Source of the DNA: Rhodopirellula sp. SM50 | Lineage (GTDB): Bacteria; Planctomycetota; Planctomycetia; Pirellulales; Pirellulaceae | Assembly (NCBI RefSeq): GCF_002289565.1 | Contig: NZ_NTFY01000084.1 | Span: 1-64,000 of the forward strand | Length of the DNA stretch: 64,000 nucleotides | Reading direction: 5' to 3' | In this document: piece by piece, positions 1 through 64,000 of the stretch | How the letters are laid out: every line of letters begins with the position of its first letter | Numbering within the stretch: the stretch's first letter is position 1 | Made by a program: the position numbers and the translations under genes | Notes under the pieces: model-generated | Seen by the model: only the letters and a program-made list of their open reading frames with translations | Databases searched by the model: none | What the model was told of the DNA's origin: nothing

Positions 1-6
1 TTGCCA

Positions 7-62
7 AAACACCGGAGGGCTCGCGCCCTGCCGCTAAAAAATGCTTCACAGCGTCGCCACCA
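7..62. repeat. Dispersed palindrome family A, half element
   Basis: GC-rich arm containing GGAGGGCTCGCGCCCTGCCG followed by a conserved AATGCTTCACAGCGT tail. The same sequence recurs near 21.7, 35.2, 42.0, 43.3 and 54.4 kb, some copies with both arms as a long inverted repeat. This copy abuts the 3' end of the LRR lipoprotein gene and may act in transcript ending. Confidence 0.75.
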
Positions 63-66
63 GGGC

Positions 67-1185
67 TCACTTTCCCGGGACATATTCGAGTTGAATTTCG
101 GTCTCGGGCAACTGCGGTTGCAACTGATCGACACCGGCTTGGGTGACCGCCGTTCGTGTCACGATCAGTGTTTCCAGCTTCGATAATCCCGCCAACTGCG
201 GTAGCCCCGCGTCGGTGATCTGGGTGCTGCCCAAATGCAGAAACGTTAAACCGGTCAGCTTGCCCAGGGCAGCGAGCGATGCATCAGAGACGCTGGTCTT
301 GTCGACGTTGAGCCACTGCAATCCGCTCGCCCCGGACAGTTGTTCCCAGTCTCCATCGCCGACCGACGTCGCGTAAAGATTCAGTTTGGCGAGTTTTGCG
401 AACTCTCCGAGTGTTTCCAACGCCGTGTTGTCGATCCCCGCACACTCGCTGAGATCCAATTCGACCAGCTGCGCGAGCCCGGCAAGTTCGGTCAGTCCAT
501 CGTTGCCAACTGCAGTCGACGCGATCCGCAGCTTCTTCAGCGCCGAAAACGATGCCAACGTCTGGGCGGCTTCGTCGGTCACCTGTGTCCCCGCCAAATA
601 CAATTCACTCAGCTTGGACAGCCCGCCCAGCGAAGCGATGCCTTGGTCGGTGATGGGCAGAAAGTCCAACGCGATCACTTCCAGAGTATTGATCCCACCC
701 AACGTTTTCATCGCGGCATCGGTCACTTGCGTGGCGTCGTCTTTTCCCGAAAACTTGATCGCTTTGAGCTGTTTAAGCCCGCCCAGATGCGCGATTCCCG
801 CATCGCCGACCGCACAGCCGCGGAGATCCAGGTTTTGCAACGAGTCAATCTTCGCAACACTGATTAAACCGGCGTCGTCGACGTTGGATCCCGACAGCAA
901 CACGCTGCGTAATTTCGGCAGCACGGCAAGCTGCTCCAGCACACCGGTGACGTCCGCGTCGCGGAGGTCGACCTCGATCACCGCGTTGTTCCCATCGCGA
1001 CGCGTCTTCGCCACCGCTTCAACGGCCGCCGCGATGTCTGCCGCCCGGTCCGCGGAGTCTGCCGGCGAGCGCGGTGCAGGGTCTGCCTGCGTTTCCCGCC
1101 CCGGTTCCACCGACGACTTGGACGGACAACCGAGGCTCAAGCAGAGCAATCCCGCGACAATGATGGAGGCGTAAAAAGGTTTCAC
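67..1185 (-). CDS. Leucine-rich-repeat lipoprotein
   Basis: A 372-residue exported protein. The N-terminus is a hydrophobic signal ending in SLGC, an imperfect lipobox, so it is probably lipid-anchored in the envelope. From about residue 70 to the end it consists of some ten LRRs of the 'LSxLxxLxLxxTxVTDxGLxxL' type common in planctomycetes, giving a curved binding surface. No enzyme motif is visible, so a protein- or ligand-binding role is inference. It starts with GTG at 1185 and a GGA-type ribosome-binding site lies upstream. A second LRR protein of related repeat type lies at 23.8 kb. Confidence 0.85.
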   Translation of the reverse strand: MKPFYASIIVAGLLCLSLGCPSKSSVEPGRETQADPAPRSPADSADRAADIAAAVEAVAKTRRDGNNAVIEVDLRDADVTGVLEQLAVLPKLRSVLLSGSNVDDAGLISVAKIDSLQNLDLRGCAVGDAGIAHLGGLKQLKAIKFSGKDDATQVTDAAMKTLGGINTLEVIALDFLPITDQGIASLGGLSKLSELYLAGTQVTDEAAQTLASFSALKKLRIASTAVGNDGLTELAGLAQLVELDLSECAGIDNTALETLGEFAKLAKLNLYATSVGDGDWEQLSGASGLQWLNVDKTSVSDASLAALGKLTGLTFLHLGSTQITDAGLPQLAGLSKLETLIVTRTAVTQAGVDQLQPQLPETEIQLEYVPGK

Positions 1186-1321
1186 CGAAACGATTCCAAA
1201 GGGGTGTGTGGATTCCAGTCCGATACCATTAAAGTTAACGTTATCTTCCCTGGGGCTGCGGCCGAAGCACTAGTCTATCAGCCATCTCACCCGGCAGGAT
1301 CCCCGACTGTTTCTCCCAGGC

Positions 1322-1867
1322 ATGCAAATTCGTTTCGTTTACACCAGTCGCCCCGTGAAGGATCCCGAGCGGATCGAACGAATCGTGGCAGCGTTGCCGG
1401 CCGAGTGCCGCAAGCTGCAGATCGATGCTGCCACACTGCAGGTCCAAATCATCGACGCCGACAGCTTGAGCATCGCCATGGCCGTCGATCTGAGCGACGC
1501 CGATTTGAGCGACGCCGATTTGAGCGACGCCGATGCGCCCGGCGAACCGATTCGAATCGCCACCGCCGCGGTCCAGCTTTTTGCGCGATTGGCCAGCCAG
1601 TTCCACGTCAGCTGGGATGTCGGGCACGAGCTTGACCCGCACTTGGGCTGCATCATCGGTGATGCCGCGGTGGACGAACTGGTCGCCGAGGTGAAGACGG
1701 CCGTGGAAGTCGCCCGCTCGCTGGCGGAATTGATCATTGACGACGAATTTGTCGAACCCGACGCGCTGGTGATGGAAGCGGACGCCACCGACGACCGCGA
1801 AGATGCCACGTGGGAGGAACTGTTTCAACCTCCCGATTCGTTCATCCGTTTTCCGGAGTTGGAGTGA
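1322..1867 (+). CDS. Hypothetical acidic cytoplasmic protein
   Basis: A 181-residue, strongly acidic protein without signal peptide or membrane segment. I do not recognise a family. Residues about 58-72 are three exact LSDAD units encoded by a 15-bp tandem repeat (about 1489-1533), which recalls one strand of a pentapeptide-repeat coil but is too short to form one. The N-terminal part (residues 1-50) has an alternating beta-alpha look. It is divergent from the preceding LRR gene, and its 3' end is followed by a family B palindrome. The reading frame is judged real from codon usage and the lack of a competing frame. Confidence 0.7.
   Translation: MQIRFVYTSRPVKDPERIERIVAALPAECRKLQIDAATLQVQIIDADSLSIAMAVDLSDADLSDADLSDADAPGEPIRIATAAVQLFARLASQFHVSWDVGHELDPHLGCIIGDAAVDELVAEVKTAVEVARSLAELIIDDEFVEPDALVMEADATDDREDATWEELFQPPDSFIRFPELE
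1489..1533 (+). repeat. 15-bp in-frame tandem repeat (LSDAD x3)
   Basis: Three head-to-tail copies of a 15-bp unit encoding LSDAD, inside the acidic hypothetical gene. It is a likely slippage site. Confidence 0.8.
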
Positions 1868-1896
1868 GTGCTACTGCTTAGCAACGCACGAAGAAT

Positions 1897-1957
1897 AAGT
1901 GGGATAGGCTTCCAGCCTGTCGATGCTGAAATGACAGGCTGGAAACCTATCCCACTT
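1897..1957. repeat. Dispersed palindrome family B
   Basis: Inverted repeat with arms AAGTGGGATAGGCTTCCAGC and its complement, separated by a short loop. Related copies lie at about 28.6, 34.0 and 58.5 kb. It sits between two convergent genes and could form a bidirectional hairpin. Confidence 0.85.
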
Positions 1958-1983
1958 CAAGAGATCCGACACTTCGATTCCGC

Positions 1984-3012
1984 TCATTGCTTAGTAAACG
2001 AAAGCGTTGCGACAACGTCGCCGCCGGTGTTTTGCAGTCGCCATCGAAACGCGTTGCCCGAAGGACGCTCCAGTGTGCCGGTCAACGACACGCCGGACGA
2101 TTCGCTGAGCACCAATCGATCGCCGGTCGTCTGGTACGTGCCTCGCGACACCGAGTTCTTTCCGCTGCGGGTATGAACCATCACGAAGTTGTCGTCGGCA
2201 TCGAAGCGAACGGCCCAGGCATCGCTGGCTGACGTCTTCGCCGACCAAGTCCCGACCAATGTGGTTGCGGCTGACTTCGTTGCGACCGATGTCGTGTCCG
2301 CTGACGTTCTTGCTGGTCGCGCCGGCGGCGTGTCGTTGGTGTTGGCCTCGGCAACAGCTTGCTTGGTCAACACCGTGGCTGCGATGCCTGTCGTCTTCGT
2401 CGCCGCCATCGCCAATCGCTCGGCCACGGTTCGCAAGCGGTCCGCCGTGACGCCCTGATTGCTCAGCGACGTGTGCAGCGCGAGCGTTTTTCCCGACGCG
2501 ACCAACTGGACATGGTCGTGGCTTTGCAGCGCGACGAGCAACGCCATCAATTTCTCTCCGTTGATCGACTGCCCGTTTCCAGAGGCATCCACCGGCAGAC
2601 TGTCCACTGGCAGCACGACATCGATGCGATCGGCGTCGGCATCCACGGTGCAGCGCAGCGTGCCCTGTTGGGCGACGTCATGGTTGGCCGGCAGCAATTC
2701 CGCCAAGTCGACACGCACGGCTAAAGACGCGACGGCGGACGGGATGCCTTCCGCCGACAGCAACTTGGACAATGAGGCGGCCCCCAAGACCGTGCCCGTA
2801 GATTTCGACGGCGTCGCCGGTGGCGGAGACGCAGCGGCCACCGTCTCGGACATCGAGATCTCGCTGAACAACTCCGCATCCAATGGCGAGCCCGCCCCCG
2901 CCGACGGCGTCTGCGACATTGCCAGTGCGATCACCATCGCGGCAATCGCAGTCGACAGCTTCGGAAACCCGACGGGAGTTCGGGCGGCGGGATTTCGTTG
3001 CAAATGGATCAT
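1984..3012 (-). CDS. Secreted hypothetical protein
   Basis: A 342-residue protein with a long signal region (residues about 1-40, ending near SAGAG) and therefore probably exported. Residues about 80-200 form a globular alpha/beta segment. A low-complexity Thr/Ala linker (about 205-250) leads to a C-terminal domain of about 90 residues that begins LVGTW and contains alternating beta strands ('GTYQTTGDRLVL', 'GTLERPSGNAFRW'). This resembles the small beta-barrel domains attached to many planctomycete exported proteins. I cannot assign a function. It is convergent with the upstream gene. Confidence 0.75.
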   Translation of the reverse strand: MIHLQRNPAARTPVGFPKLSTAIAAMVIALAMSQTPSAGAGSPLDAELFSEISMSETVAAASPPPATPSKSTGTVLGAASLSKLLSAEGIPSAVASLAVRVDLAELLPANHDVAQQGTLRCTVDADADRIDVVLPVDSLPVDASGNGQSINGEKLMALLVALQSHDHVQLVASGKTLALHTSLSNQGVTADRLRTVAERLAMAATKTTGIAATVLTKQAVAEANTNDTPPARPARTSADTTSVATKSAATTLVGTWSAKTSASDAWAVRFDADDNFVMVHTRSGKNSVSRGTYQTTGDRLVLSESSGVSLTGTLERPSGNAFRWRLQNTGGDVVATLSFTKQ

Positions 3013-3224
3013 GGATCAGTCACTCGGTGCTACGGGGTCGGTAGAGGTCTGCGTCACCAAGCGAAACGCATCGCGAAATGTGAACGAAAAACTGTCGTGC
3101 ATTGCCAAAGTCGTTGGAATTGGAACAACGACGCGAAAAAAACAGAAATGGGTTTGGGGATGCTGGCAAAACATTTCAGTGCGAAAAAATCGGGGGCAAC
3201 GCTGCAAAATGGGTTCACGCCATC

Positions 3225-3505
3225 GGCTACAGCACGCCGATCACTTTCCTGTCGGGCTGTTCCTGAGCTTGCTGTCAGGAACCAGCGGCCTACACTTACG
3301 CGGCGATGTCTGAAAAAGACCTCGCCCGCTTCGATCCTCTTAATTCGGCAGAGGGATCATTTTTAGGGTTCGCCTAAGTCAATTAACGGCTTGTGCAGTA
3401 GCACGCTCAGACTTACGCGTTTCTCCCAGCGGCTCCATTTTGCCGCCGACGGGTCGAAGCAACTGCCGGCTGACAGATCAACCGATTTGTCAGCCGGCTT
3501 TTTTT
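3225..3505 (+). ncRNA. Candidate structured small RNA
   Basis: The stretch contains an 8-bp perfect hairpin (GTTCCTGA / TCAGGAAC near 3259-3282), a bulged stem GATCCTCT / AGAGGGATC near 3333-3358, a short stem GCGGC / GCCGC near 3429-3445, and an 11-bp intrinsic terminator, with no open frame preceding the terminator. That is what a free-standing + strand sRNA would look like. I checked by eye for signatures of tmRNA, RNase P and SRP RNA and saw none; 6S-like RNA cannot be excluded. The 5' end is a guess. Confidence 0.3.
3465..3505 (+). terminator. Intrinsic terminator
   Basis: Perfect 11-bp stem GCCGGCTGACA / TGTCAGCCGGC with a 12-nt loop followed by seven T. It has no + strand protein gene before it in this interval, so it must end an RNA transcript or protect the downstream gene from read-through. 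Confidence 0.85.
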
Positions 3506-3577
3506 CGTTCGTGATGCCTCCGACCATTCATTGCCCGCCCCCATCGGTGGGTCGCTCCATCGACGCGGCCATCTCCC

Positions 3578-4078
3578 ATGACGTCGTCTGCTCCTGCCCC
3601 ATCCAGTGACGCCAGCGAGATTCCGCGCGTCGCACCCACGTTCCAGCTTTCCTCCCGCGGGTTGTTGGTCGCGTTTGGCGTCATGATCGGGGTCGGGTTG
3701 GGCGTTTACGCGTTGTTTCCCGAGAGTATTGGCGGCCCACCCTTGCCGGTGGTCGTGACGCTGGATGAGGAGCCGCTGCCGACGACCGGTGGCCAGATGG
3801 CCGTGTTGACCCAAGTGGTCACGGTCACCAGCGAGTTGGACCAGCCGATCGGACATTTGACGATCATCCTCAACGGGCGTTATGAGATCACCCAGGCGAG
3901 CCCGCTTCAGCCGGGCGAAAGTTTCACGCTGCCCCAGGCGATCTTCACCGACAAACGCAGCAACCGCCGCTTCGATCCCGAGACCCAGGTGGTCACCGAA
4001 GTGATGGTTCGGGGGCAATTGCCGAGTAAGTCGAGGGGGGTGTCGAAATTCTTCTTCGAAAGCCCCTCGGACGGGTAG
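3578..4078 (+). CDS. Hypothetical single-pass membrane protein
   Basis: A 166-residue protein with a polar N-terminus, one membrane segment at about residues 27-46 (LLVAFGVMIGVGLGVYALF) and a soluble C-terminal domain of about 110 residues. That domain has beta-rich character ('QVVTVTSELDQPIGHLTIIL') that could face the periplasm. I do not recognise a family. Its start ATG follows the terminator at 3505 by about 70 bases, so it has its own promoter or leader. It has no obvious partner gene. Confidence 0.7.
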   Translation: MTSSAPAPSSDASEIPRVAPTFQLSSRGLLVAFGVMIGVGLGVYALFPESIGGPPLPVVVTLDEEPLPTTGGQMAVLTQVVTVTSELDQPIGHLTIILNGRYEITQASPLQPGESFTLPQAIFTDKRSNRRFDPETQVVTEVMVRGQLPSKSRGVSKFFFESPSDG

Positions 4079-4894
4079 CGTCAGGTAGGCCGGTCGCGCG
4101 AAGTGACATCATCGGAGCTGCCCCGACGCCTGCGCGAGCCTGGCGGCTACCCACATCTCGCGGACTCAATCCCTTTGCGGAGCAGGTCGTACCCCGACAG
4201 GGGTTGCAGCAAGTAGCCGGTGGTGAGCGAAGCGACACCACCGGATCTCCGGTCTTCCGAGAGACGCGACCCCGAAGGGAGTCGAAGCGAATGGGGGCCT
4301 GGGAGCCGGCGTAGTCAAGCAACCTCCAGCACCAACGGCGGATGGATTGGCCGCCTCCCCAGAAAAAAAAGGGGGGGGATTGGTCCGGTGGTGCTTCCCG
4401 GAGGTGTCGCTACGCTTGCCTCCGGCTACTCGCTTTGATCCCTCCGGGATACCGAGTTCACTAGCGCGAACCGGCGGATGTCAAACGATTTTCAGCCGCT
4501 TGGCCGTGGAGACGACGCCAGCGCGACCACACGACAATTTTACCCGGTTTGGCACAGCAATCGCATCCCGTTGACTCCCTACCGGGGTTTGACTTGTCTT
4601 TCGCCCATTTCAGTTGATCAATTGCGATACAGGTGTTGCAAAATGCAACACTCACAACCGGAATGGCGAGCAAATGGAGTGGGCGAAAGGCGTTTTTTTT
4701 CGTAGCGAGTTGAATTGAGCGGGAATAGACTCTGCCAGTAGAGATCTCTCTCGATTGACTCATCCCTTTTCCCAAGATCGCAAGAAACCCGCCAAATGCG
4801 TGGATTTCGAGCGGTTTGGAACTTAGCACCCAGAACGGTTGTTCCGATGAAGACAGGCAGATCGCCGTTTTCAAGCACCGCGGAGAAAATTCAG
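4079..4894. other. Gene-free interval with repeat debris
   Basis: Eight hundred bases without a supportable gene. It holds two copies of a 'TAGCCGGTGGTG...ACACCACCGG' type palindrome (about 4208-4245, and a degenerate one at 4383-4435), an A8G8 homopolymer run near 4370, and a degenerate family C element at 4463-4506. The last ~200 bases are AT-richer and presumably hold the promoter of the VWA gene. Confidence 0.6.
4463..4506. repeat. Dispersed palindrome family C, degenerate copy
   Basis: AGCGCGAACCGGCGGATGTC followed by a complementary arm TTTTCAGCCGCTTGGC. It matches the better copies at 11.5, 13.5, 21.1 and 23.5 kb with a few changes. Confidence 0.65.
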
Positions 4895-7800
4895 ATGCGA
4901 GACGTCGCACGTCAACTTAAGACTTTGATTACGCCAGGGCGGTGGATTTGCCCGATTGTCAGCCTTGTGGCTTTGACGATTCCGATGGCCCCAGGATTCA
5001 GCCACGCGGCCGACGGCAGCGCTGCCAATGACAGCGGCGCCCAGGCCCGCATCGTCAGTTTCCAGGCCGATGGGGTAGCCGAGGGAAGCCCCGCCTATTT
5101 CGCCGCGTCGATTTTGCCATCGGCCGATGACGCGTTGTTGCAGGAGGTCCAGAAACCGGCCGCCGACGTCGTCATCGTGATGGACACCTCGGCCAGCCAA
5201 GCGGGCGAGTTTCGGCGCGAATCCCTGGCCGCCGTCAACAAGGTCGTCGCCTCGCTGCGGCCCGCTGACCGCGTGCAAGTGTTCGCCGCCGATGTGGTCG
5301 CCGTTGCCATGAACGACGCACTCGTCGCGGCAAACCAACCGAGCGTGAACACCGCTCTGGAAGGTCTGCAACGGCGATTGCCGCTCGGTAACACGAACAT
5401 GGTGTCGGTGATCGATGCGGTCCGCGGCACCTTGCTCGCCGCCCCGCGCTACCACACCCGCTCGATCGTTTACATCGGTGACGGCGCGTCGATCGACGCC
5501 ACCGGCAGCGAAACGCGTTTCGCGGCCCTCGTCGATGCCTTGCGGGCAGATCATATTTCCGTGCACAGCATCGCGATCGGACCTTCCAAAAACATTGAGT
5601 TGATGGCCATCTTGGCCAATCACACCGGCGGGGTGCTGGGCGTCGTGAATGAAGCCGAAGGCAACACCGCCACCGCGATCGCCGACCGAGTGACCGAGTC
5701 GGCCGTGCGTTCACCGATTTGGATCCATGATGCGGATTTGCCCGCGGCGGTGACGATCGCTCATGGCAAACGGCTGCCGCCATTGCGAGTCGACCGCGAT
5801 TCGATCTTGATCGGTCAAATCGCCGGAGACCTCGATTCGGTCAAGTTTGTTCTGCGAGGTACCACCCCGACCGCCGACATCCGTATCACCACCGACGCCA
5901 GCGTCGAACGCGACAACCCCGACTTCGCCTTCCTGCCCGGTTTGGTGGACGGGGCGACAAAGAATTCAGGGCTGACCTTGCCCACCGCCAGCAGTGTCAT
6001 GCTCCGCGAAACCGCTCGAATCCTGACCGCCAAGTCGGACGAACTGGTGCGGGCCGGAAAGCTGGCACTCAAGCAAGGCAACAAGAAGGGCGCCAAAGCG
6101 GTCGCCGAGATGGCCTTGGAAGCCGACCCGAACAACGAAGACGCCAAAGCGTTGGTGAAGGTCAGCGGGACGACGTTGATCATCCAAAACGACTCGCCGT
6201 TTGACGGTCTGTTCGGTGAGGACGATGCCCAACCGGCCGCTCCGGCTACCGATGATCCGTTCGGCACACCCGAACCGGCAGCCCCGGCGGCCGATGCGAC
6301 CGACGATCTGTTCGGAACCCCCGAGCCCGCTCCGGCAGCTCCCGCGCCGGCGCCTACTCCCGCTCCGGCACCCGCCGCTCCGGCACCACCGGTGGTCACG
6401 CCGCCCCCGGCTGCCCCCACCGGCGGACGCCTGCCGAGAGTCCCGGCCGGACGCAGCATCGTCGGCGATGACGAAATCTTGGAACGCGGCGGCGATCTGC
6501 TCGACCGCATCGAAGCCCAACGCAATGCCGCCAACGGACGCCTTCGCGCCGAAGTCAAAGCGTCGCTGCGGGCAGCCGAACGGGCGTTGCGCACCGATCC
6601 GACCGGCGTCGCCGGCCAGTTGAAATCGGTTCTCGCTCGCGTGCAAACGCTGCCGGACATCGATCCCAAGTTGCGTCAGGATTTGGAAAGCCAATTGCAA
6701 TCGGCCATCCAAGCGGCCAGCAGTGCCGAAGCACGCTTCGCCGCCCAACAGGCCAACATCGTCGCCCAAGACGAAGCGTCGCGTGCGACCGCGCGGTTGT
6801 TGCAAGAGACGTTCCGCCGCGAAGCGACCTTGAAGACGCTTTCCCAGCAGATGAACGCCTTGATCGACGAGGGCCGCTACACCGAAGCCGACGGTGACGT
6901 GTCGTTGAAATTCGCCGAGATCGCGGGTGATTCGATCACCGAAGATTCGATCGCCGGACGTCATTTCACCGACCAGCCGCTGGCGTTGCAAACCTATGAC
7001 CGCGACCGACGCTACAAGGAAATGCGTGAGCGTAACTTTGTCGACGCGTTCTCCCTGGTGCTCAAGAGCAACATCCCGTTTGTCGACGAGCCGCCGATCT
7101 TGTACCCCGATGCCGATGTCTGGCAGGCACTGAGCCGACGTCGCTTGGAGCGTTACGGTTCGATCGAACTGGTCGGGGACAACGAAACCGAGCGTAAGAT
7201 CGAAGCGTCGCTGTCGGACGAAACGACTCAGACGTTTATCGAAACCCCGCTCAGCGAAGCCATTCAGACGATCAGCGACACGCACGAAATCCCGATCGTG
7301 ATCGACAACCGCGCCCTGGAAGAAATCGGGCTCGACGCCGATGCCGGTGTCAACATCGACCTCAAGAACGTCACCCTGCGGTCGTTCCTGCGATTGATGC
7401 TGCGTGACCTGGAATTGACGTACCTGATCAAAGACGAGGTGATGCAGATCACCACCGTGGAAGCGGCCGAAGACAACCTGGTGACCAAAGTCTATCCCGT
7501 CGGTGACCTCGTCGTACCGGTCGTCTCGCTTGGCGGCGGCGGCGGCATGGGCGGCGGCATGGGCGGCGGCATGGGTGGCGGCATGGGCGGCGGCATGGGC
7601 GGCGGCATGGGCGGCGGCATGGGCGGCATGGGCGGTGGCATGGGCGGCGGCGGCATGGGCGGCGGCATGTTCGTCGTGCCCGACAACGCCAGCCTGGATT
7701 CAAAATCGGAATCCGCCCCGGCCTCAAGCGACGCCGGTGTGGTCCAAGACAGCACCTCGGCGGCAACACTTTCCGCTGCCGAACAGCAGCTGATCAAACC

Positions 7801-9301
7801 CTTGAAAGTCACCCCCAGAGAAGGTCAAACACGCGGCGAAGCGTGGGAAGCATTCTTTAACGGACTGACGCTGGCAGACGTTCGTGAAATCACGATCTTG
7901 GATCAACAGATTCGCGCAACCGCCCGACAGTTCTCGCTCAAAGCCGCTGCGGCCGACGAGCGGGGCGATCGCGAAGCGGCCGTCGAGTCCTTCGCTCAAT
8001 CACGCGACATGATCAGCGAAGCGATTCGCGCCGGTCATGTTCAACCGTGGATGTACCAAGCCTATGCGATCTCGCTGACGGCGACCGGGGCTCCCCAGGC
8101 GGAAGTCGAGCGGGCACTGTTGTCGGCGGTCGATTTCGCGGAAACCCCCGCCGACATCTTGAACGTTGCCGCTCGTCTGGAAGACCTGGGCAGCGACGCC
8201 GCAGCGCTACAGCTGTGCATGCGGGTGGCGGAATTGGACCCGAATCGACGCGAGACCTATGTGATGGGGCTGCGTCTGGCCGAACAGCTCGACGATCCCA
8301 GCGCCATCGCTTGGGCTTGCAGTGGTGTCTTGGCCCAGGCCTGGCCGGCTGAATTCGCGCCGGTCGTCGACAAAGCCACCCTGCTGGCCCGCAGCGCCTA
8401 TGCCGAGCTGAAGGAAAAGGGCATGCAAGACGAAGCGGCGAAGTTCGCCAACGCGTTGGATCAGGCGGCCGCACACGATGTCATCGTTCGTGTCTCCTGG
8501 ACCGGCGATGCCGACATCGATCTGGCGATCGAAGAACCCGGCGGAACCGTTTGCTCACTGGAAAACCGATCCAGCGCCAGCGGCGGCACGCTGCTCGGCG
8601 ATTCTTATCCGGGACAAGGCGAAGACAACACCGGGACCGTCTCGGAAACCTACATCTGCCCACGCGGGTTCAGCGGCCAATATCGATTGCTGGTCCGAAA
8701 GGTTTGGGGCGAAGTTTCGACCGGACAGGTCACCGTGGAGATCGTCACCGATGCCAAACGGCCGAGCCAGCGTTTCATCCGCAAGGAAGTCCCGCTGACG
8801 GAGAAAAACGCCTTGTTCGTGTTCGAAGTCAAAGAGGGAAAACGCCAAGAGAAACTCGGCGAGGCGCAGTTGGCTCACCTGCGAGACGTTCAACGCGATC
8901 TCAACGGTCAACTGCTCGGTCAATTCGCCAACCCCGGAAATGACTCCGCCCAAGTGCTGCGTGACCTGTACCGCGACACCCAACGCTTGACCGGCGGCGT
9001 CGGAGCGAACCCTTTCTTCGGCCGCAACAACGCCGTCGGGTTCCAGCCCCAGATCACGCAGTTGCCCGAAGGTGCGTCGCTGTCGACGCTGGCGATCATC
9101 TCCGCCGATCGACGTTACGTGCGGATTTCGCCGGCGCCGTTCTTCTCGCAGATCGGTGACGTCAGTACGTTCAACTTCGTCGATGGCGGTACCGGCGGCG
9201 GTGCCGGTGGCGGTGCCGGCGGTGGCCTGGGCGGTGGTGCCGGAGGCGGTCTCGGCGGCGGCGGACTCGGTGGTGGCGGTGGTGGCGGTTTCGGCAACTA
9301 A
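4895..9301 (+). CDS. Secreted VWA-domain protein with STN-like domain and Gly-rich tails
   Basis: A 1468-residue exported protein. I start it at 4895, not at the in-frame ATG 99 bases upstream, because GGAG lies nine bases before it and a clean signal peptide (ending FSHA, about residue 38) then begins the protein. A von Willebrand A domain occupies about residues 91-250 with the MIDAS start DTSAS at 97-101. A helical, TPR-like stretch (about 380-430) and a Pro/Ala linker (about 440-520) follow. Residues about 770-870 ('IETPLSEAIQTISD') resemble the short N-terminal domain of secretins and TonB receptors. A Gly/Met tract of repeated GGGM units (about 880-925) and a Gly-rich C-terminus flank more helical, TPR-like sequence. 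The overall role is probably protein assembly at the cell surface; that is inference. Confidence 0.85.
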   Translation: MRDVARQLKTLITPGRWICPIVSLVALTIPMAPGFSHAADGSAANDSGAQARIVSFQADGVAEGSPAYFAASILPSADDALLQEVQKPAADVVIVMDTSASQAGEFRRESLAAVNKVVASLRPADRVQVFAADVVAVAMNDALVAANQPSVNTALEGLQRRLPLGNTNMVSVIDAVRGTLLAAPRYHTRSIVYIGDGASIDATGSETRFAALVDALRADHISVHSIAIGPSKNIELMAILANHTGGVLGVVNEAEGNTATAIADRVTESAVRSPIWIHDADLPAAVTIAHGKRLPPLRVDRDSILIGQIAGDLDSVKFVLRGTTPTADIRITTDASVERDNPDFAFLPGLVDGATKNSGLTLPTASSVMLRETARILTAKSDELVRAGKLALKQGNKKGAKAVAEMALEADPNNEDAKALVKVSGTTLIIQNDSPFDGLFGEDDAQPAAPATDDPFGTPEPAAPAADATDDLFGTPEPAPAAPAPAPTPAPAPAAPAPPVVTPPPAAPTGGRLPRVPAGRSIVGDDEILERGGDLLDRIEAQRNAANGRLRAEVKASLRAAERALRTDPTGVAGQLKSVLARVQTLPDIDPKLRQDLESQLQSAIQAASSAEARFAAQQANIVAQDEASRATARLLQETFRREATLKTLSQQMNALIDEGRYTEADGDVSLKFAEIAGDSITEDSIAGRHFTDQPLALQTYDRDRRYKEMRERNFVDAFSLVLKSNIPFVDEPPILYPDADVWQALSRRRLERYGSIELVGDNETERKIEASLSDETTQTFIETPLSEAIQTISDTHEIPIVIDNRALEEIGLDADAGVNIDLKNVTLRSFLRLMLRDLELTYLIKDEVMQITTVEAAEDNLVTKVYPVGDLVVPVVSLGGGGGMGGGMGGGMGGGMGGGMGGGMGGGMGGMGGGMGGGGMGGGMFVVPDNASLDSKSESAPASSDAGVVQDSTSAATLSAAEQQLIKPLKVTPREGQTRGEAWEAFFNGLTLADVREITILDQQIRATARQFSLKAAAADERGDREAAVESFAQSRDMISEAIRAGHVQPWMYQAYAISLTATGAPQAEVERALLSAVDFAETPADILNVAARLEDLGSDAAALQLCMRVAELDPNRRETYVMGLRLAEQLDDPSAIAWACSGVLAQAWPAEFAPVVDKATLLARSAYAELKEKGMQDEAAKFANALDQAAAHDVIVRVSWTGDADIDLAIEEPGGTVCSLENRSSASGGTLLGDSYPGQGEDNTGTVSETYICPRGFSGQYRLLVRKVWGEVSTGQVTVEIVTDAKRPSQRFIRKEVPLTEKNALFVFEVKEGKRQEKLGEAQLAHLRDVQRDLNGQLLGQFANPGNDSAQVLRDLYRDTQRLTGGVGANPFFGRNNAVGFQPQITQLPEGASLSTLAIISADRRYVRISPAPFFSQIGDVSTFNFVDGGTGGGAGGGAGGGLGGGAGGGLGGGGLGGGGGGGFGN
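7532..7671 (+). repeat. In-frame GGCGGCATG tandem repeat
   Basis: About fifteen units of a GGCGGCATGGGC-like sequence encode GGGM/GGM repeats within the VWA protein. The tract is prone to length variation. Confidence 0.9.
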
Positions 9302-9341
9302 ACCGTCCTAGTGGCAATCGACCTCCTTCAGCTAGCAATTC

Positions 9342-9382
9342 AAAGGCTGTCATCCTTTTCGGGGTGGCAGCCTTTCTTTTTT
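9342..9382 (+). terminator. Intrinsic terminator of the VWA gene
   Basis: AAAGGCTGTCATCC pairs with GGGTGGCAGCCTTT (one mismatch or bulge) and is followed by CTTTTTT. It lies about 40 bases after the VWA gene stop. Confidence 0.8.
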
Positions 9383-9579
9383 CCGTTCCGTTGAAACCTG
9401 AACCCCGGTCGGCGGGTAAATAGCAGTGGTGGGACCCCTTCACACGGGGGGCGATTCAGCACAGGATTCTCGAGAGATCTCTCCGATGCGGCGTCCCAAA
9501 GTTGTCAGGTCCTCGCCGAATTGGTAGACACTACGCTCGAATCTTGCACCCCCATCTGTCACAAGGACAACAAACGATT

Positions 9580-11286
9580 ATGGGTTTCATGACAAATTGC
9601 CTCCGCCCCCGGCATGCCGCCCGAGCCGTCGCGGCCGCTGCGGTTCTGGCAACCACGTTCATCGCCGCACCCGCCATGGCTCAAGAACGTCTTGCGCCTG
9701 CGGCCGGCTCGTCGCGCGCGACGCTCACCGATGGCACCCAACCGGTCGTCGTCGTCACGCTCGGCTCGGTCAGAAAGTTGATGGATGACGTCAGCTACAT
9801 GGCTGAAATCACCAGCCAACCCCAGTTGGCGATGTTCCCGATGTTGGCCGCCACGTTCACCCAAGGCATGGACATGAACCAGCCGATCGGTGTTCTGGTC
9901 CCGCTGGTCGGCGGAGCACCGCAACCGATCGTCGTGTTGCCGACCAAGGACATCCGCCCCATCCTGAAACGGTTGGAAGCTCAAACCGGACCGGTCGACG
10001 AACTCGACGACGGCACCCTGGTTTTGACCGTCAACCAAAACACCCTGTACATCAAGCAGAACGCCGACAATGCGGTCGCGGCACAGAACCAAGCCGCACT
10101 GAAGCTCGCCCCGGCCGACGCCAGCGATCTGTTCAAGGGCATGGGCAATGCCTACAACGTGGCGGTCCGGTTGCAAGTCCAGCAGGTTCCCGTCGAAATC
10201 CGCAACATCCTGATCGATCAACTGCGCCAAGGTTTCGAGCAAACCATGGCTCAACAAGGCGATGCCGAATCGGCCCGCGAGATGGGTGAGAATTCGATCG
10301 CACAGCTGGAGCGGTTGATCCAAGAAGCCGACGAGTTGAATCTGGGGTTGAACATCGACAAGGCCAATCAACAGGTCGCCTTGGACATGTCCTTCACCGC
10401 AGTCGGCGGAACGCAATTGGCCGCCGTCTATGGCGGTCAACAATCGATTCCGTCCCGCTTCTCCTCGGTCATCCGAGACGACGCGGCCGCCTACATGCAT
10501 AGCGCCACGTCGATCAGCCCCGAAGCGATCACCCAAGCCAAAGACGGCATTGAATCCTCGCTGGGAATGATCAAGGGTGCCTTGGAAACCGATGGGAACT
10601 TGAGCGAAGATCAGATCAACGAAATCGATCAGTACATCACTCGGCTCAGCGACATCGTCACCGAATCCTTGTCCGAAGGCAAATCCGACATGGGAGTCCT
10701 GGTGCTGGCCGGACGCGATGAATTCCAAGCCGTGATCGGTACGTTCGTCGCCGATGGCACGAAAGTCGCCGCGCTGGCAAAAGACTTGGCAACGAAGGTT
10801 CCCGACAGCCCCGATGCCCCCAAGTTTAAATTTGATATCGGCAACTTCGGCGGCGTCACCCTGCACATGATCGAAGCCGATGTGCCGGCGAGCGAAGACG
10901 AAGTCCGTAAAGTGTTCGGCGAAAAGATCCAAGTCCACATCGGGACGGCACCCAAAGCGGTCTACATCGCAGCCGGTCGTGGCAGCGACGAATTGCTCAA
11001 GCAGTTCATCACCGCCGGCAGTAGCGATAACGGCGGCGATCGTCCGTTGGGGCAGTTTAAGTTCAAACTGTTGCCGTTCTTGCAACTGGCCCAGTCGGTC
11101 GAAGCAAACGACAACATGGCGGCCATGATCAACGCGCTGACCAATTCGCAAGACAAAGGCGAAGTCAATGTCACGACCAAGTCCATCCCCAACGGCTCGT
11201 CCCTGAAGCTGACCATCGGTGAAGGGCTGATCCGAGCGATCGGCGCCGCAGCCGTGGCCGGCCGACAGGCTCAACAACCGTTCTGA
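9580..11286 (+). CDS. Secreted hypothetical protein (planctomycete family)
   Basis: A 568-residue exported protein. I chose ATG 9580, preceded by AAGGA at 9563, because it puts a standard signal peptide (about residues 1-35, ending PAMAQ) at the N-terminus; an in-frame start 78 bases upstream would bury it. The mature part is mixed alpha/beta with two halves of similar feel: a threonine/valine-rich start 'PVVVVTLGSVRKLMDDV', and a later 'FGGVTLHMIEADVP'. No catalytic motif is recognisable. It lies directly downstream of the VWA gene in the same orientation but behind a terminator, so it is likely transcribed separately. The function is unknown. Confidence 0.8.
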   Translation: MGFMTNCLRPRHAARAVAAAAVLATTFIAAPAMAQERLAPAAGSSRATLTDGTQPVVVVTLGSVRKLMDDVSYMAEITSQPQLAMFPMLAATFTQGMDMNQPIGVLVPLVGGAPQPIVVLPTKDIRPILKRLEAQTGPVDELDDGTLVLTVNQNTLYIKQNADNAVAAQNQAALKLAPADASDLFKGMGNAYNVAVRLQVQQVPVEIRNILIDQLRQGFEQTMAQQGDAESAREMGENSIAQLERLIQEADELNLGLNIDKANQQVALDMSFTAVGGTQLAAVYGGQQSIPSRFSSVIRDDAAAYMHSATSISPEAITQAKDGIESSLGMIKGALETDGNLSEDQINEIDQYITRLSDIVTESLSEGKSDMGVLVLAGRDEFQAVIGTFVADGTKVAALAKDLATKVPDSPDAPKFKFDIGNFGGVTLHMIEADVPASEDEVRKVFGEKIQVHIGTAPKAVYIAAGRGSDELLKQFITAGSSDNGGDRPLGQFKFKLLPFLQLAQSVEANDNMAAMINALTNSQDKGEVNVTTKSIPNGSSLKLTIGEGLIRAIGAAAVAGRQAQQPF

Positions 11287-11338
11287 TTTCGGTCGCCGAA
11301 ACCCTCCCGCCAAGGGCTTGGGGGGCTACGCCTTTCAA

Positions 11339-11385
11339 GTCACCCTCCCGTGTGCGGGAGGGTCGAGCGCAGCGAGGGAGGGTTC
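11339..11385. repeat. CCCTCCC-type palindrome (family G)
   Basis: CACCCTCCCGTGTGCGGGAGGGTCGAGCG and flanks, repeated in inverse orientation at about 47050-47097. A short hairpin forms around GTGTG. Confidence 0.7.
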
Positions 11386-11419
11386 CGACCAACGTTCCCG
11401 ACTCGATGTCTCAACGCAA

Positions 11420-11448
11420 CAGGCCGCCCCGATGGGGCGGCCTGTTTT
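11420..11448 (+). terminator. Intrinsic terminator
   Basis: Perfect 11-bp stem CAGGCCGCCCC / GGGGCGGCCTG with a GAT loop and TTTT, 130 bases after the secreted-protein gene. Confidence 0.75.
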
Positions 11449-11464
11449 CATTCCGGGGTTTGTA

Positions 11465-11709
11465 CAGGCTGGTGCCCGTAGGCTCGCGCCAAACGGCTGA
11501 TCATGGTTTGACATCAGCCGGTTCGCGCCAGCGTCCGGGCTTTCACGTTTCTCCAGGCTGGTGCTCGTAGGCTCGCGCCAAACGGCTGATCATGGTTTGA
11601 CATCAGCCGGTTCGCGCCAGCGTCCGGGCTTTCACGTTTCTCCAGGCTGGTGCCCGTAGGCTCGCGCCAAACGGCTGATCATCGTTTGACATCAGCCGGT
11701 TCGCGCTAG
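11465..11709. repeat. Three-copy 89-bp tandem array of family C palindromes
   Basis: Units begin at 11465, 11554 and 11643, exactly 89 bases apart and almost identical (a T/C change in the second copy, a G/C change near the end of the third). Each carries the family C inverted repeat, GGCTCGCGCCAAACGGCTGA and its near-complement ATCAGCCGGTTCGCGCCAGC. It ends at the 3' side of the kinase-like gene. Confidence 0.95.
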
Positions 11710-11731
11710 GGCGAACGGCCGTTGACGTTGA

Positions 11732-13312
11732 TCAAGCGGCTCGCTTGGTCGTGTGCTCGAGCGAAACGGGATCCGACTGCGACGGACCGACCGTGGCACC
11801 GTGATCCGTCTCTCGCTGCTGCGACACATCGGTTTTGAACACCCAAGCCATCGCAACCAGGATGTGATCGCTGCAGCGGATCAACATCATCTCCGTCCGA
11901 GAATCCTTGCCGCCATAAATCGGCAGGCGTCGGCCGATGCGCGAGGCAAAGTCGCGAATCAGAAAATGCGCCAACGCCGGACGCCGGACGAAAATCTGAA
12001 CCGGATACGCCAATGACCCGACGGTGGGGAGACAACCCCAGAGCAAGGCTTCGGTATGTCGGACGCTGCGGCCGCACGCCAACCAGTTCGACAGCGTCAC
12101 CACGGCACGCGCCAACGGCAACAGTAACCAGGGCAACAAGAACCAGGCATTGCCGGTCACCACTGCGGCAGCGACACCGCCATATTTCGCCGGCACCACC
12201 CAAGGTGAACAGGCCTTGATCGCCAAATGCAGAGCCATCCCCCGTGCATACGTCGCGACCTCCTTCGCATCGACCTGCCCAACCAGATCGGAAGCCTCGT
12301 CCGAACCGATTCGTTGCTCGGATTCCCAGCGTCGGATCGAACGGCGGATGTACTGCAATCCCACGTAAGTCTGATAGCGGCGGCGGGTCAACAGATGCCA
12401 CGTCGCTCGCGCCGAGCGGCTGGCATGACGCCGCGTCCTCGCCACCAACCGACGCCACGTGTCCAGTCGCAGCGGAGCCGGCTCGCACGTCTTCCAACGA
12501 GAGGTGTGATCAATCAGCGCGTCGACATCGGCCGCCCCGACCAGCATCGACGAGCGCAACCGGCCAGTGTCCAGGTCATCAAACGGCGGCCAGGTTCGCT
12601 GGCCGGCGGCGAGCAGCCAATACTTGGGGACCAAGATCGCGGGGATGCCGGATTCCAAATCGATGATCGTGTAACGTTGTCCGCGACGCAATAAATTGGC
12701 GGTGGAAACCATCGCCCGCGGATCGACCTGCCAGCCGCTGCCGGTTAGCCCCGCTTGCACCAGAGCGTCTTTGGCACGATGCATCACCGAGATCAACTGA
12801 TCGATTTCGCCCGCCGCCTCGCCCAGGCCGGTCGGACGGACACCACGACCGTCAACATGCTCGGCTGCCAGCACCCAACCGGGGGCTGCGGCATCAAAGC
12901 GGACGTAGAGCGGAGCAGCGACGTCGACGTCCACGCCCGCCCGCTGAAAAATTTCGGCCGCCACGCGGCGGCGATAGAAGCACGCCAGGATCGCGTCGCG
13001 GTTGAATTGATAGGCAAATGGGGCGAAAAAAAAGATCCGATAGATCGCGCGAGTCAATCGCCCCGGGCAAAACACCTTTTCGACACAACGGACCGTCGAA
13101 CCGTCTCGGAACGTCGCATCGACCAGCCGCGCCGTCGCCGCCCGTCCTTTTCCAAGTTCACGGACGACACACACGTCGATGGGAGCGTTTTCGGTCGGGT
13201 CCAGTCGTTCTGGTTTCACAGCATTGGCATCACGGAAGGTCGAATCGATCCGCCTGTAGCAGATTCGGCAATCTCGTGGCAAGCCGGCTACGCCCACAAC
13301 GCACACCAGCAC
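11732..13312 (-). CDS. Kinase-like membrane protein, function unknown
   Basis: A 526-residue protein. Residues about 45-330 have features of a protein-kinase-like or LPS-kinase-like fold: a glycine-containing loop 'ELGKGRAAT', a 'VEKVF' strand with a candidate ATP-contacting lysine, and a 'TIIDLESGIPA' segment at the place of the metal-binding Asp. The classical HRD motif is not evident, so catalysis is uncertain. Residues about 385-425 hold one or two hydrophobic segments ('AWFLLPWLLLPLARAVV'), so it is probably membrane-attached. The GTG start at 13312 is uncertain; the first 45 residues are Arg/Cys-rich and may be non-coding. The 3' end touches the 89-bp array. Confidence 0.7.
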   Translation of the reverse strand: MLVCVVGVAGLPRDCRICYRRIDSTFRDANAVKPERLDPTENAPIDVCVVRELGKGRAATARLVDATFRDGSTVRCVEKVFCPGRLTRAIYRIFFFAPFAYQFNRDAILACFYRRRVAAEIFQRAGVDVDVAAPLYVRFDAAAPGWVLAAEHVDGRGVRPTGLGEAAGEIDQLISVMHRAKDALVQAGLTGSGWQVDPRAMVSTANLLRRGQRYTIIDLESGIPAILVPKYWLLAAGQRTWPPFDDLDTGRLRSSMLVGAADVDALIDHTSRWKTCEPAPLRLDTWRRLVARTRRHASRSARATWHLLTRRRYQTYVGLQYIRRSIRRWESEQRIGSDEASDLVGQVDAKEVATYARGMALHLAIKACSPWVVPAKYGGVAAAVVTGNAWFLLPWLLLPLARAVVTLSNWLACGRSVRHTEALLWGCLPTVGSLAYPVQIFVRRPALAHFLIRDFASRIGRRLPIYGGKDSRTEMMLIRCSDHILVAMAWVFKTDVSQQRETDHGATVGPSQSDPVSLEHTTKRAA

Positions 13313-13372
13313 GCCGCGTCAGCCGGTGGCGCGTGGTGGCCCCTGAACCCGACACACGCCACGTGCTGGTGA

Positions 13373-13431
13373 CCCCAGCGGGACGCGTCAGCGACCGGCA
13401 CCCCAGCGGGACGCGTTAGCGACCGGCGCGT
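13373..13431. repeat. Two-copy tandem repeat CCCAGCGGGACGCGT
   Basis: Two adjacent units of about 29 bases with one substitution. Confidence 0.7.
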
Positions 13432-13484
13432 GAGTCTTTGCCAACCGCATCACGCGCCACTGGCTCACCGGCCTGTTGATTCAA

Positions 13485-13567
13485 TCAGCCGTTTGGCGCG
13501 AGCCTACGGGCCCTGGTGAGTTTTCTTCGTGCTAGCAGGCCCGTACGCTCGCGCGAAACGGCTGATC
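13485..13567. repeat. Family C palindrome, inverted pair
   Basis: ATCAGCCGTTTGGCGCGAGC and, after a 30-base spacer, the complementary arm GCTCGCGCGAAACGGCTGAT. A long stem-loop is possible. Confidence 0.8.
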
Positions 13568-13711
13568 CCATGTGTGATCGGATAAAATCCACAGCCCGTG
13601 ACGCGTTGTTGGTCGTTGTGCCACGCGCCGCTCGCTTACGCTGCCCGCTGGGGTGCCGCTGGGGATCCAGATGACTGCACTTTTCTGTTCCCTCACACCG
13701 AAAAAGACTGA

Positions 13712-13739
13712 TTGACACCTCGTCACCTAGCGATATATT
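13712..13739 (+). promoter_or_regulatory. Sigma-70-like promoter of the sulfur/RND operon
   Basis: TTGACA, a 16-base spacer and TATATT, about 65 bases upstream of the rhodanese start. It is the best promoter match noticed in the window. Confidence 0.6.
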
Positions 13740-13803
13740 GGTTATTGGATTGCGGAAACATCGACAACGAACTCCCCGACGCATCGTAAAACCGAGGACC
13801 GAG

Positions 13804-14334
13804 ATGATTCGAAAAAGTTGGCTTGGAATTCTGGCATTGGCCATCTGTGGCTTGGCATCCCACCCCGCCCCGGCTCAATTCGGCGGGCTCTTTGGCGGTC
13901 CCAAGATCGAAACGATCAGCACCGACGATTTGCAATCGTTGCTGAAGAAGCAGCGGCAAGCCGCCGCCGACGCGAAAGCCTCCGGGGACGAAGCACCCCA
14001 AGCGGACTTTGTGGTGGTGGACGTTCGCTCCGACGCCGAAGTCAACGTGTCGATCATTCCCGGAGCGATCACCAAGCAGCAGTACGAAGCGAATCTCAAG
14101 GACTATCAAGGCCGCACGGTGATTCCCTATTGCACCGTCGGCGGCCGCAGTGGTGCCTACGCCAAGCAGCTCGCCGCCAAGGGCGTCAAAGTCAAGAACT
14201 ACAAGGGCAGCATCTTGAAATGGGTCGACGCCGAATTGCCCTTGGTCACGCTCGATGGCAAGCCGACCAATCGCGTGCACACCTACAGCGACCGATACAA
14301 GATTCCTTCCAAGTATGAACAGGTCACCCAGTGA
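13804..14334 (+). CDS. Exported rhodanese-like sulfurtransferase
   Basis: A 176-residue protein. ATG 13804 gives a signal peptide (about residues 1-25, ending PAPAQ); an upstream in-frame start would mask it. The rhodanese domain spans about residues 66-150, with 'FVVVDVRSDAEV' at the entry strand and the active-site loop CTVGGR with catalytic Cys110 and Arg115. Family members move sulfane sulfur through a Cys persulfide. Export suggests action on periplasmic sulfur. Its TGA overlaps the GTG of the next gene by four bases, pointing to translational coupling. It is the first gene of the operon running to 21.0 kb. Confidence 0.9.
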   Translation: MIRKSWLGILALAICGLASHPAPAQFGGLFGGPKIETISTDDLQSLLKKQRQAAADAKASGDEAPQADFVVVDVRSDAEVNVSIIPGAITKQQYEANLKDYQGRTVIPYCTVGGRSGAYAKQLAAKGVKVKNYKGSILKWVDAELPLVTLDGKPTNRVHTYSDRYKIPSKYEQVTQ

Positions 14335-15560
14335 ACGCCTCACCGGCCGACGGCGCGCTGAAAAACATCGTCCTGCTGGGCATCGGTCATACCAATGCCC
14401 ACCTGGTCAAACAGTGGATCAGCGAACCGATTGGCGGTTGTCGATTGATTTGCATCAGCAAGTTTCCCACGGCGACGTATTCGGGGATGTTGCCCGGCAC
14501 GTTGGGGCTGCAATTCAGCGATCAGGAGATGCGAATCGACTTGGCGGCTTTGGCCCATCGCGCCGGTGCGGAGTTGGTCATCGCCGACACCCAGGGCATC
14601 GATTTGGACGCCGGTCAGCTTCACTTTCGCGATCACGAACCGATTCCGTTTGAAGTCCTGTCCATCGGGGTCGGGTCGATGCCCGCTGGTTGGGAGCAAC
14701 ATTCCCATTCGAAGTTGTTGATCCCGATCAAGCCGATGCAAACGTTTTTGCAGCGGCTGGAGTCGCACCTGAGTGACCAAGCGATGAACCCGTCAACCGA
14801 CGGCAACGCTCCGCTGCGGGTCGCCGTCGTCGGTGGCGGCGTCGCCAGCGTCGAAATCGCGTTTTGTCTGCAGCAGCGGTGGCAGAAACGCGACGACGAT
14901 CGCGAGATCGAAATTGAGATCTTTACCAGCAGTCCGCATGTGGCCGACGGGATGCCGACGCGGAGCGTGCGTTCCATCGAGAAACTGCTCCGGCAACGCG
15001 GGATCTCGGTGCATCGCGGTCATCGCGTCGATGCCTTGACCGACACGGCGCTTCGCACCGATGACGGCCGAACCTATCGATCCAATGGCGTCATTTGGGC
15101 GACCGGTGCCGCCCCGCCTCCCGTGCTCGCCCGCCTCGGGCTTCAAACGGATGATCGTGGATTCATCGCGACCTCCAAAACGTTGCAATCGCTTTCGGAC
15201 GAGCGGATCTTTGCCGTCGGCGATTCGGGGACGGTGATCGAATCGCCCTGTCCCAAAGCCGGCGTGTATGCCGTCCGGCAATGTCCGATTTTGTGGCACA
15301 ATGTCAACGCGTTGCTCAACCAGAACGCGATGCGGCGTTTCGATCCGCAACCTGACTTTTTAAAACTGCTCAACACCGGTGACGGGAAAGCCATGTTGCA
15401 GTACGGCTGGTTCGCCGCGCATGCCCGTTGGTGCTGGCGGCTGAAGACGTGGATCGACAAGCGTTTTGTCAGCGAGTACCAGTTCGATTCCGACGTTGAT
15501 GGCGGATCAAAAGCCCCAACCATGGAAGATCCTTCCGAGGAGCCCCTGTCGTGCAAATGA
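14331..15560 (+). CDS. FAD-dependent pyridine nucleotide-disulfide oxidoreductase family protein
   Basis: A 409-residue two-dinucleotide-fold flavoprotein. An N-terminal FAD-binding loop GIGHTNAH lies at about residue 17, a central NAD(P)-binding GGGVAS at about 165, and the late FAD motif 'IFAVGD' at about 295. The 'YSGMLPGTLG' segment is typical of the NDH-2/sulfide:quinone-like branch that is also fused to selenophosphate synthetase in other bacteria. I see no redox-active CxxC or CxxxxC pair, so a quinone- or sulfide-linked dehydrogenase is likelier than a disulfide reductase. Position between rhodanese and an efflux system suggests sulfur oxidation. The GTG start is set by the four-base overlap. 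Confidence 0.85.
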   Translation: MNASPADGALKNIVLLGIGHTNAHLVKQWISEPIGGCRLICISKFPTATYSGMLPGTLGLQFSDQEMRIDLAALAHRAGAELVIADTQGIDLDAGQLHFRDHEPIPFEVLSIGVGSMPAGWEQHSHSKLLIPIKPMQTFLQRLESHLSDQAMNPSTDGNAPLRVAVVGGGVASVEIAFCLQQRWQKRDDDREIEIEIFTSSPHVADGMPTRSVRSIEKLLRQRGISVHRGHRVDALTDTALRTDDGRTYRSNGVIWATGAAPPPVLARLGLQTDDRGFIATSKTLQSLSDERIFAVGDSGTVIESPCPKAGVYAVRQCPILWHNVNALLNQNAMRRFDPQPDFLKLLNTGDGKAMLQYGWFAAHARWCWRLKTWIDKRFVSEYQFDSDVDGGSKAPTMEDPSEEPLSCK

Positions 15561-16669
15561 AATTGATTCGTAAATGGTTCGCCGCCTTGGGGCGAATCGG
15601 CATGGTCGGCGGCGGCCTGTTGCTGTTGGTGGCGATCATCGCATGGCTCTCCGGCATGTTCGAAGACAAAGTCCAACCGGGCTGGACGGGCCGTGGCGTT
15701 CCCAAGCATACCGATCAGCCGACTGACATCGTGCATGAGATCGAAAAGCCGTACATCGAAGAGGCGATCGGGACGCTCAAGGCGTCCAGCCGCACCGTCG
15801 TCTCGTCCAAGTTGCTGGCGACGATCACCGAGATTGGCGTCACCGCGGGCGATCAGGTCCAACAGGGACAGGAACTGATCCGTCTGGACAGCAAAGAATA
15901 CGAAGCCCGACTCGACCAGGCCAAGCGGGCACTCGAAGCCACCACAGCCAATCGTGAGCAAGCCGAAAAAGCGTTCCAGCGGGCGACAACCCTGCAACAA
16001 CAAAACGCGTTGTCGCGATCCGAATTCGATCTGGCCCAACGTGATCTGCAGGTGGCCACCGCGAACGAATTGCAAGCCATCAAGGCGATCCAAGAAGCGG
16101 AGGCGTTGCTTTCCTACACGGTCATCAAAGCCGCCAAGAACGGTCGCATCGTCGATCGCACGGCCGAACCCGGAGACATCGCACGTCCCGGCGAGCCGAT
16201 TCTGACGCTCTACGATGCGACCTCGTTGCGGCTGGAAGCGCCGGTGATGGAACACCTGGCGGTGAAACTCAACGTCGGCGATCGCCTGGGCGTGTACGTC
16301 GACGCACTCGATCGCGAATTCGACGCCACGATCGACGAAATCGTTCCCCAAGCCGACGCGCCCAGCCGTTCTTTTCTGGTCAAAGCCAGTGTGCCCAAGT
16401 CCGACGAACTGTACGAAGGGATGTTCGGACGCCTGCGAATCTCCGCGGGTGAGCGCCGGCACTTGTGTCTCAACACCGACGCGTTGATCCAGGTCGGACA
16501 GCTCGATTTCGTCGACGTCGTGCTTCCCGACGGAAACATCGAACGCCGGCTGGTCAAAATCGGGCAGCTCGGCATGCCCGGCCGCCAAGAAGTGCTCAGC
16601 GGGATTGAAGCCGGCGAGCGGGTGGTGTTGCAAGGTGGCGATGCGGACGCAGGAGGCACCGAGCGATGA
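15551..16669 (+). CDS. RND efflux periplasmic adaptor (membrane fusion protein)
   Basis: A 372-residue HlyD/AcrA-like adaptor. One N-terminal membrane segment (about residues 16-36) anchors it. A lipoyl-type half motif ('ATITEIGVTAGDQVQQGQ') occurs before, and its partner ('NGRIVDRTAEPGDIARPGEP') after, a coiled-coil hairpin of about residues 115-175. Beta-barrel and membrane-proximal domains follow. It overlaps the flavoprotein gene by ten bases (GTG start; an ATG two codons later is possible) and the RND pump gene by four. It bridges the inner-membrane pump to an outer-membrane channel, which is not encoded in this operon. Confidence 0.9.
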   Translation: MQMKLIRKWFAALGRIGMVGGGLLLLVAIIAWLSGMFEDKVQPGWTGRGVPKHTDQPTDIVHEIEKPYIEEAIGTLKASSRTVVSSKLLATITEIGVTAGDQVQQGQELIRLDSKEYEARLDQAKRALEATTANREQAEKAFQRATTLQQQNALSRSEFDLAQRDLQVATANELQAIKAIQEAEALLSYTVIKAAKNGRIVDRTAEPGDIARPGEPILTLYDATSLRLEAPVMEHLAVKLNVGDRLGVYVDALDREFDATIDEIVPQADAPSRSFLVKASVPKSDELYEGMFGRLRISAGERRHLCLNTDALIQVGQLDFVDVVLPDGNIERRLVKIGQLGMPGRQEVLSGIEAGERVVLQGGDADAGGTER

Positions 16670-19600
16670 CGAACGAAGGCGACGAACAAAACACCCCCGA
16701 CACGCCGCTGATGACGCGGATCGTCGAGATTTTTTTACGCGGTGACGTCGCGATCCTGTTGATCGGGATCTCGCTGTTGCTGGGCACGGCCGCTTTGTTT
16801 TTGACACCCCGCGAGGAGGAACCGCAAATCGTCGTGCCGATGGCCGATGTGTTTGCCTCCGCCCCGGGCTTGTCGGCCGAAGAAGTGGAACGCCAGGTGA
16901 CCGATCGGCTGGAAAAGCTGTTGTACCAAATCGATGGCGTCGAATTCGTCTATTCCATGTCACAGCCCGGTCAATGCGTCGTCACGGTGCGTTTTTACGT
17001 CGGTGAAGATCGCGAAGACTCGCTGGTCAAGATTTACAACAAAATCAACTCGTCGACCGACAAAATTCCGCCGGTCGTCGAGTCTTGGGTCGTCAAACCG
17101 ATCGAAGTCGATGATGTTCCGATTGTGATCGCGACCCTCTGGTCAGATCAAACGCAGCGTTACGGTGACCACGAGCTTCGTCGGATCGCCGAAGAAGTGC
17201 AGCGAGAACTGCAGGCGATTCCGAATACGAACCGCGTCGAAGTGGTCGGCGGACGGCCTCGCCGCATCAACGTCAACTTGGACGCCCAGCGATTGGCCGC
17301 CCACAAAACGTCGCCGCTGCAGGTCGCCCGGGCGCTGCAGGTGAGCAACGTCACGGCCCGTAACGGCAGCTTCGAACAACAGAACACACAATTCAATGTC
17401 GAAACCGGCACCTTCATCCGCGACGTCGCGGCGTTAGAAGAGATCGTCGTCAACGTGGCCGGCGGACGACCGGTGTACCTGAAGAACATCGCAACGGTCG
17501 TCGATGGGCCGGCCGAAGCGGACAGTTACAGCTGGATAGGATTCGGCGCGGCGGATCAATCGTACGGGGATCGGACCGAACTGTATCCCGCCGTCCACAT
17601 CTCCGTGGCCAAACGCAAGGGAGCCAACGCGGTCCGAGTGGCCGGTGCGGTCGAAGCCAAACTCGAGGCACTCGAAGCGTCGCACTTGCCCAGCGGAACG
17701 CACTTCCGGGTCACGCGTGATTACGGCGAAACCGCCAACGAGAAGGTCAATGAACTGATCGAAGGGCTGGTCGTGGCCGTGTTGACCGTGGTCGGGTTGA
17801 TCGGTTTGACGATGGGGTGGCGTCCGGCGTTGGTGATCGCGCTGGCGATCCCGGTCTGCTACAGCCTGACCCTGTTCGTCAATCTGATGGTCGGTTATTC
17901 GATCAACCGCGTCACCATGTTCGCGTTGATCTTGGCGTTGGGGTTGCTGGTCGACGACCCGATCACCGACGTCGAAAACATCGCCCGCTACTTCACGATG
18001 AAGATCTTTCCGCCCCGCAAGTCGGTGCTGCGCGCGGTTCAAGAGGTTCGCCCGGCGTTGATTCTGTCGACGCTGGCGATCATCGTCAGCTTTCTGCCCC
18101 TGGCATTCATCACCGGCATGATGGGGCCGTACATGGCGCCGATGGCACTCAACGTCCCGTTGACGGTCACCGTTTCGACGATCGTCGCGTTTGTGATCAC
18201 GCCCTGGCTGGCGATGGTTTCGCTGAAACAACTCAACCATTCAGACGATGACGACGACGCTTATGATCTGACCACCCGACCGCTGTATCGTCTGTCCCGT
18301 TTTGTGCTCGCGCCGATCCTCTCGCGCGCCCTTTATGCCTGGAGTGTCTTGTTGGGTATCGCGTTGCTGTTTGTCATCGCGCTGATTCCGCCCGTGTTTC
18401 GCTGGGTGCCCGTGAAAATGCTGCCGTATGACAACAAGAATGAATTCCAAGTGGTCATCGACATGCCCGAGGGGACGACGCTGGAACGGACCGATGTGGT
18501 CGCCCGCCGGATCGGTCGATTCCTTGGCGGTCTGGCCGAGGTCAGCGATTATGAATTGTTCGTCGGCACGGCATCACCGATGGATTTCAACGGGTTGGTC
18601 CGACATTACTTTTTGCGTCAAGGACCACACGTCGCCGACATTCGCGTGAACCTGTTGGCCAAAGAGCAACGGGTTCAGCAATCCCACGAGATCTTGCTTC
18701 GCATCCGCGATGAAGTCACCGAGTTGGCTGAATCGATGGGCGCGAATATCAAACTGGTGGAAGTTCCCCCGGGACCGCCGGTACTGTCGACGATCACGGC
18801 CGAGGTCTATGGGCCGCCCGAGGGAACCTACGCGCAACAGATCGACGTCGCACGCAACGTGATGGGCCGGTTGAAACATGAACCCGGCGTGGTCGATCTG
18901 GATGTCAGTGCCGAAGACGACCAGATCCGATTCGTGTTCGAAACCGATAAACCGAAAGCAGCCTTGTCGGGGATCTCCACCGAAACCATCGCCCGGACGG
19001 TGGCAACCGCGCTCAGCGGCAACCGGGCGACGGTCTTGCACCTCCCGCAGGAGGTGGAACCGTTATGGATCGAACTGAAACTGCCCCGGGCGAGCCGATC
19101 GGCACTGGATGATCTGGAAGAGATCTACGTCCAGGGAGAGGGCGGACAAATCGTTCAGCTCGGTGCGCTCGGACGGTTTCGAGAAACGCTGGAAGACAAG
19201 GCGATCTATCACAAGAATCTCCGCCGCGTCGTTTACGTCTACGCCGAGGTCGCGGGCCGACCGCCGGCCGACGCGATCATGGACGTGGAGTGGGATCGGC
19301 GCCCGGCATCGGCAGATGACGCCGCATCGGCAGATGGCACCCGCGGCGAACCACGGCCCGTCGGCCGGCGTTCCTGGGTTTCCCTCGGCGGTGGCGTCCC
19401 CTGGTCGGTTCCCGCCGGCTATCAGGTCCAGTGGGCCGGTGAAGGGGAATGGGACATCACGCTGGATGTGTTTCGCGATCTGGGCTTGGCATTTGGTGCC
19501 GCCTTGGTCGGGATCTTTGTCGTGCTGATGTTCCAAACCGGTTCGCGGACGCTGCCGTTGTTGATCATGTCGGCGATTCCGTTGTCCATGATCGGCATCA

Positions 19601-20019
19601 TGCCGGGTTTTTGGGGTTTGAATCTGATCATGAATCAACCCGTCGGCGGTCACCCCAATCCCGTGTTTATCACCGCCACGGCGATGATCGGCATGATCGC
19701 CTTGGCGGGGATCGTGGTGCGAAACTCCGTCGTCCTGATCGACTTCATTCACCTGGCGCAGGCCGAAGGTTTTGCGTTGGAGGAGTCGATCATCCGCAGC
19801 GTCGCCGTCCGCACCCGACCGATCTTGTTGACCGCCGGCACGACGCTGTTGGCCAACTGGGTGATCACGCTGGATCCGGTGTTTTCCGGATTGGCCTGGG
19901 CCATCATCTTTGGAATCCTGACGTCCACGTTTTTCACCCTGATCGTCATTCCCGCCGCCTACTGGTTGATCTATCGCGGCGAAACAACGTCCACCTCTAC
20001 CCCCGCCGAGGCGCTTTGA
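16666..20019 (+). CDS. RND-superfamily efflux transporter permease
   Basis: A 1117-residue AcrB-like pump with the usual two halves of six membrane helices and two large periplasmic loops. The proton-relay aspartate pair is present in TM4 (LGLLVDDPITDVEN). The TM10 position that is lysine in AcrB reads VVRNSVVLIDF, so Arg replaces Lys. A polar insert near residues 880-910 carries a short in-frame repeat (ASADD/ASADG). The substrate is unknown; the operon context suggests a sulfur compound or an agent causing sulfur stress. The start overlaps the adaptor stop by four bases (ATGA). Confidence 0.93.
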   Translation: MTNEGDEQNTPDTPLMTRIVEIFLRGDVAILLIGISLLLGTAALFLTPREEEPQIVVPMADVFASAPGLSAEEVERQVTDRLEKLLYQIDGVEFVYSMSQPGQCVVTVRFYVGEDREDSLVKIYNKINSSTDKIPPVVESWVVKPIEVDDVPIVIATLWSDQTQRYGDHELRRIAEEVQRELQAIPNTNRVEVVGGRPRRINVNLDAQRLAAHKTSPLQVARALQVSNVTARNGSFEQQNTQFNVETGTFIRDVAALEEIVVNVAGGRPVYLKNIATVVDGPAEADSYSWIGFGAADQSYGDRTELYPAVHISVAKRKGANAVRVAGAVEAKLEALEASHLPSGTHFRVTRDYGETANEKVNELIEGLVVAVLTVVGLIGLTMGWRPALVIALAIPVCYSLTLFVNLMVGYSINRVTMFALILALGLLVDDPITDVENIARYFTMKIFPPRKSVLRAVQEVRPALILSTLAIIVSFLPLAFITGMMGPYMAPMALNVPLTVTVSTIVAFVITPWLAMVSLKQLNHSDDDDDAYDLTTRPLYRLSRFVLAPILSRALYAWSVLLGIALLFVIALIPPVFRWVPVKMLPYDNKNEFQVVIDMPEGTTLERTDVVARRIGRFLGGLAEVSDYELFVGTASPMDFNGLVRHYFLRQGPHVADIRVNLLAKEQRVQQSHEILLRIRDEVTELAESMGANIKLVEVPPGPPVLSTITAEVYGPPEGTYAQQIDVARNVMGRLKHEPGVVDLDVSAEDDQIRFVFETDKPKAALSGISTETIARTVATALSGNRATVLHLPQEVEPLWIELKLPRASRSALDDLEEIYVQGEGGQIVQLGALGRFRETLEDKAIYHKNLRRVVYVYAEVAGRPPADAIMDVEWDRRPASADDAASADGTRGEPRPVGRRSWVSLGGGVPWSVPAGYQVQWAGEGEWDITLDVFRDLGLAFGAALVGIFVVLMFQTGSRTLPLLIMSAIPLSMIGIMPGFWGLNLIMNQPVGGHPNPVFITATAMIGMIALAGIVVRNSVVLIDFIHLAQAEGFALEESIIRSVAVRTRPILLTAGTTLLANWVITLDPVFSGLAWAIIFGILTSTFFTLIVIPAAYWLIYRGETTSTSTPAEAL

Positions 20020-20020
20020 C

Positions 20021-20503
20021 ATGCAATGGCTGATGCAACCCTGGCCCTGGTGGCTCTCGGGGATCCTGATCGGTTTGACCGTTCCGCTGCTGTACCTGTT
20101 GGCCGGCAAAGCGTTCGGGATTTCGACCAGTCTGCAAGAGATCGGGGCACTGTGTTCCCCGCACAGCAAACTGGATTACTTTGCCAAGTTCGACCGCAAA
20201 GCCAATCTGTGGACGATCGTGTTTGCCATCGGGATCGCGATCGGGGCCTTCGTTGCCACCCATTTTTTGTCGGCCGACCCGAAACCCTTTCTGCCGGCCT
20301 CGATGGAAAGTGTTTCCGGGGCGATCAAGTTACTTGTCGGCGGATTCCTGATCGGGTTCGGAACGCGTTACGCGGGCGGTTGCACGTCGGGCCACTCGAT
20401 CACCGGTATCTCCAACTTGAATTGGCCCAGCCTGTTGGCGACGGTCTGTTTCTTTGCCGGCGGGTTGGCCGTGACCTGGGGACTCGGTGGATGGCTGTTT
20501 TAA
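20021..20503 (+). CDS. YeeE/YedE family half-transporter, N-half type
   Basis: A 160-residue, four-helix membrane protein starting two bases after the pump gene. It matches the YeeE/YedE (thiosulfate transporter TsuA-like) fold, with the signature GCTSGHSI containing the conserved cysteine at about residue 124. In the split form, two half-size proteins make one pore. TsuA moves thiosulfate through a relay of cysteines, so transport of a sulfur compound is the expected role. The downstream gene supplies the other half. Confidence 0.88.
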   Translation: MQWLMQPWPWWLSGILIGLTVPLLYLLAGKAFGISTSLQEIGALCSPHSKLDYFAKFDRKANLWTIVFAIGIAIGAFVATHFLSADPKPFLPASMESVSGAIKLLVGGFLIGFGTRYAGGCTSGHSITGISNLNWPSLLATVCFFAGGLAVTWGLGGWLF

Positions 20504-20513
20504 CGAGGAGATC

Positions 20514-21008
20514 ATGATGGAAACCACCGATACAATCGACCCCCAACCGCCTGAGCAAGCTGAGCCAGCTGAGCAAGCCAAGCCAGCGACCTCCCCAGCG
20601 GCCTACCTGATGGTGCTGCTGATGGGCGTCTACTTGGGCCTCCTGTTCAGCAAGAGCGAAGTCGCCCACTGGCAACGCATTCACGACATGTTTCTGTTTC
20701 GTGAAGCCCACATGTATTTGATCATCGTGACGGCCATCGTGGTCGCGATGTTTTCGATGCAGGTCATCAAACGATTCCAGATCCGGTCGATCGAAGGGAA
20801 GCCGATCAAGTACTCGCCCAAACCCTATCACACCGGTGTCGTCATCGGTGGCATGTTGTTTGGCGCCGGGTGGGCCATCACGGGCGCCTGCCCCGGACCG
20901 ATCTATGCCCAAATCGGAGGCGGCCAGCCGATGGCGCTGTTCACGCTGGTCGGCGCCTTGCTGGGCATGTTCAGCTATGCGGCCCTGAAACCGAAACTGC
21001 CGCATTGA
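20514..21008 (+). CDS. YeeE/YedE family half-transporter, C-half type
   Basis: About 164 residues. An AGGAG at 20506-20510 favours the ATG at 20514 or, with better spacing, 20517. A Pro/Glu/Ala-rich cytoplasmic head (about residues 1-24, with repeated PAEQA) precedes four membrane helices; the conserved ACPGPIYAQIGGG segment with its cysteine lies at about residue 125. Together with the preceding gene it would reconstitute a full YeeE-type pore. It is the last gene of the operon. The next 270 bases hold a family C palindrome but no clear terminator. Confidence 0.88.
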   Translation: MMETTDTIDPQPPEQAEPAEQAKPATSPAAYLMVLLMGVYLGLLFSKSEVAHWQRIHDMFLFREAHMYLIIVTAIVVAMFSMQVIKRFQIRSIEGKPIKYSPKPYHTGVVIGGMLFGAGWAITGACPGPIYAQIGGGQPMALFTLVGALLGMFSYAALKPKLPH

Positions 21009-21110
21009 CGTCATCTGGGCGTGATTGGCACACCCGCCGTGCGATATGGCGCAGTCTCGGTGCCGTTTCTTCGGCGTGGGTTGGAACGGGCCGAGGTCCG
21101 TCGGAGGGCG

Positions 21111-21160
21111 ACAAACGGTTGATCTTGGTTTAACATCAGCCGGTTCGCGGCGGCGTCTGG
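21111..21160. repeat. Family C palindrome, degenerate copy
   Basis: ACAAACGGTTGATCTTGG followed by TAACATCAGCCGGTTCGCGG. It lies between the YeeE pair and the small gene at 21.3 kb. Confidence 0.65.
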
Positions 21161-21281
21161 ACGCCCGAATCGATTTCCCATGCTCCGTTGCGGCACGGTG
21201 TTTGCCCCTGCCTGCACCCCAAACCGAGGCCGCCCCCCCAACCGTCCAGGTCTCACTGAACTCAAGCGGAGGAACGGGCAG

Positions 21282-21671
21282 ATGACGCAATCGATTGAGC
21301 AATCGGAAATCGACGCGATCAAGCGAGTGATCGCCGAAGGCGGAGCGATGGACTACGTCGATGTCGTCGACGCGGTGGAAAAGCGTTTTCGCATCAAGAC
21401 GTCGGCGGCAACGGTTGAGCAAGTCCACCATGATCTGGTCAACGCCGCCGACGAGGTTGCCGAGCAGGTAGGCGGAGCCGACGATCAATTCAGTCCGAGC
21501 CTGGGCGTTTCGATGACGGCAAAGCTGCCATCGGAGTCGGGCGGCGCGATGCCGGCCGAGGACACGTCCGCGGATCACATGACCCTGGCGATGCAATTCG
21601 TCAAATCCGTGGGCGGATTGAATCGAGCCAAGAGCGCGTTGGCGGAGCTGGAGGCGATGCTTCGACGGTAG
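21282..21671 (+). CDS. Small conserved-looking hypothetical protein
   Basis: A 129-residue soluble protein. ATG 21282 is chosen because GGAGG lies nine bases upstream; the longer frame starts in poorly coding sequence. The N-terminal half (residues about 5-50) has a winged-helix-like look ('IKRVIAEGGAMDYVDVVDAV'); the middle is flexible. The C-terminus 'AMQFVKSVGGLNRAKSALAELEAMLRR' is an amphipathic helix. I do not recognise a named family; a DNA-binding or regulatory role is a guess. Confidence 0.75.
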   Translation: MTQSIEQSEIDAIKRVIAEGGAMDYVDVVDAVEKRFRIKTSAATVEQVHHDLVNAADEVAEQVGGADDQFSPSLGVSMTAKLPSESGGAMPAEDTSADHMTLAMQFVKSVGGLNRAKSALAELEAMLRR

Positions 21672-21700
21672 CGTTGCGCGTCCGCAACTCAATCGATAGT

Positions 21701-21762
21701 TAGCGGCAGGGCGCGAGTCCTCCGGTCTGCGTGTCACCGGACGGCTCGCGCCGTTCCGCTAG
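21701..21762. repeat. Family A palindrome, full inverted repeat
   Basis: TAGCGGCAGGGCGCGAG and, after a loop, CTCGCGCCGTTCCGCTA. It lies between two convergent genes. Confidence 0.75.
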
Positions 21763-21786
21763 CACGGTGCGTTCGCGACTCGCTCC

Positions 21787-23226
21787 TCACGACTCCCCGT
21801 TGACCTGTCGTAATTGAAGCGTGTCGATGATCTTGTCATCGGCCAAGGCGTTGGTGATCACGACCAGCCATTCGCCGCGCGTGGCCCAACCCCTCGCTTT
21901 CAGCTGCGCCAACGCTTTTTGAATGGTGTGTTCGGGGTCATCGGAGAACTCCATCAGAAAGGGCTCGACGCCCCACGGCAGCATCAGTTGATGGAACGTC
22001 GACGGGATGTCCGTGAACGCGTAGATCGGAACCTCTTGGGCGCGCATGGCGCCGAGTACATAGGCCAGGAATCCGCTCCGGGTGAACACGACGACGCCGG
22101 AGTGACCGAGTTCTTTGGCCAACACGACCGCCGAACGAAGCATCTTGGCCTTGGGCGTGTGAAGCTGAATGCGTCGATTGATTTGGCCATCGACCGACGG
22201 CTCAATGCTCTCAACGATATTCTTCAGCACTTCGACCGCTTCCAGAGGGTAAGCGCCGACGGTCGTTTCACCGGACAGCATGATCGCGTCGGCTTGTTCG
22301 CGGATGGCGTTGGAAACATCTGAGATTTCGGCGCGGGTGGGGATCGGAGACTGAATCATCGACTCCAACAGATGGGTCGCGATGATCACCGGTTTCCCCT
22401 GGACCTGGCAGGCATTGACCAGTTGGGTTTGGACCAGCGGCAATTTGTGGTATTCGATTTCGATGCCCAGATCACCGCGGGCGACCATCACGCCATCGGA
22501 TTGACGAATGATTTCCTCCATGTTTTCCACGCCTGCCTGATCTTCGATTTTGGCGATGATCTTGGCGCAGCAATCGAGTTCATCAAGAAACGCTTGCAAC
22601 GTGGCGATGTCGGCGGCTTGGCGTACAAACGAGAGTGCGACGAAGTCTAACCCGGCGGCCACACCGGCACGCAGATCCGATTCGTCTTTGTTGGTCAGGG
22701 CGGGCAAATTGATGCGCGTCCCCGGCAAGTTGATGTGTCGACGTGACCCGAGTTTCCCAGGCGTGATGACTTCCAAGACCACCGAACAGTCGGTCTTCTG
22801 CATCACCTTGGTTCGCAGCAGCCCGCTGTCGATCAACACGGTCGCGCCGACTTCGACATCGGCGGGCAAGTCGGGGTAATTGACCGAGACGCGGTGCACG
22901 CCATCGTCGCAGAGTTGAAACGGTTGCGTGTGCAATTCCAATCGGTCCCCGGACTTCAACTCGATCGGGGCATCGACCGGCCCGGTGCGCACTTCGGGAC
23001 CTTTGACGTCCATCATGATGGCAACTTCGCGTCCCACATGATGCGAGGCCTGGCGAATCCGCGCGATGATCTCCCCCACCCATTCCACGCTGCCGTGAGC
23101 CATGTTCAGCCGAATGATGTCGACACCGGCCTCGATCAGGGCTTCCAGCTTCTCAAGTGTCTCGGTCGCCGGACCGATCGTCGCGACAATCTTGGTGTGC
23201 CGAAAGGGGCGTTGCGTATCAGCCAT
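21787..23226 (-). CDS. pyk: Pyruvate kinase
   Basis: A 479-residue enzyme converting phosphoenolpyruvate and ADP to pyruvate and ATP, the last step of glycolysis. ATG 23226 begins MADTQRPFRHTKIVATIGPA, the usual N-terminus; upstream in-frame codons would add 46 atypical residues. Visible motifs include RLNMAHG (substrate loop), the catalytic lysine in IIAKIEDQAGVEN, MVARGDLGIE, and PTRAEISDVSNAI with MLSGETTVGAYP. The C-terminal allosteric domain is present ('AVVLAKELGHSGVVVFTRSG'). It stands alone and is convergent with the small gene at 21.3 kb. Confidence 0.97.
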   Translation of the reverse strand: MADTQRPFRHTKIVATIGPATETLEKLEALIEAGVDIIRLNMAHGSVEWVGEIIARIRQASHHVGREVAIMMDVKGPEVRTGPVDAPIELKSGDRLELHTQPFQLCDDGVHRVSVNYPDLPADVEVGATVLIDSGLLRTKVMQKTDCSVVLEVITPGKLGSRRHINLPGTRINLPALTNKDESDLRAGVAAGLDFVALSFVRQAADIATLQAFLDELDCCAKIIAKIEDQAGVENMEEIIRQSDGVMVARGDLGIEIEYHKLPLVQTQLVNACQVQGKPVIIATHLLESMIQSPIPTRAEISDVSNAIREQADAIMLSGETTVGAYPLEAVEVLKNIVESIEPSVDGQINRRIQLHTPKAKMLRSAVVLAKELGHSGVVVFTRSGFLAYVLGAMRAQEVPIYAFTDIPSTFHQLMLPWGVEPFLMEFSDDPEHTIQKALAQLKARGWATRGEWLVVITNALADDKIIDTLQLRQVNGES

Positions 23227-23834
23227 GGTGAACTCATTCCATGCAAACAGAACGTACGTCGAGACCGATGTCAGTTTGGCGGACGCGATCACCGATGCAA
23301 TATCGATCTGAACGATGGCCAAATCACGACCATGCATGCCAGTTACCGCGCACCTGCACCACATTGGAAATCAAAAAAATGCCGGACGTGGAAAAGGGGA
23401 CAGGTACGACTGGCACGAGGATCAGCGCTGGTGTGCAGGCTTTCGCCCAATACCGCTAAGTTAAGCTCGACGGGGAGGCCCGGGCGCTGGCGCGAACCGG
23501 CTGATGTCAAACGAATATCAGCCGTTTGGCGCGAGCCTACGGGCACCGAGTTGAGGAAACCATGCTTAACTTAGCGGTATTGGGCTTTAGCCGCCCTCTG
23601 TCGCTGCTCCGCAGCGACTGGGAACGCCTCAAGGCTGGACACCAACGGTCTTTTCCGCTCGATCAACGCAACCCTAAATCCAAATCTGGACAGCGCCGTA
23701 GAAATTCACCGAAGCATGGCGATGACCGTCCAAAACGATCCCACTGATCGGTTAAACTGATCGGTTCAATGGAGGGAGTCTGGTGGCGCGCGTGAGCGCC
23801 TGGTTTTGCAGCAATCTTTTCTAGGGTGGGTTCG
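23227..23834. other. Gene-free interval with a MITE-like element
   Basis: It holds the promoter side of the pyruvate kinase gene, the element at 23445-23585 and about 240 bases without recognisable features. A GGGGACAGGTACGACTGGCA stretch at 23397-23416 resembles sequences associated with REP-type elements. Confidence 0.65.
23445..23585. mobile_element. MITE-like element with 22-bp perfect terminal inverted repeats
   Basis: Left end 23445-23466 (GCCCAATACCGCTAAGTTAA and two more bases) is the exact complement of the right end 23564-23585. Between them lies a family C palindrome (23478-23548). At 141 bases with no coding capacity it fits a non-autonomous element. No target-site duplication is obvious. 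Confidence 0.75.
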
Positions 23835-26129
23835 ATGACTCGTAGGCTTCGCTCTGTCACGGTGCTCGCAGCGGTTTGGGTTTGCGGGCTGGTCGCGCCG
23901 GTGGCCCCCTGCCAAGAAAATTCTGCCCGGGAAAGCTCTGCCCGGGAAAGCTCTGCCCGGCAAGTTGAACGCTCGGATCAATCGAGCTCGCCGTCCACGT
24001 CAGACCGCGCTGATGAACGGTCGATCGAAACAGCCATCGACCGACTTTCCGACACCAAATTCTCGCGGCGGCAAGCGGCCTATCTGTTCTTGATCGAATC
24101 CGGCAAGGACGCGATCGCGAGTTTGGAACAGGCCGCCGGCGATGACGATTTCAACGTCGCCGAACGATGCGTCCGCGCGCTGGCGGAAATCACCCGCGAC
24201 AGTGAATGCACCGAAGCGGCCCTGATGGCTCTCGACCGGCTCGCCGCGGACGACACCAAGCGAGTCGCCAAACTGGCGGCGTCGGAATCGAAACGATTGA
24301 GGATGACGAAAGAAGAGCTCGCCGTGGAAGCTTTGATCGCCGCCGGGGTTCGCGTCCAGCGATCCACTCGCGGAACGATTTATTCTCTGCAAATCAGTCG
24401 CGACGAGGATCTGTTCTGGCTGAAGTTTCTTCCCCGGTTGCGGCGAGTCAACCTGTCCGGCAACGGCATCACCGACGGCGGCCTGAAGCACCTGTTCGAT
24501 TGCAAGCAGCTGACCGACTTGTCCTTCTCCGGCACCGCAGTGACCGATGCCGGGCTGGCACAACTTCAACATCTCCCCGCGCTGACCGGACTGCATCTGC
24601 TCGACAACCGCTTCTCCGCCGTCGGCATCCGACAGCTCAAAGGGGTCAAAGGGTTAACGTCCCTTTCCTGGTTCTCTCCGATCGACATCGCGTCTCTGCG
24701 GGCGGTAGGCGAACTTCAACGCCTCACGTCCTTCAGCCTCTCGACAAAGCAGGTGACTGAAGATTTGGTCGACGTCATCAGCCGTTTGACGCAGCTGACA
24801 AAACTGCACTTGTCCGCGACCGGCTTGACGGACCCGCAGTGCGAGCATCTGGCGCGAATCAAAACCGCCACCTACCTGTCCCTGATGCGGTCGCCCGAAT
24901 TGACAGTCGCCGGCTGGGAACATCTCGGCCGAATGGACCTGCATTCCTTGTCGACCTATCAATCACCGATCACCGATGCCGGGATGAAATGTCTCGGCTC
25001 GGCGAGGGAACTGAGGTACTTGACCATCTCCGATTCGCCCGTCAGTGACGAAGGGCTGTTGCATCTGAAAGAACTCACCAACCTGCGATACGTCAATCTT
25101 CGCGCGACCAATGTCACCCAGTCCGGCGCCGATCGCTTGAAAGAGCTGCTGCCCAATCTCCGTACCTTGAGAATTGATTCGCCGGGATTCACGCCCCCGA
25201 AAGCGTACAGCGTCACGACAGCGATCGACAAAAAGAACGTCCACCTGCGCACCGCACTGACCGACGCAACGCTCAAAGAGCTGCGGCAGGAAAAGGATGT
25301 CCACACCGTCTTCATGACTCGCATCAACAGCAGCGATCAACAGGTCCGAATGATCGCCACGTTGCCGATCAAAGGACTGGTGATTGATTCCGACGCCGTC
25401 ACCGATCAGGGGCTTGCCGCGTTGAAAGCGCATCCCCACCTACAATCCTTGACCGTCACGTCCAACCGACTCACCGACGGATGCAAAGATGCCATCCTTG
25501 CCATCCCGTCTCTTTCCAAACTCTGGATTCAAAAAGCCGCCTTGACCGACGCGGGAGTCCGAGCGTTGATCACGGGGTTGTGCGACAAGCAGCAACTCGA
25601 CTCGCTCAACTTCGGGAACTGCCCCCAGATCACCAACCAGGCGTTCGACGGCATCGCCGAACTCAAGTCGCTGACGCAGTTGACCCTGCGTGACAATCCG
25701 CAACTCGATAGTGGAGTGTTGCGGTTCGTTCGTGAACTGCCCGGGCTGACCGAAATTCGTCTCGAAGGCAACCTCGTCCAGGCAGCGGATCTCGAATTCC
25801 TGGGCACACTGAAACTTGAACGACTGCACCTGAGCAACGCACGAATCGCCGATGGCGCCATGGCTGCACTGGTCAAGGCCTGTCCCGATCTCAAACAACT
25901 GGGGGTGGCGAAATCGAACCTCGATGATGCCGCGATGGCATCGATCGGCAAGCTCAAACAACTCGAATGGTTGTGGCTGTACGGAACCCCCATCAGCGAT
26001 GACGGGTTGGCCGAATTGGATGACCTGAAAAATCTGAAAAACGTTTATGTCAGCGCCGACAGCGTCACCGCACAGGGGCAGCAGCGGTTCCTGCAACAGC
26101 ATCCCGCCGCCACGCTGCGACGAAACTAG
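23835..26129 (+). CDS. Secreted leucine-rich-repeat protein
   Basis: A 764-residue protein. The ATG at 23835 gives a signal peptide (about residues 1-28); a GTG three codons earlier is possible. After a linker made of repeated SSARE units (a 15-bp in-frame tandem repeat near 23925-23965), residues about 55-150 form a HEAT-like helical segment ('AIDRLSDTKFSRRQAAYLFLIESG'). From about 175 onward there are more than fifteen LRRs of the 'LTxLxLxxTxVTDAGLxxL' type. This suggests an exported protein-binding scaffold. No catalytic motif is seen. It is much longer than the lipoprotein at the window start but uses the same repeat type. Confidence 0.87.
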   Translation: MTRRLRSVTVLAAVWVCGLVAPVAPCQENSARESSARESSARQVERSDQSSSPSTSDRADERSIETAIDRLSDTKFSRRQAAYLFLIESGKDAIASLEQAAGDDDFNVAERCVRALAEITRDSECTEAALMALDRLAADDTKRVAKLAASESKRLRMTKEELAVEALIAAGVRVQRSTRGTIYSLQISRDEDLFWLKFLPRLRRVNLSGNGITDGGLKHLFDCKQLTDLSFSGTAVTDAGLAQLQHLPALTGLHLLDNRFSAVGIRQLKGVKGLTSLSWFSPIDIASLRAVGELQRLTSFSLSTKQVTEDLVDVISRLTQLTKLHLSATGLTDPQCEHLARIKTATYLSLMRSPELTVAGWEHLGRMDLHSLSTYQSPITDAGMKCLGSARELRYLTISDSPVSDEGLLHLKELTNLRYVNLRATNVTQSGADRLKELLPNLRTLRIDSPGFTPPKAYSVTTAIDKKNVHLRTALTDATLKELRQEKDVHTVFMTRINSSDQQVRMIATLPIKGLVIDSDAVTDQGLAALKAHPHLQSLTVTSNRLTDGCKDAILAIPSLSKLWIQKAALTDAGVRALITGLCDKQQLDSLNFGNCPQITNQAFDGIAELKSLTQLTLRDNPQLDSGVLRFVRELPGLTEIRLEGNLVQAADLEFLGTLKLERLHLSNARIADGAMAALVKACPDLKQLGVAKSNLDDAAMASIGKLKQLEWLWLYGTPISDDGLAELDDLKNLKNVYVSADSVTAQGQQRFLQQHPAATLRRN

Positions 26130-26299
26130 GGCTTGAGTCGGAACGGAAAGATTTCCGCAATTGGCAGTCAACCCGCCCGCACAAATTCCCCACCTCGCGG
26201 AGCTTTTCTTCGTCAAACCGAGGTGCGTTTCTAGGTGAATTCCGAGCGAATTGCTTCCGATAGCAGACACTAACCCTCTGCTTTCGATGGAGCCCGCTT

Positions 26300-28591
26300 G
26301 TGCCGACCCGCCCAATTAGAAGTCACCTGAATCCCCCCCAAAAGTGCGTCAAACGTGGACAGCTGCGCGCTGCGGTTGCCGGATTGACCGCCGGACTGGC
26401 GCTCGGCTTGGCCGGCGTTGCCGTCGCCGACGGAGCGATCCAGCTGACCGCACCGGCTAACGTGACCGCACCGAAGGACGTGACGGTCAGTCGTGTGGAG
26501 TCTGAGGCAGCGCCCGAGGGGTTGCCTGCCGAGACCGCTTGGACGAAGCGGCCGGAGACCACCGCGGCTGCCGCGGAGCGAGAGTCGGCCGCCGTCGTCG
26601 ACGATGACACGATGGCCCAGCCGGCTGCCAAAACGATTTCCGCGACGCCCGCCTCGGGCCCCCTGGATCGTTTCCGCGGTGCCTTGCCGAGCCTGCCTTC
26701 CAGGAAACCCGCCGCCCCGTCGATCCCTACGCCGGGCGACGTGGAACTGGACAACGCCAACGCAACCCCACCGGGGCACGCCGACGAAGCGGCGGCGAAG
26801 CCGGAGGCATCGCCAGACATCGGTCCCATGCACAGCCGACACGCATCGAACGCTGCCGTGCTCGACGACGGCTGGGTCGCCCGTGACGCGATCAATCGTG
26901 TTTCGCCGCTGCGAGACCCGATTGCCCAATCGAGCCGGCCGGTCGTGGAAGCGACGAAGGAGTCGGCAGCGACGACGCGGCTCGAGCCCGCGCTGCCCCC
27001 GCGGGATGAGTTCTCCAAACGCAGCCGATCGCAGCCCCAATCGCAGTCCTTGTCACAGCCCCGATCGATGTCAGCCCGGTCGATGTCAGCCCGATCGATG
27101 TCCCTGGGAGAAGCGAAATCTTCCGTCGACTCGACGCCCGCCGTTCCGGCCAGTGAACTGCCCTTGCTGCCACCGCCGGACGCCAGCACTTCCGCCGACG
27201 AAGGCGGCAGCGACAACAGCGTCACCAAGCACAGTGTCAGCAAGCACAGTGTCACCAAGCACAGCGTCAGCAAGCACAGCGAGAAGCCGGCGACCACGGT
27301 GGACGAGCCCGCCACGTCGCTCAACGAGCCCGTCGGGCAAGCTGCCGTCGACGACGCTCAACCACTGCCCAAACGAAAACCGCTGACCAACCTCGTCGAA
27401 AGCACCTCGACCGCGGTGAAGAAAGAGGCAACGCAGAAGGAAACAACGCAGCAGGAAGCGGCGAAACCGACCCGGCAGAGCGCCGACCGGAAACCCCAAG
27501 CCGACGCCGGTGCGTCGGCATCGATCGGCGACTTGCAGCCCGACGAATCGCCGGTCCTCGACTACACCGGTCGTCCCGCCGCCGAAGTCACTCCGACGCC
27601 GACGGTCGCGAACATGCGACGCGGCATCGAACGGATCCTGACCTATTTTTACCAGCGTCCAGAGATCGCCACCGGACGCAGTAACTGGGGCATGATGCAC
27701 TCGATGATGGTTTTCGGCGCGGACACCAAGGTGGTCGTCGGACGCCAGCACTACAGCACGATCGCCTGGATCGCCGGCAACAACAATTGTCGTGGCCAAC
27801 GTCTGCTGACCCACGACGCCGACGGAATCCAAGCCAAAAGCGGCGTCGGATTGCAAGGCCACCAGGGCCAGTTCCTGGCCGTGTTGGGCATGTGCAATGT
27901 TCCCACGGACTATCCCTTGTACGCCGGCAAGGTGAAGTACGATGTCACGGCGTTGATCGACTCCGAAAAGCGGGCCTGCAAGGCGGGTGAAGAATTGACG
28001 TTCACGCTGATCGGACTGTCGCACTATCTCGACACCGACAGCAGGTGGGTCGCCGCCGATGGAACCCGCTGGGATTTTGAACGGCTGATCGAAGAAGAGC
28101 TGAAACAGCCGATCGTCGGCAGCGCCTGCGGCGGGACGCATCGTCTGATGGGCTACACGCACGCCCTGCGCAAACGACGCGCCGAAGGCAAACCGATCAC
28201 GGGCCAGTGGAAACGTGCCGAAATCTTTACCGAGGACTTCGTCAACTATGCGTATTCCCTCCAGAACCGCGATGGTTCGATGAGCACCAATTGGTTCGAC
28301 GGACGAGCCGACAACGGAAACGTCGATCGCAAGGTCCAGACGACCGGACACATCGTCGAATGGTTGTTGACCGTCACCCCGGACGATCAATTGCAAGACC
28401 GTCGTCTGGTCGCCGCCGTGGCGTTTCTCCTCCGCTCGATGGGCTCCGATTTGGATCACGATTGGAGCATCGGTCCCAAAGGCCACGCGTTGCGTTCTTT
28501 GGCGATGTACCACCAACGCGTCTTCCGCGCCGGCACACCCTGGATCCCCGAGTCGCTCGCCGATTCGACGCAATCACAACGTCGCCGATAG
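26300..28591 (+). CDS. Exported protein with low-complexity half and conserved C-terminal domain
   Basis: A 763-residue protein starting with GTG at 26300, with TGGAG six bases before it. A hydrophobic segment at about residues 24-44 is signal or anchor. Residues about 60-430 are low-complexity, rich in Ala, Pro, Lys and Ser, with short in-frame repeats (MSARS x2-3; KHSVS/KHSVT x4). The C-terminal third (about 435-755) is compact and well conserved in character, with helices, GRQHYSTIAW, CGGTHRLMGY and NRDGSMSTNWFDGR. It recalls the alpha/alpha-toroid proteins of the terpenoid-cyclase superfamily, as does the protein at 47.3 kb. No function can be named. Confidence 0.8.
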   Translation: MPTRPIRSHLNPPQKCVKRGQLRAAVAGLTAGLALGLAGVAVADGAIQLTAPANVTAPKDVTVSRVESEAAPEGLPAETAWTKRPETTAAAAERESAAVVDDDTMAQPAAKTISATPASGPLDRFRGALPSLPSRKPAAPSIPTPGDVELDNANATPPGHADEAAAKPEASPDIGPMHSRHASNAAVLDDGWVARDAINRVSPLRDPIAQSSRPVVEATKESAATTRLEPALPPRDEFSKRSRSQPQSQSLSQPRSMSARSMSARSMSLGEAKSSVDSTPAVPASELPLLPPPDASTSADEGGSDNSVTKHSVSKHSVTKHSVSKHSEKPATTVDEPATSLNEPVGQAAVDDAQPLPKRKPLTNLVESTSTAVKKEATQKETTQQEAAKPTRQSADRKPQADAGASASIGDLQPDESPVLDYTGRPAAEVTPTPTVANMRRGIERILTYFYQRPEIATGRSNWGMMHSMMVFGADTKVVVGRQHYSTIAWIAGNNNCRGQRLLTHDADGIQAKSGVGLQGHQGQFLAVLGMCNVPTDYPLYAGKVKYDVTALIDSEKRACKAGEELTFTLIGLSHYLDTDSRWVAADGTRWDFERLIEEELKQPIVGSACGGTHRLMGYTHALRKRRAEGKPITGQWKRAEIFTEDFVNYAYSLQNRDGSMSTNWFDGRADNGNVDRKVQTTGHIVEWLLTVTPDDQLQDRRLVAAVAFLLRSMGSDLDHDWSIGPKGHALRSLAMYHQRVFRAGTPWIPESLADSTQSQRRR

Positions 28592-28604
28592 CGACAGGAT
28601 CGCA

Positions 28605-28664
28605 AAGTGGGATAGGCTTCCAGCCTGTCAGGTCAGAGTCGATTGGCCCGCAAGCCTCTCCCAC
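28605..28664. repeat. Family B palindrome, degenerate right arm
   Basis: AAGTGGGATAGGCTTCCAGC is intact; the right arm reads GCAAGCCTCTCCCAC with changes. Confidence 0.75.
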
Positions 28665-28762
28665 GGCTGGAAAACGATCGCGTCGCTTCATCTGATTTCG
28701 TGTATTCTTTGCGGTAGCGTTTCGACGCCGCGGCGCTGGATTTATTTTTCACGGAATCAACG

Positions 28763-28890
28763 ATGCAACGTCTCACGCTCGCCGTCTGCTTCCTCGTCAT
28801 CACCATCGTGTCGGCGTAAACAACGCCTGGGTCGTCGACGATCAATTTCAACGCGACCGTGGATCGCTGTTGCGGATCAGTCGTCGGTAG
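28763..28890 (+). pseudogene. Frameshifted small secreted protein remnant
   Basis: ATG 28763 opens an 18-residue frame that is a complete signal-peptide sequence (MQRLTLAVCFLVITIVSA) and then stops at 28817-28819. Shifting frame at the stop continues as NNAWVVDDQFQRDRGSLL to a TAG at 28888. The pair reads like one short secreted protein broken by an indel. The decay is inferred from this fit alone. Confidence 0.35.
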
Positions 28891-28920
28891 AGCGACAGGG
28901 TGGGGCAAGGTTTAGGAATT

Positions 28921-28950
28921 GGGGTGGTCAAAAAATGGGGTGGTCAAAAC
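28921..28950. repeat. Element D arm (GGTGGTCAAAAAATGG)
   Basis: Two tandem GGTGGTCAAAA units; the complementary arm is at 29051-29078, just before the cyclase gene. A related double copy lies at 38547-38595. Confidence 0.7.
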
Positions 28951-29082
28951 ATGAAAAACCAGAGGGTCGCCATCACACCCGCGTGATCCATCCTGTCCAA
29001 CAGCGGCTGTGAATCGACGCCATTCGTCACCGACCACGCACACCCATCTGTTGGCCAACCCATTTTTTGACCAACCTTTTCC

Positions 29083-31017
29083 ATGTCTCACCTTCGTCTC
29101 GCCACCTTCCATGCCGGACTGCGAATCAACGAGGTGCACGTGGACCAGCCGGTGGTGATCGGGCGACGAGATCCACGCAAAGGCGATCCGCCCCCGGTCG
29201 CCTTGCATCAGACGGCCACCGAGACGCGGCTGATCGTCGCTGACGTGCGGCAAAAGGAAATGTCGCGACAGTGGATGGAAGTCTCACCGATCGAATCGTT
29301 TGCCTTTGAACTGAGGAATCTGCACGAGCACTGCCCGGTCGTGATCGTCGGCGATCAAGAGATCCCGCCGGGACAAACCCGCCGATTCGAGGAAGAAATC
29401 CTGGTCGATTTGGGCGGACGACTTTCCCTGCGGATCGAAGCGGTCGATGCGTCGGGAATGGGATCGGCCGACTACCGAAGCCTGGAAAGTCTGCCACTGG
29501 TACCCGGCGGGCAGGGCTTCGTCGAACACACCGCCGCGATCGGGCAATTTGCCCAATCCGAAGGCCAGGAGGTCAACAAGATGCTCCAGCTCGCCCTGCA
29601 AGTCGTCCAGGAATCGGTCGGCAGCAACGCGTTCTTTCAGAAGTGTGCCAGCGCGGCGGCTGAGATGGTGGATTTGGATCGAACCGTCGTCTTGCTGCGT
29701 GGCGAGACGGCCGAATCCGACAAGTTGCCCGTCGAGTCAGAATTGGAAGGCGGCTGGTTCCAGGTCGCACACCACACCCGCGGTGGAGGATCGCTGGCCA
29801 ACCCGCGCGGCCGGATCAGTACGACGCTGCTGAAACGTGTCTGCGAGACTTGCTTGACGGTGATCCACCAACCCAAGACCGGAGGGATGGGCGGAGCGAA
29901 CCTCGTCGACGCGAACTCTGCCGGCGTGAACTCTGCGGACAACGACGCCGATCGCTTTGCCCCGTCACTGCAGAGCGTGCAGTGTGCCGTCGCGTCGCCG
30001 ATTCTCAATGCCGAACATCAGGTCATCGGTGTCATCTACGGCGATCGCACCATTTGCGCCAGCGGCTCGCTGGCGACCGGCATCAGCGACATGGAAGCGA
30101 CGTTGATCGAGATCCTGGCTGGGGCGTTGGCCGGCGGCCTGGCTCGTCGAAACCAAGAACGCATCCGCAACTCCTTGGCCGAGTTTTTCTCACCCAAGGT
30201 GGCCGACCAATTGGTTTCCGATCCGCAGCTGATGGAGGCGAAAGAGATCGACGTGACGGCGCTGTTTTGTGACATTCGCAAGTTCAGCAGCGTGACGGAG
30301 AAACTGGGACCGCGGAAAGCGATCGAGTGGATCAACGACGTGATGACCGAGCTCAGCCAGTGCGTCATCGATTCCGACGGCGTGTTGGTCAATTACATGG
30401 GCGATGAAGTGTTCGCGATGTGGGGGGCCCCCGGCGACCAACGCGACCATGCCGACCGCGCCCTCGCGTGCGCCAAATCGATGCTGCGGGCGATCGAGAA
30501 GCTGCGTCTGCGGTGGAGCAGTGTGCTGCCACAAAAATTCGGAGCCGGGGTCGGGATCAACACCGGGCCGGCGCTGGTCGGCAACGTCGGCTCGCGGCAG
30601 AAGTTCCAGTACGGCCCGTTGGGCAACACCGTTAACCTCAGTTCTCGTTTGCAGTCGGCGACCAAGCAACTCGGTGTGGCCTGTTTGGCCGGCGAAACCA
30701 CCGTGCGGTCGGCCGGATGCAGCGACCCATGCCGACGACTGGCCAAACTGTCGGTCGTCGGCATCGAAGACTGCATCAACGTGTACGAAGTCACGGTCCA
30801 CCCCGATGAAACCTGGCGGCGACTGAAACTCGCATACGAGCAGGCGCTCGACGAGTTTGAACGCGGTCGCTTTGAGAGATCCGTCCAACTCATCGAAAGC
30901 TTGATCCAGGCTTACCCCCAAGACCGCCCCAGTCGTGATCTACTGGAGCGTGCCCACGCCCAATTGAAGGAGCCTTCGAAGGACTTTGACGGCGTTTTGA
31001 TACTGACGAGAAAGTAA
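29083..31017 (+). CDS. Adenylate/guanylate cyclase with FHA-like and GAF domains
   Basis: A 644-residue signalling protein. Residues about 1-120 resemble a forkhead-associated domain ('QPVVIGRRDPRKGD', 'SRQWMEV'). About 165-350 form a GAF domain. About 385-560 form a class III nucleotide cyclase domain with both metal aspartates (D397 in FCDIRKFS, D441 in YMGDEVFAMWG) and the NTVNLSSRL motif supplying the transition-state Asn and Arg. It should make cAMP or cGMP in response to a small ligand at the GAF domain and phosphothreonine partners at the FHA domain; the ligand is unknown. A short helical tail follows. It has no membrane segment and no strong ribosome-binding site. Confidence 0.9.
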   Translation: MSHLRLATFHAGLRINEVHVDQPVVIGRRDPRKGDPPPVALHQTATETRLIVADVRQKEMSRQWMEVSPIESFAFELRNLHEHCPVVIVGDQEIPPGQTRRFEEEILVDLGGRLSLRIEAVDASGMGSADYRSLESLPLVPGGQGFVEHTAAIGQFAQSEGQEVNKMLQLALQVVQESVGSNAFFQKCASAAAEMVDLDRTVVLLRGETAESDKLPVESELEGGWFQVAHHTRGGGSLANPRGRISTTLLKRVCETCLTVIHQPKTGGMGGANLVDANSAGVNSADNDADRFAPSLQSVQCAVASPILNAEHQVIGVIYGDRTICASGSLATGISDMEATLIEILAGALAGGLARRNQERIRNSLAEFFSPKVADQLVSDPQLMEAKEIDVTALFCDIRKFSSVTEKLGPRKAIEWINDVMTELSQCVIDSDGVLVNYMGDEVFAMWGAPGDQRDHADRALACAKSMLRAIEKLRLRWSSVLPQKFGAGVGINTGPALVGNVGSRQKFQYGPLGNTVNLSSRLQSATKQLGVACLAGETTVRSAGCSDPCRRLAKLSVVGIEDCINVYEVTVHPDETWRRLKLAYEQALDEFERGRFERSVQLIESLIQAYPQDRPSRDLLERAHAQLKEPSKDFDGVLILTRK

Positions 31018-31096
31018 ACACGTTGCGAACGCTTGTCCCACTGGTAAGATCCGGCACGACGCATCGGGTCGAGTCCTTTATCACCTGCCCAACGCG

Positions 31097-32734
31097 ATGA
31101 CGCAAACGCTCATTCACGACTTGCTTTTTATCCTGGCCGCAGGGCTGCTTGCCGGGTTGATCTGCAGGTGGCTTCACGCGTCGGTGTTGATCGGCTATCT
31201 GGTGGTCGGCGCGCTGCTCGGCCAGGGCGTGCTCGGCTGGGTGCGCGATGAAACACACCAGTTGGAGCACTTCACCGAAGCCGGCGTGTTTCTGCTGCTG
31301 TTTTCGATCGGACTGGAGTTTTCGCTCGATGACCTGCAACGTTTGGGCAGGAAGTTTTTCATCGGCGGAGCGACGCAGATGACTTTGGTGGCCGTGCCCG
31401 TCGTTGCGGTCCTGTTCGCCTTCGGGATGAGTTGGCAATCGGCCGTCCTGATCGCTTCGGCGGTCGCGTTCAGTTCGACGGTTTTGGTTTTTAAAGCGCT
31501 CACCGAGTGGGGGCAATCCCAGCGGCCGCACGGTCGTTGCGCCATCGGGATCCTGCTGTTCCAAGATGCGGCCTTGATTCCGCTGCTGTTGCTGGTCCCG
31601 CTCCTGACCGGGGAGGGCAACGCGCCGAGTCCGCGTCAGTACTTGGCACTGGCCGCCGTTTCGCTGCTCTTCGTGTTGGCCGTGCTCACGCTGCGTTACT
31701 GTCTGTCCAACTGGTTGATCCCGTTGCTGGCGGGCTATCGCAGCCCTGAAATGGTGATCTTGTTTACCATCGTCTCGCTCGGCGGCGTGACGTTGGCCGC
31801 CCATGCGGTCGGTCTGCCGCCCGCGGTGGGGGCGTTTGCCGCCGGATTGATTTTTAATGGGAATCGCTGGACCAAGCAGATCGATGCGTTGGTGCTGCCG
31901 TTCCGCGAGACGTTTGCCGCCGTGTTCTTTGTCGGACTCGGATTGATCTTTGACCCCGCGCTGATTTGGCACGAACCGCTCACGATGGGCGCCGCACTGG
32001 CGGGACTGATCGCGTTAAAAGCGTTGGCCGGAACCCTCGCGTTTCGATTGACCGGCATGCCGCTGCAACGTGCGTTTGGCATGGGGATCGGACTGGCACA
32101 CGTCGGTGAATTCGCATTCGTCTTGATCTTGTTGGGCGTCGAGTCCGGCGTGCTCCGCGAGATCGATTATCAACGTGTCATCGCGATCGCGGTCGGATCA
32201 CTGATCTTGACACCCCTGCTGATGAAAACGGGTTTGCGATTGGTGCACGACGAGACCCTCGATGTCGAAACACCACGCAAGTCCGATTCCGAATTCACCA
32301 CGACGCGACTGGCGACGATCATCGGTGCCGGCCCGATCGGCTCTCGAATCGCCTCCCAACTGGAAACCACGGGGCAGGACGTTTGCTTGGTGGATCTCAG
32401 CCCCGTGAACCTGCATCCGTTTTCGCAGTTGGGATTTCGCACGGTCGCGGGTGATGCCAGCGACACCAGTATCCTGGAGCGTGCCGAAGTTCATCACGCC
32501 GGCGTCATCGTCGTCTGTGTCCCGGATGATCAAGTGGCCCAGCGTGTGGTCCGCGCAATCCGCAAGATCAACCCCCGCGGCAAACTCCTGGTTCGCTGCC
32601 GCTACCAGGCCAGCGTTCCCAAACTGCGCCGCGTCGGTGCCGATGTCGTCGTGACCGAAGAAACCGAAGCCTCGTTGGCCTTGCTGCGGGAACTCAATCA
32701 ATTGGAACAAGCATTCTCGATCCAGCGGCCCTGA
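31097..32734 (+). CDS. CPA2-type cation:proton antiporter with C-terminal RCK/TrkA-N domain
   Basis: A 545-residue membrane protein. Residues about 1-385 make twelve or so helices of the KefB/KefC-type Na+/H+ exchanger domain ('LLFSIGLEFSLDDL', 'GIGLAHVGEFAFVLI'). Residues about 400-520 are a Rossmann-fold TrkA-N domain with the nucleotide-binding glycines GAGPIG and an acidic strand end VCLVDLS. This architecture exchanges K+ or Na+ for H+ under nucleotide control. The downstream beta-helix gene starts 13 bases after the stop and may be co-transcribed. I see no glutathione-site residues that would prove a true Kef. Confidence 0.92.
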   Translation: MTQTLIHDLLFILAAGLLAGLICRWLHASVLIGYLVVGALLGQGVLGWVRDETHQLEHFTEAGVFLLLFSIGLEFSLDDLQRLGRKFFIGGATQMTLVAVPVVAVLFAFGMSWQSAVLIASAVAFSSTVLVFKALTEWGQSQRPHGRCAIGILLFQDAALIPLLLLVPLLTGEGNAPSPRQYLALAAVSLLFVLAVLTLRYCLSNWLIPLLAGYRSPEMVILFTIVSLGGVTLAAHAVGLPPAVGAFAAGLIFNGNRWTKQIDALVLPFRETFAAVFFVGLGLIFDPALIWHEPLTMGAALAGLIALKALAGTLAFRLTGMPLQRAFGMGIGLAHVGEFAFVLILLGVESGVLREIDYQRVIAIAVGSLILTPLLMKTGLRLVHDETLDVETPRKSDSEFTTTRLATIIGAGPIGSRIASQLETTGQDVCLVDLSPVNLHPFSQLGFRTVAGDASDTSILERAEVHHAGVIVVCVPDDQVAQRVVRAIRKINPRGKLLVRCRYQASVPKLRRVGADVVVTEETEASLALLRELNQLEQAFSIQRP

Positions 32735-32747
32735 CCCCGAGCGAATC

Positions 32748-33968
32748 ATGACGTCCATCTTCCGGCAACTCGTATTCATCGCGTCGCTGCTGTTCAGCGT
32801 CGGTTCAATGGCAACCGTGTCTGCCGAAGTGATCCGGGTCGGGCCACGTGACGATTGGTTTGCACTTCTGGCCGGTGACGCTTTGAAACCGGGGGATGAA
32901 CTGGTCTTTCGCGCCGGCGTCTACTCGGATGCGCGACGGCTGGTGCTGCGACACCGTGGCGAGCCCGGCAACCCGATCGTGATTCGAGCCGCCGAGGGTG
33001 AACGGGTGCTGTTGCGCCGGCCCGATGCGAAACAGAACTCGATGAATCTTGAAGGCTGCCAACACCTCGTGTTGAGCGGCCTAGAGATCACCGGCGGCGC
33101 GGCGGGAATTCGCATCGGGCCTGACGCCAGCGGGACCCCGTCGGGCGATCTGGTCCTTCAGGATCTCCACCTCCACCACATCGGCGGCGTCGCCGTGACC
33201 TGCAATCACGAAGGGACGGTCTATCGTCGGATCACGCTCCGCAGAAACCACATTCATCACACCGCCGGTCATGGTGAAGCGTTCTACTTGGGCGCCAACG
33301 AAGGGAAAGGCGTGTTTTGCGATTCGCTGATCGAGCACAACTACATCCACGACTTGGACGGCCCGAACGTCAGCCAAGGCGACGGCATCGAAATCAAGCA
33401 GGGAAGTTTTGGCAATCGAATCGTCGGCAATGTGATCCACGGCACCAAGTATCCGGGAATCACGGTTTACGGTACCACCGGTCAACCGCGCAACGTGATC
33501 GAAGACAACGTGATCTGGGACACCGGCGACCACGGAATCCAAGCCGCCGCCGATGCGGTCCTACGCAATAACTTTATCGCCAACGCCAAGGGCTGCGGCA
33601 TCTATTCTCGTCAGCACCAGGGGGCGATCCCCGACAACCTGCGGATCGAGGACAATCACGTCGTGGCCACGGGCGGTCCGCCGCTACGTTTGATCGGCGG
33701 CGGATCGGCCGGTAAGGGGATCGAGGTGTTGGGCAACACCTTGATGGGGCGGGCCGGCGGTTTGGCCGTGCGGGTCGAACGCTTGAACGCGCTGACCGCC
33801 AAAGCAAACCGCGGACAAGGCGCGGTGGACGGGTCGTCGGCCATCGCGGCGTCTTGGACCTCCGTCAGCCACGCCGCCCCCAGCCTGCCGCGGCTTGAGC
33901 ACAACCCCGCTTGGAAGTTCTTGCAACGATCCGAGTGCGTCGCGAGATTCACCGTCTCGGGCAAGTAA
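32748..33968 (+). CDS. Secreted right-handed beta-helix protein
   Basis: A 406-residue exported protein. A signal peptide occupies about residues 1-26. The rest shows the stacked short-strand pattern of parallel beta-helix proteins such as pectate lyases: 'IRIGPDASG', 'HNYIHDLDGPNVSQGDGIE', 'NRIVGNVIHGTKYPGITVYG', 'NVIEDNVIWDTGDHGIQ'. Such proteins usually bind or cut polysaccharides. Catalytic residues cannot be assigned by eye. The start lies 13 bases after the antiporter stop. Confidence 0.87.
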   Translation: MTSIFRQLVFIASLLFSVGSMATVSAEVIRVGPRDDWFALLAGDALKPGDELVFRAGVYSDARRLVLRHRGEPGNPIVIRAAEGERVLLRRPDAKQNSMNLEGCQHLVLSGLEITGGAAGIRIGPDASGTPSGDLVLQDLHLHHIGGVAVTCNHEGTVYRRITLRRNHIHHTAGHGEAFYLGANEGKGVFCDSLIEHNYIHDLDGPNVSQGDGIEIKQGSFGNRIVGNVIHGTKYPGITVYGTTGQPRNVIEDNVIWDTGDHGIQAAADAVLRNNFIANAKGCGIYSRQHQGAIPDNLRIEDNHVVATGGPPLRLIGGGSAGKGIEVLGNTLMGRAGGLAVRVERLNALTAKANRGQGAVDGSSAIAASWTSVSHAAPSLPRLEHNPAWKFLQRSECVARFTVSGK

Positions 33969-33984
33969 CGATCGGTCGGAAAAT

Positions 33985-34046
33985 AAGTGGGATAGGCTTC
34001 CAGCCTGTCATTCCAGCATTGACGAGCCTGGAAGCCTACCCCACCT
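33985..34046. repeat. Family B palindrome
   Basis: Full inverted repeat TAAGTGGGATAGGCTTCCAG / GAAGCCTACCCCAC in the gap between the convergent beta-helix and nitronate monooxygenase genes. Confidence 0.85.
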
Positions 34047-34078
34047 TTAACGATCCGACGCTCCGTTTCCGCGGGGTG

Positions 34079-35095
34079 CTACTGCGATCGGGCAAAGCCA
34101 GCGATCACCGCTTCGGCGTCGTCGACGATCCGTCGGATCACGGTCGCCGCCGAGTCGATCGAGTTGACCTGTCCGGCGACTTGGCCGCCGAACATCGCCA
34201 GTTTTTCCAACTCGCCGGTCATGGATTTCAACGGCGAATCCGTGCTCATCAAGTACACCGGACGACCTTCCTCTTCGGCGACCTGTTCTCGCGGCATCTC
34301 GTCGGCGTTGTGTCCGAAGGGCTGCCGTTGGTACGGTTCGGTGCTCTGACTCTTGATCACACGGACCGCAGAGTGGGGCGGCCAATTGATCGCAAACGCA
34401 TCGGTGTGCAGCGTGTCGTCGGCGTCGGCCCGGACAATCTGACGTTTGTGGACGTCATGGGCGAACGACTCGTGCGTGGCCAGCAACACCGTGCCACAGT
34501 GAATCCCCTGCGCTCCCAAAGCCAACGCGGCGACCAGACTGCGGCCACTTCCAAAACCGCCCGAGCCGACGACCGGAATCGAGACCGCGTCGACGATCTG
34601 CGGCAGCAACACCAGCGACGTGACCGTTCCATGAACATGCCCGCCGGCTTCCACTCCCTGTGCGACAATCACATCGGCTCCCGCCGCCTCCGCTTTGATC
34701 GCCTGTTCCACGTCGCCGATCTGATAAACGACTCGGCACCCCGCACCCTTGGCACGCTTGATCGCGTCCGGGACGACATCCCAGAAATAAACCATGGTGT
34801 GCACACCGGCACGCAGGCACGCCTCGAGTTCGACACGAAACAGTTCGGGGTCCGTTGCCGCGGGGATTAAATTGACACCGAACGGCTTGTCGGTCAGCGA
34901 TCGAACGTCGTTGATTTGTTGCGTGATCCGCTGTGGCGATTCGCGAACCATGCCCAGACATCCGAACGCGCCGGCATTGGAAACCGCGGCCACCAATTCC
35001 GCACGCGCCACGCCTCCCATGCCCGCCTGCAAAATCGGGTAGCGGCATTCCAGCACGTGACACAGCGGCGTCAGAAGTGAACCGGTGGATCCCAA
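34079..35095 (-). CDS. Nitronate monooxygenase (2-nitropropane dioxygenase family)
   Basis: A 338-residue FMN enzyme of the TIM-barrel class that oxidises alkyl nitronates. The start is not certain: the open frame extends to 35350, but that extension runs through a family A palindrome and lacks enzyme character. TTG 35095, with GAGG eight bases before it, yields LTPLCHVLECRYPILQAGM, the usual beginning. Motifs seen: QAGMGG (FMN phosphate region), VIVAQGVEAGGHVHG with the catalytic histidine, and VVGSGGFGSGRSL plus CGTVLLA at the phosphate end. It is transcribed away from the ABC exporter operon. Confidence 0.9.
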   Translation of the reverse strand: MGSTGSLLTPLCHVLECRYPILQAGMGGVARAELVAAVSNAGAFGCLGMVRESPQRITQQINDVRSLTDKPFGVNLIPAATDPELFRVELEACLRAGVHTMVYFWDVVPDAIKRAKGAGCRVVYQIGDVEQAIKAEAAGADVIVAQGVEAGGHVHGTVTSLVLLPQIVDAVSIPVVGSGGFGSGRSLVAALALGAQGIHCGTVLLATHESFAHDVHKRQIVRADADDTLHTDAFAINWPPHSAVRVIKSQSTEPYQRQPFGHNADEMPREQVAEEEGRPVYLMSTDSPLKSMTGELEKLAMFGGQVAGQVNSIDSAATVIRRIVDDAEAVIAGFARSQ

Positions 35096-35222
35096 TGGAT
35101 TGTCCTCGAACTCGTGTGACTGTAAACGGAATCCGCCCGTGCGAAGGGACGGAGGGCCGGCGAAGGGATTGGGGGGCGATAGCTCAATGCCACTTACTTT
35201 GGCGCCAAACGGGCGACTTTTG

Positions 35223-35288
35223 TTAGCGGCAGGGCGCGAGCCCTCCGGTCTTTCAAGGTCAAACCGGACGGCTCGCGCCGTTCCGCTA
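35223..35288. repeat. Family A palindrome, full inverted repeat
   Basis: TAGCGGCAGGGCGCGAGCCC and CTCGCGCCGTTCCGCTA arms. It lies between two divergent genes. Confidence 0.8.
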
Positions 35289-35355
35289 CCTCCCTCAGTG
35301 CCAACGTAAGTGGCATTGGGCGATAGCTGCAAGGACGGCGGCGTCGGCAATCAGC

Positions 35356-35394
35356 TTGACGCGCAGCCCTATCCTATATGCTAATGTGTATATT
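35356..35394 (+). promoter_or_regulatory. Possible promoter of the ABC exporter operon
   Basis: TTGACG at 35356 is followed by an AT-rich stretch with TATATG, TGCTAA and TATATT candidates for the -10 box. Base composition changes sharply here, but no single -10 hexamer is convincing. Confidence 0.3.
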
Positions 35395-35445
35395 CTAAGC
35401 CCGCTGACACAAGCTCAGAACGCCCGATCACCTGAAGAAGTTTCC

Positions 35446-36612
35446 ATGCAGAGTCGTTTCATCCAATGGTCGAGGACGTTTGCGAAGTGGCTGGCCGTGT
35501 TGGTCGTTCTGGCGGGGGCGGTTTACTGGCTGCGGTTTCGGCCGGTTGGGGTCCAAGGGGTTCCGGTCCGCAGCGGTCCGATCGTTTCGGAAATCATCGG
35601 GACCGGGACACTCGAAGCCCGCGTGTCGACCACGATCAGCCCTAAGATATCCGGTCGCATCACGGTGGTGTCGGCCGACCAGGGGGACACGGTTGCCGAG
35701 GGCGATTTACTGGTCGAGCTGGACTCGGCCGAATTGCAGCAGCAAGTCGAAATCGCCGCAGCCAACGTGGCCGCCGCCCAAGCGGCCATCGTGCGACTGA
35801 GTGCGGACAAGGAGCGGGCGACGGTGGTGTTGGACCAAACGCAACGAACCAGTCGACGGTTGGAAAGTTTGTTGGAACGATCGGCCACGTCGCAGGAGGA
35901 GTTTGAACGTGCCACCGAAGCGATGTCGGTTGCGGTCGCCGACGTGGCCCGCGCCGAAGCGGCGATTACCGAAGGTCAAAAGGTTTTGTTGGCGGCGGAA
36001 AAGACGCTTCAATACCACCAGGCCCGGTTGCGGGACACGCGGATCGTTGCCCCCTTCGGCGGTCTGATCACGGCGCGACATCGCGAATCCGGTGACGTGG
36101 TGGTGCCCGGCAGCGGCATTTTGACACTGATTTCCACCGACGTGCTCTGGATCAGCGCCTGGGTCGATGAAACGGAGATGTCGAGAGTCGCCGAAGGCCA
36201 ACCCGCCCGCATCGTGTTCCGTTCCCAACCCGAGCAATCGTATCCGGGGACCGTGGTTCGATTGGCCAACGAATCCGATCGAGAAACGCGTGAGTTTGTG
36301 GTCGACGTGCAAGCCAACGCGTTGCCGGATCAGTGGGCCGTTGGGCAGCGCGCCGAAGTGTATTTGGAAATCGGCAGAAAGCCCGACGCGATTCAAATCG
36401 ATGCCGCTTCATTAGTGCGTACCAAAAACGGTCACGCCGTGTTCGTCAATGATGCCGGGGTGGCGCGGCTGCGACCGGTGACACTCGGATTGCGCGGACG
36501 TGATCGCGTCGAAGTGATCTTGGGGCTTTCCGCAACCGACCAGGTGATCATGCCGCGTCACGGCAGCGCGGCACTGACCGACGGAAGGCACGTGAGCGTG
36601 GACGAAACATGA
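35446..36612 (+). CDS. ABC exporter periplasmic adaptor (HlyD/MacA/DevB-like)
   Basis: A 388-residue membrane fusion protein. ATG 35446 follows GAAGAAG and gives an N-terminal cytoplasmic arm and one membrane segment (about residues 14-32). The lipoyl halves ('ISPKISGRITVVSADQGDTVAEGD' region and 'DTRIVAPFGGLITARHRESGD' region) flank a long coiled coil (about residues 105-205). Beta-barrel domain sequence follows. It overlaps the permease gene by four bases. With the next two genes it makes a tripartite-type exporter of the DevBCA/MacAB class; the substrate is unknown. Confidence 0.9.
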   Translation: MQSRFIQWSRTFAKWLAVLVVLAGAVYWLRFRPVGVQGVPVRSGPIVSEIIGTGTLEARVSTTISPKISGRITVVSADQGDTVAEGDLLVELDSAELQQQVEIAAANVAAAQAAIVRLSADKERATVVLDQTQRTSRRLESLLERSATSQEEFERATEAMSVAVADVARAEAAITEGQKVLLAAEKTLQYHQARLRDTRIVAPFGGLITARHRESGDVVVPGSGILTLISTDVLWISAWVDETEMSRVAEGQPARIVFRSQPEQSYPGTVVRLANESDRETREFVVDVQANALPDQWAVGQRAEVYLEIGRKPDAIQIDAASLVRTKNGHAVFVNDAGVARLRPVTLGLRGRDRVEVILGLSATDQVIMPRHGSAALTDGRHVSVDET

Positions 36613-37820
36613 ACCTGGCCTTGAAGGATATCCGCTACAGCTTTGGGCGATTTGCGTTGACCACCCTCGGCGTGGGCATGTTGTTAATGGTGGTGATGGG
36701 GATGGGAGGGATCTACCGTGGCGTCATCGAAGACGCGACGTTGTTGATCGATCGCGTCGATGCCGATTTGTGGATCGTCCAACGCGACACCCGTGGCCCG
36801 TTCGCCGAAGTCTCGCGGGTGCCGCCCAGTCTGGTGCATCGTGCGACGGCGGTGCCCGGCGTCGCCTCGGCCCGCGAGTTTGTCTACCACACCATCCAAC
36901 GAGAGCGAAACGGTAAACCCTTGCGGATCGCGGTAATGGGATTGAGTTGGCCGACCGACAAGGGCGATTGGATCGCGTTGACCGGCGGCCGAGCGCTGCG
37001 ACAAAACCACTTTGAAATGATCGCCAACGAATCGCTGGGATTGCCGGTCGGACATCGGATCAAGCTGGGGCAGGAAACCTACACGGTGGTCGGCACGACC
37101 AACAACATGATCGGCAGTAGCGGCGACGGCATGGCATTTGTCACCGTCCGCGATGCCCAGGCGATTCAATTTGATGTGCCCGGTGAAGCGGTCCGTCTGG
37201 AACGGGCCGCCCGGGAATCCCGCGCTCGCCGCTTTGACTTGGTCGCACAGCAACCGATGTTGCTGGCCAACACGCAGCGCCCGGGAGGTGAATTGCCCGC
37301 CGTCGCCCGACCCGGGCTGAGTGCCGTGATGGTGTCGCTCAAGCCCGACGCGGACGCCGACGTGGTCGCCGACATCATCGGCGGTTGGGGCGACGTCTCG
37401 GTGTACACCTCCGATGGGCAACGCGAGTTGTTGCTCAAGGGGACGGTCGAAAAGATCAAACGCCAAATCGGACTGTTCCGAGTGCTGTTGACCGTCATCG
37501 CAGCCATCATCATGGCGCTGATCCTATACACGATGACGCTGGACAAGATCCATTCGATCGCGCTGTTGAAATTAATCGGAGCACCCAACACCGTGATATT
37601 GAGTTTGATTCTGCAGCAAGCGTTGTTGCTGGGCGCGTTCGGGTTTGCGATCGCCTACCTGGTCGGGCAAAAGGTCTTTCCGATGTTTCCCCGACGCGTC
37701 CTGGTGACACAACCCGACTTGATACAGCTTGCCGCCATCGTGCTGGGAATCTCGATCTTGTCCAGCGTGCTGGGGATTTGGAAAGCTCTGCGGATCTCGC
37801 CCAACGAGGCCCTGTCGTGA
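36609..37820 (+). CDS. ABC transporter permease (FtsX/DevC-like)
   Basis: A 403-residue permease with the MacB/DevC plan: one helix near the N-terminus (about residues 13-35), a large periplasmic domain (about 40-275), and three helices in the C-terminal third ('LLTVIAAIIMALILYTMTL', 'LILQQALLLGAFGFAIAYL', 'LAAIVLGISILSSVLGIW'). The ending [11 protein letters not shown] is the classic FtsX-family C-terminus (PxEAL). The gene overlaps both neighbours by four bases. Confidence 0.92.
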   Translation: MNLALKDIRYSFGRFALTTLGVGMLLMVVMGMGGIYRGVIEDATLLIDRVDADLWIVQRDTRGPFAEVSRVPPSLVHRATAVPGVASAREFVYHTIQRERNGKPLRIAVMGLSWPTDKGDWIALTGGRALRQNHFEMIANESLGLPVGHRIKLGQETYTVVGTTNNMIGSSGDGMAFVTVRDAQAIQFDVPGEAVRLERAARESRARRFDLVAQQPMLLANTQRPGGELPAVARPGLSAVMVSLKPDADADVVADIIGGWGDVSVYTSDGQRELLLKGTVEKIKRQIGLFRVLLTVIAAIIMALILYTMTLDKIHSIALLKLIGAPNTVILSLILQQALLLGAFGFAIAYLVGQKVFPMFPRRVLVTQPDLIQLAAIVLGISILSSVLGIWKALRISPNEALS

Positions 37821-38521
37821 GCGATGCCGGGCAAACGTTGGCCATCGAAACCGACCGGCTGACCAAAATTTACGGCAGCGGTAACACCGAAGTCGTCGCG
37901 ATGCGAGACGTGTCGATGCAGGTGCATCGCGGCGAGGTGGTGGCGTTGTTGGGGCCGAGTGGTTCTGGCAAGTCGACGTTTCTTACCGCCGTCGGCCTGA
38001 TCAACCCGCCGACCTCGGGACGCGTGTTGATCGGCGGCAAGCTGGTGGTCGAAGGCGACGTCCCGCACACCAATCTGCGATCGTTTCGCCGTCGGCACCT
38101 CGGGTTCGTGTTTCAAAAATCCAACTTGATCCCGTTTCTGTCCGCCCGCGAAAATGTGCAGATCGCGATGCAGCTCAACGGAGACAGCCCCAAGCAAGCC
38201 CGCGCGCGGGCGCAAGAGTTGCTCGATTATCTCGGCGTCGGCGATCGGGGCGAGAGCCTGCCGTCGATGCTTTCCGGCGGCCAACAACAGCGCGTCGCCG
38301 TGGCCCGCGCGCTGGCAAACCACCCCAGCGTGATTCTGGCCGACGAGCCCACCGCGGCGCTGGACAGCCACCGCGGCCGACAAGTGATGGAACTGTTCGC
38401 CAAGGTCGCCCACGAACAGCAAGCCGCCGTCATCGTCGTCACCCACGACCATCGATCCTTGGACGTCTTCGACACCCGGTACGAAATGGAAGACGGCCTG
38501 ATGCGGTTGGCTCAGTCCTGA
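37817..38521 (+). CDS. ABC transporter ATP-binding protein (DevA/MacB-NBD-like)
   Basis: A 234-residue ATPase. It starts at GTG 37817 overlapping the permease stop (GTGA); the frame is open further upstream, but that region belongs to the permease gene in another frame. Walker [10 protein letters not shown] is at residues 46-54, the signature [15 protein letters not shown] and Walker [13 protein letters not shown] follow, and the H-loop is in VVTHDH. It powers the exporter formed with the two preceding genes. No terminator is seen, but a double element D sequence lies just downstream. Confidence 0.95.
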
Positions 38522-38546
38522 AACACATCGATCCGCCTCCTTTCTC

Positions 38547-38595
38547 CCCAACCTATTTTTTGACCCACCTATTTTTTGACCCACCCACATTTGAC
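38547..38595. repeat. Element D, two tandem units
   Basis: CCTATTTTTTGACCCACCTA and a second copy directly after it, complementary in sense to the copies at 28.9 kb. Confidence 0.75.
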
Positions 38596-38648
38596 ATCTC
38601 CGCAGCGAGTAAACTGCTGAATCACACGATTCACTTCCAGGAGTTGTC

Positions 38649-40163
38649 ATGAACCAGAATCTGCTTTCTCGTCGCCGTTGGATGCTGTCGACCGGAGCGT
38701 CAACGCTTGGTGTTGCGACCGCAGTCCATTGCAACGGCGGCTTCGCTGAGGCACCGTCGCCGGAGGTCCAGCCGATCGGTTCGCGGCGCGAGTTGTTTGT
38801 CGACGAAGCCTTGATCGAAACACGCGACGATGTCGACTTGGTGATGCATCGCCCGCGTGACGAAGGTCAGGTGCTGGCGTTTGACAAGCCATGGGAAGGC
38901 GGTTTCAGTGCTTATGCGACCGTGATTCGCGACGGCGATCGATTGCGACTGTACTATCGTGGTCTCGGCGTGGCCGGCCAGGATGGCAACCGTGCCGAGA
39001 CGACCTGCTACGCGGAGTCGACCGACGGCATCGATTGGATCAAGCCGAATTTGGGACTGTTTGAAGTCAAGGGGACGCGCGAGAACAACGTGGTGTTGGC
39101 CGACGCCGCGCCGGTCACGCATAATTTCTGCCCGATGTTGGACACCCGCGAAGGCGTGCCGACGGAGGAGCGTTTCAAAGCACTCGGCGGGACCGTCAAA
39201 AGCGGGCTGATCGCCTGGGTTTCTGCCGACGGCACGCGTTGGCGCAAACTGCGCGAACAACCCGTGATCCCCAGCGACCAGGTTTCTTATCCCCATTTCT
39301 TCGACTCTCAAAACCTGGCGTTTTGGTCGGCGGCGGAACAACAGTACGTCTGTTATTTCCGTGTCTTTCACGACAAGATTCGTCGCATCGCGCGGTCGGT
39401 CAGCGACGATTTCGTCGAGTGGTCGGCGCCGGTGCTGATGGGGTATCGACATCGCGGCGGCGAGTCACCGATCGAGCACTTGTACACAAACCAAACGCAT
39501 CCGTATTTTCGCGCCCCGCATTTGTATGTCTCCATTGCCGCCCGTTTTATGCCGGGCCGGCAGGTCTTGAGCGACGAGCAAGCCGAGGCGATCCACGTCA
39601 ACCCGCGTTACTTCAAGGACACGTCCGATGCGATCCTGATGACCTCGCGGCCGGGAAGCGACGTTTACGATCGCACCTTCCTGAGCAGCTTCGTGCGACC
39701 GGGGATCGGGGCTCACAACTGGGTCTCGCGAACGAACTATCCGGCATTGAACGTCGTGCAAACCGGGCCGACGGAGATGTCGCTGTATCTGAACCAGGAC
39801 TACGCCCAACCGACGGCCCATCTGCGGCGCTATTCGATGCGGCTGGACGGGTTCGCGTCGGCCCAAGCCGATTATCACGGCGGCGAACTGGTCACCAAGC
39901 CCCTGGCGTTTAGCGGATCACAGTTGGCACTCAACTTTGCCACCTCCGCCGCCGGCGGCATTCGCGTGGAGATCCAAGACGCCTCTGGCACGCCGATCCC
40001 GGGCTACACGCTTGCCGAATCTCGCGAGCAGATCGGCAACGAAATCGAACGCGTCGTTTCCTGGAAATCCGGCACCGACGTGTCCCCCCTCGCCGGCCGC
40101 CCCCTACGCCTCCGCTTCGTCATGAAAGACGCCGATCTGTACGCCTTCCAGTTTCGCGCATAA
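38649..40163 (+). CDS. Tat-exported glycosidase-like beta-propeller protein
   Basis: A 504-residue protein. The N-terminus has a twin-arginine signal (SRRRWMLSTGAS) followed by a hydrophobic stretch. The mature part shows repeated propeller motifs such as 'DGDRLRLYYRG', 'STDGIDWIKPNLG', 'SADGTRWRKLREQPV' and 'LAFWSAAEQQYVCYF', typical of five-bladed GH32/GH43/GH130-like folds. The C-terminal 100 residues form a separate beta-sandwich-like part. A carbohydrate substrate is likely, but catalytic acids cannot be placed with confidence. A gene fragment directly follows. Confidence 0.82.
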   Translation: MNQNLLSRRRWMLSTGASTLGVATAVHCNGGFAEAPSPEVQPIGSRRELFVDEALIETRDDVDLVMHRPRDEGQVLAFDKPWEGGFSAYATVIRDGDRLRLYYRGLGVAGQDGNRAETTCYAESTDGIDWIKPNLGLFEVKGTRENNVVLADAAPVTHNFCPMLDTREGVPTEERFKALGGTVKSGLIAWVSADGTRWRKLREQPVIPSDQVSYPHFFDSQNLAFWSAAEQQYVCYFRVFHDKIRRIARSVSDDFVEWSAPVLMGYRHRGGESPIEHLYTNQTHPYFRAPHLYVSIAARFMPGRQVLSDEQAEAIHVNPRYFKDTSDAILMTSRPGSDVYDRTFLSSFVRPGIGAHNWVSRTNYPALNVVQTGPTEMSLYLNQDYAQPTAHLRRYSMRLDGFASAQADYHGGELVTKPLAFSGSQLALNFATSAAGGIRVEIQDASGTPIPGYTLAESREQIGNEIERVVSWKSGTDVSPLAGRPLRLRFVMKDADLYAFQFRA

Positions 40164-40166
40164 AAG

Positions 40167-40313
40167 GTGTCCGACACGTTTTTGGTCGCCGACGTCGACA
40201 ACGACGGCTTGTCGGAAGTGTTCATTGCCAACGGTGACATCGACGACTTTGAATTCGAAGGACGATCGTTTCGGCAACTTCCCCAGCTCTTGCAGCAGGT
40301 CGCGCGCGGCTGA
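40167..40313 (+). pseudogene. FG-GAP/VCBS-type repeat protein fragment
   Basis: A 48-codon open frame, four bases after the preceding stop, reads VADVDNDGLSEVFIANGD and then a QLPQLLQ segment. The DxDxDG calcium site followed by 'EVFIANG' is typical of FG-GAP/ASPIC-UnbV proteins, which are normally over 500 residues. There is no signal peptide and the repeat is single, so this is probably a remnant left by deletion. Confidence 0.5.
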
Positions 40314-40585
40314 TGGGGCGAGAGGCATACGAAATCGTTGGGCGACTTGACCGGCGGACGGGATTACTTGATTTCTGAACACCTGGGCGCCTGGCTGCTG
40401 TAAAATCGAAAGGTCCGGCGGTGCCGAGCCGCCCAACGGCGATGACGCATTTTGTTGTCACGGCGACGCATCTGTGCATCGCTTCCCTCGGCAGCATCAA
40501 GTCAGCTAGAAGAGATGAAACCCGTCGATCTTGTTCGAGTTTCGTTTTTATTTCTTTCTATCTCTTTAACCGTCAAGGTGCTCCT

Positions 40586-41821
40586 ATGGCAATGCCCAGA
40601 CAGAAACAGAGGCCTGGCTTCACGTTGGTGGAGCTGCTCGTGGTGATCGCGATTATCGGAATCCTGGTGGGACTCTTGCTCCCCGCGGTCCAGGCTGCTC
40701 GGGAAGCAGCCCGACGCATGAGTTGCAGCAACAATTTTAAACAGCTCGGAATTGGCATTCACAATTATCATGCCGCCTACAAACAGTTGCCGACACACGG
40801 TTCGGGAACTCAACCGGGGACGCCGGGTCCCTGGTACCGCAGCTCGGACTATGGCAACCGTCACCGCTTGAGCATGCTGGTTCCGATTCTGCCGTTCATC
40901 GAGCAACAGGCGTTGTGGAATGAAATCAGCAACCCGAATTCGAAGCGAACCGACGGCAACACCAGTGCGGCGGTGGGCACACCGACCAATCCCTGGCCGG
41001 CGATGGGGCCGACCCCTGAGAAGATTCAGTACATTCCCTGGACGACCGAGGTTCCGACGTACCGTTGCCCGAGTGATCCCGGGGTTGGACTTCCGGCACT
41101 GGGGCGGACGAACTACGCCGCCTGCTTGGGAGATTCTTCGTGGCTGCTCCACCTCGCCAACCGCAACAACAATCGGACCCGGGTCACCAACGGCCGTAGC
41201 CGACAATCAAACGCCGCCCACCGCGGGTTCTTCAAGCCGTTGCAGGAAGCAAAATTCCGCGACTGCCTGGACGGTCTGTCCAACACCATCGCGATGGGAG
41301 AAATCATCACCTATCTGGGCGACAATGATATCCGGGGCCAGGTGACCGAATCGGCCCGAAACCGGAGTGCCCCCGGTGTGTCGCTCGGGAACATTCGCAA
41401 TAACCCATCGGTTTGCAAGCCGTTGATCGACCCGGACAGGCCTCGGTTTTGGGATCCCCAGTACCACATGATCTCCCGCGCCCTGTTTGCCCGCGGCTAT
41501 CGCTGGGCTGACCAAGGACCGTTCTTTACCGGTTGCTTGACGATTCTGTCTCCCAACCGCGAGCTTTGCGGACCTTACAACACGCTCGGCACAACGTTGA
41601 TCGCGACGATGTCCAGCCGCCACCAAGGCGGATGCCATGTGTTGATGGGCGACGGAGCGGTCAAGTTCATCACCGACTCGATCGAAGCCGGTGACCAGAC
41701 CGCCGGCAGTGTTTGGCTCAACGGGACCGGAGGCCAGCTTCCCGGTTCGCAAAGTCCCTACGGGCTCTGGGGCGCCTTGGGCACGCGCGCCAGCAACGAA
41801 ACCATCGACGAGGAGATCTAG
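40586..41821 (+). CDS. DUF1559 domain protein with type IV pilin-like N-terminus
   Basis: A 411-residue protein typical of planctomycetes. ATG 40586 has AAGGTG six bases upstream; the frame is open 165 bases further, but that part is not coding-like. The prepilin signature [17 protein letters not shown] is at about residues 11-27, followed by [20 protein letters not shown]. The DUF1559 body has paired cysteines and ends with the family's '[17 protein letters not shown]' box. It is presumably processed by a prepilin peptidase and forms a surface or pseudopilus protein; members are abundant in these genomes with unknown roles. Confidence 0.95.
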
Positions 41822-41865
41822 GCTCTGTCCCTAAACGACGTTCACCGCCAGTAAACCGCGAAAAC

Positions 41866-41934
41866 GGGGTCAGGAGTCAATCGCCGGAACGGCCCTACGG
41901 GTGCTTCGCACGATTGACTCCTGACCCCCTTTTC
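41866..41934. terminator. Terminator-like palindrome (family E)
   Basis: GGGGTCAGGAGTCAATCG pairs perfectly with CGATTGACTCCTGACCCC and is followed by CTTTT, about 45 bases after the DUF1559 gene. The inner part (GTGCTTCGCAC) adds a second stem. It may end the DUF1559 transcript. Confidence 0.6.
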
Positions 41935-41990
41935 GCTCGCCTCGGTTGTCCCAGCCGGCAGGCCCAACGGTAACGCTGTGAGCATTTTTT

Positions 41991-42105
41991 AGCGGTAGGG
42001 CGCGAGCCCTCCGGTGTTGCGGTAACAATCAGGAACCGGAGGGCTTGCGCCCTGCCGCGAACACCTCGTCAAACGCAGGGAATCAATGCTTCACAGCGTT
42101 ACCCA
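41991..42105. repeat. Family A palindrome, full element with tail
   Basis: AGCGGTAGGGCGCGAGCCCT / AGGGCTTGCGCCCTGCCGC arms plus the AATGCTTCACAGCGT tail. The sequence before the left arm, CGCTGTGAGCATTTTTT, is complementary to that tail. Confidence 0.85.
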
Positions 42106-42198
42106 ACTGGGGCGATCGGGCTGCAGTCGCTGAATGCTTGTCGATCCAATGTTTTTACGGGTCCCTGACCCGCGTCTTCCCAACATCTGGTCCGTTCA

Positions 42199-42390
42199 AT
42201 GAAATCCCAATTGTCGTCCTGCTTGATTCTCATGCTTCTGGTCGCCGCCGTTGTCGGTTGTGGCGACAGCCGTCCGCAGACGTCCACCGAAGGAGCCGAC
42301 GCGCAAGCCATCGCGGATTACGAAGCGGCGGTGGCGGCAGCCGAGGGGAACATGGCGACCAGCGCGGACGCTGCCGAAGGCGACGAATGA
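42199..42390 (+). CDS. Small lipoprotein
   Basis: A 63-residue protein. The signal MKSQLSSCLILMLLVAAVVG is followed by a lipobox cysteine (VVGC), so it is lipid-anchored with an exported tail of about 43 acidic, Ala-rich residues. Such short lipoproteins are common in planctomycetes and have no known function. A perfect 10-bp hairpin (CGCCTCGCGG / CCGCGAGGCG) lies 15 bases after the stop without a T-run. Confidence 0.75.
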   Translation: MKSQLSSCLILMLLVAAVVGCGDSRPQTSTEGADAQAIADYEAAVAAAEGNMATSADAAEGDE

Positions 42391-42405
42391 CCGCCCGGTA
42401 CCAAT

Positions 42406-42430
42406 CGCCTCGCGGGGCAACCGCGAGGCG
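42406..42430. repeat. Hairpin downstream of small lipoprotein gene
   Basis: CGCCTCGCGG, GGCAA loop, CCGCGAGGCG. It may stabilise or end the transcript; no T-run follows. Confidence 0.6.
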
Positions 42431-42550
42431 GAGCGAGGGTAAATCAGCGTCCTTTGACGCGGGGCCGCCCATGGGGTCGCGTGGGAGGTAGAATATCCGG
42501 GTGAATTGTCGCGCGCGGATTTCTTCCCTTCCCCACACTCGGAAACCCTG

Positions 42551-43141
42551 ATGAACAAACCATTGCTTTCTCTCGCGTTCGGTGCAGCCATTGTGTTGCT
42601 TGCCAATCCTCTGGCGCATGCCGAGGTCACGGTCAAACTTTCCAAGATGCACCTTTGCTGTGGTGCCTGCGTGAAAGCCGTCGAAGGTGCCCTCGAAAAG
42701 GTCGAAGGTGCAACCGTCAAGGCGGATCAGGATAGCGGTTCCGCCGTCGTCACCGCAGCCGATCAAAAAACAGCTCGCAAGGCGATCGGTGCGATCGGAC
42801 GGGCTGGGTTCCATGGCGAGACCGATCACGCCAAGCTGAAAATGCAGGACAACAGCGGGGTCAAAGCGGGCGCCACGAAACGTCTGGAATTGGTCGGAGT
42901 CCACAACTGCTGCGGCGGCTGCAACAAGGCCATCAAAGCGGCGCTGGCGACGGTTGACGGTGTCCAGGCGGACACAGCCAAGCCGAAGTCGAAAACACTG
43001 GTGGTCGAAGGCGAGTTCGATGGACTGGCCGTCGTCCACGCCTTGAACAAAGCCGGTTTCCATGTTCGCGCAAAAGGAGCGGCGAAAGAAGCTGCTGCGG
43101 CAAGGAAGAAGAAGGCCGCCAAAGATTCCACCGACAAGTAG
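42551..43141 (+). CDS. Exported protein with two HMA-like metal-binding domains
   Basis: A 196-residue protein with a signal peptide (about residues 1-24, ending LAHA). Two domains with the heavy-metal-associated (MerP/Atx1) pattern follow. The first has HLCCGAC (Cys36, 37, 40) in place of the usual MxCxxC; the second has HNCCGGC (Cys120, 121, 124). Each is followed by the 'KAxEGALEKVEGA' helix/strand order of the family. The C-terminus is a Lys/Ala-rich tail. Binding of Cu, Zn or Hg in the periplasm is likely; the CCxxC form is a recognised-looking planctomycete variant, but the metal is unknown. Confidence 0.85.
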   Translation: MNKPLLSLAFGAAIVLLANPLAHAEVTVKLSKMHLCCGACVKAVEGALEKVEGATVKADQDSGSAVVTAADQKTARKAIGAIGRAGFHGETDHAKLKMQDNSGVKAGATKRLELVGVHNCCGGCNKAIKAALATVDGVQADTAKPKSKTLVVEGEFDGLAVVHALNKAGFHVRAKGAAKEAAAARKKKAAKDSTDK

Positions 43142-43175
43142 TTCGCCGGACTGCTCTGCAGGGAACCCGGTCCTG

Positions 43176-43222
43176 AGAAAAGAAGGCAGAACCATTCGGG
43201 GCAGAATGATTCTCCCGATTCG
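43176..43222. repeat. Family F repeat
   Basis: GAGAAAAGAAGGCAGAACCA and onward matches 44411-44452 with few changes. Confidence 0.65.
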
Positions 43223-43258
43223 TTCCCAAACAAAGCCCTAAGCGGTGAACGATTTTTT

Positions 43259-43371
43259 AGCGGCAGGGCGCGAGCCCTCCGGTGTTTTGGCAAAGATGCG
43301 GAACCGGAGGGCTTGCGCCCTGCCGCTTCAACCTCGTCAACCACGGGAAATGAATGGTTCACGGCGTAGGA
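43259..43371. repeat. Family A palindrome, full element with tail
   Basis: AGCGGCAGGGCGCGAGCCCT / AGGGCTTGCGCCCTGCCGCT arms, then the CCTCGTCAAC...GAATGGTTCACGGCG tail, closely matching the 42.0 kb copy. Confidence 0.85.
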
Positions 43372-43445
43372 CAGAGCCTGGGAGCAAGTCGCGATGAAAC
43401 GTGTGACCAGCCCCCAGGGGATACCGTCAGCCCGTCCGATCACGT

Positions 43446-44267
43446 TCAATCGTAAATCGTCTCGAAGTTAACGGAGGCCAGGGCGGCATCGAAGGCGTTG
43501 GCGTAGAAACCGGTGCCGTTGACGTCCAGCTTGTCGTGGTCGCTGCCGCCGTCCAGATGGGCATCGTCCGCATCGGATGCATCGATTCGCAGCGTATCGT
43601 TTCCGCTGCGCAGCTCGACGTCGAGATTGTCGACGTCGATTCCGAACAAGCTGACATAGTCGTTGTGCCGTCCGCTGTCGATGTCCAGGGTTCGGGCGTC
43701 GGTGTACGAGGCGACGAAGGTGTCGGCACCGTCACCCATGTCCGCTTCTAACCGGTCGCCGACATCGACGTTCCGCATCCACCAATAATCGTTGCCGTCA
43801 TCGTAGGAGTGGTCGACCAAGTCGATGTCGTCCAGAACGGTGACGTCGAGCATGGTGATCCGGTCGTTGCCGCGTCCCGTTTCGATTTTCAAGTCACTGT
43901 GTGAATGATGTTGCATGTTGACGTCGCGAATGACAACCTGATCATCACCGCTGCCGAGTTTGATGGTCAGATCGTCCAGCGTTCTCCAAGAGCCCCCGGT
44001 GAACATCTTGGTCGGAATGTATTGCACCGAGCCTCCGTTGATCGTCGTCGGCGCCCCGCCTTGGGTCAAACCGGTGATTCGAAGCATGTCGTTGATCTGT
44101 CGCACTTCGACGCCGTTAGCGGCACTGTCGCCAGTCAGTTCGACATCGATTCGGCTGCCGGAGATATCGACATCGACGGAGATGTCACCGGCCATCATTT
44201 TGCGGGTTTCCAGATTCTGAAGTCCGAGCCGGCGTTTTTTTGCTGCTTGGTATTTGGAACGAGCCAT
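43446..44267 (-). CDS. Surface protein with planctomycete leader and Asp-rich RTX-like repeats
   Basis: A 273-residue protein. The N-terminus MARSKYQAAKKRRLGLQNLE, then TRKMMAGD, is the leader found on many large planctomycete secreted proteins (LExRxMMAGD box). The rest repeats degenerate glycine-aspartate units: GSGDDQ, GRGNDR, GDGADT, GRHNDY and GSDHDK, like calcium-binding RTX turns, with alternating hydrophobic strands. A surface location with calcium-dependent folding is inferred. There is no enzyme motif. It stands alone, flanked by repeats on both sides. Confidence 0.82.
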   Translation of the reverse strand: MARSKYQAAKKRRLGLQNLETRKMMAGDISVDVDISGSRIDVELTGDSAANGVEVRQINDMLRITGLTQGGAPTTINGGSVQYIPTKMFTGGSWRTLDDLTIKLGSGDDQVVIRDVNMQHHSHSDLKIETGRGNDRITMLDVTVLDDIDLVDHSYDDGNDYWWMRNVDVGDRLEADMGDGADTFVASYTDARTLDIDSGRHNDYVSLFGIDVDNLDVELRSGNDTLRIDASDADDAHLDGGSDHDKLDVNGTGFYANAFDAALASVNFETIYD

Positions 44268-44640
44268 CGAAGTTTCTCCCGAAACGAAGTGTGTGCCGAG
44301 AATCTACGTTTGGCGTTGATCGGAACACCCGACCAAGCTCCTCGACACCGATCCAAGCGAACGTGCCGAGGAGATGTTTCCGAGAAAAATTGGAAATCGA
44401 TCGGGTAGAACGAGGGCGAAGAAAAGAAGGCAGAACGATACGGGGCAGAATGATGTACCGGAAAAAGTAGGGCATGCTGTGCATGCCACCAGCCAGGCTC
44501 TCTCGTCGGGCGCATTGCGGAAAAGACGCAAGCCCCTACCGGTTAACGCTGAACGGCACGACGGCGTCTGCGTCTCGTCCCCGCTGAGACGGCAGGATGC
44601 ACCTGAACAGGTGCCGTGTATTCGCCGGTATTTTTCTCCT
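44268..44640. other. Gene-free interval upstream of a peptidase remnant
   Basis: Promoter region of the leftward surface-protein gene, a family F repeat at 44411-44452, and otherwise unassigned sequence. Confidence 0.6.
44411..44452. repeat. Family F repeat
   Basis: AGAAAAGAAGGCAGAACGAT and onward, second copy of the 43.18 kb sequence. Confidence 0.65.
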
Positions 44641-44835
44641 TTTCAGGTCACGATTCCCCACGAGTTTCTGCATGCGATCGGATACCATCATGACGAATCG
44701 CACGCCGCCAGCCCGCACCTGAGCGACACCAACAGTATTATGAATGTGGGCAAACAAATCCGCGAGCGGCATTTGCGCCACGTGCTTGCCGACCTGGAAG
44801 ACTTGGTCCCCGACGCCCGATTTTCACTGGCGTGA
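44641..44835 (+). pseudogene. Zinc metallopeptidase (metzincin-type) fragment
   Basis: The last 64 codons of an open frame carry the zinc site HEFLHAIGYHHD (HExxHxxGxxHD) and a following Met-turn-like SIMNVG. These are the two hallmarks of metzincins such as matrixins and astacins. Sequence upstream in this frame is not peptidase-like and has no signal peptide, so only the active-site end remains. It overlaps no other gene and stops just before the convergent lyase gene. A short intact protein is unlikely but not excluded. Confidence 0.5.
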
Positions 44836-44860
44836 TGGGATCAACGCAGTCGTCAGACCG

Positions 44861-46789
44861 TTACCAGTCACTCAACGGAACGGGCGTGAAGCGCCCGCTT
44901 GAGGGGGAATCACAGCTTCCCGGCGTCGCCACGACGACCAAGCGAAGCTCGCCCGTAGCCGGAGCTTCGACTTCATACGCCACCATCTGCGTGCCGGGAT
45001 TCGGTGAATCCCATTCGTGCCGCGGCTGTTCCGTGTTGACGATCGACCAGGTCGCCCCGCGCGGTTCCACGATCGTCAGTTTCAGTCGCCGGTCATGTTG
45101 GGTCAGTTGCAACGTGGCCCCGGTTTGTGATTCAACCCCCGACGGCGTGATCATGCCCCAACGCACCCGGCTGCCGGGCGTCAATCCGTCCAATTCATCT
45201 TGAATCACGACTTCACGCGACGGCAGCAATGCCAGGCCGCGGCGAACGTTTCCGGCTTGGCCCTTGTAGACCGAACTCAAATCGGCGATGGAGTGCGGGA
45301 AGTCGTGTTCGCTTGAAAAGTCAACGATCTCGGCATGACCTTTGGCGATTTGCAGTTTCCCGTCGATGACCAAGGTGTTGTGTCCGGCATTGATTTGGCG
45401 AAAGATCGTCCAGCGATCGGAATCTTGTGCCGCACTCCACAGGTTCATGCCGCGCGATTCAATGCCGTGGTAACCTTCGGCCCCCAGGTCGAGCGCCCAA
45501 CGCACGCCGTCGGCATCGAGCACGAACGAGCCCGTGTCCATTTGTCCGTGCGGAGCCGACGGCGAACCGGCTTTCAAGCCGACGAACGTCGAATGCGGGT
45601 TTGTCCACGAACTGCGGTGGACCGCAATCGGTGTGCTACTTTCACTTTGCCAATGCAACGGCATTCGGATGTCAACTTCCTCCAAGGCTTGGTCGTCGCC
45701 CATCCATAGCAGCGCCAGTGGCAGCAAACGGTTTCCGCCCGAACCGGCGTCGTGTGAATCGAAGTTGCTCAGGGACTCCCTGACGCGTGCCGCTTCACCG
45801 AGCAGCCAATCCGGACGATCGTAGCGACGTGCCAACCAATACAAGGCCGCTTGGGGTTTGCGGCTCGAACCTCCATCGGCATAGTTAAACGTTTCGCCCG
45901 AAGGTCCCGTCATCAGAGCCATGTATTGCCCCGTTTCATTAAAGCCCGCCATCTGGCTCAAATCAAAATCGCTTTCCAAAACAGAATCAAGCACCGCCAA
46001 CAGCATCACATTGAAACTCGTCCCGTAAGCCCAGTAGCCCGGCCCCTCGGGATAACTTCCGTGGGGCGCAAACGCTTTCATCGATCGCGGCACATTTTGA
46101 ATCGCCTGCAGCACCGTGTTTGCCGCCAGCTCCGGTTCGTCTTCCAGGATCGCGAGCGCACCGGCGGTCATTCCACAATGACAGACCTGTCCCCAGTTGT
46201 TCGTGGCGCGAACCCATTTGTTGTGTTTCGTCGTCAACGGCAGCGCGACTCCCTTGTCTTTGATGGCCTGACGAATCGTTTGTCGGCTGGCATCGTCCAG
46301 TGCGTCGAACATCCAGTCGTATCCGATCGCCATCCCCAGTGTCATCTCGGCCACGTCCAGATAATGACTCGGGTTCCAATCCGCAAACTCCGCAATCGCC
46401 AGCATCTCTTGCTTGCCACGCTGGACGTACTTCGACTCGCGCGTCAACTGATACGCCATCGACAGATTCAGCATCCTTTCCACACAGCGACGCGATTGGC
46501 CCAGCAAACGTCGGCCTTCCAGGTCTCGCGTGATCGGTGGAACATCGGCGAGCAGATCGGCGTGACGGATGACGGCTTGGGCCAGTACATCACGCGTCGA
46601 CGACGAATCACCCAGGGACGCCCGCAACGATTCAAACCGCGCCGCATCGGCGATCAACCGCGGATGGGTTTTCGGGACCGCCGCAATGCGTGTTTGCAAC
46701 TCTTCGATCGTCACCGCGGACGACGTGCCTTGCCCAATGACGCGCGTCGCCACAAGGGCCAGGAAGATCGGAAACAAGACTCGGTGCAT
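44861..46789 (-). CDS. Exported heparinase II/III-like polysaccharide lyase
   Basis: A 642-residue protein with a signal peptide (about residues 1-19). An alpha/alpha-toroid domain covers about residues 50-370, with NNWGQVCHCGMTAGAL and the GSYPEGPGYWAYGTSF motif characteristic of the heparinase II/III family. A C-terminal beta-sandwich domain (about 400-640) contains HGQMDTGSFVLDADG and GHNTLVIDG, as in those lyases. It should cleave an acidic polysaccharide by beta-elimination; heparan, alginate or a marine sulfated glycan are options that sequence alone does not decide. Confidence 0.9.
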   Translation of the reverse strand: MHRVLFPIFLALVATRVIGQGTSSAVTIEELQTRIAAVPKTHPRLIADAARFESLRASLGDSSSTRDVLAQAVIRHADLLADVPPITRDLEGRRLLGQSRRCVERMLNLSMAYQLTRESKYVQRGKQEMLAIAEFADWNPSHYLDVAEMTLGMAIGYDWMFDALDDASRQTIRQAIKDKGVALPLTTKHNKWVRATNNWGQVCHCGMTAGALAILEDEPELAANTVLQAIQNVPRSMKAFAPHGSYPEGPGYWAYGTSFNVMLLAVLDSVLESDFDLSQMAGFNETGQYMALMTGPSGETFNYADGGSSRKPQAALYWLARRYDRPDWLLGEAARVRESLSNFDSHDAGSGGNRLLPLALLWMGDDQALEEVDIRMPLHWQSESSTPIAVHRSSWTNPHSTFVGLKAGSPSAPHGQMDTGSFVLDADGVRWALDLGAEGYHGIESRGMNLWSAAQDSDRWTIFRQINAGHNTLVIDGKLQIAKGHAEIVDFSSEHDFPHSIADLSSVYKGQAGNVRRGLALLPSREVVIQDELDGLTPGSRVRWGMITPSGVESQTGATLQLTQHDRRLKLTIVEPRGATWSIVNTEQPRHEWDSPNPGTQMVAYEVEAPATGELRLVVVATPGSCDSPSSGRFTPVPLSDW

Positions 46790-47277
46790 GGTCGTTGAAT
46801 CTCGGTGGGGGAGGGTGTTGGGGCGTTGATCCGATGGACCTGCGATGGAAAGGCCCGATTATACGCCGAACCAACTCGGAGCCGGACCTTGGGGGTGCTC
46901 ACGCGATTCCCGGCCATGGGACGTCGATTCTTTTTCTGCAGGATCTGGCAATCGATTTAGATTCTCTCCCTCTGGGAGAGACGGCGTTTGCGCAGCAAGC
47001 AAACGCCAGAGAGGGCCGGCGGCTCGGAATAACTCTGCGACGACCGCTCGCCCCTCCCCTCGCTTCGCTCGACCCTCCCGCACACGGGAGGGTGACTTCT
47101 TCACTTGGTGCCTATGCCCCTCGCTGCCAGGGAGGGTGACTTCTTCACTTGATGCCGACGGGGCTGCGTTCACGCATCCCAAGCTTTGATGCGGCACCGG
47201 ACTTGCAAACGTTCACTCCCAGCCGAAGTGCCTTCGGCCTGAAACACTGCAAATCACGAGACTCAACGGAGCCCCCC
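46790..47277. other. Gene-free interval with family G palindrome
   Basis: Divergent spacer between the lyase and the toroid-protein gene. It contains the CCCTCCC palindrome and a duplicated GGGAGGGTGACTTCTTCACT (about 47087-47106 and 47130-47149). No gene is supportable. Confidence 0.65.
47050..47153. repeat. Family G palindrome plus duplicated GGGTGACTTCTTCACTTG
   Basis: Inverse copy of the 11.34 kb sequence, followed by two direct copies of a 20-base unit about 43 bases apart. Confidence 0.75.
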
Positions 47278-48429
47278 ATGAATCGACGATGGAATTTCCA
47301 CCGCCCGCGACGGATTTTTGTCCCCCTGCTGACACTCGTCTTGTTGGGCGGACCGGCGATCGCGGCGGACAATGAGGCAGCGCAAACAGAAGCGATCTCA
47401 AAAACGGAAATGCAACGTCGGCAGATCGTCGACAAAGGACTGGCGTTTTTGGCCAAGGAAGGTCAATCGAGTGCGGGAACGTTTTCCGATCGTGTCGGCC
47501 CGGGCGTGACGGCGCTCGCGATCACGTCGGCGCTGCGCAACGGAAAAACCGTCGATGATCCGATGGTCGCCAATGGCTTGAAGGCACTTGAGGGTTACAT
47601 CAAACCCGATGGCGGGATCTACGGCAACGGACGATTGAAAAACTACGAAACCTGTGTGGCGATGGTGTGCTTTGCCGAAGCCAACGCGTCGGGCAAGTAC
47701 AATGAGACCCTCAAACGGGCCAGGGACTTTGTCACCGGCATTCAATATGGCGAAGGTCAACGTGACCCATCGGATCCCTGGTACGGCGGGGTCGGCTATG
47801 GCGGCGCAGGCCGGCCGGACCTGTCCAACACGGCGTACATGATCGAAGCCCTCCGCGCTGCCGAAGCAGCCCCGAACGACCCGGCGATTCAGCGTGCCTT
47901 GGCATTCGTCTCGCGCTGCCAAAATCTGGACAGCAAGTACAACGACACGGCGTTCGCGGCCAAGGTCGATGATGGCGGGTTCTACTATGAGATCCCGACA
48001 ACCAAGATCGACCCAAGCACTTCAGAAGAACGCTACACGCCCAACGGCGGGTTGCGCAGCTACGGTTCGATGGGCTACGCCGGTCTGAAAAGCATGATCT
48101 TCGCCGGATTGACCCCGACAGACCCACGCGTCAAAGCCGCACTCCAATGGATCCGAGATCATTACGACGTCGAAAGCAATCCCGGTATGGGATCGGCCGG
48201 GCTGTACTACTACTACCACACCTTCGCCGCCGCACTCAACGCCGCCGGATTAAAAACCATCGACGACGTCGACGGAACCGAGCACGATTGGAAAGCGGAC
48301 TTGGTCGCCGAACTTGCCCAGCGCCAAAACGATGACGGCTCTTGGAGCAACCGCAACCAACGCTGGTTCGAAAACGACAAGAACCTTGCAACCAGCTTTG
48401 CCTTGATGGCACTAGCGCATTGCAAGTAG
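47278..48429 (+). CDS. Exported terpenoid-cyclase-fold (prenyltransferase/squalene oxidase repeat) protein
   Basis: A 383-residue protein. ATG 47278 has CGGAG upstream and gives a signal peptide (about residues 1-30). The mature protein repeats the alpha/alpha-barrel units of the prenyltransferase/squalene oxidase repeat family: 'VTALAITSALRNG', 'GLKALEGYIKPDGGIYG', 'LKNYETCVAMVCFAEA', 'NDDGSWSN..NLATSFALMAL'. No DxDD catalytic motif of hopene cyclases is seen, and export argues against terpene synthesis, so it is probably a binding or structural relative. The downstream membrane-protein gene begins ten bases after its stop. Confidence 0.9.
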   Translation: MNRRWNFHRPRRIFVPLLTLVLLGGPAIAADNEAAQTEAISKTEMQRRQIVDKGLAFLAKEGQSSAGTFSDRVGPGVTALAITSALRNGKTVDDPMVANGLKALEGYIKPDGGIYGNGRLKNYETCVAMVCFAEANASGKYNETLKRARDFVTGIQYGEGQRDPSDPWYGGVGYGGAGRPDLSNTAYMIEALRAAEAAPNDPAIQRALAFVSRCQNLDSKYNDTAFAAKVDDGGFYYEIPTTKIDPSTSEERYTPNGGLRSYGSMGYAGLKSMIFAGLTPTDPRVKAALQWIRDHYDVESNPGMGSAGLYYYYHTFAAALNAAGLKTIDDVDGTEHDWKADLVAELAQRQNDDGSWSNRNQRWFENDKNLATSFALMALAHCK

Positions 48430-48439
48430 CGGTGCATCG

Positions 48440-49147
48440 ATGATGCGACGAGAGCGTATTTGGGCGATTCACTTAGCGACGCTGGTCACGCTGGCCGCGT
48501 GGGCCGGGTTGGATCCGCTGTTTCTGACGATGGTGCGACACGCTCCGTGGACCGACTCCCCTGGTGCGGTGGATTGGAGTCGTTGGGTCGGGTTCGCATC
48601 GCTGGTCGTGTTCGCGGCCACCAGCTTGGCGGCGCTGTTGTTGACGCGGTCGCAGCGTTGGAGGATCGCGCTGCGCAAAACTTCACTCCGTCAGCTGCTC
48701 GCGATCACCACTGTGATCGCGCTCTGGTGCGGATTGGTGATTCACCACGAGTCGATCGCCTGGCAAGGCAAACGGGTTCGATTCGTGTGGCGCGTTGATG
48801 AGCTGGAAGCGATCGTCGCACCGTTGCGGAATCAGTGGCCCGAACGTGACGGCGAGTTGCCGGCGACGGGACCGTTTATGGCCTACCCGTTCGGACGCCC
48901 GACCACACTGGTTCTGTTGCAATCGCCTGCCTTGGCCAGTCAGCACGTGTATGTGAGCGCGATCGAACGATGCGACGATGGCGCGATCAAGTTGCAGCTG
49001 ACCGGGACCGACGGCGGTGATTGGGCGGAGTGGCATCCGCCGCACAGTCGTCCGATCTCCTTCGTCGGCGGATTGGCCGATCCACATCACCTTCGCGCCG
49101 CCACCGCGATCGGTCACGGCTGGTATCTGGTCCGCTATGACGCTTAG
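48440..49147 (+). CDS. Hypothetical membrane protein
   Basis: A 235-residue protein with three membrane segments (about residues 9-29, 47-70 and 87-105) and a soluble C-terminal domain of about 125 residues containing 'LVLLQSPALASQHVYVSAIERCDDGAIKLQL'. The family is not recognised. It follows the toroid-protein gene by ten bases and is probably co-transcribed with it. Confidence 0.75.
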   Translation: MMRRERIWAIHLATLVTLAAWAGLDPLFLTMVRHAPWTDSPGAVDWSRWVGFASLVVFAATSLAALLLTRSQRWRIALRKTSLRQLLAITTVIALWCGLVIHHESIAWQGKRVRFVWRVDELEAIVAPLRNQWPERDGELPATGPFMAYPFGRPTTLVLLQSPALASQHVYVSAIERCDDGAIKLQLTGTDGGDWAEWHPPHSRPISFVGGLADPHHLRAATAIGHGWYLVRYDA

Positions 49148-49539
49148 TATTGCGTGTCAGCGCAAACTTCCAGTAGCGAAGTAGTGCAGCGTCTATCGGT
49201 AGATATCATGCGTGGGGCATGCACCGTCTGCAAACGGCTTCCCTCGATCGATCTGATCAAACAAACGATCTCCGGTATCACCGCAACGGAGAACACCCAC
49301 CGATGGCAAGGCGTACCCACGGATCACTGGCTGCTTTTTATCCGTGGGTACGCTCTGCCATCCGTGGGTTCATTTAAATGGAGGCACAGGGGGGGGATCC
49401 TCGGGCTGGCGGTTCCGGCGTCGTACCGCAACCCACCGGCAATGCATCGATGGGGACAACGTCACGTGGCGTCCGGACCGACGAAGCAATTCGGCCGTTT
49501 CTTCCGGACGGGCGTCGACAATGCGGATGAATTGCAAAC
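49148..49539. other. Gene-free interval with a 23-bp palindrome
   Basis: No coding evidence on either strand. It contains the inverted repeat at 49304-49364 and a G8 run at 49390. Confidence 0.6.
49304..49364. repeat. Long inverted repeat
   Basis: GATGGCAAGGCGTACCCACG and its near-complement CGTGGGTACGCTCTGCCATC around a 15-base loop. One arm carries an extra CGTGGG. It lies between convergent genes. Confidence 0.75.
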
Positions 49540-50910
49540 TCATTTCTTGCCGAGGTGAATCAGCTTTTTGTTGACGAATTCGAGGATGCCCAGGTGTGAC
49601 AGCTCGCGGCCGTAGCCAGAATTCTTGATTCCGCCGAACGGCAGTTCCGCTTGTGATCGAGTGGGTTGGTTGACGAACACCATCCCGGTTTCGATCTGCT
49701 CGGCGACGCGGCGACCGCGTTGGACGTCGGCAGTAAAGACGCTGCCGCCGAGACCGTAGGAGGATTGATTGGCCAATTCGATCGCGGCGGCCTCGTCCTC
49801 GACGACGTACACGGTCGCCACCGGGCCGAACAGTTCTTGGTCGAAGGTGGGCATCTCGGGCGTGACGCCCGTCAGCAGGGTCGGATTGAAGTAAGCGCCC
49901 TCGCGATCTGGCCGATCGCCTCCCAAGAGCACCGTTGCACCGGCGTCGATGGATGCTTGGACTTGCTTTTGCAACTTCACCGCTGCGTCCTCGCTCGAAA
50001 GCGGAGCCAGCGTGGTCTCTTCATCCATCGGATCGCCCATCTGTAGTTCGGACAACTGTTCTTTGAATCCGGTCAAGAACTCGTCGGCGACCGCTTTGAC
50101 GACGATGAACCGCTTGGACGCGACACACGACTGCCCGGCGTTGACGATGCGACCCTTGACGGCTTGGGGAATGACATCTTCCAAGTCCGCGTCTTCGAGC
50201 ACGATAAAGGGGTCATTGCCGCCTAATTCGAGTACGCTGCGTTTCAGGTTCTTGCCGGCCACTGCCGCGACCGCCGCGCCGGCCGGTTCGCTGCCGGTCA
50301 GTGAGATCCCCTGGACCCGCGAGTCGGAGACAATCAGTTCGACGAACTCCGACGGAATGAAAAGGTTCGTGTACACGCCCTCGGGCAGTCCGCATCGGGA
50401 GAACAGTTCTTCAATCGTCTTGGCACACTGCGGAACGTTGCTGGCGTGTTTGACCATCACGGTATTGCCGGCCATGATGTTCGGCGTAGCGAAGCGGACG
50501 ACTTGGTAGAACGGGAAATTCCACGGCATCACGCCCATGACAACGCCCAGCGGTTCGTAATGCAGGTAGGCATCGACGTCTTCGACGTCCATCGGTTGGT
50601 CCGCCAGAAATCGTTCGGCATTGTTGGCATAAAACTCCGCGATGTTGGCGCAGTATTCGATTTCGTATTGGCTTTCGGAAATCCGTTTGCCCATGTCCAG
50701 CGTGATCGTGCGGGCGTACTCGTCGGCGTCGGCGCGAAGCAATTCGGCAAACCGTAGCAAACACCGTTTGCGGTCTGCAAAGGTCTCCCGCCGCCAATCC
50801 TGGTAGGCCGTCTCTGCCGCGCTGACCGCGGCGATCACATCGTCCTTGGAGAGCGGAGTGAATTCCTGAATCGTTTGGTTGGTCGCCGGGTTGATGCTGG
50901 CAATGGTCAT
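49540..50910 (-). CDS. Succinate-semialdehyde dehydrogenase-type aldehyde dehydrogenase
   Basis: A 456-residue NAD(P)-dependent aldehyde dehydrogenase beginning MTIASINPATNQTIQEF, the N-terminus of the short Sad/YneI-type succinate-semialdehyde dehydrogenases. The oxyanion-hole region VMPWNFPFYQ, the cofactor loop FTGS-equivalent ISLTGSEPAG, the general-base glutamate in VLELGGNDP and the catalytic cysteine in NAGQSCVASKR are all present. Substrates of the class are succinate semialdehyde and other small aldehydes. It is the last gene of the leftward group 49.5-53.0 kb, and a MgtC gene lies 70 bases upstream. Confidence 0.94.
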   Translation of the reverse strand: MTIASINPATNQTIQEFTPLSKDDVIAAVSAAETAYQDWRRETFADRKRCLLRFAELLRADADEYARTITLDMGKRISESQYEIEYCANIAEFYANNAERFLADQPMDVEDVDAYLHYEPLGVVMGVMPWNFPFYQVVRFATPNIMAGNTVMVKHASNVPQCAKTIEELFSRCGLPEGVYTNLFIPSEFVELIVSDSRVQGISLTGSEPAGAAVAAVAGKNLKRSVLELGGNDPFIVLEDADLEDVIPQAVKGRIVNAGQSCVASKRFIVVKAVADEFLTGFKEQLSELQMGDPMDEETTLAPLSSEDAAVKLQKQVQASIDAGATVLLGGDRPDREGAYFNPTLLTGVTPEMPTFDQELFGPVATVYVVEDEAAAIELANQSSYGLGGSVFTADVQRGRRVAEQIETGMVFVNQPTRSQAELPFGGIKNSGYGRELSHLGILEFVNKKLIHLGKK

Positions 50911-50980
50911 GGCTCTTCTGTTGAGAAAGAGGAAAGCGAATGAGAGAGTTCAGCGAAGTGGGCAAGCGATCATCATGACA

Positions 50981-51481
50981 TTATTGATCCGGGTCAGAAA
51001 CGATTTTCTTCTTCTGGTTGTCATCGTTGAATAGCTTAATCTTGCGTTCGACAAAACCCAGCAATAACAAGACGGCGATGGCGAGTCCGGTGACCGCCAG
51101 CGCGAGCCCGGTGCGATCGACCGCAACGGCCACTCCGATCCCGGCGGTCAAGTAGATCGTCGCAGCGGTCGTCAACCCTTCCACGCCCTCGTCTTTTTGA
51201 TGCACGATCGTCCCCGCGCCAAGGAAACTGATGCCGACCACGATCGCTTGCAGAATCCGAATCGGGTCCGCCTTGAGCAGGGAGTCGGTTTCCTGTTGCT
51301 CAAATTGATTGACGATTTCTTGACCTAAAACCATCATCAACGCCGATCCGGCGCAGACAAAAATGTGCGTGCGGATCCCGGCCGGTTTGCCGGCGATTTC
51401 ACGCTCGATCCCCAACACCCCACCGCACGCGGCTGAGATTGCGATCGCTTGCAGGTTCGCTAAATCAACGGAGTCAAGCAT
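50981..51481 (-). CDS. MgtC/SapB family membrane protein
   Basis: A 166-residue membrane protein with about four or five helices. Family hallmarks are LAISAACGGVLGIEREIAGK near the N-terminus (residues about 12-30), 'AGIRTHIFVCAGSALMM', and 'ISFLGAGTIVHQ' with 'GLTTAATIYLTAGIGVAV'. MgtC proteins act under low magnesium and acid stress and can regulate ATP synthase; whether that applies here is unknown. It lies between the aldehyde dehydrogenase gene and a TIGR03067 gene, in the same orientation. Confidence 0.93.
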   Translation of the reverse strand: MLDSVDLANLQAIAISAACGGVLGIEREIAGKPAGIRTHIFVCAGSALMMVLGQEIVNQFEQQETDSLLKADPIRILQAIVVGISFLGAGTIVHQKDEGVEGLTTAATIYLTAGIGVAVAVDRTGLALAVTGLAIAVLLLLGFVERKIKLFNDDNQKKKIVSDPDQ

Positions 51482-51546
51482 GGTCTCAACTTTGAACAGG
51501 ACTCGTCACCTTGTCCACGACTGAAAAGGCGAGCTGTGAATATGCA

Positions 51547-52089
51547 CTATTGCTTTGTCAACTCATCGGGAGCCGGATCGCCGGGTTTTCGCTCCAGGGT
51601 CAGCAGCATGTTCTTGCTGCCTTTAGGCGACTTGAAGTCCTTCGGCCGGTCGGCACCGTGCAATGCGTAGCACAACGTCCAACGATGATCGTTGTCGAAT
51701 CGGATAATGCCCTCCGCGACCGCCGTGTCCGGTTTCCGTGGCGGATCGATCTCGCTGGGTCTGGCGAGCTGTGGCACCGATGTCATCGTGATCTTCACGG
51801 GCTTGGTGGACGAGTCGATGCGAAACACGGCGCGGAAACGTTGTTGGTCGTCACGATCATAGGTGACAATCCGATTGATCGAGATCGTGACATAGGTTCC
51901 CTCGACTTCCAATTCACTCAACGGACGGCCTTGGTTGACACCCGAGACAACTTCCCAGCGGCCCTGCAGCTTTTCGGTTAGCGTATCATTCGGCTTCTCT
52001 TCGACCTGTTTCTCTCCAGCCATCACGGGCGGGACGGCAAACAGGGAACTGCACACAATCGCCAGCACGGCGCAAACACGGTTGGACAT
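51547..52089 (-). CDS. Exported TIGR03067-domain protein
   Basis: A 180-residue protein with a signal peptide (about residues 1-24, ending VMAGE). The domain starts LQGRWEVVSGVNQGRPLSEL and ends in LLTLERK, the pattern of the TIGR03067 family found almost only in planctomycetes and relatives. It is predicted to be a small beta-barrel of unknown function. The leftward group of genes around it suggests an envelope-stress context. Confidence 0.9.
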   Translation of the reverse strand: MSNRVCAVLAIVCSSLFAVPPVMAGEKQVEEKPNDTLTEKLQGRWEVVSGVNQGRPLSELEVEGTYVTISINRIVTYDRDDQQRFRAVFRIDSSTKPVKITMTSVPQLARPSEIDPPRKPDTAVAEGIIRFDNDHRWTLCYALHGADRPKDFKSPKGSKNMLLTLERKPGDPAPDELTKQ

Positions 52090-52152
52090 GGTTTATCTCC
52101 AAAGATGAAATTGATTTGATTGTCTCGGTCGCTGAACGTCATCACGCATCAG

Positions 52153-52200
52153 CAAGCGAAGCTTGTTCGGATCGCGTGAAGCTTGTTCGGATCACGCGAT
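52153..52200. repeat. Two-copy tandem repeat GAAGCTTGTTCGGATC
   Basis: Two adjacent units of about 23 bases (about 52153-52198) in the short gap before the TIGR03067 gene. Confidence 0.7.
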
Positions 52201-52227
52201 GCGTGCAGTGAATGCTGCCCGCCTCGA

Positions 52228-52470
52228 TTACTGTTCCGTAGCAAGCGGTTCGGTGTCATGCTGATGTGGTTCGGTGTCCAGACTGGCATCCACTTTCTCC
52301 GCCGTTTCATCGAGCACGTGTTTTGACTTTTCGACAATCACGGAAGTGTCTTGCCGAACCTTGTCGGTGTCCACACGCATCGTCGGATCACCCTCGGGTG
52401 AACTGAACTGCACCCAGCCGACCCAAGCCAGAACCAGCAGCAGGATTGCTACACCAATGATTGCACGCAT
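52228..52470 (-). CDS. Small membrane-anchored protein
   Basis: An 80-residue protein with one N-terminal membrane segment (about residues 4-22) and a polar tail. The tail includes a coiled-coil-like helix ('DKVRQDTSVIVEKSKHVLDETAEKV') and an acidic end. GGAGA-type sequence precedes ATG 52470. The pattern resembles small planctomycete membrane proteins that accompany DUF1328 and small lipoprotein genes, as here. No function is known. Confidence 0.78.
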   Translation of the reverse strand: MRAIIGVAILLLVLAWVGWVQFSSPEGDPTMRVDTDKVRQDTSVIVEKSKHVLDETAEKVDASLDTEPHQHDTEPLATEQ

Positions 52471-52574
52471 TACCTTTCTCCAAAAAAGCGATCCAGAGAC
52501 AAACGGACAAATCCATTTCTCTGCAGTGGGTGGGATGGCTGTCGTCTAAATGTCGGGCACCTCGCCATTGCAAA

Positions 52575-52754
52575 TCATTCCTCCACGGTCACCGTGACAT
52601 CGCCATCGTTCTTGTCACGCTGGATTTCGATGCCGCCGTTGGGAGTGTCGACTTCGACAACGGTTTCTTTTTGGTCGCAACCGGTGGTGCAAGTCGCCAG
52701 CGCGATGAGCGCGCCGAGTAAAAACAAGTGAACATCGTAGTGAAGCGATTTCAT
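52575..52754 (-). CDS. Small lipoprotein
   Basis: A 59-residue protein starting at ATG 52754, preceded by GCAGG. The signal ends in ATCTTGC with lipid-accepting Cys candidates at residues 22 and 26; a tail of about 33 residues ('KETVVEVDTPNGGIEIQRDK') is predicted exported. The 'DTPNGGIEIQRD' segment is beta-like. The function is unknown. It lies between the small membrane protein and DUF1328 genes. Confidence 0.75.
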   Translation of the reverse strand: MKSLHYDVHLFLLGALIALATCTTGCDQKETVVEVDTPNGGIEIQRDKNDGDVTVTVEE

Positions 52755-52840
52755 GAGAATGCCTGCTCTGGGACGCGTCGATTGCGTCCCCGCTTGAGTG
52801 TGAAGTGAGAAATGGGCATCGCCCGTGCTTGGCCCAGCGG

Positions 52841-53008
52841 TCAGACGGCCGAACCGCGTCGACCCATGATCAATCCGATGATGAACAACACCAGGAACAC
52901 GACGAACAAAATTTTTGCGACGGTGGCGGCGGTTCCGGCGACGCCGCCGAATCCGAGGACGCCTGCGATCAATGCAATTACCAGAAAGGTCAGTGCCCAA
53001 CCCAACAT
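52841..53008 (-). CDS. DUF1328 (YtjA-like) small membrane protein
   Basis: A 55-residue protein, too short for many gene finders: [20 protein letters not shown], then [20 protein letters not shown] and [15 protein letters not shown]. The double hydrophobic segment with a central GGVAG turn matches DUF1328. Start ATG 53008 has GGAG six bases upstream. Members are small inner-membrane proteins in stress-related gene groups. It heads the leftward group with the two small genes downstream, opposite the universal stress protein gene. Confidence 0.88.
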
Positions 53009-53382
53009 GTCAATCTCCAAGGTTTGATAGAACGTTGTTTCAAAGCGGTGGACTTCACCGCTTGCCCAATGCCAAAAGAGCGACGCGATTGCCGTGCCAA
53101 ATCAAATGTTTGCGTTTATCCAACGCTAAAAGCCCGTAAATCAGCGGGTTCAAACGGTTGGCCTGGATGCCGGGAACCCAGCGTGGTCGAGAACCGAGCA
53201 AGGGCCGTGAGTCAACGCACTTGAACGCATGTGATCGAGGTATGATGAACAGATGACGAACGGTGTGAGGCGGATTGGAGCAGTCGCGGGTGACTCGTTG
53301 TCGCGACCAGCCTGTCACGGCATGGCGCACGATTTGCGACCATGCGCATCGTTCTGCCACCGTCGAGCGAGAAGGAAATTCA
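53009..53382. other. Divergent promoter region
   Basis: Spacer between DUF1328 (leftward) and the universal stress protein (rightward). It presumably holds both promoters; I could not pick out convincing boxes. Confidence 0.5.
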
Positions 53383-54219
53383 ATGAACCAAGTCTCGAAC
53401 CTGCAACGCGTTTTGGTCGGGGTGGGCGGCTCCGCCAACGGTCACGTGGCCGTGGATTTTTCGCTTCAGTTAGCCGACCGCTACGGATGCCGATTGGTGG
53501 GCATCGACATTGTCGACGAAGACGACACTGAACTTGCGATCTACGGCGTCGCCGATGAGACTGCCGAGGCGGAGCGTCGACGAGAGATCCGGCAGCTGCG
53601 CGACCGGGTCCGGCAAAACTTGGACGCTTTCCAGCAGCGGTGTCGCGCTGCCGGGATCAACGTGGAGTGCTGTGGAAAAAGCGGGGAGGTGGCGGAGCAG
53701 ATCGTGACCGAGGCCCAACGATCCGACCTGATCATCCTGAGCCGCGATACTCCCTTCGAATCGGCAACGTCCGCCAACAGCACCTTGGGCAAGGTGCTCC
53801 GTCAGGCTCCGCGTCCGCTGATCACGGTGCCGCTTTCACTGCCCCTGCAAGACCATGTGCTGATTGCCTATGACGGTAGCCGGCCGGCCGGACAAGCGCT
53901 GTTGGCGTTCGTCACGTTGGGTCTGGGCACGGGCAGAAAGGTCCACGTCGCGACCGCAGCGGGTTCCGTCGAATCGGCCCGGATGATCGCGCAGCCCGCC
54001 GTTGATTTTCTGCAGCTTCACGGCGTTGACTGTCAGCTGCACGCGATCGAAGGGGAAACGAAGGTCGAACACGCGTTGTTTAGTCTCGCCGCCGAGGTGG
54101 ACGCGGGGCTGCTGGTCGCCGGATCGTGTGGCCATTCACGGATCCGTGAGGTGCTGCTCGGATCGTTCACCCAGGCGTTGATCGAAGCCTCGCATCTGCC
54201 GCTGTTCCTGTTTCATTAA
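53383..54219 (+). CDS. Tandem universal stress protein
   Basis: A 278-residue protein. ATG 53383 has GAAGGA upstream; the longer frame begins in sequence without coding character. Two USP domains follow. The first (about residues 8-150) has the usual alpha/beta start 'RVLVGVGGSANGHVAVDFSLQLADRYG' but lacks the glycine-rich ATP loop at its end (LSRDTPFESATSANSTLGK). The second (about 160-278) retains G-x2-G-x9-GS in GSCGHSRIREVLLGS, so only this half should bind ATP. It is expected to act in general stress resistance. It is transcribed opposite DUF1328. Confidence 0.9.
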   Translation: MNQVSNLQRVLVGVGGSANGHVAVDFSLQLADRYGCRLVGIDIVDEDDTELAIYGVADETAEAERRREIRQLRDRVRQNLDAFQQRCRAAGINVECCGKSGEVAEQIVTEAQRSDLIILSRDTPFESATSANSTLGKVLRQAPRPLITVPLSLPLQDHVLIAYDGSRPAGQALLAFVTLGLGTGRKVHVATAAGSVESARMIAQPAVDFLQLHGVDCQLHAIEGETKVEHALFSLAAEVDAGLLVAGSCGHSRIREVLLGSFTQALIEASHLPLFLFH

Positions 54220-54724
54220 TGCGCGGCGACGAAGCCGCGGGCGCGCAAGCGGCCGGGAATCGTGGCGCCCGCCCGAGGCCTTACGGCCAGCGGCTCACCA
54301 TTGATTCAGCAGATCCCGATGCAATCGACAGACTGCGAGCCGGTCGGTTTCAGCGTGAAAGACCGGAGGGTTCGCGCCCTACCGCTAACCAATGCTTCAC
54401 AGCGACGCCCTTCTTGACGGCGCGCGTATTGGCGCATGCCGACGTCAAACGCACCGAAATCCTGTGACCGACTGTCTCACAGGATGAATGCGGCGGTCGG
54501 CAATTCGTTTTTCATCGAGATCTTTTTTCGCTTTTCAGCGGCTCGCCAAGAGGCCAAGTTCATCGCCTTTCCTCGGCAAACCCCGTCCATCGGCCGCAGC
54601 AAAGCTCGGGGTGGCACCACTCGCGAAGTTTTGGCGTTGTGGGAACACGACGTGCGGTAAACCGTCACGGAGAAGAACCAGTGGGGCTGGACACAACCGG
54701 TGGATCACGAAGAGGGACTAGCGG
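54220..54724. other. Gene-free interval before the redox operon
   Basis: Contains a family A half element (54361-54410) and otherwise nothing recognisable. The promoter of the following operon should lie here. Confidence 0.6.
54361..54410. repeat. Family A half element with tail
   Basis: ACCGGAGGGTTCGCGCCCTA, CCGCTAACCAATGCTTCACAGCG. It is most like the copy at the start of the window. Confidence 0.75.
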
Positions 54725-56005
54725 ATGACGAAGTTGAGAGGTGGACTGACGGTGGGCTTGGCGGTCATCGTTGCGGCGGTGGTCTGGCCGGCTGCGATCT
54801 TTGCGGCACCCGGTGCGAACGCGGGCGATTGGCCACAGTTCCGCGGTCCCGACGGGAATGGGACGGCAGTGGGCGAGGACTATCCGTTGACCTGGGGGCC
54901 AGGGGAGAACATCAAGTGGAAGATCGATCTGGCCGATCCCGGCGCCGGCAGTCCGATCGTTTCCGGCGGACGCGTGTTCCTCGCCAGCGGCAGCGAAGAT
55001 GGACGCCAACGCAACCTGCTGTGCATCGACCGCAACGACGGCACGCTACTGTGGACAAAGACGGTCGAGTTTGGGGAGGACACAACCCACCCACAGAATC
55101 CGTTTGGCAGTACCACTCCGGCCACCGATGGGACGCATGTCGTCGTCTGGCACGGTTCGGCAGGTCTGCACTGCTACGATTTTGCCGGACGATCGATTTG
55201 GTCGCGGGACCTGGGCGAATTCAAACACATCTGGGGCTATGGTTCGTCGCCGATCATCTACAAGGACAAACTCATTTTGCAGACGGGGCCGGGGGAACGC
55301 GTTTTCCTGACCGCGATTGACTTGGCCAGTGGAAAGACGCTGTGGGAAACCGACGAACCCTACAACGGTGACAAGAGCCCCGACGATGTCGGGTCATGGA
55401 GCACGCCGGTGGTCGCCCAAGTTGATGGCCAACCGCAAGTCATCTGTGCCATGAGCACCCGTGTGTGTGGCTACGATCTCGACAGCGGTGATCTGCTTTG
55501 GTGGTGCAACGGACTGAACGGTTCCAGTTACGACGTGGTCAGTTCTTCACCGCTCGTCGGTGACGGAATCGGTTTCGCCATGGCCGATTTGCGCGGGCCG
55601 GCGATGGCATTCAAGCTCGGCGGATCCGGCGACGTCACCGCATCGAATCGATTGTGGCACGTCGAGAAACGAAACCCCAGCAGCGTCGGCACCGGGGTCA
55701 TCGTTGGCGGTTATGTTTTCCGGCCGAACGCGAAACCCGGGACCATCGAATGTCTCAATGCCGAAACCGGCGAGAGTTTGTGGAAGAGTCGGGCCAAGGA
55801 TCACTGGGCATCGATGGTGCTGGCCGGCGGGCATGTCTACGCGCTCAGCCAGCGCGGCGCGACGATCGTTTTCAAACCCGATCCGCAAGCGTTCCAAGAG
55901 GTTGCCGAAAACGAACTGGACGGCGTGACCAATGCAACGCCTGCATTCTCGGAGGGGCAAATCTTTATCCGCACCGAAGAGCATCTGTATTGCATCGGCA
56001 ACTGA
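54725..56005 (+). CDS. Exported PQQ-type beta-propeller protein
   Basis: A 426-residue protein. The signal peptide covers about residues 1-34 (ending GANAGD). The body repeats propeller blades with the 'W..F.G...G......L...W' and 'A.DL.SGKTLWET' patterns of PQQ-like/BamB quinoprotein folds, beginning DWPQFRGPDGNGTA. No calcium/PQQ site of a methanol-dehydrogenase type is evident, so it is probably a structural or protein-binding relative. First gene of the eight-gene redox operon; 28 bases separate it from the next gene. Confidence 0.9.
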   Translation: MTKLRGGLTVGLAVIVAAVVWPAAIFAAPGANAGDWPQFRGPDGNGTAVGEDYPLTWGPGENIKWKIDLADPGAGSPIVSGGRVFLASGSEDGRQRNLLCIDRNDGTLLWTKTVEFGEDTTHPQNPFGSTTPATDGTHVVVWHGSAGLHCYDFAGRSIWSRDLGEFKHIWGYGSSPIIYKDKLILQTGPGERVFLTAIDLASGKTLWETDEPYNGDKSPDDVGSWSTPVVAQVDGQPQVICAMSTRVCGYDLDSGDLLWWCNGLNGSSYDVVSSSPLVGDGIGFAMADLRGPAMAFKLGGSGDVTASNRLWHVEKRNPSSVGTGVIVGGYVFRPNAKPGTIECLNAETGESLWKSRAKDHWASMVLAGGHVYALSQRGATIVFKPDPQAFQEVAENELDGVTNATPAFSEGQIFIRTEEHLYCIGN

Positions 56006-56033
56006 GTTCGTTGAGTTTGTCTAGGTAGTTCCT

Positions 56034-57431
56034 GTGAAAGTCCACGCCACCGAAGCGATCCTCCCCACGCTGACCGCGACGGTCGCAGTCGTGTCGCTGG
56101 CGTTCTGGTTGATGACCAGCCCGCCGAGTGATCTGGAGCCGCGGACGCCGGGGCGAGACGGCACGATCGACCGGTCCGGCCAGACGGCTCGCCCCGAGCC
56201 GGGCCAGCCGATCGCCGGTGCTGGAATCGCGTCGGACATTCCCGGCCAGTGGCCAGGATTCCTTGGACCGGGCCGCGATTCGATTTCAACCGGCGGCCCA
56301 CCGCTGGCACGATCCTGGCCCGCCGAAGGTCCCCCCGTGCTCTGGTCGATCGATGTCGCCGAGGGTTACGCCGGTGCCGCGATCAGCGACGGGCGAGTCT
56401 ACGTGTTGGATTACGACGAGGAAGCCGAAGCCGACACGCTGCGTTGCTTGTCTCTCGACGACGGCCGCGAAATCTGGCGCAACAGCTATCCCGTGGTCGT
56501 CGCGTTTTATCACGGCATGACACGAACGGTGCCGACCATCGTCGGTGACTACGTGATCACGATGGGGCCCCGTTGTCATCTGGCGTGTTGGGATGCGGCG
56601 ACGGGAGAATCGCATTGGTTGATCGATCTGGAACGCGATCATGGAACCAGAGTGCCGGAATGGTATACCGGCCAATGCCCATTGGTGGATCAAGACCGTT
56701 TGATCGTGGCCCCGTGCGGCGACGCGATGTTGATGGCGATTGACTACCGGACGGGCGACGTGATTTGGCAATCCCCGAATCCCAAGGGCTGGAACATGAC
56801 GCATGTTTCTGTCGTTCCGATGGAGTTCCAGGGGCGTCGGACGTATGTCTACTGCGCCAGCGGCGGCGTCGCCGGCGTTGCGGCCGACGACGGAACACTG
56901 CTTTGGGAAACGACCGCTTGGAAAGAAATCAATGCCACCAGTCCGTCACCGGTGGTGTTGCCCGATGATCGTCTTTTCCTGTCCCGAGGATATGGATCGG
57001 GAGCGTTGATGTTGCAACTGCTCAAGACCGACAGCGGGATCGAGGCCCGCAGCCTGTTCGAACTGACGCCCAAACAGTTCAGTTCCGAACAGCAGACACC
57101 GATCTATCGCGACGGTCATCTGTTCGGCATTCGAAAGATCGGCGCAAAAACGATGGTCTGCTTGGACCTCGATGGCAACGAGGTTTGGGACAGCGGCGGT
57201 GATCGGTTCGGACTCGGTCCCTACCTGTTCGCCGACGACCTGCTGCTGATCTTGGATGACGACGCAACGCTGACGGCCGCCGAGGCGACTCCGGCCGGCT
57301 ACAAACGACTGGCCCGGCACAAGGTGCTACCCGGCGGCCACGATGCCTGGGGCCCGATGGCGATGGTCGCGGGCCGTTTGATCCTCCGCGACATGACACG
57401 CCTGGTTTGCCTGGATCTGCGAGCGAATTGA
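56034..57431 (+). CDS. Membrane-anchored PQQ-type beta-propeller protein
   Basis: A 465-residue protein. The GTG start at 56034 leads to one membrane segment (about residues 10-28, 'TLTATVAVVSLAFWLMT'), then a short linker and a propeller of seven or so blades starting 'GQWPGFLGPGRDSIS'. Blade strands read 'VLDYDEEAEADTLRCLSLDDGREIWR' and 'ATGESHWLIDLERDHG'. A catalytic site is not visible. It is the second propeller of the operon; its stop overlaps the next start by one base (TGATG). Confidence 0.88.
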   Translation: MKVHATEAILPTLTATVAVVSLAFWLMTSPPSDLEPRTPGRDGTIDRSGQTARPEPGQPIAGAGIASDIPGQWPGFLGPGRDSISTGGPPLARSWPAEGPPVLWSIDVAEGYAGAAISDGRVYVLDYDEEAEADTLRCLSLDDGREIWRNSYPVVVAFYHGMTRTVPTIVGDYVITMGPRCHLACWDAATGESHWLIDLERDHGTRVPEWYTGQCPLVDQDRLIVAPCGDAMLMAIDYRTGDVIWQSPNPKGWNMTHVSVVPMEFQGRRTYVYCASGGVAGVAADDGTLLWETTAWKEINATSPSPVVLPDDRLFLSRGYGSGALMLQLLKTDSGIEARSLFELTPKQFSSEQQTPIYRDGHLFGIRKIGAKTMVCLDLDGNEVWDSGGDRFGLGPYLFADDLLLILDDDATLTAAEATPAGYKRLARHKVLPGGHDAWGPMAMVAGRLILRDMTRLVCLDLRAN

Positions 57432-58618
57432 TGGCCGATAAAAACACGATCCCCGATGAAGTTGGAGTTCAACGACACATGCGATTCCTGAATCAGCATC
57501 GAGGAACGCTGGTCACCGCCGTGATCGCCGTGGCGGTCGGCATCGCCAGTTATGCCGTCGTCAGCAGCGACCCGTTGGCCCAGCGCAGTGGTCGATCCTT
57601 CACGATCGATTTTTCCAGTGTCTACGACATCGATCCGGGATTGATTCAGTTCGAGCAGACGGGGGAAATCAAAGTCCCGTTGGATGACGTTCGCTGCATC
57701 GACGTCGGCCCCGCGGACAAGATCTACGTGGCCGGTGACCGGTCGGTCGGCGTGTATGCGCAAGACGGCACCGAGCTGGCGGTGATCCGAACCGAAGGCC
57801 AACCCGGCTGCGTGGCGGTCGGTGGTGACGAGCATGTCTTTCCGGGACGAATCTACGTCGGTGGCGACGGCAGGATCGAAGTGTTCCAACCGAACGGCAG
57901 TCGCGTCGGGATTTGGGACGTGCCGGAGCAGAACGTAATCCTGGCATCGATCGCGGTCGCGGGCAACGATGTGTTCGTCGCCGACGCGGGCAACCGCGTG
58001 GTGTTGCGATACGACCCGTCCGGCCAACGCGTGGGAACGATCGGCGATCCGGATGACGGCGGACGAACCTTCAACGTCCCCAGTGCGCACTTCGATATCG
58101 CGATCGGATCCGAAGGACGGCTGCACGTTGCCAACCCGGGCGCCCTGCGACTGGAGACGTACACGTTCGACGGTGCGATGGAAGTCCGTTGGGGCGAGCC
58201 CGGGGCGACGATCGACCGTTTCTTTGGTTGCTGCAATCCGAGCGAGTTTGCGGTCTTGCCCGGCGGCGCAATCGTGACTTCGGAAAAGGGCATCCCACGG
58301 ATCAAGGTTTACAGCGAGTTTGGAGAATTTGAGTGTGTGGTCGCGGGGCCGAGCATGTTGGGAGTCGCCCAGTCGGAGATTGGAGACCCCCGCGCCGTCC
58401 AAGCCGAAGCGATCTTTGACGTGGCGACCGACAGCCGGGGACGCATCTTGGTTTTGGATCCGAGACGAAAGTCGGTGCGGATTTTTGAACGCAGTATTGT
58501 CGAAAAAAGTGGGATAGGCTTCCAGCCTGTCAATCCTGAAATGTGGGATAGGCTTCCAGCCTGTCGACTCGCACATGACAGGCTGGAAGCCTATCCCACT
58601 GTTTGGGATCGAGGGTAA
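57431..58618 (+). CDS. NHL-like beta-propeller protein with palindrome-derived C-terminus
   Basis: A 395-residue protein starting at ATG 57431. One membrane segment (about residues 23-42) is followed by an NHL/six-bladed propeller ('DKIYVAGDRSVGVYAQDG', 'NDVFVADAGNRVVLRYDPSG', 'GRLHVANPGALRLETYTFDG'). The last ~38 residues, beginning GIGFQPVNPEM, are encoded by a family B palindrome that has extended the frame; the natural end was probably near FERSIVEK. It is third in the operon; the next gene starts five bases after the stop. Confidence 0.88.
   Translation: MADKNTIPDEVGVQRHMRFLNQHRGTLVTAVIAVAVGIASYAVVSSDPLAQRSGRSFTIDFSSVYDIDPGLIQFEQTGEIKVPLDDVRCIDVGPADKIYVAGDRSVGVYAQDGTELAVIRTEGQPGCVAVGGDEHVFPGRIYVGGDGRIEVFQPNGSRVGIWDVPEQNVILASIAVAGNDVFVADAGNRVVLRYDPSGQRVGTIGDPDDGGRTFNVPSAHFDIAIGSEGRLHVANPGALRLETYTFDGAMEVRWGEPGATIDRFFGCCNPSEFAVLPGGAIVTSEKGIPRIKVYSEFGEFECVVAGPSMLGVAQSEIGDPRAVQAEAIFDVATDSRGRILVLDPRRKSVRIFERSIVEKSGIGFQPVNPEMWDRLPACRLAHDRLEAYPTVWDRG
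58507..58600. repeat. Family B palindrome, compound copy inside a coding end
   Basis: Two direct copies of GTGGGATAGGCTTCCAGCCT and one complementary arm GGCTGGAAGCCTATCCCAC. All are translated as part of the preceding gene. Confidence 0.9.
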
Positions 58619-58623
58619 ATCGA

Positions 58624-58851
58624 ATGACGCACACTGAAACCAACCAACGCCGGCAATGGCTGATTCGCACCGGACGCTACGCGATCCTCGGTGGCCTGTC
58701 CGTCTTGTCATTGAACTTGATCGACCGCGCGCTGCGCGGTGGGTGCGTGCGGCTGGAATCACCCTGCCAGAGCTGTGAGCTGTTCAAAGCGTGTGAGCTT
58801 TCCAAAGCGGCCGAGGCGAGGCAAGCAACGACCGAGGGGAACCCATCATGA
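58624..58851 (+). CDS. Small membrane protein with CxxC motif
   Basis: A 75-residue protein with GAGGG upstream of ATG 58624. One membrane segment (about residues 22-40) is followed by a tail with five cysteines, including CQSC (CVRLESPCQSCELFKAC). No known family is recognised. Its stop overlaps the next gene (ATGA). The cysteine pattern and position before two ferredoxin genes point to a role in cluster binding or thiol chemistry for the operon. Confidence 0.82.
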   Translation: MTHTETNQRRQWLIRTGRYAILGGLSVLSLNLIDRALRGGCVRLESPCQSCELFKACELSKAAEARQATTEGNPS

Positions 58852-59498
58852 ATCGCGAAAAACAAACCGACCGACGCGGTTTTCTCGCCGACGGCGCACG
58901 CGTCGCCGGCGTCGTGTCCGCGGGGGTGTTGGGTGGGTTTTTGGCCGGCCGTCGAGGTCAGGCCGAAGAAAACCGCTGGCAGATCGATCCCGACAAATGC
59001 GTCGGATGCGGCAACTGCGCCACCCACTGTGTGCTCGACGAATCGGCCGTCAAATGTGTCCAGTGTTTTGACATGTGCGGGTTCTGCAACCGTTGCACCG
59101 GCTACTACACGCTGGACGGACTGGACAGTCGCGATACCGCCGCAGAGGACTTGCTGTGCCCGACCGAAGCGATCATTCGCACGTTCGTCGAAGGCAAAGC
59201 GGGGCAAAACTTCTATGAGTACACGATCGACACCGACGCCTGCATCGGTTGCGCGATGTGCGTCAAGGGCTGTGCCCTGATGAACGGTTCGCTGTACCTG
59301 CAAGTCATGCAGGATCGCTGTGTGAACTGCAACGAGTGTGCGATCGCGGTCGCCTGTCCCAGCGACGCGTTCGTCAACGTTTCGGCCGACAAACCCTATC
59401 GATTGAAACGAGTGGCGTTGGGGGTGATGCGGCAAAAGGCGGGGAAAGCCGACAAGGCCGCGCAGAGGCTGATCGATCAGGTGCAGGCCGATGAATAG
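58848..59498 (+). CDS. Tat-exported polyferredoxin (4Fe-4S)
   Basis: A 216-residue protein. A twin-arginine signal (TDRRGFLADGARVAG) covers the first ~38 residues. The mature part has a ferredoxin motif CVGCGNCATHC, then CVQCFDMCGFC (irregular Cys-rich), then CIGCAMCVKGC and CVNCNECAIAVAC, enough for three or four [4Fe-4S] clusters. It is related to NapG/HybA-like periplasmic electron carriers. It would pass electrons between the membrane ferredoxin encoded next and a periplasmic partner. The start overlaps the preceding gene by four bases, the end overlaps the next gene by eight. Confidence 0.92.
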   Translation: MNREKQTDRRGFLADGARVAGVVSAGVLGGFLAGRRGQAEENRWQIDPDKCVGCGNCATHCVLDESAVKCVQCFDMCGFCNRCTGYYTLDGLDSRDTAAEDLLCPTEAIIRTFVEGKAGQNFYEYTIDTDACIGCAMCVKGCALMNGSLYLQVMQDRCVNCNECAIAVACPSDAFVNVSADKPYRLKRVALGVMRQKAGKADKAAQRLIDQVQADE

Positions 59499-60876
59499 GA
59501 TCTTTCGCCTCCGTGTTGCCGCGTTGCTGGTCGTTGCCCTGGTGGGCGGCGTCTTGATGGGCGGCGTGATGGCGGACGAGTCGTCGGACCTGATGTTCCC
59601 GGTTCCGGAATTCTCCGACCATCCGATCCCCACCGCCAGTGTCCCGGAGGTAGAGCGCGAGGTCGCGGCGGTCTTGGACGTGGCGATTCTGTTTGTCGCG
59701 TTGTGTTTGGCGTCTTACTTCACGTTGGTGTCGCGGTCGCGTCGTAACGTGCTGTTGTTGACGATCGCAAGCTTGCTGTGGTTCGGTTTTTGGCGGCAGG
59801 GCTGCGTCTGTCCGGTGGGGGCGACCCAGAACGTCGCGTTGGCGATTTTTGATCCGACGTATGTGGTTCCGCTCGCGGTGGTGGCGTTCTTTGTTCTGCC
59901 GTTGGTGTTCACGTTGTTCTTTGGACGAACGTTTTGCGCGTCGGTCTGTCCGCTCGGCGCGATGCAAGAGCTGCTCGCGGTTCGCTCGATCAGAGTGCCC
60001 CGCTGGCTGGACCATTCGTTGGGCTTGGTCGCTTACATCTACCTGGGTGCCGCGGTCATCTTCGCCGCGACCAAAACCGGATTCATCATCTGTCGCTACG
60101 ATCCGTTCATTCCTTTTTTCCGACTGGGGGCGAACACCGACATGTTGCTCTTCGGCAGCAGCATCCTGCTGATCAGCGTGTTTGTCGGTCGCCCGTATTG
60201 TCGTTACCTGTGTCCTTACGGCGCGATTCTGCGTGTGCTGTCGTGCTTTTCCAAATGGCGTTTGAGCATTCCGCCGGACACCTGCATCAATTGCCAGCTC
60301 TGTGAAGACGTCTGTCCCTACGGAGCGATTCATCCGCCGACGGTCGCGCAGTCGCCGGAACGTCGGCGAAAAGGGAAACGTCGCTTGATAACCGCCCTGA
60401 TGGCGGCTCCGGTCGTGGTGCTCGGTTTCTGGTGGCTCGGTACGGCACTCGCCGTTCCACTGTCGCAGTGGCATCCGGAGTCGCGTTTGGCCGAACAGGT
60501 GCGGTTGGAAGAGTTGGGTGTGGCGGAATCCACCACCGAAGCCAGCGACGCCTTTCGTGGATCGGGACGATCGGTGGAGCAGTTGTATCAATCGGCGCTG
60601 TCGCGGCGCAATGACTTTGTCACGTTGGGCGGATTGCTCGGTGCCTGGACCGGGTTGGTGATCGGTTTCAAGTTGATTCATCTGTCGGTGCGACGCCGCC
60701 GTGACGATTACCAGGCAGACCGTGCGGGATGCGTTTCCTGCGGCCGTTGTTACTGGTATTGCCCGGTCGAAAAGGTCAGGCTTGGATTGATTTCCGATGT
60801 TTCCGAAGCCCTGCCCGACGGCCAGATGCCGACGGGGCCGCTGGTCCAATTGACCGTCGGAGGCAAAAAGTCGTGA
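59491..60876 (+). CDS. NapH/NosR-like membrane 4Fe-4S protein
   Basis: A 461-residue membrane protein with about six helices and an N-terminal signal-like helix. The family motifs are present: QGCVCPVG, FCASVCPLGAMQE, CRYDPFIPFFRLG, CRYLCPYGAILR, then a cytoplasmic ferredoxin CINCQLCEDVCPYGAI, and a further CVSCGRCYWYCPVEKVR near the C-terminus. NapH and NosR pass electrons from quinol or flavin through the membrane. Two [4Fe-4S] sites are expected. It overlaps the polyferredoxin gene by eight and the next gene by four bases. Confidence 0.93.
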   Translation: MNRIFRLRVAALLVVALVGGVLMGGVMADESSDLMFPVPEFSDHPIPTASVPEVEREVAAVLDVAILFVALCLASYFTLVSRSRRNVLLLTIASLLWFGFWRQGCVCPVGATQNVALAIFDPTYVVPLAVVAFFVLPLVFTLFFGRTFCASVCPLGAMQELLAVRSIRVPRWLDHSLGLVAYIYLGAAVIFAATKTGFIICRYDPFIPFFRLGANTDMLLFGSSILLISVFVGRPYCRYLCPYGAILRVLSCFSKWRLSIPPDTCINCQLCEDVCPYGAIHPPTVAQSPERRRKGKRRLITALMAAPVVVLGFWWLGTALAVPLSQWHPESRLAEQVRLEELGVAESTTEASDAFRGSGRSVEQLYQSALSRRNDFVTLGGLLGAWTGLVIGFKLIHLSVRRRRDDYQADRAGCVSCGRCYWYCPVEKVRLGLISDVSEALPDGQMPTGPLVQLTVGGKKS

Positions 60877-62663
60877 ACGCTTATTTGGGCTATCGATCGA
60901 TCCTGCTCTCCGCGTGGGTGGCCGGAGTGTTTTCGACGCTCGTCGGAGCGATCTTGGTGATCGATGGCATGAATCGATTGGACAAGATTCCCCTGGAAGC
61001 GACTTCATTCGTCCAGCTCAGGGAACAGTTCCTCCAGCAGCCCGACAACGATCAGCTGCGGCAAGAGATCCAGGCGTTGGATCTGGCGCTGCGTCAAGAA
61101 TACTTCCGCGAGTTGCGTTTCACCGAGCGTGGTTCGTATCTGTTGTTGGGCGGCATCCTCGTCACGCTGGTTTTCAGCAAGTGGGCAGCCACGCTGCACC
61201 GCAAGCTGCCGCGCCCCAAGCCGAAATTGCCCGGACCCGATAGCGACGAAGTCTTGAGCCATAGGGGACCATGGGCGGTCTCCGTCGTGATGTTGGTGCT
61301 GGTCGGCACGGCCTGGGCGATGAATACCGGTCACCGCAGTGTGTTGCCGTCAACCTCGGATGCATTGGCGTCGGTCCACGATCCGGTCGGCGAGCAGAAG
61401 AGGGACGGTCAAGACGCGGTGGTCGAATCGGTGCTTGCCGAACTTCCAAGTGCCGCAGAGTTGCGGGCGAACTGGCCCAGCTTTCGTGGGGCCGATGGTT
61501 CGGGAATCGCTTTCGATCAAGATGCGCCCACGGTCTGGGACGGTGAATCCGGCGAAGGGGTGGTTTGGAAGACGGCGGTGCCGCTGCCCGGTGTCAATTC
61601 GCCGATCGTCTGGCGGGACCGCGTGTTTCTCTCCGGCGCGACTGCAGACGAACGTGGTGTTTACTGTTTCGATGCCGGCTCCGGAAGCATGCTTTGGAGC
61701 ACCGACATCGCCGTCGATCCCGCGGTCGCGGGAGAGAAGATCAAGACTTCCAATGACACCGGCTACGCCGCGCCGACGATGGCGACCGATGGACGGTTCG
61801 TGTTTGCGATGTTTGCCGACGGGCAGTTGGTCTCACTCGATTTCGCCGGCAACGAAGTGTGGACGCGTTCGTTGGGCGTGCCGCAGCGAAACAACTATGG
61901 CCACGCGTCTTCCTTGGTGACGTACCAGGGTTCGGTGATCGTGCAATTCGACCAGGGAACCAGCGAGGACCAGCTCTCCAAATTAATGTGTTTCGACGGT
62001 GCAACCGGCAGTCCGATCTGGGAAACGATCCGCGCGACACCGGCGTCCTGGTCGTCACCGATCGTGATCGAGCACGACGGCCAAGCTCAAGTCATTACCT
62101 GTTGCGATCCCTGGGTGATGGCGCACGCGCCGAGCGATGGAAGAGAACTGTGGCGGGCAAACTGCTTGGAACGTGTCGAAGTTGGCCCCTCGCCGGTGTA
62201 CTCCGACGGGATCGTCTACGCCGGCAACGACACCGCGATCTATGCCGCGATTCGTGTCGACGGATCGGGCGACGTGACGGAAACCCATGTGCAGTGGACC
62301 GCCGATTACGGGCTGCCAGATACCTGCAGCCCCCTGGTCACCGAAAAGTTTTTGTTGACGCTGGCTTCCTATGGCACGCTGTTCTGTTTCGACAAGCAGG
62401 AAGGCGGTGAACCGTTGTGGGAAGAAGATTTCGGAGCGGATTTCCTATCGTCCCCGAGCCTCGTGGGCGAGCGCGTTTATTTGTTCAGCCGCGACGGCAC
62501 GGCGTGGGTGGTCGAGCCGACCGGCGAAGCGTGCAATCGCATCTCGGAAGCTCAATTGGGAGAAGAATGCGTGACCTGTCCGGCGTTTCAGGATGGTCGG
62601 ATTTTTATCCGAGGAAGCGAGCACTTGTTCTGCATCGGGAGCGCAACCGCTGATGATCGATGA
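60873..62663 (+). CDS. Polytopic membrane protein fused to a PQQ-type beta-propeller
   Basis: A 596-residue protein. The GTG at 60873 has GGAGG nine bases upstream and overlaps the preceding stop; the longer open frame to 60729 lies inside the NapH-like gene. Three membrane segments (about residues 9-30, 90-110 and 131-150) precede an exported propeller of about 430 residues starting 'NWPSFRGADGSG', with blades such as 'GVYCFDAGSGSMLWSTDIAVD' and 'LFCFDKQEGGEPLWEEDF'. Third PQQ-type propeller of the operon and the only one with several helices. The next gene starts 24 bases later. Confidence 0.9.
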   Translation: MNAYLGYRSILLSAWVAGVFSTLVGAILVIDGMNRLDKIPLEATSFVQLREQFLQQPDNDQLRQEIQALDLALRQEYFRELRFTERGSYLLLGGILVTLVFSKWAATLHRKLPRPKPKLPGPDSDEVLSHRGPWAVSVVMLVLVGTAWAMNTGHRSVLPSTSDALASVHDPVGEQKRDGQDAVVESVLAELPSAAELRANWPSFRGADGSGIAFDQDAPTVWDGESGEGVVWKTAVPLPGVNSPIVWRDRVFLSGATADERGVYCFDAGSGSMLWSTDIAVDPAVAGEKIKTSNDTGYAAPTMATDGRFVFAMFADGQLVSLDFAGNEVWTRSLGVPQRNNYGHASSLVTYQGSVIVQFDQGTSEDQLSKLMCFDGATGSPIWETIRATPASWSSPIVIEHDGQAQVITCCDPWVMAHAPSDGRELWRANCLERVEVGPSPVYSDGIVYAGNDTAIYAAIRVDGSGDVTETHVQWTADYGLPDTCSPLVTEKFLLTLASYGTLFCFDKQEGGEPLWEEDFGADFLSSPSLVGERVYLFSRDGTAWVVEPTGEACNRISEAQLGEECVTCPAFQDGRIFIRGSEHLFCIGSATADDR

Positions 62664-62687
62664 CTCGAGTTTCGGACGAGCTGCCGA

Positions 62688-64000
62688 ATGATCACGACAA
62701 ACCCACGAATCGACTTGACCGCCGTCGATCGGATGATCGAACAGATCGGTCGCGGCCCCGATGCGGTCATCCCGATCTTGCACGCGGTGCAGAGGGAGTA
62801 TCGTTATTTGCCGCAGGAGGCGCTGCGGCGGATTTGCGAACAAACCGAGATCACGCCGGCCGCGATCACCGGCGTCGCGTCGTTCTACGATCACTTTCGA
62901 CATCATCCCGTCGGCAAGCACATGATCAGCGTCTGCACGGGAACGGCCTGTCACGTCAAGGGAGCGGATCTGGTCGATGATGCGATTCGACACGAACTTC
63001 AGCTCGCCCCGCACGAGGACACCGATACCGAGGGTGAGTTCACGGTCCAGAAAGTGGCTTGTCTGGGATGTTGCACCTTGGGTCCGGTCGTGCAAATTGA
63101 CGATGCGATTTTTGGCCATGTCAGTTCCCAGACGACGCCGCGGATGCTGCAGGAATACGACGAAGCGGAATTCGTCAAATTGTCTGCCGTGCATCGTCCG
63201 ATTTCACAGCCGCGGGGGCCAAAAACGACGGAGGTGCGGATCGGGCTGGGCTCGTGTTGCCTGGCACTGGGCAGCGACAAGGTGCACGAAGCGCTGTGCG
63301 ATGCCATCGATGACTCTGGCGGCGACGCCTACGTCAAACAAATTGGTTGCACGGGAATCTGCAGCAAGGTCCCGCTGGTCGAGTTGGTTTCGCCCGACGG
63401 CGCGTCCCAGAGCTACACCAACGTCAATCCCGAGATGGCTCGAAAGATTGTCCAGAAACACTTTCGTCCAAAGGGTATTTCCAAACCGATCCGCTACGCC
63501 GCGTCGCGGATTCTCGATTGGATCCAATCCGATGAAGACCAGGATGTGTTGCAAAAACACCGCGCCGCCCGCGACGGTGTCGTCGCTTCCTTCATCGGTC
63601 CGCAAAAGCACTTGACGTTGGACTTGCTCGATGCGATCGATCCACTCGATTTGGACGAGTACAGGCGTCACGGCGGATTTGACTCGCTGAAAAAATGTCT
63701 CACCGAGCTCCAGCCGGAACAAATCCTGGACGAGATCGAAGCCAGCGGGCTGCGAGGTCGTGGCGGTGCCGGATTTCCGACGCACATCAAGTGGCGAACC
63801 GTCCGTCGCCAACAAAGCCCGACCAAATACATCATCTGCAACGGTGACGAGGGCGACCCCGGCGCGTTCATGGACAAGGTGCTGTTGGAATCGATTCCGT
63901 TTCGCGTGATCGAAGGCATGGCCATCGCCGCGCGCACGGTCGACGCCCATGATGGCATCTTCTACGTCCGCGCCGAATACCCGCTGGCCGTGGAACGGAT
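62688..64000 (+). CDS. NuoE-NuoF fused NADH dehydrogenase-type subunit (partial)
   Basis: At least 437 codons, open to the window end. Residues 1-170 are a NuoE-like thioredoxin-fold domain with [2Fe-2S] cysteines C83, C88, C125 and C129 (CTGTAC ... CLGCC, an extra Cys128). Residues about 183-260 are a second thioredoxin-like domain with GSCCLALGS and GCTGICSKVPLVEL. Residues about 350 onward begin the NuoF flavoprotein domain: LRGRGGAGFP (FMN/NADH loop) and CNGDEGDPGAFMDKVLLE. The NuoF [4Fe-4S] site lies beyond the edge. The same arrangement occurs in NAD-linked hydrogenase and formate dehydrogenase diaphorase subunits, so the next gene may be a catalytic subunit; that is inference. Confidence 0.92.
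   Translation, partial: MITTNPRIDLTAVDRMIEQIGRGPDAVIPILHAVQREYRYLPQEALRRICEQTEITPAAITGVASFYDHFRHHPVGKHMISVCTGTACHVKGADLVDDAIRHELQLAPHEDTDTEGEFTVQKVACLGCCTLGPVVQIDDAIFGHVSSQTTPRMLQEYDEAEFVKLSAVHRPISQPRGPKTTEVRIGLGSCCLALGSDKVHEALCDAIDDSGGDAYVKQIGCTGICSKVPLVELVSPDGASQSYTNVNPEMARKIVQKHFRPKGISKPIRYAASRILDWIQSDEDQDVLQKHRAARDGVVASFIGPQKHLTLDLLDAIDPLDLDEYRRHGGFDSLKKCLTELQPEQILDEIEASGLRGRGGAGFPTHIKWRTVRRQQSPTKYIICNGDEGDPGAFMDKVLLESIPFRVIEGMAIAARTVDAHDGIFYVRAEYPLAVER

Follow-up and report, generated by a model that had tools for sequence, protein, structure and literature searches.

A conserved gene cluster in Rhodopirellula that may connect a Bfu-family module to periplasmic ferredoxins

The window analysed here, a stretch of 64,000 nucleotides from Rhodopirellula sp. 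SM50, carries at positions 54725-64000 eight tightly packed co-directional genes (P1 to P8, from the ORF list and the sequence), most of which belong to a conserved cluster extending into a ninth gene, P9. Our preferred reading, for which the chances appear evenly balanced, is that a Bfu-family module is wired through the membrane protein P6 to periplasmic P4 and P5, so that NADH and reduced ferredoxin would probably be oxidised jointly. Soluble enzymes are the known setting of electron bifurcation, along with a few predicted proton pumps. If true, the connection of a bifurcating core to periplasmic ferredoxins would constitute a route for the NADH and ferredoxin electrons of fermenters out of the cytoplasm; such an outlet, present across many phyla, would be undescribed. 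The genes are the following (window coordinates, except for P9).

54725..56005, + strand: P1, secreted PQQ_2-type propeller, 426 aa (ORF, domain and ortholog search)
56034..57431, + strand: P2, PQQ_2-type propeller with N-terminal membrane anchor, 465 aa (core gene)
57431..58618, + strand: P3, NHL-type propeller with N-terminal membrane segment, 395 aa (core gene)
58624..58851, + strand: P4, 75-aa twin-arginine protein, predicted mini iron-sulfur protein (cysteine pattern)
58848..59498, + strand: P5, twin-arginine polyferredoxin, 216 aa (domain search, ortholog alignment)
59491..60876, + strand: P6, NapH/NosR-like membrane iron-sulfur protein, 461 aa (profile search, alignment, model)
60873..62663, + strand: P7, three predicted membrane helices and PQQ_2-type propeller, 596 aa, GTG start (core gene)
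62688..64000 (to contig 65078), + strand: P8, BfuC-BfuB fusion, 796 aa (domain search, alignment to solved relatives)
contig 65175-66887, + strand: P9, BfuA/StnC-like protein, 2Fe-2S and GltD-like, 570 aa (domain search, alignment)

Within P1-P8, neighbouring genes are separated by 28, 5 and 24 nt or overlap by 1, 4, 8 and 4 nt, in agreement with the first-pass annotation, which had described eight co-directional genes with gaps of at most 28 nt and overlaps of 1-8 nt. Its family calls (three PQQ propellers, an NHL propeller, a polyferredoxin, a NapH/NosR-like protein and a NuoE-NuoF fusion) also match the domain search. The cluster continues past the window: P8 runs on to a stop at contig position 65078, and P9 follows, about 1.1 kb before the contig end (67978). 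A hydrogenase, formate dehydrogenase or molybdenum enzyme had been suggested beyond 64 kb; none was found between P8 and the contig end, where P9 lies instead, and a hidden neighbouring hydrogenase or formate dehydrogenase was thus rejected. Neither of these two enzymes was recognised in the shared flanks, of which four groups were annotated. A promoter scan by consensus gave 1 site versus 3.0 expected, and separate promoters may exist. Terminator-like sites on both strands numbered 20 versus 13.7 expected (sd 4.3), and a plasmid search gave no match.

The conserved unit is P2-P9, its order being kept across families and phyla, so that a lack of shared order, one half of what would have refuted the first-pass annotation, does not apply, while P1 is accessory, with high-scoring orthologs in near relatives only. 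Orthologs of P6 occur in 21/100 genomes of the family and 37/392 of the phylum. In a scan of named genomes, from which the best 80 of at least 570 confirmed stretches were kept (locus counts refer to these), the order is maintained in isolates (Stieleria, Labilibaculum) and in MAGs of several phyla; P8 is absent from 7 of the 64 loci with room for it among these best 80. Full-length P9 is found in 20/21 P6-positive and 0/79 P6-negative family genomes, and the two co-occur even where they are apart, in two genomes (G060, G087) whose P8/P9 do not adjoin P7. Among the 37 P6-positive genomes of the phylum sample, P9 is near-full-length in 22, partial in 7 and missing in 8 (E <= 1e-60), and one P6-negative MAG (G140) has a P9-like piece. 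The ortholog sets used for motif conservation take from each locus a single sequence that passes a score threshold, without duplicates, and are therefore biased towards good matches, above all for P4 (threshold 24 bits). No published complex of this composition was found among the papers listed in the literature searches. Cultured bacteria that carry the cluster (Stieleria, Rhodopirellula, Labilibaculum) make it open to experimental test.

P8 comprises a [2Fe-2S] thioredoxin-like domain, an FMN/NAD domain and a 2x[4Fe-4S] domain. Residues 14-157 constitute a BfuC domain (PF01257, 164 bits), fused to BfuB. Where the B5 [2Fe-2S] cluster of the Bfu family would be sought, the N-terminal BfuB region aligns like that of StnB, for which only a single [2Fe-2S] cluster is described. 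PF01512, PF10589 and Fer4 score above cut-off in the profile search and SLBB is present below it (22.5 versus 27 bits); we take these models to be the InterPro entries that define BfuB in PMC9304861. All five B2-cluster ligands (C629, C667, H716, C721, C726) are kept, aligned with C438, C476, H525, C531 and C536 of 7t2r_B, and they are conserved in 87/87, 79/86, 86/86, 86/86 and 86/86 orthologs, respectively. The B3/B4 cysteines are also kept; these and the B2 histidine are reported absent from non-bifurcating homologs (PMC9304861). By its sequence, P8 thus has the signature of an electron-bifurcating BfuB/HydB and is closest to the Stn/Nfn-ABC enzymes, which makes ferredoxin a likely third player. 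The ordinary NuoEF diaphorase proposed initially was abandoned, given the bifurcating B2 ligands.

By sequence, the closest solved relatives of both P8 and P9 are StnABC of Sporomusa ovata (8OH5), Caldicellulosiruptor Nfn-ABC (9BOV) and Thermococcus sibiricus NfnABC (9N5U). The BfuB core and the StnC-like N-terminal layout (2Fe-2S and GltD) are common to both sides, whereas here P8 combines BfuC and BfuB in one chain, P9 is without the NADP(H) and FdhF domains, and the operon also encodes membrane and periplasmic proteins. The alignment of P9 (whose true start may lie some 33 codons inside the ORF) stops at residue 671 of 1172 in 8oh5_C and of 1178 in 9bov_A, leaving out the C-terminal FdhF-like domain of StnC. 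The GltD-type NADP(H)-binding domain is missing in all 75 scorable orthologs (80 collected), which led to the rejection of a Stn-type transhydrogenase for P8-P9. At three loci (L152, L157, L167), the FAD domain is gone as well, and at another (L111), P9 is reduced to its two ends, fused to P8. Without the NADP(H) domain and, at a few loci, without the FAD domain, P9 looks like an iron-sulfur adaptor. A StnC-like subunit losing first its NADP(H) and then its FAD domain is a natural experiment on third-substrate exchange in Bfu enzymes. The P9 model is of low quality as a whole (mean pLDDT 63.9), the FAD part alone being confident, and its closest fold matches are the Stn/Nfn-ABC enzymes. Two extra ORFs separate P8 and P9 at one locus (L045) and one at another (L034).

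Bfu enzymes with membrane partners have been predicted (Mbh-Bfu and Nuo-Bfu, the latter reported in Planctomycetes; PMC9304861), with BfuABC encoded alongside membrane subunits, as here. In P2-P9, the partners are a NapH-like protein, Tat ferredoxins and propellers rather than Mbh or complex I, and the terms NapH, NosR, periplasm and propeller do not occur in the main text of PMC9304861, a study with 1558 sequences and 17 clades left unassigned.

P6 contains a multi-helix membrane module with two CX3CP motifs (C149-x3-C153P and C237-x3-C241P), as in NapGH, NosR, RdhC and PceC, and two ferredoxin motifs, likewise present in NapH and NosR; NapH also resembles the P6 cluster in having a ferredoxin partner. 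Scores against the curated models are below cut-off for both NapH (TIGR02163, 42 versus 213.05 bits) and NosR (NF046105, 47.2 versus 1000 bits), and Foldseek returned no match to the P6 model at E <= 0.001. P6 differs from these systems by three additional cysteines (C105, C107, C201), by having no adjacent terminal reductase, and by the FMN-binding domain, of which no Pfam example was found in P6 or across P1-P9. In NosR and RdhC, this domain is extracytoplasmic and binds FMN covalently. The predicted model of P6 places two helices between its two ferredoxin motifs, whereas NapH is not known to have helices there. The added cysteines are invariant in the P6 ortholog set and missing from 10/10 paralog sequences. 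An alignment of P6 orthologs omits 3 of 21, namely L009 and L018, whose match is interrupted by a stop, and L024, a fragment. The added cysteines are predicted to lie on the periplasmic face, from a predicted structure (mean pLDDT 78) and from the charges of the loops, some of which give an ambiguous answer. Clusters at the CX3CP motifs are doubtful even in NosR, for which iron counts did not exceed eight atoms per molecule (PMC5928378).

The NapH core of P6 would also suit a non-bifurcating alternative NADH dehydrogenase, passing electrons from NADH alone through P8-P9 to P6, which would exchange them with quinone in the way suggested for NapGH; quinol is given as the presumed substrate of NapH in PMC5928378 and PMC9012536. 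As P8 keeps the B2 histidine and the B3/B4 cysteines, this scheme is regarded as quite improbable.

On the periplasmic side, the Tat motifs are invariant in P4 and P5, both with cluster-type cysteines. The P4 cysteines are spaced C-x6-C-x2-C-x5-C, and no family match was obtained in Pfam or NCBIfam. In P5, the RR pair and 16 cysteines are invariant across 109 ortholog sequences, which would leave room for four [4Fe-4S] clusters. P1, P2 and P7 are PQQ_2/BamB-type propellers in the profile search, but the curated scores for PQQ-dependent dehydrogenases (TIGR03074, TIGR03075) are not reached, the best being 40.3 bits versus 480.05 (TIGR03075). Hydrophobic-segment prediction gives one N-terminal segment in P1 and in P2 and three in P7, consistent with the earlier description. 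P2 has invariant cysteines in its ortholog set (Cys 138, 215 and 459) and no match to PDB sequences at E <= 0.001. P3, whose NHL match is weak (21.4 bits versus a cut-off of 20), matches only TRIM- and Thin-type NHL domains among PDB sequences, and conserves an invariant vicinal Cys-Cys (FGCCNP) and an EKG..R.K motif.

While gene order, motifs, domain loss and co-occurrence are read directly from the sequences, the following scheme, including complex formation, cluster occupancy, topology, direction and acceptor, is a proposal. P8 and P9 would form a cytoplasmic Bfu-family module, in which NAD(H) would react at the FMN of P8 and ferredoxin at its C-terminal 2x[4Fe-4S] domain. P9, with its NADP(H) site lost, would act mainly as an iron-sulfur adaptor linking the module to P6, where electrons would travel from the cytoplasmic ferredoxin domain past an inner-face CX3CP site to an added outer-face site (C105, C107, C201 and perhaps D204), and on to the Tat-exported P4 and P5. 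The most likely direction would be confurcation of NADH and reduced ferredoxin, sending mid-potential electrons out to the periplasm. The propellers P2, P3 and P7, anchored and facing the periplasm, could serve to hold P5 or to display the acceptor; the initially suggested role of propellers as scaffold or receptor is likewise conjectural. Electron flow between NAD(H) and the periplasm, as initially suggested, fits the conserved unit and its parts, via the NapH/NosR-like P6, although the bifurcating P8, ferredoxin and P9 had been missed. More tentatively, and with somewhat less than an even chance, this could be a new type of Bfu complex, with an iron-sulfur-only wire (the P9 ends and P6) carrying NADH and ferredoxin electrons to periplasmic Tat ferredoxins, and propellers docking a periplasmic or surface acceptor; no cytochrome or flavinylated protein was recognised in the cluster.

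Genomic companions were compared between the 21 cluster-bearing and the 79 other family genomes. PFOR is found in 16/21 versus 10/79, FeFe-hydrogenase in 7/21 versus 0/79 and NifH in 8/21 versus 1/79, counts that ignore descent and may merely mark anaerobes. The flow could be reversed, from a low-potential periplasmic donor through P5 and P6 to P8-P9, which would split the electrons between NAD+ and ferredoxin to serve nitrogenase or biosynthesis. The NifH co-occurrence and the described reversibility of Bfu enzymes (PMC9304861) agree with this, but among the companions tested PFOR, which produces ferredoxin, is the most frequent, and no periplasmic low-potential oxidoreductase was seen in the cluster or shared flanks, so that we consider it unlikely, albeit worth keeping in mind.

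Rnf likewise connects NAD(H) with ferredoxin metabolism at the membrane, as proposed for P2-P9, but no Rnf subunit is present among P1-P9 by curated score. RnfD over cut-off occurs in 8/21 cluster-bearing versus 6/79 other family genomes (p 0.0014), or 4/16 versus 5/52 by genus (p 0.2). The cluster as a simple Rnf replacement was rejected, as both tend to be present in one genome, a tendency not seen when genera are counted; in 13 of the 21 genomes RnfD does not reach the cut-off. PFOR is present in the window's genome, where a hydrogenase search restricted to the FeFe type gave none and RnfD again stays under cut-off. In such PFOR-bearing planctomycetes, confurcation through P6 could offer a route of ferredoxin reoxidation.

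The kinship of P6 with NosR and NapH, which supply periplasmic reductases, raises the question of whether the cluster feeds a known nitrous oxide or nitrite reductase elsewhere in the genome. With no FMN-binding domain found in P6 and no association with the cluster for either NosZ (TIGR04246, 1/21 versus 1/79) or NrfA (Cytochrom_C552, 9/21 versus 27/79) among family genomes, a supply line for these enzymes was rejected and the general idea is hardly credible.

Finally, P2-P7 could be a separate periplasmic device for assembly, transport or sensing, to which P8-P9 only occasionally give reducing power. Among the best 80 of at least 570 stretches, the flanks carry an ABC ATPase (20/80), a permease (20/80), a glycosyltransferase (15/80) and an extra propeller (15/80). 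Nevertheless, both ABC genes are present in 11 of the 43 loci whose upstream sequence exceeds 8 kb in this same selection, and representatives of the ATPase, permease and glycosyltransferase (one each) had no match (E <= 1e-5) in the ORFs of the 21 family loci; a separate device is accordingly held to be very improbable. Lineages other than that of the window have a MacB/FtsX-type ABC exporter, a glycosyltransferase and additional propellers next to the cluster.

The eight-gene layout of the first-pass annotation (co-directional genes P1 to P8, 54725-64000) was recovered from the ORFs and the sequence, with gaps of 28, 5, and 24 nt and overlaps of 1, 4, 8, and 4 nt, and Pfam and NCBIfam gave the protein families it had named. 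The PQQ_2-type propellers (P1, P2, and P7) score far under the PQQ-dehydrogenase cut-offs of curated profiles, and P6, the NapH/NosR-like membrane iron-sulfur protein, far under both the NapH and NosR cut-offs of NCBIfam. The extension past 64 kb that had been advised shows that P8, a BfuC-BfuB (NuoE-NuoF) fusion, ends at 65078 and is followed by a ninth gene, P9 (65175-66887); of the ORFs of at least 140 aa, just two small ones, which overlap each other on opposite strands, then precede the contig end at 67978.

P8 and P9 are a predicted bifurcation-type pair. Among all PDB sequences, P8 best matched 9bov_B, 8oh5_B, and 9n5u_B, and P9 best matched 9bov_A, 9n5u_A, and 8oh5_C, the structures being Caldicellulosiruptor Nfn-ABC, Sporomusa ovata StnABC, and Thermococcus sibiricus NfnABC. 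The Bfu family of electron-bifurcating enzymes was defined by Schut et al. 2022 (PMC9304861), who report that just 8 of 1558 BfuB sequences lack the His ligand of the B2 cluster and that non-bifurcating homologs do not have it. Aligned to 7t2r_B, residues C629, C667, H716, C721, and C726 of P8 fall on the five B2 ligands, and they are kept in 87/87, 79/86, 86/86, 86/86, and 86/86 orthologs, respectively. The proposed site for ferredoxin is the C-terminal 2x[4Fe-4S] domain, whose Cys residues are likewise kept across orthologs.

P9 differs from these relatives by what it lacks. In the alignment to 9bov_A, its residues 34-319 pair with 3-287 and its residues 308-547 with 424-671. The 131-139 residues that lie in between in the five aligned chains (9bov_A, 8oh5_C, 9n5u_A, 5jca_L, and 5vj7_A) have no counterpart in P9. 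From the fold, we take the missing stretch to be the second nucleotide-binding domain of GltD/NfnL/StnC; in 5jca_L, the alignment places a second Rossmann-type motif, GKRVAVIGGG, near 293. The flanking motifs lie 17-74 residues apart (median 39) in 75/75 scorable P9 orthologs of 80, versus about 186 in 9bov_A (hand count from the alignment), and the NADP(H) site of P9 appears to be lost. The FAD Rossmann part is retained in the window's P9, where it forms the confident portion of the model; at the usual Asp position of the second FAD motif, 75 orthologs carry Asn (30), Asp (21), or another residue (24). The FAD domain (approximately profile positions 183-363) is absent from three P9 proteins of 341-349 residues (L152, L157, and L167; according to their record titles, two Phycisphaerae/Phycisphaerales and one Lentisphaerota), which retain the N-terminal 2Fe-2S/4Fe-4S and the C-terminal iron-sulfur parts, and the P9 of L110 has no match over positions 234-346. 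L111:12216-15170 (G446) is a natural minimal P8-P9 fusion, in which a P8 frame of 984 aa ends in a pair of iron-sulfur stretches resembling P9 (51.5 and 29.3 bits), the FAD domain being absent. Furthermore, one of the two clusters in the C-terminal ferredoxin-like region of P9 is lost; the position of the fourth Cys in the first motif holds Ala (52), Thr (21), Ser/Leu (2), or Cys (1) in 76 sequences. In Stn, the GltD-like domain supplies electrons from NADPH (PMC10482914). Given this role and the domain and Cys losses, P9 looks like an iron-sulfur adaptor that needs a different partner, for which P6 is at hand in the operon.

P6 and P9 tend to occur together. In Pirellulaceae, full-length P9 (E < 1e-230) occurs in 20/21 genomes with P6 versus 0/79 without (p 4e-20), the sole exception being G052, whose contig stops inside P8. 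Some 92 kb separate P9 from P6 in G087, and in G060 the two are on different contigs, so this link is independent of adjacency. In the Planctomycetota sample, P9 was matched at near full length (E <= 1e-147) 22 times, always in a P6-positive genome; the remaining P6-positive genomes have partial matches (7) or none at E <= 1e-60 (8), and matches in P6-negative genomes are mostly partial or within longer frames. One P6-negative MAG, G140 (83% complete), carries part of a P9-like sequence (positions 169-535, E 1e-124), which argues either against a strict P6-P9 link or for a P6 that is missing from the MAG.

P6 orthologs were found in 21 of 100 family genomes, the window's own included (E < 1e-60), and P6 in 37 of 392 phylum genomes (E <= 1e-40). 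Among the loci of the other 20 family genomes, P8 and P9 lie downstream of P7 in 13. L043 has P8 and then the contig end, L052 has P8 and P9 with P6 fragmented and P7 absent, three contigs (L011, L041, and L049) break off within P7, and L038 (G060) and L044 (G087) carry P2-P7 without P8/P9 at the locus. In L037, no more than 27% of P7 is covered by the match. P1 has good orthologs in near relatives alone; elsewhere, propeller matches of 29-31% lie on the opposite strand. For the most part, the family loci do not share their outer flanks. A second, divergent P8-/P9-like ORF pair lies near the cluster on the opposite strand at L041:10129-13044 (G007), and at L045:3222-4994 (G073) P8 and P9 are separated by two additional ORFs of 432 and 157 aa.

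In the 20 of 37 P6-positive phylum genomes whose neighbourhoods were compared, P8 is present in 20/20 and P9 as a separate gene in 17/20; two contigs stop before P9, and L111 is the fusion. For the wider scan of named genomes with P6, the best 80 of 570 confirmed stretches were kept. Within these, the P6 sequences nearest to the window's are those of Planctomycetes bacterium TBK1r, with 98% identity over the best segment, and of Stieleria sedimenti, with 95%, which points to a Stieleria-like planctomycete as the source of the window. Most of the 80 are MAGs, whose names may be wrong. The majority belong to Planctomycetota; the other carriers are Verrucomicrobia, Lentisphaerota, Labilibaculum (Bacteroidota), Spirochaetales, Aminicenantes, Acidobacteria, KSB1, Omnitrophota, Armatimonadetes, and Poribacteria. 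Where these 80 loci leave room, P2 is found in 53/60, P3 in 59/61, P5 in 67/67, P7 in 70/71, P8 in 57/64, and P9 in 50/57. Noted exceptions to order or compactness are P8-P9 upstream (L134), P2-P3 behind P7 (L171) or on the other strand (L179), P4 ahead of P3 (L101), and insertions after P5 (L174) and P6 (L188). Across 61 loci, pairwise-distance correlations among seven core proteins are 0.63-0.87, species descent not being corrected for. Labilibaculum sp. K2S (L189; Bacteroidota, no MAG label), with the whole P2-P9 set and extra propellers, would be a handy test organism.

Conserved cysteines mark the membrane and periplasmic proteins. Fifteen Cys of P6 are retained by 99% or more of 114 sequences; those beyond its two CX3CP and two ferredoxin motifs are C105, C107, and C201, the last followed by D204. 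In a paralog set of 10 NapH/NosR-like sequences (nine loci, same family), the CX3CP Cys of both motifs occur in 10/10 and C105, C107, and C201 in 0/10. From loop charges and the model (mean pLDDT 78.1), CX3CP is predicted to face the cytoplasm and C105/C107/C201 the periplasm. In P5, the twin-arginine polyferredoxin, the RR and 16 Cys, enough for four clusters, are invariant in 109 sequences. P4, a 75-aa twin-arginine protein, has an invariant RR and C-x2-C-x5-C (90/90), preceded in 86/90 by a fourth Cys with 3-9 residues between; P2 also has invariant cysteines among orthologs. Across 95 orthologs of the NHL-type propeller P3 (57431-58618), the vicinal Cys-Cys of FGCCNP is invariant and an EKG..R.K motif is conserved, possibly as a site for redox chemistry or binding. 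When 2 mismatches or fewer are allowed, the palindromic-type repeat GGGATAGGCTTCCAGCCTGTC, of 21 bases, has seven copies in the window against none expected; three lie inside the translated 3' end of P3, which therefore ends in repeat-derived residues in this genome.

Copies of the GGGATAGGCTTCCAGCCTGTC repeat (window positions)
1901
1933
28609
33989
58511
58545
58577

In the proposed path, NADH and reduced ferredoxin would feed P8 and then P9, which would pass electrons to the cytoplasmic ferredoxin domain of P6, then to its inner-face and outer-face sites, on to P4/P5, and finally to a putative acceptor near P2, P3, and P7. According to PMC9304861 (Schut et al.), the best-known third substrates of Bfu enzymes lie near -400 mV, between NADH (-280) and ferredoxin (-500); [4Fe-4S] clusters in a string could have a similar potential. 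Passages of PMC8238504 describe NapH-like proteins as modular transmembrane carriers; there, NuoF-like proteins are grouped with MsrQ-like systems rather than with the NapH-like proteins.

Electrons might also flow inward; outward flow to the periplasm is preferred because PFOR is the commonest companion tested. PFOR exceeds its cut-off in 16/21 cluster-bearing versus 10/79 other family genomes, FeFe-hydrogenase occurs in 7/21 versus 0/79, NifH in 8/21 versus 1/79, and RnfD in 8/21 versus 6/79. Counted by genus, without tree correction, these become 12/16 versus 10/52 (p 8e-5), 4/16 versus 0/52 (p 0.002), 5/16 versus 1/52 (p 0.002), and, for Rnf, 4/16 versus 5/52 (p 0.2). In the phylum, PFOR accompanies P6 in 24/37 genomes versus 110/355 without P6 (p 8e-5, without tree correction). 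No link to the cluster was seen in the family genomes for Cytochrom_C552 (9/21 versus 27/79) or NosZ (1/21 versus 1/79). The window's own genome has PFOR, with no FeFe-hydrogenase match and no RnfD over the cut-off.

Both halves of the cluster, Bfu-type and NapH/NosR-type, are of known kinds. As far as literature searches show, the novelty lies in their union, in the loss from P9 of the NADP(H) and sometimes the FAD domain, and in the additional site of P6, and there is a real chance that the cluster represents a new class of membrane-linked bifurcating complex.

In other lineages, the flanks of the best 80 of 570 loci hold an ABC ATPase (20/80), an FtsX/MacB-type permease of about 1100 aa (20/80), a group-1 glycosyltransferase (15/80), and extra propellers (15/80); of the 43 loci whose upstream side extends beyond 8 kb, 11 have both ABC genes, with copies on the downstream side counted.

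MacB/FtsX-type ABC pair and glycosyltransferase, before or after the cluster (Phycisphaerae, other lineages)
L161, 1836-5138
L148, 1055-1744
L135, 1-1152

In the window's family, no ORF at any of the 21 loci was matched by the representatives of the ATPase, permease, and glycosyltransferase. Such flanks could be a sign of surface export or assembly.
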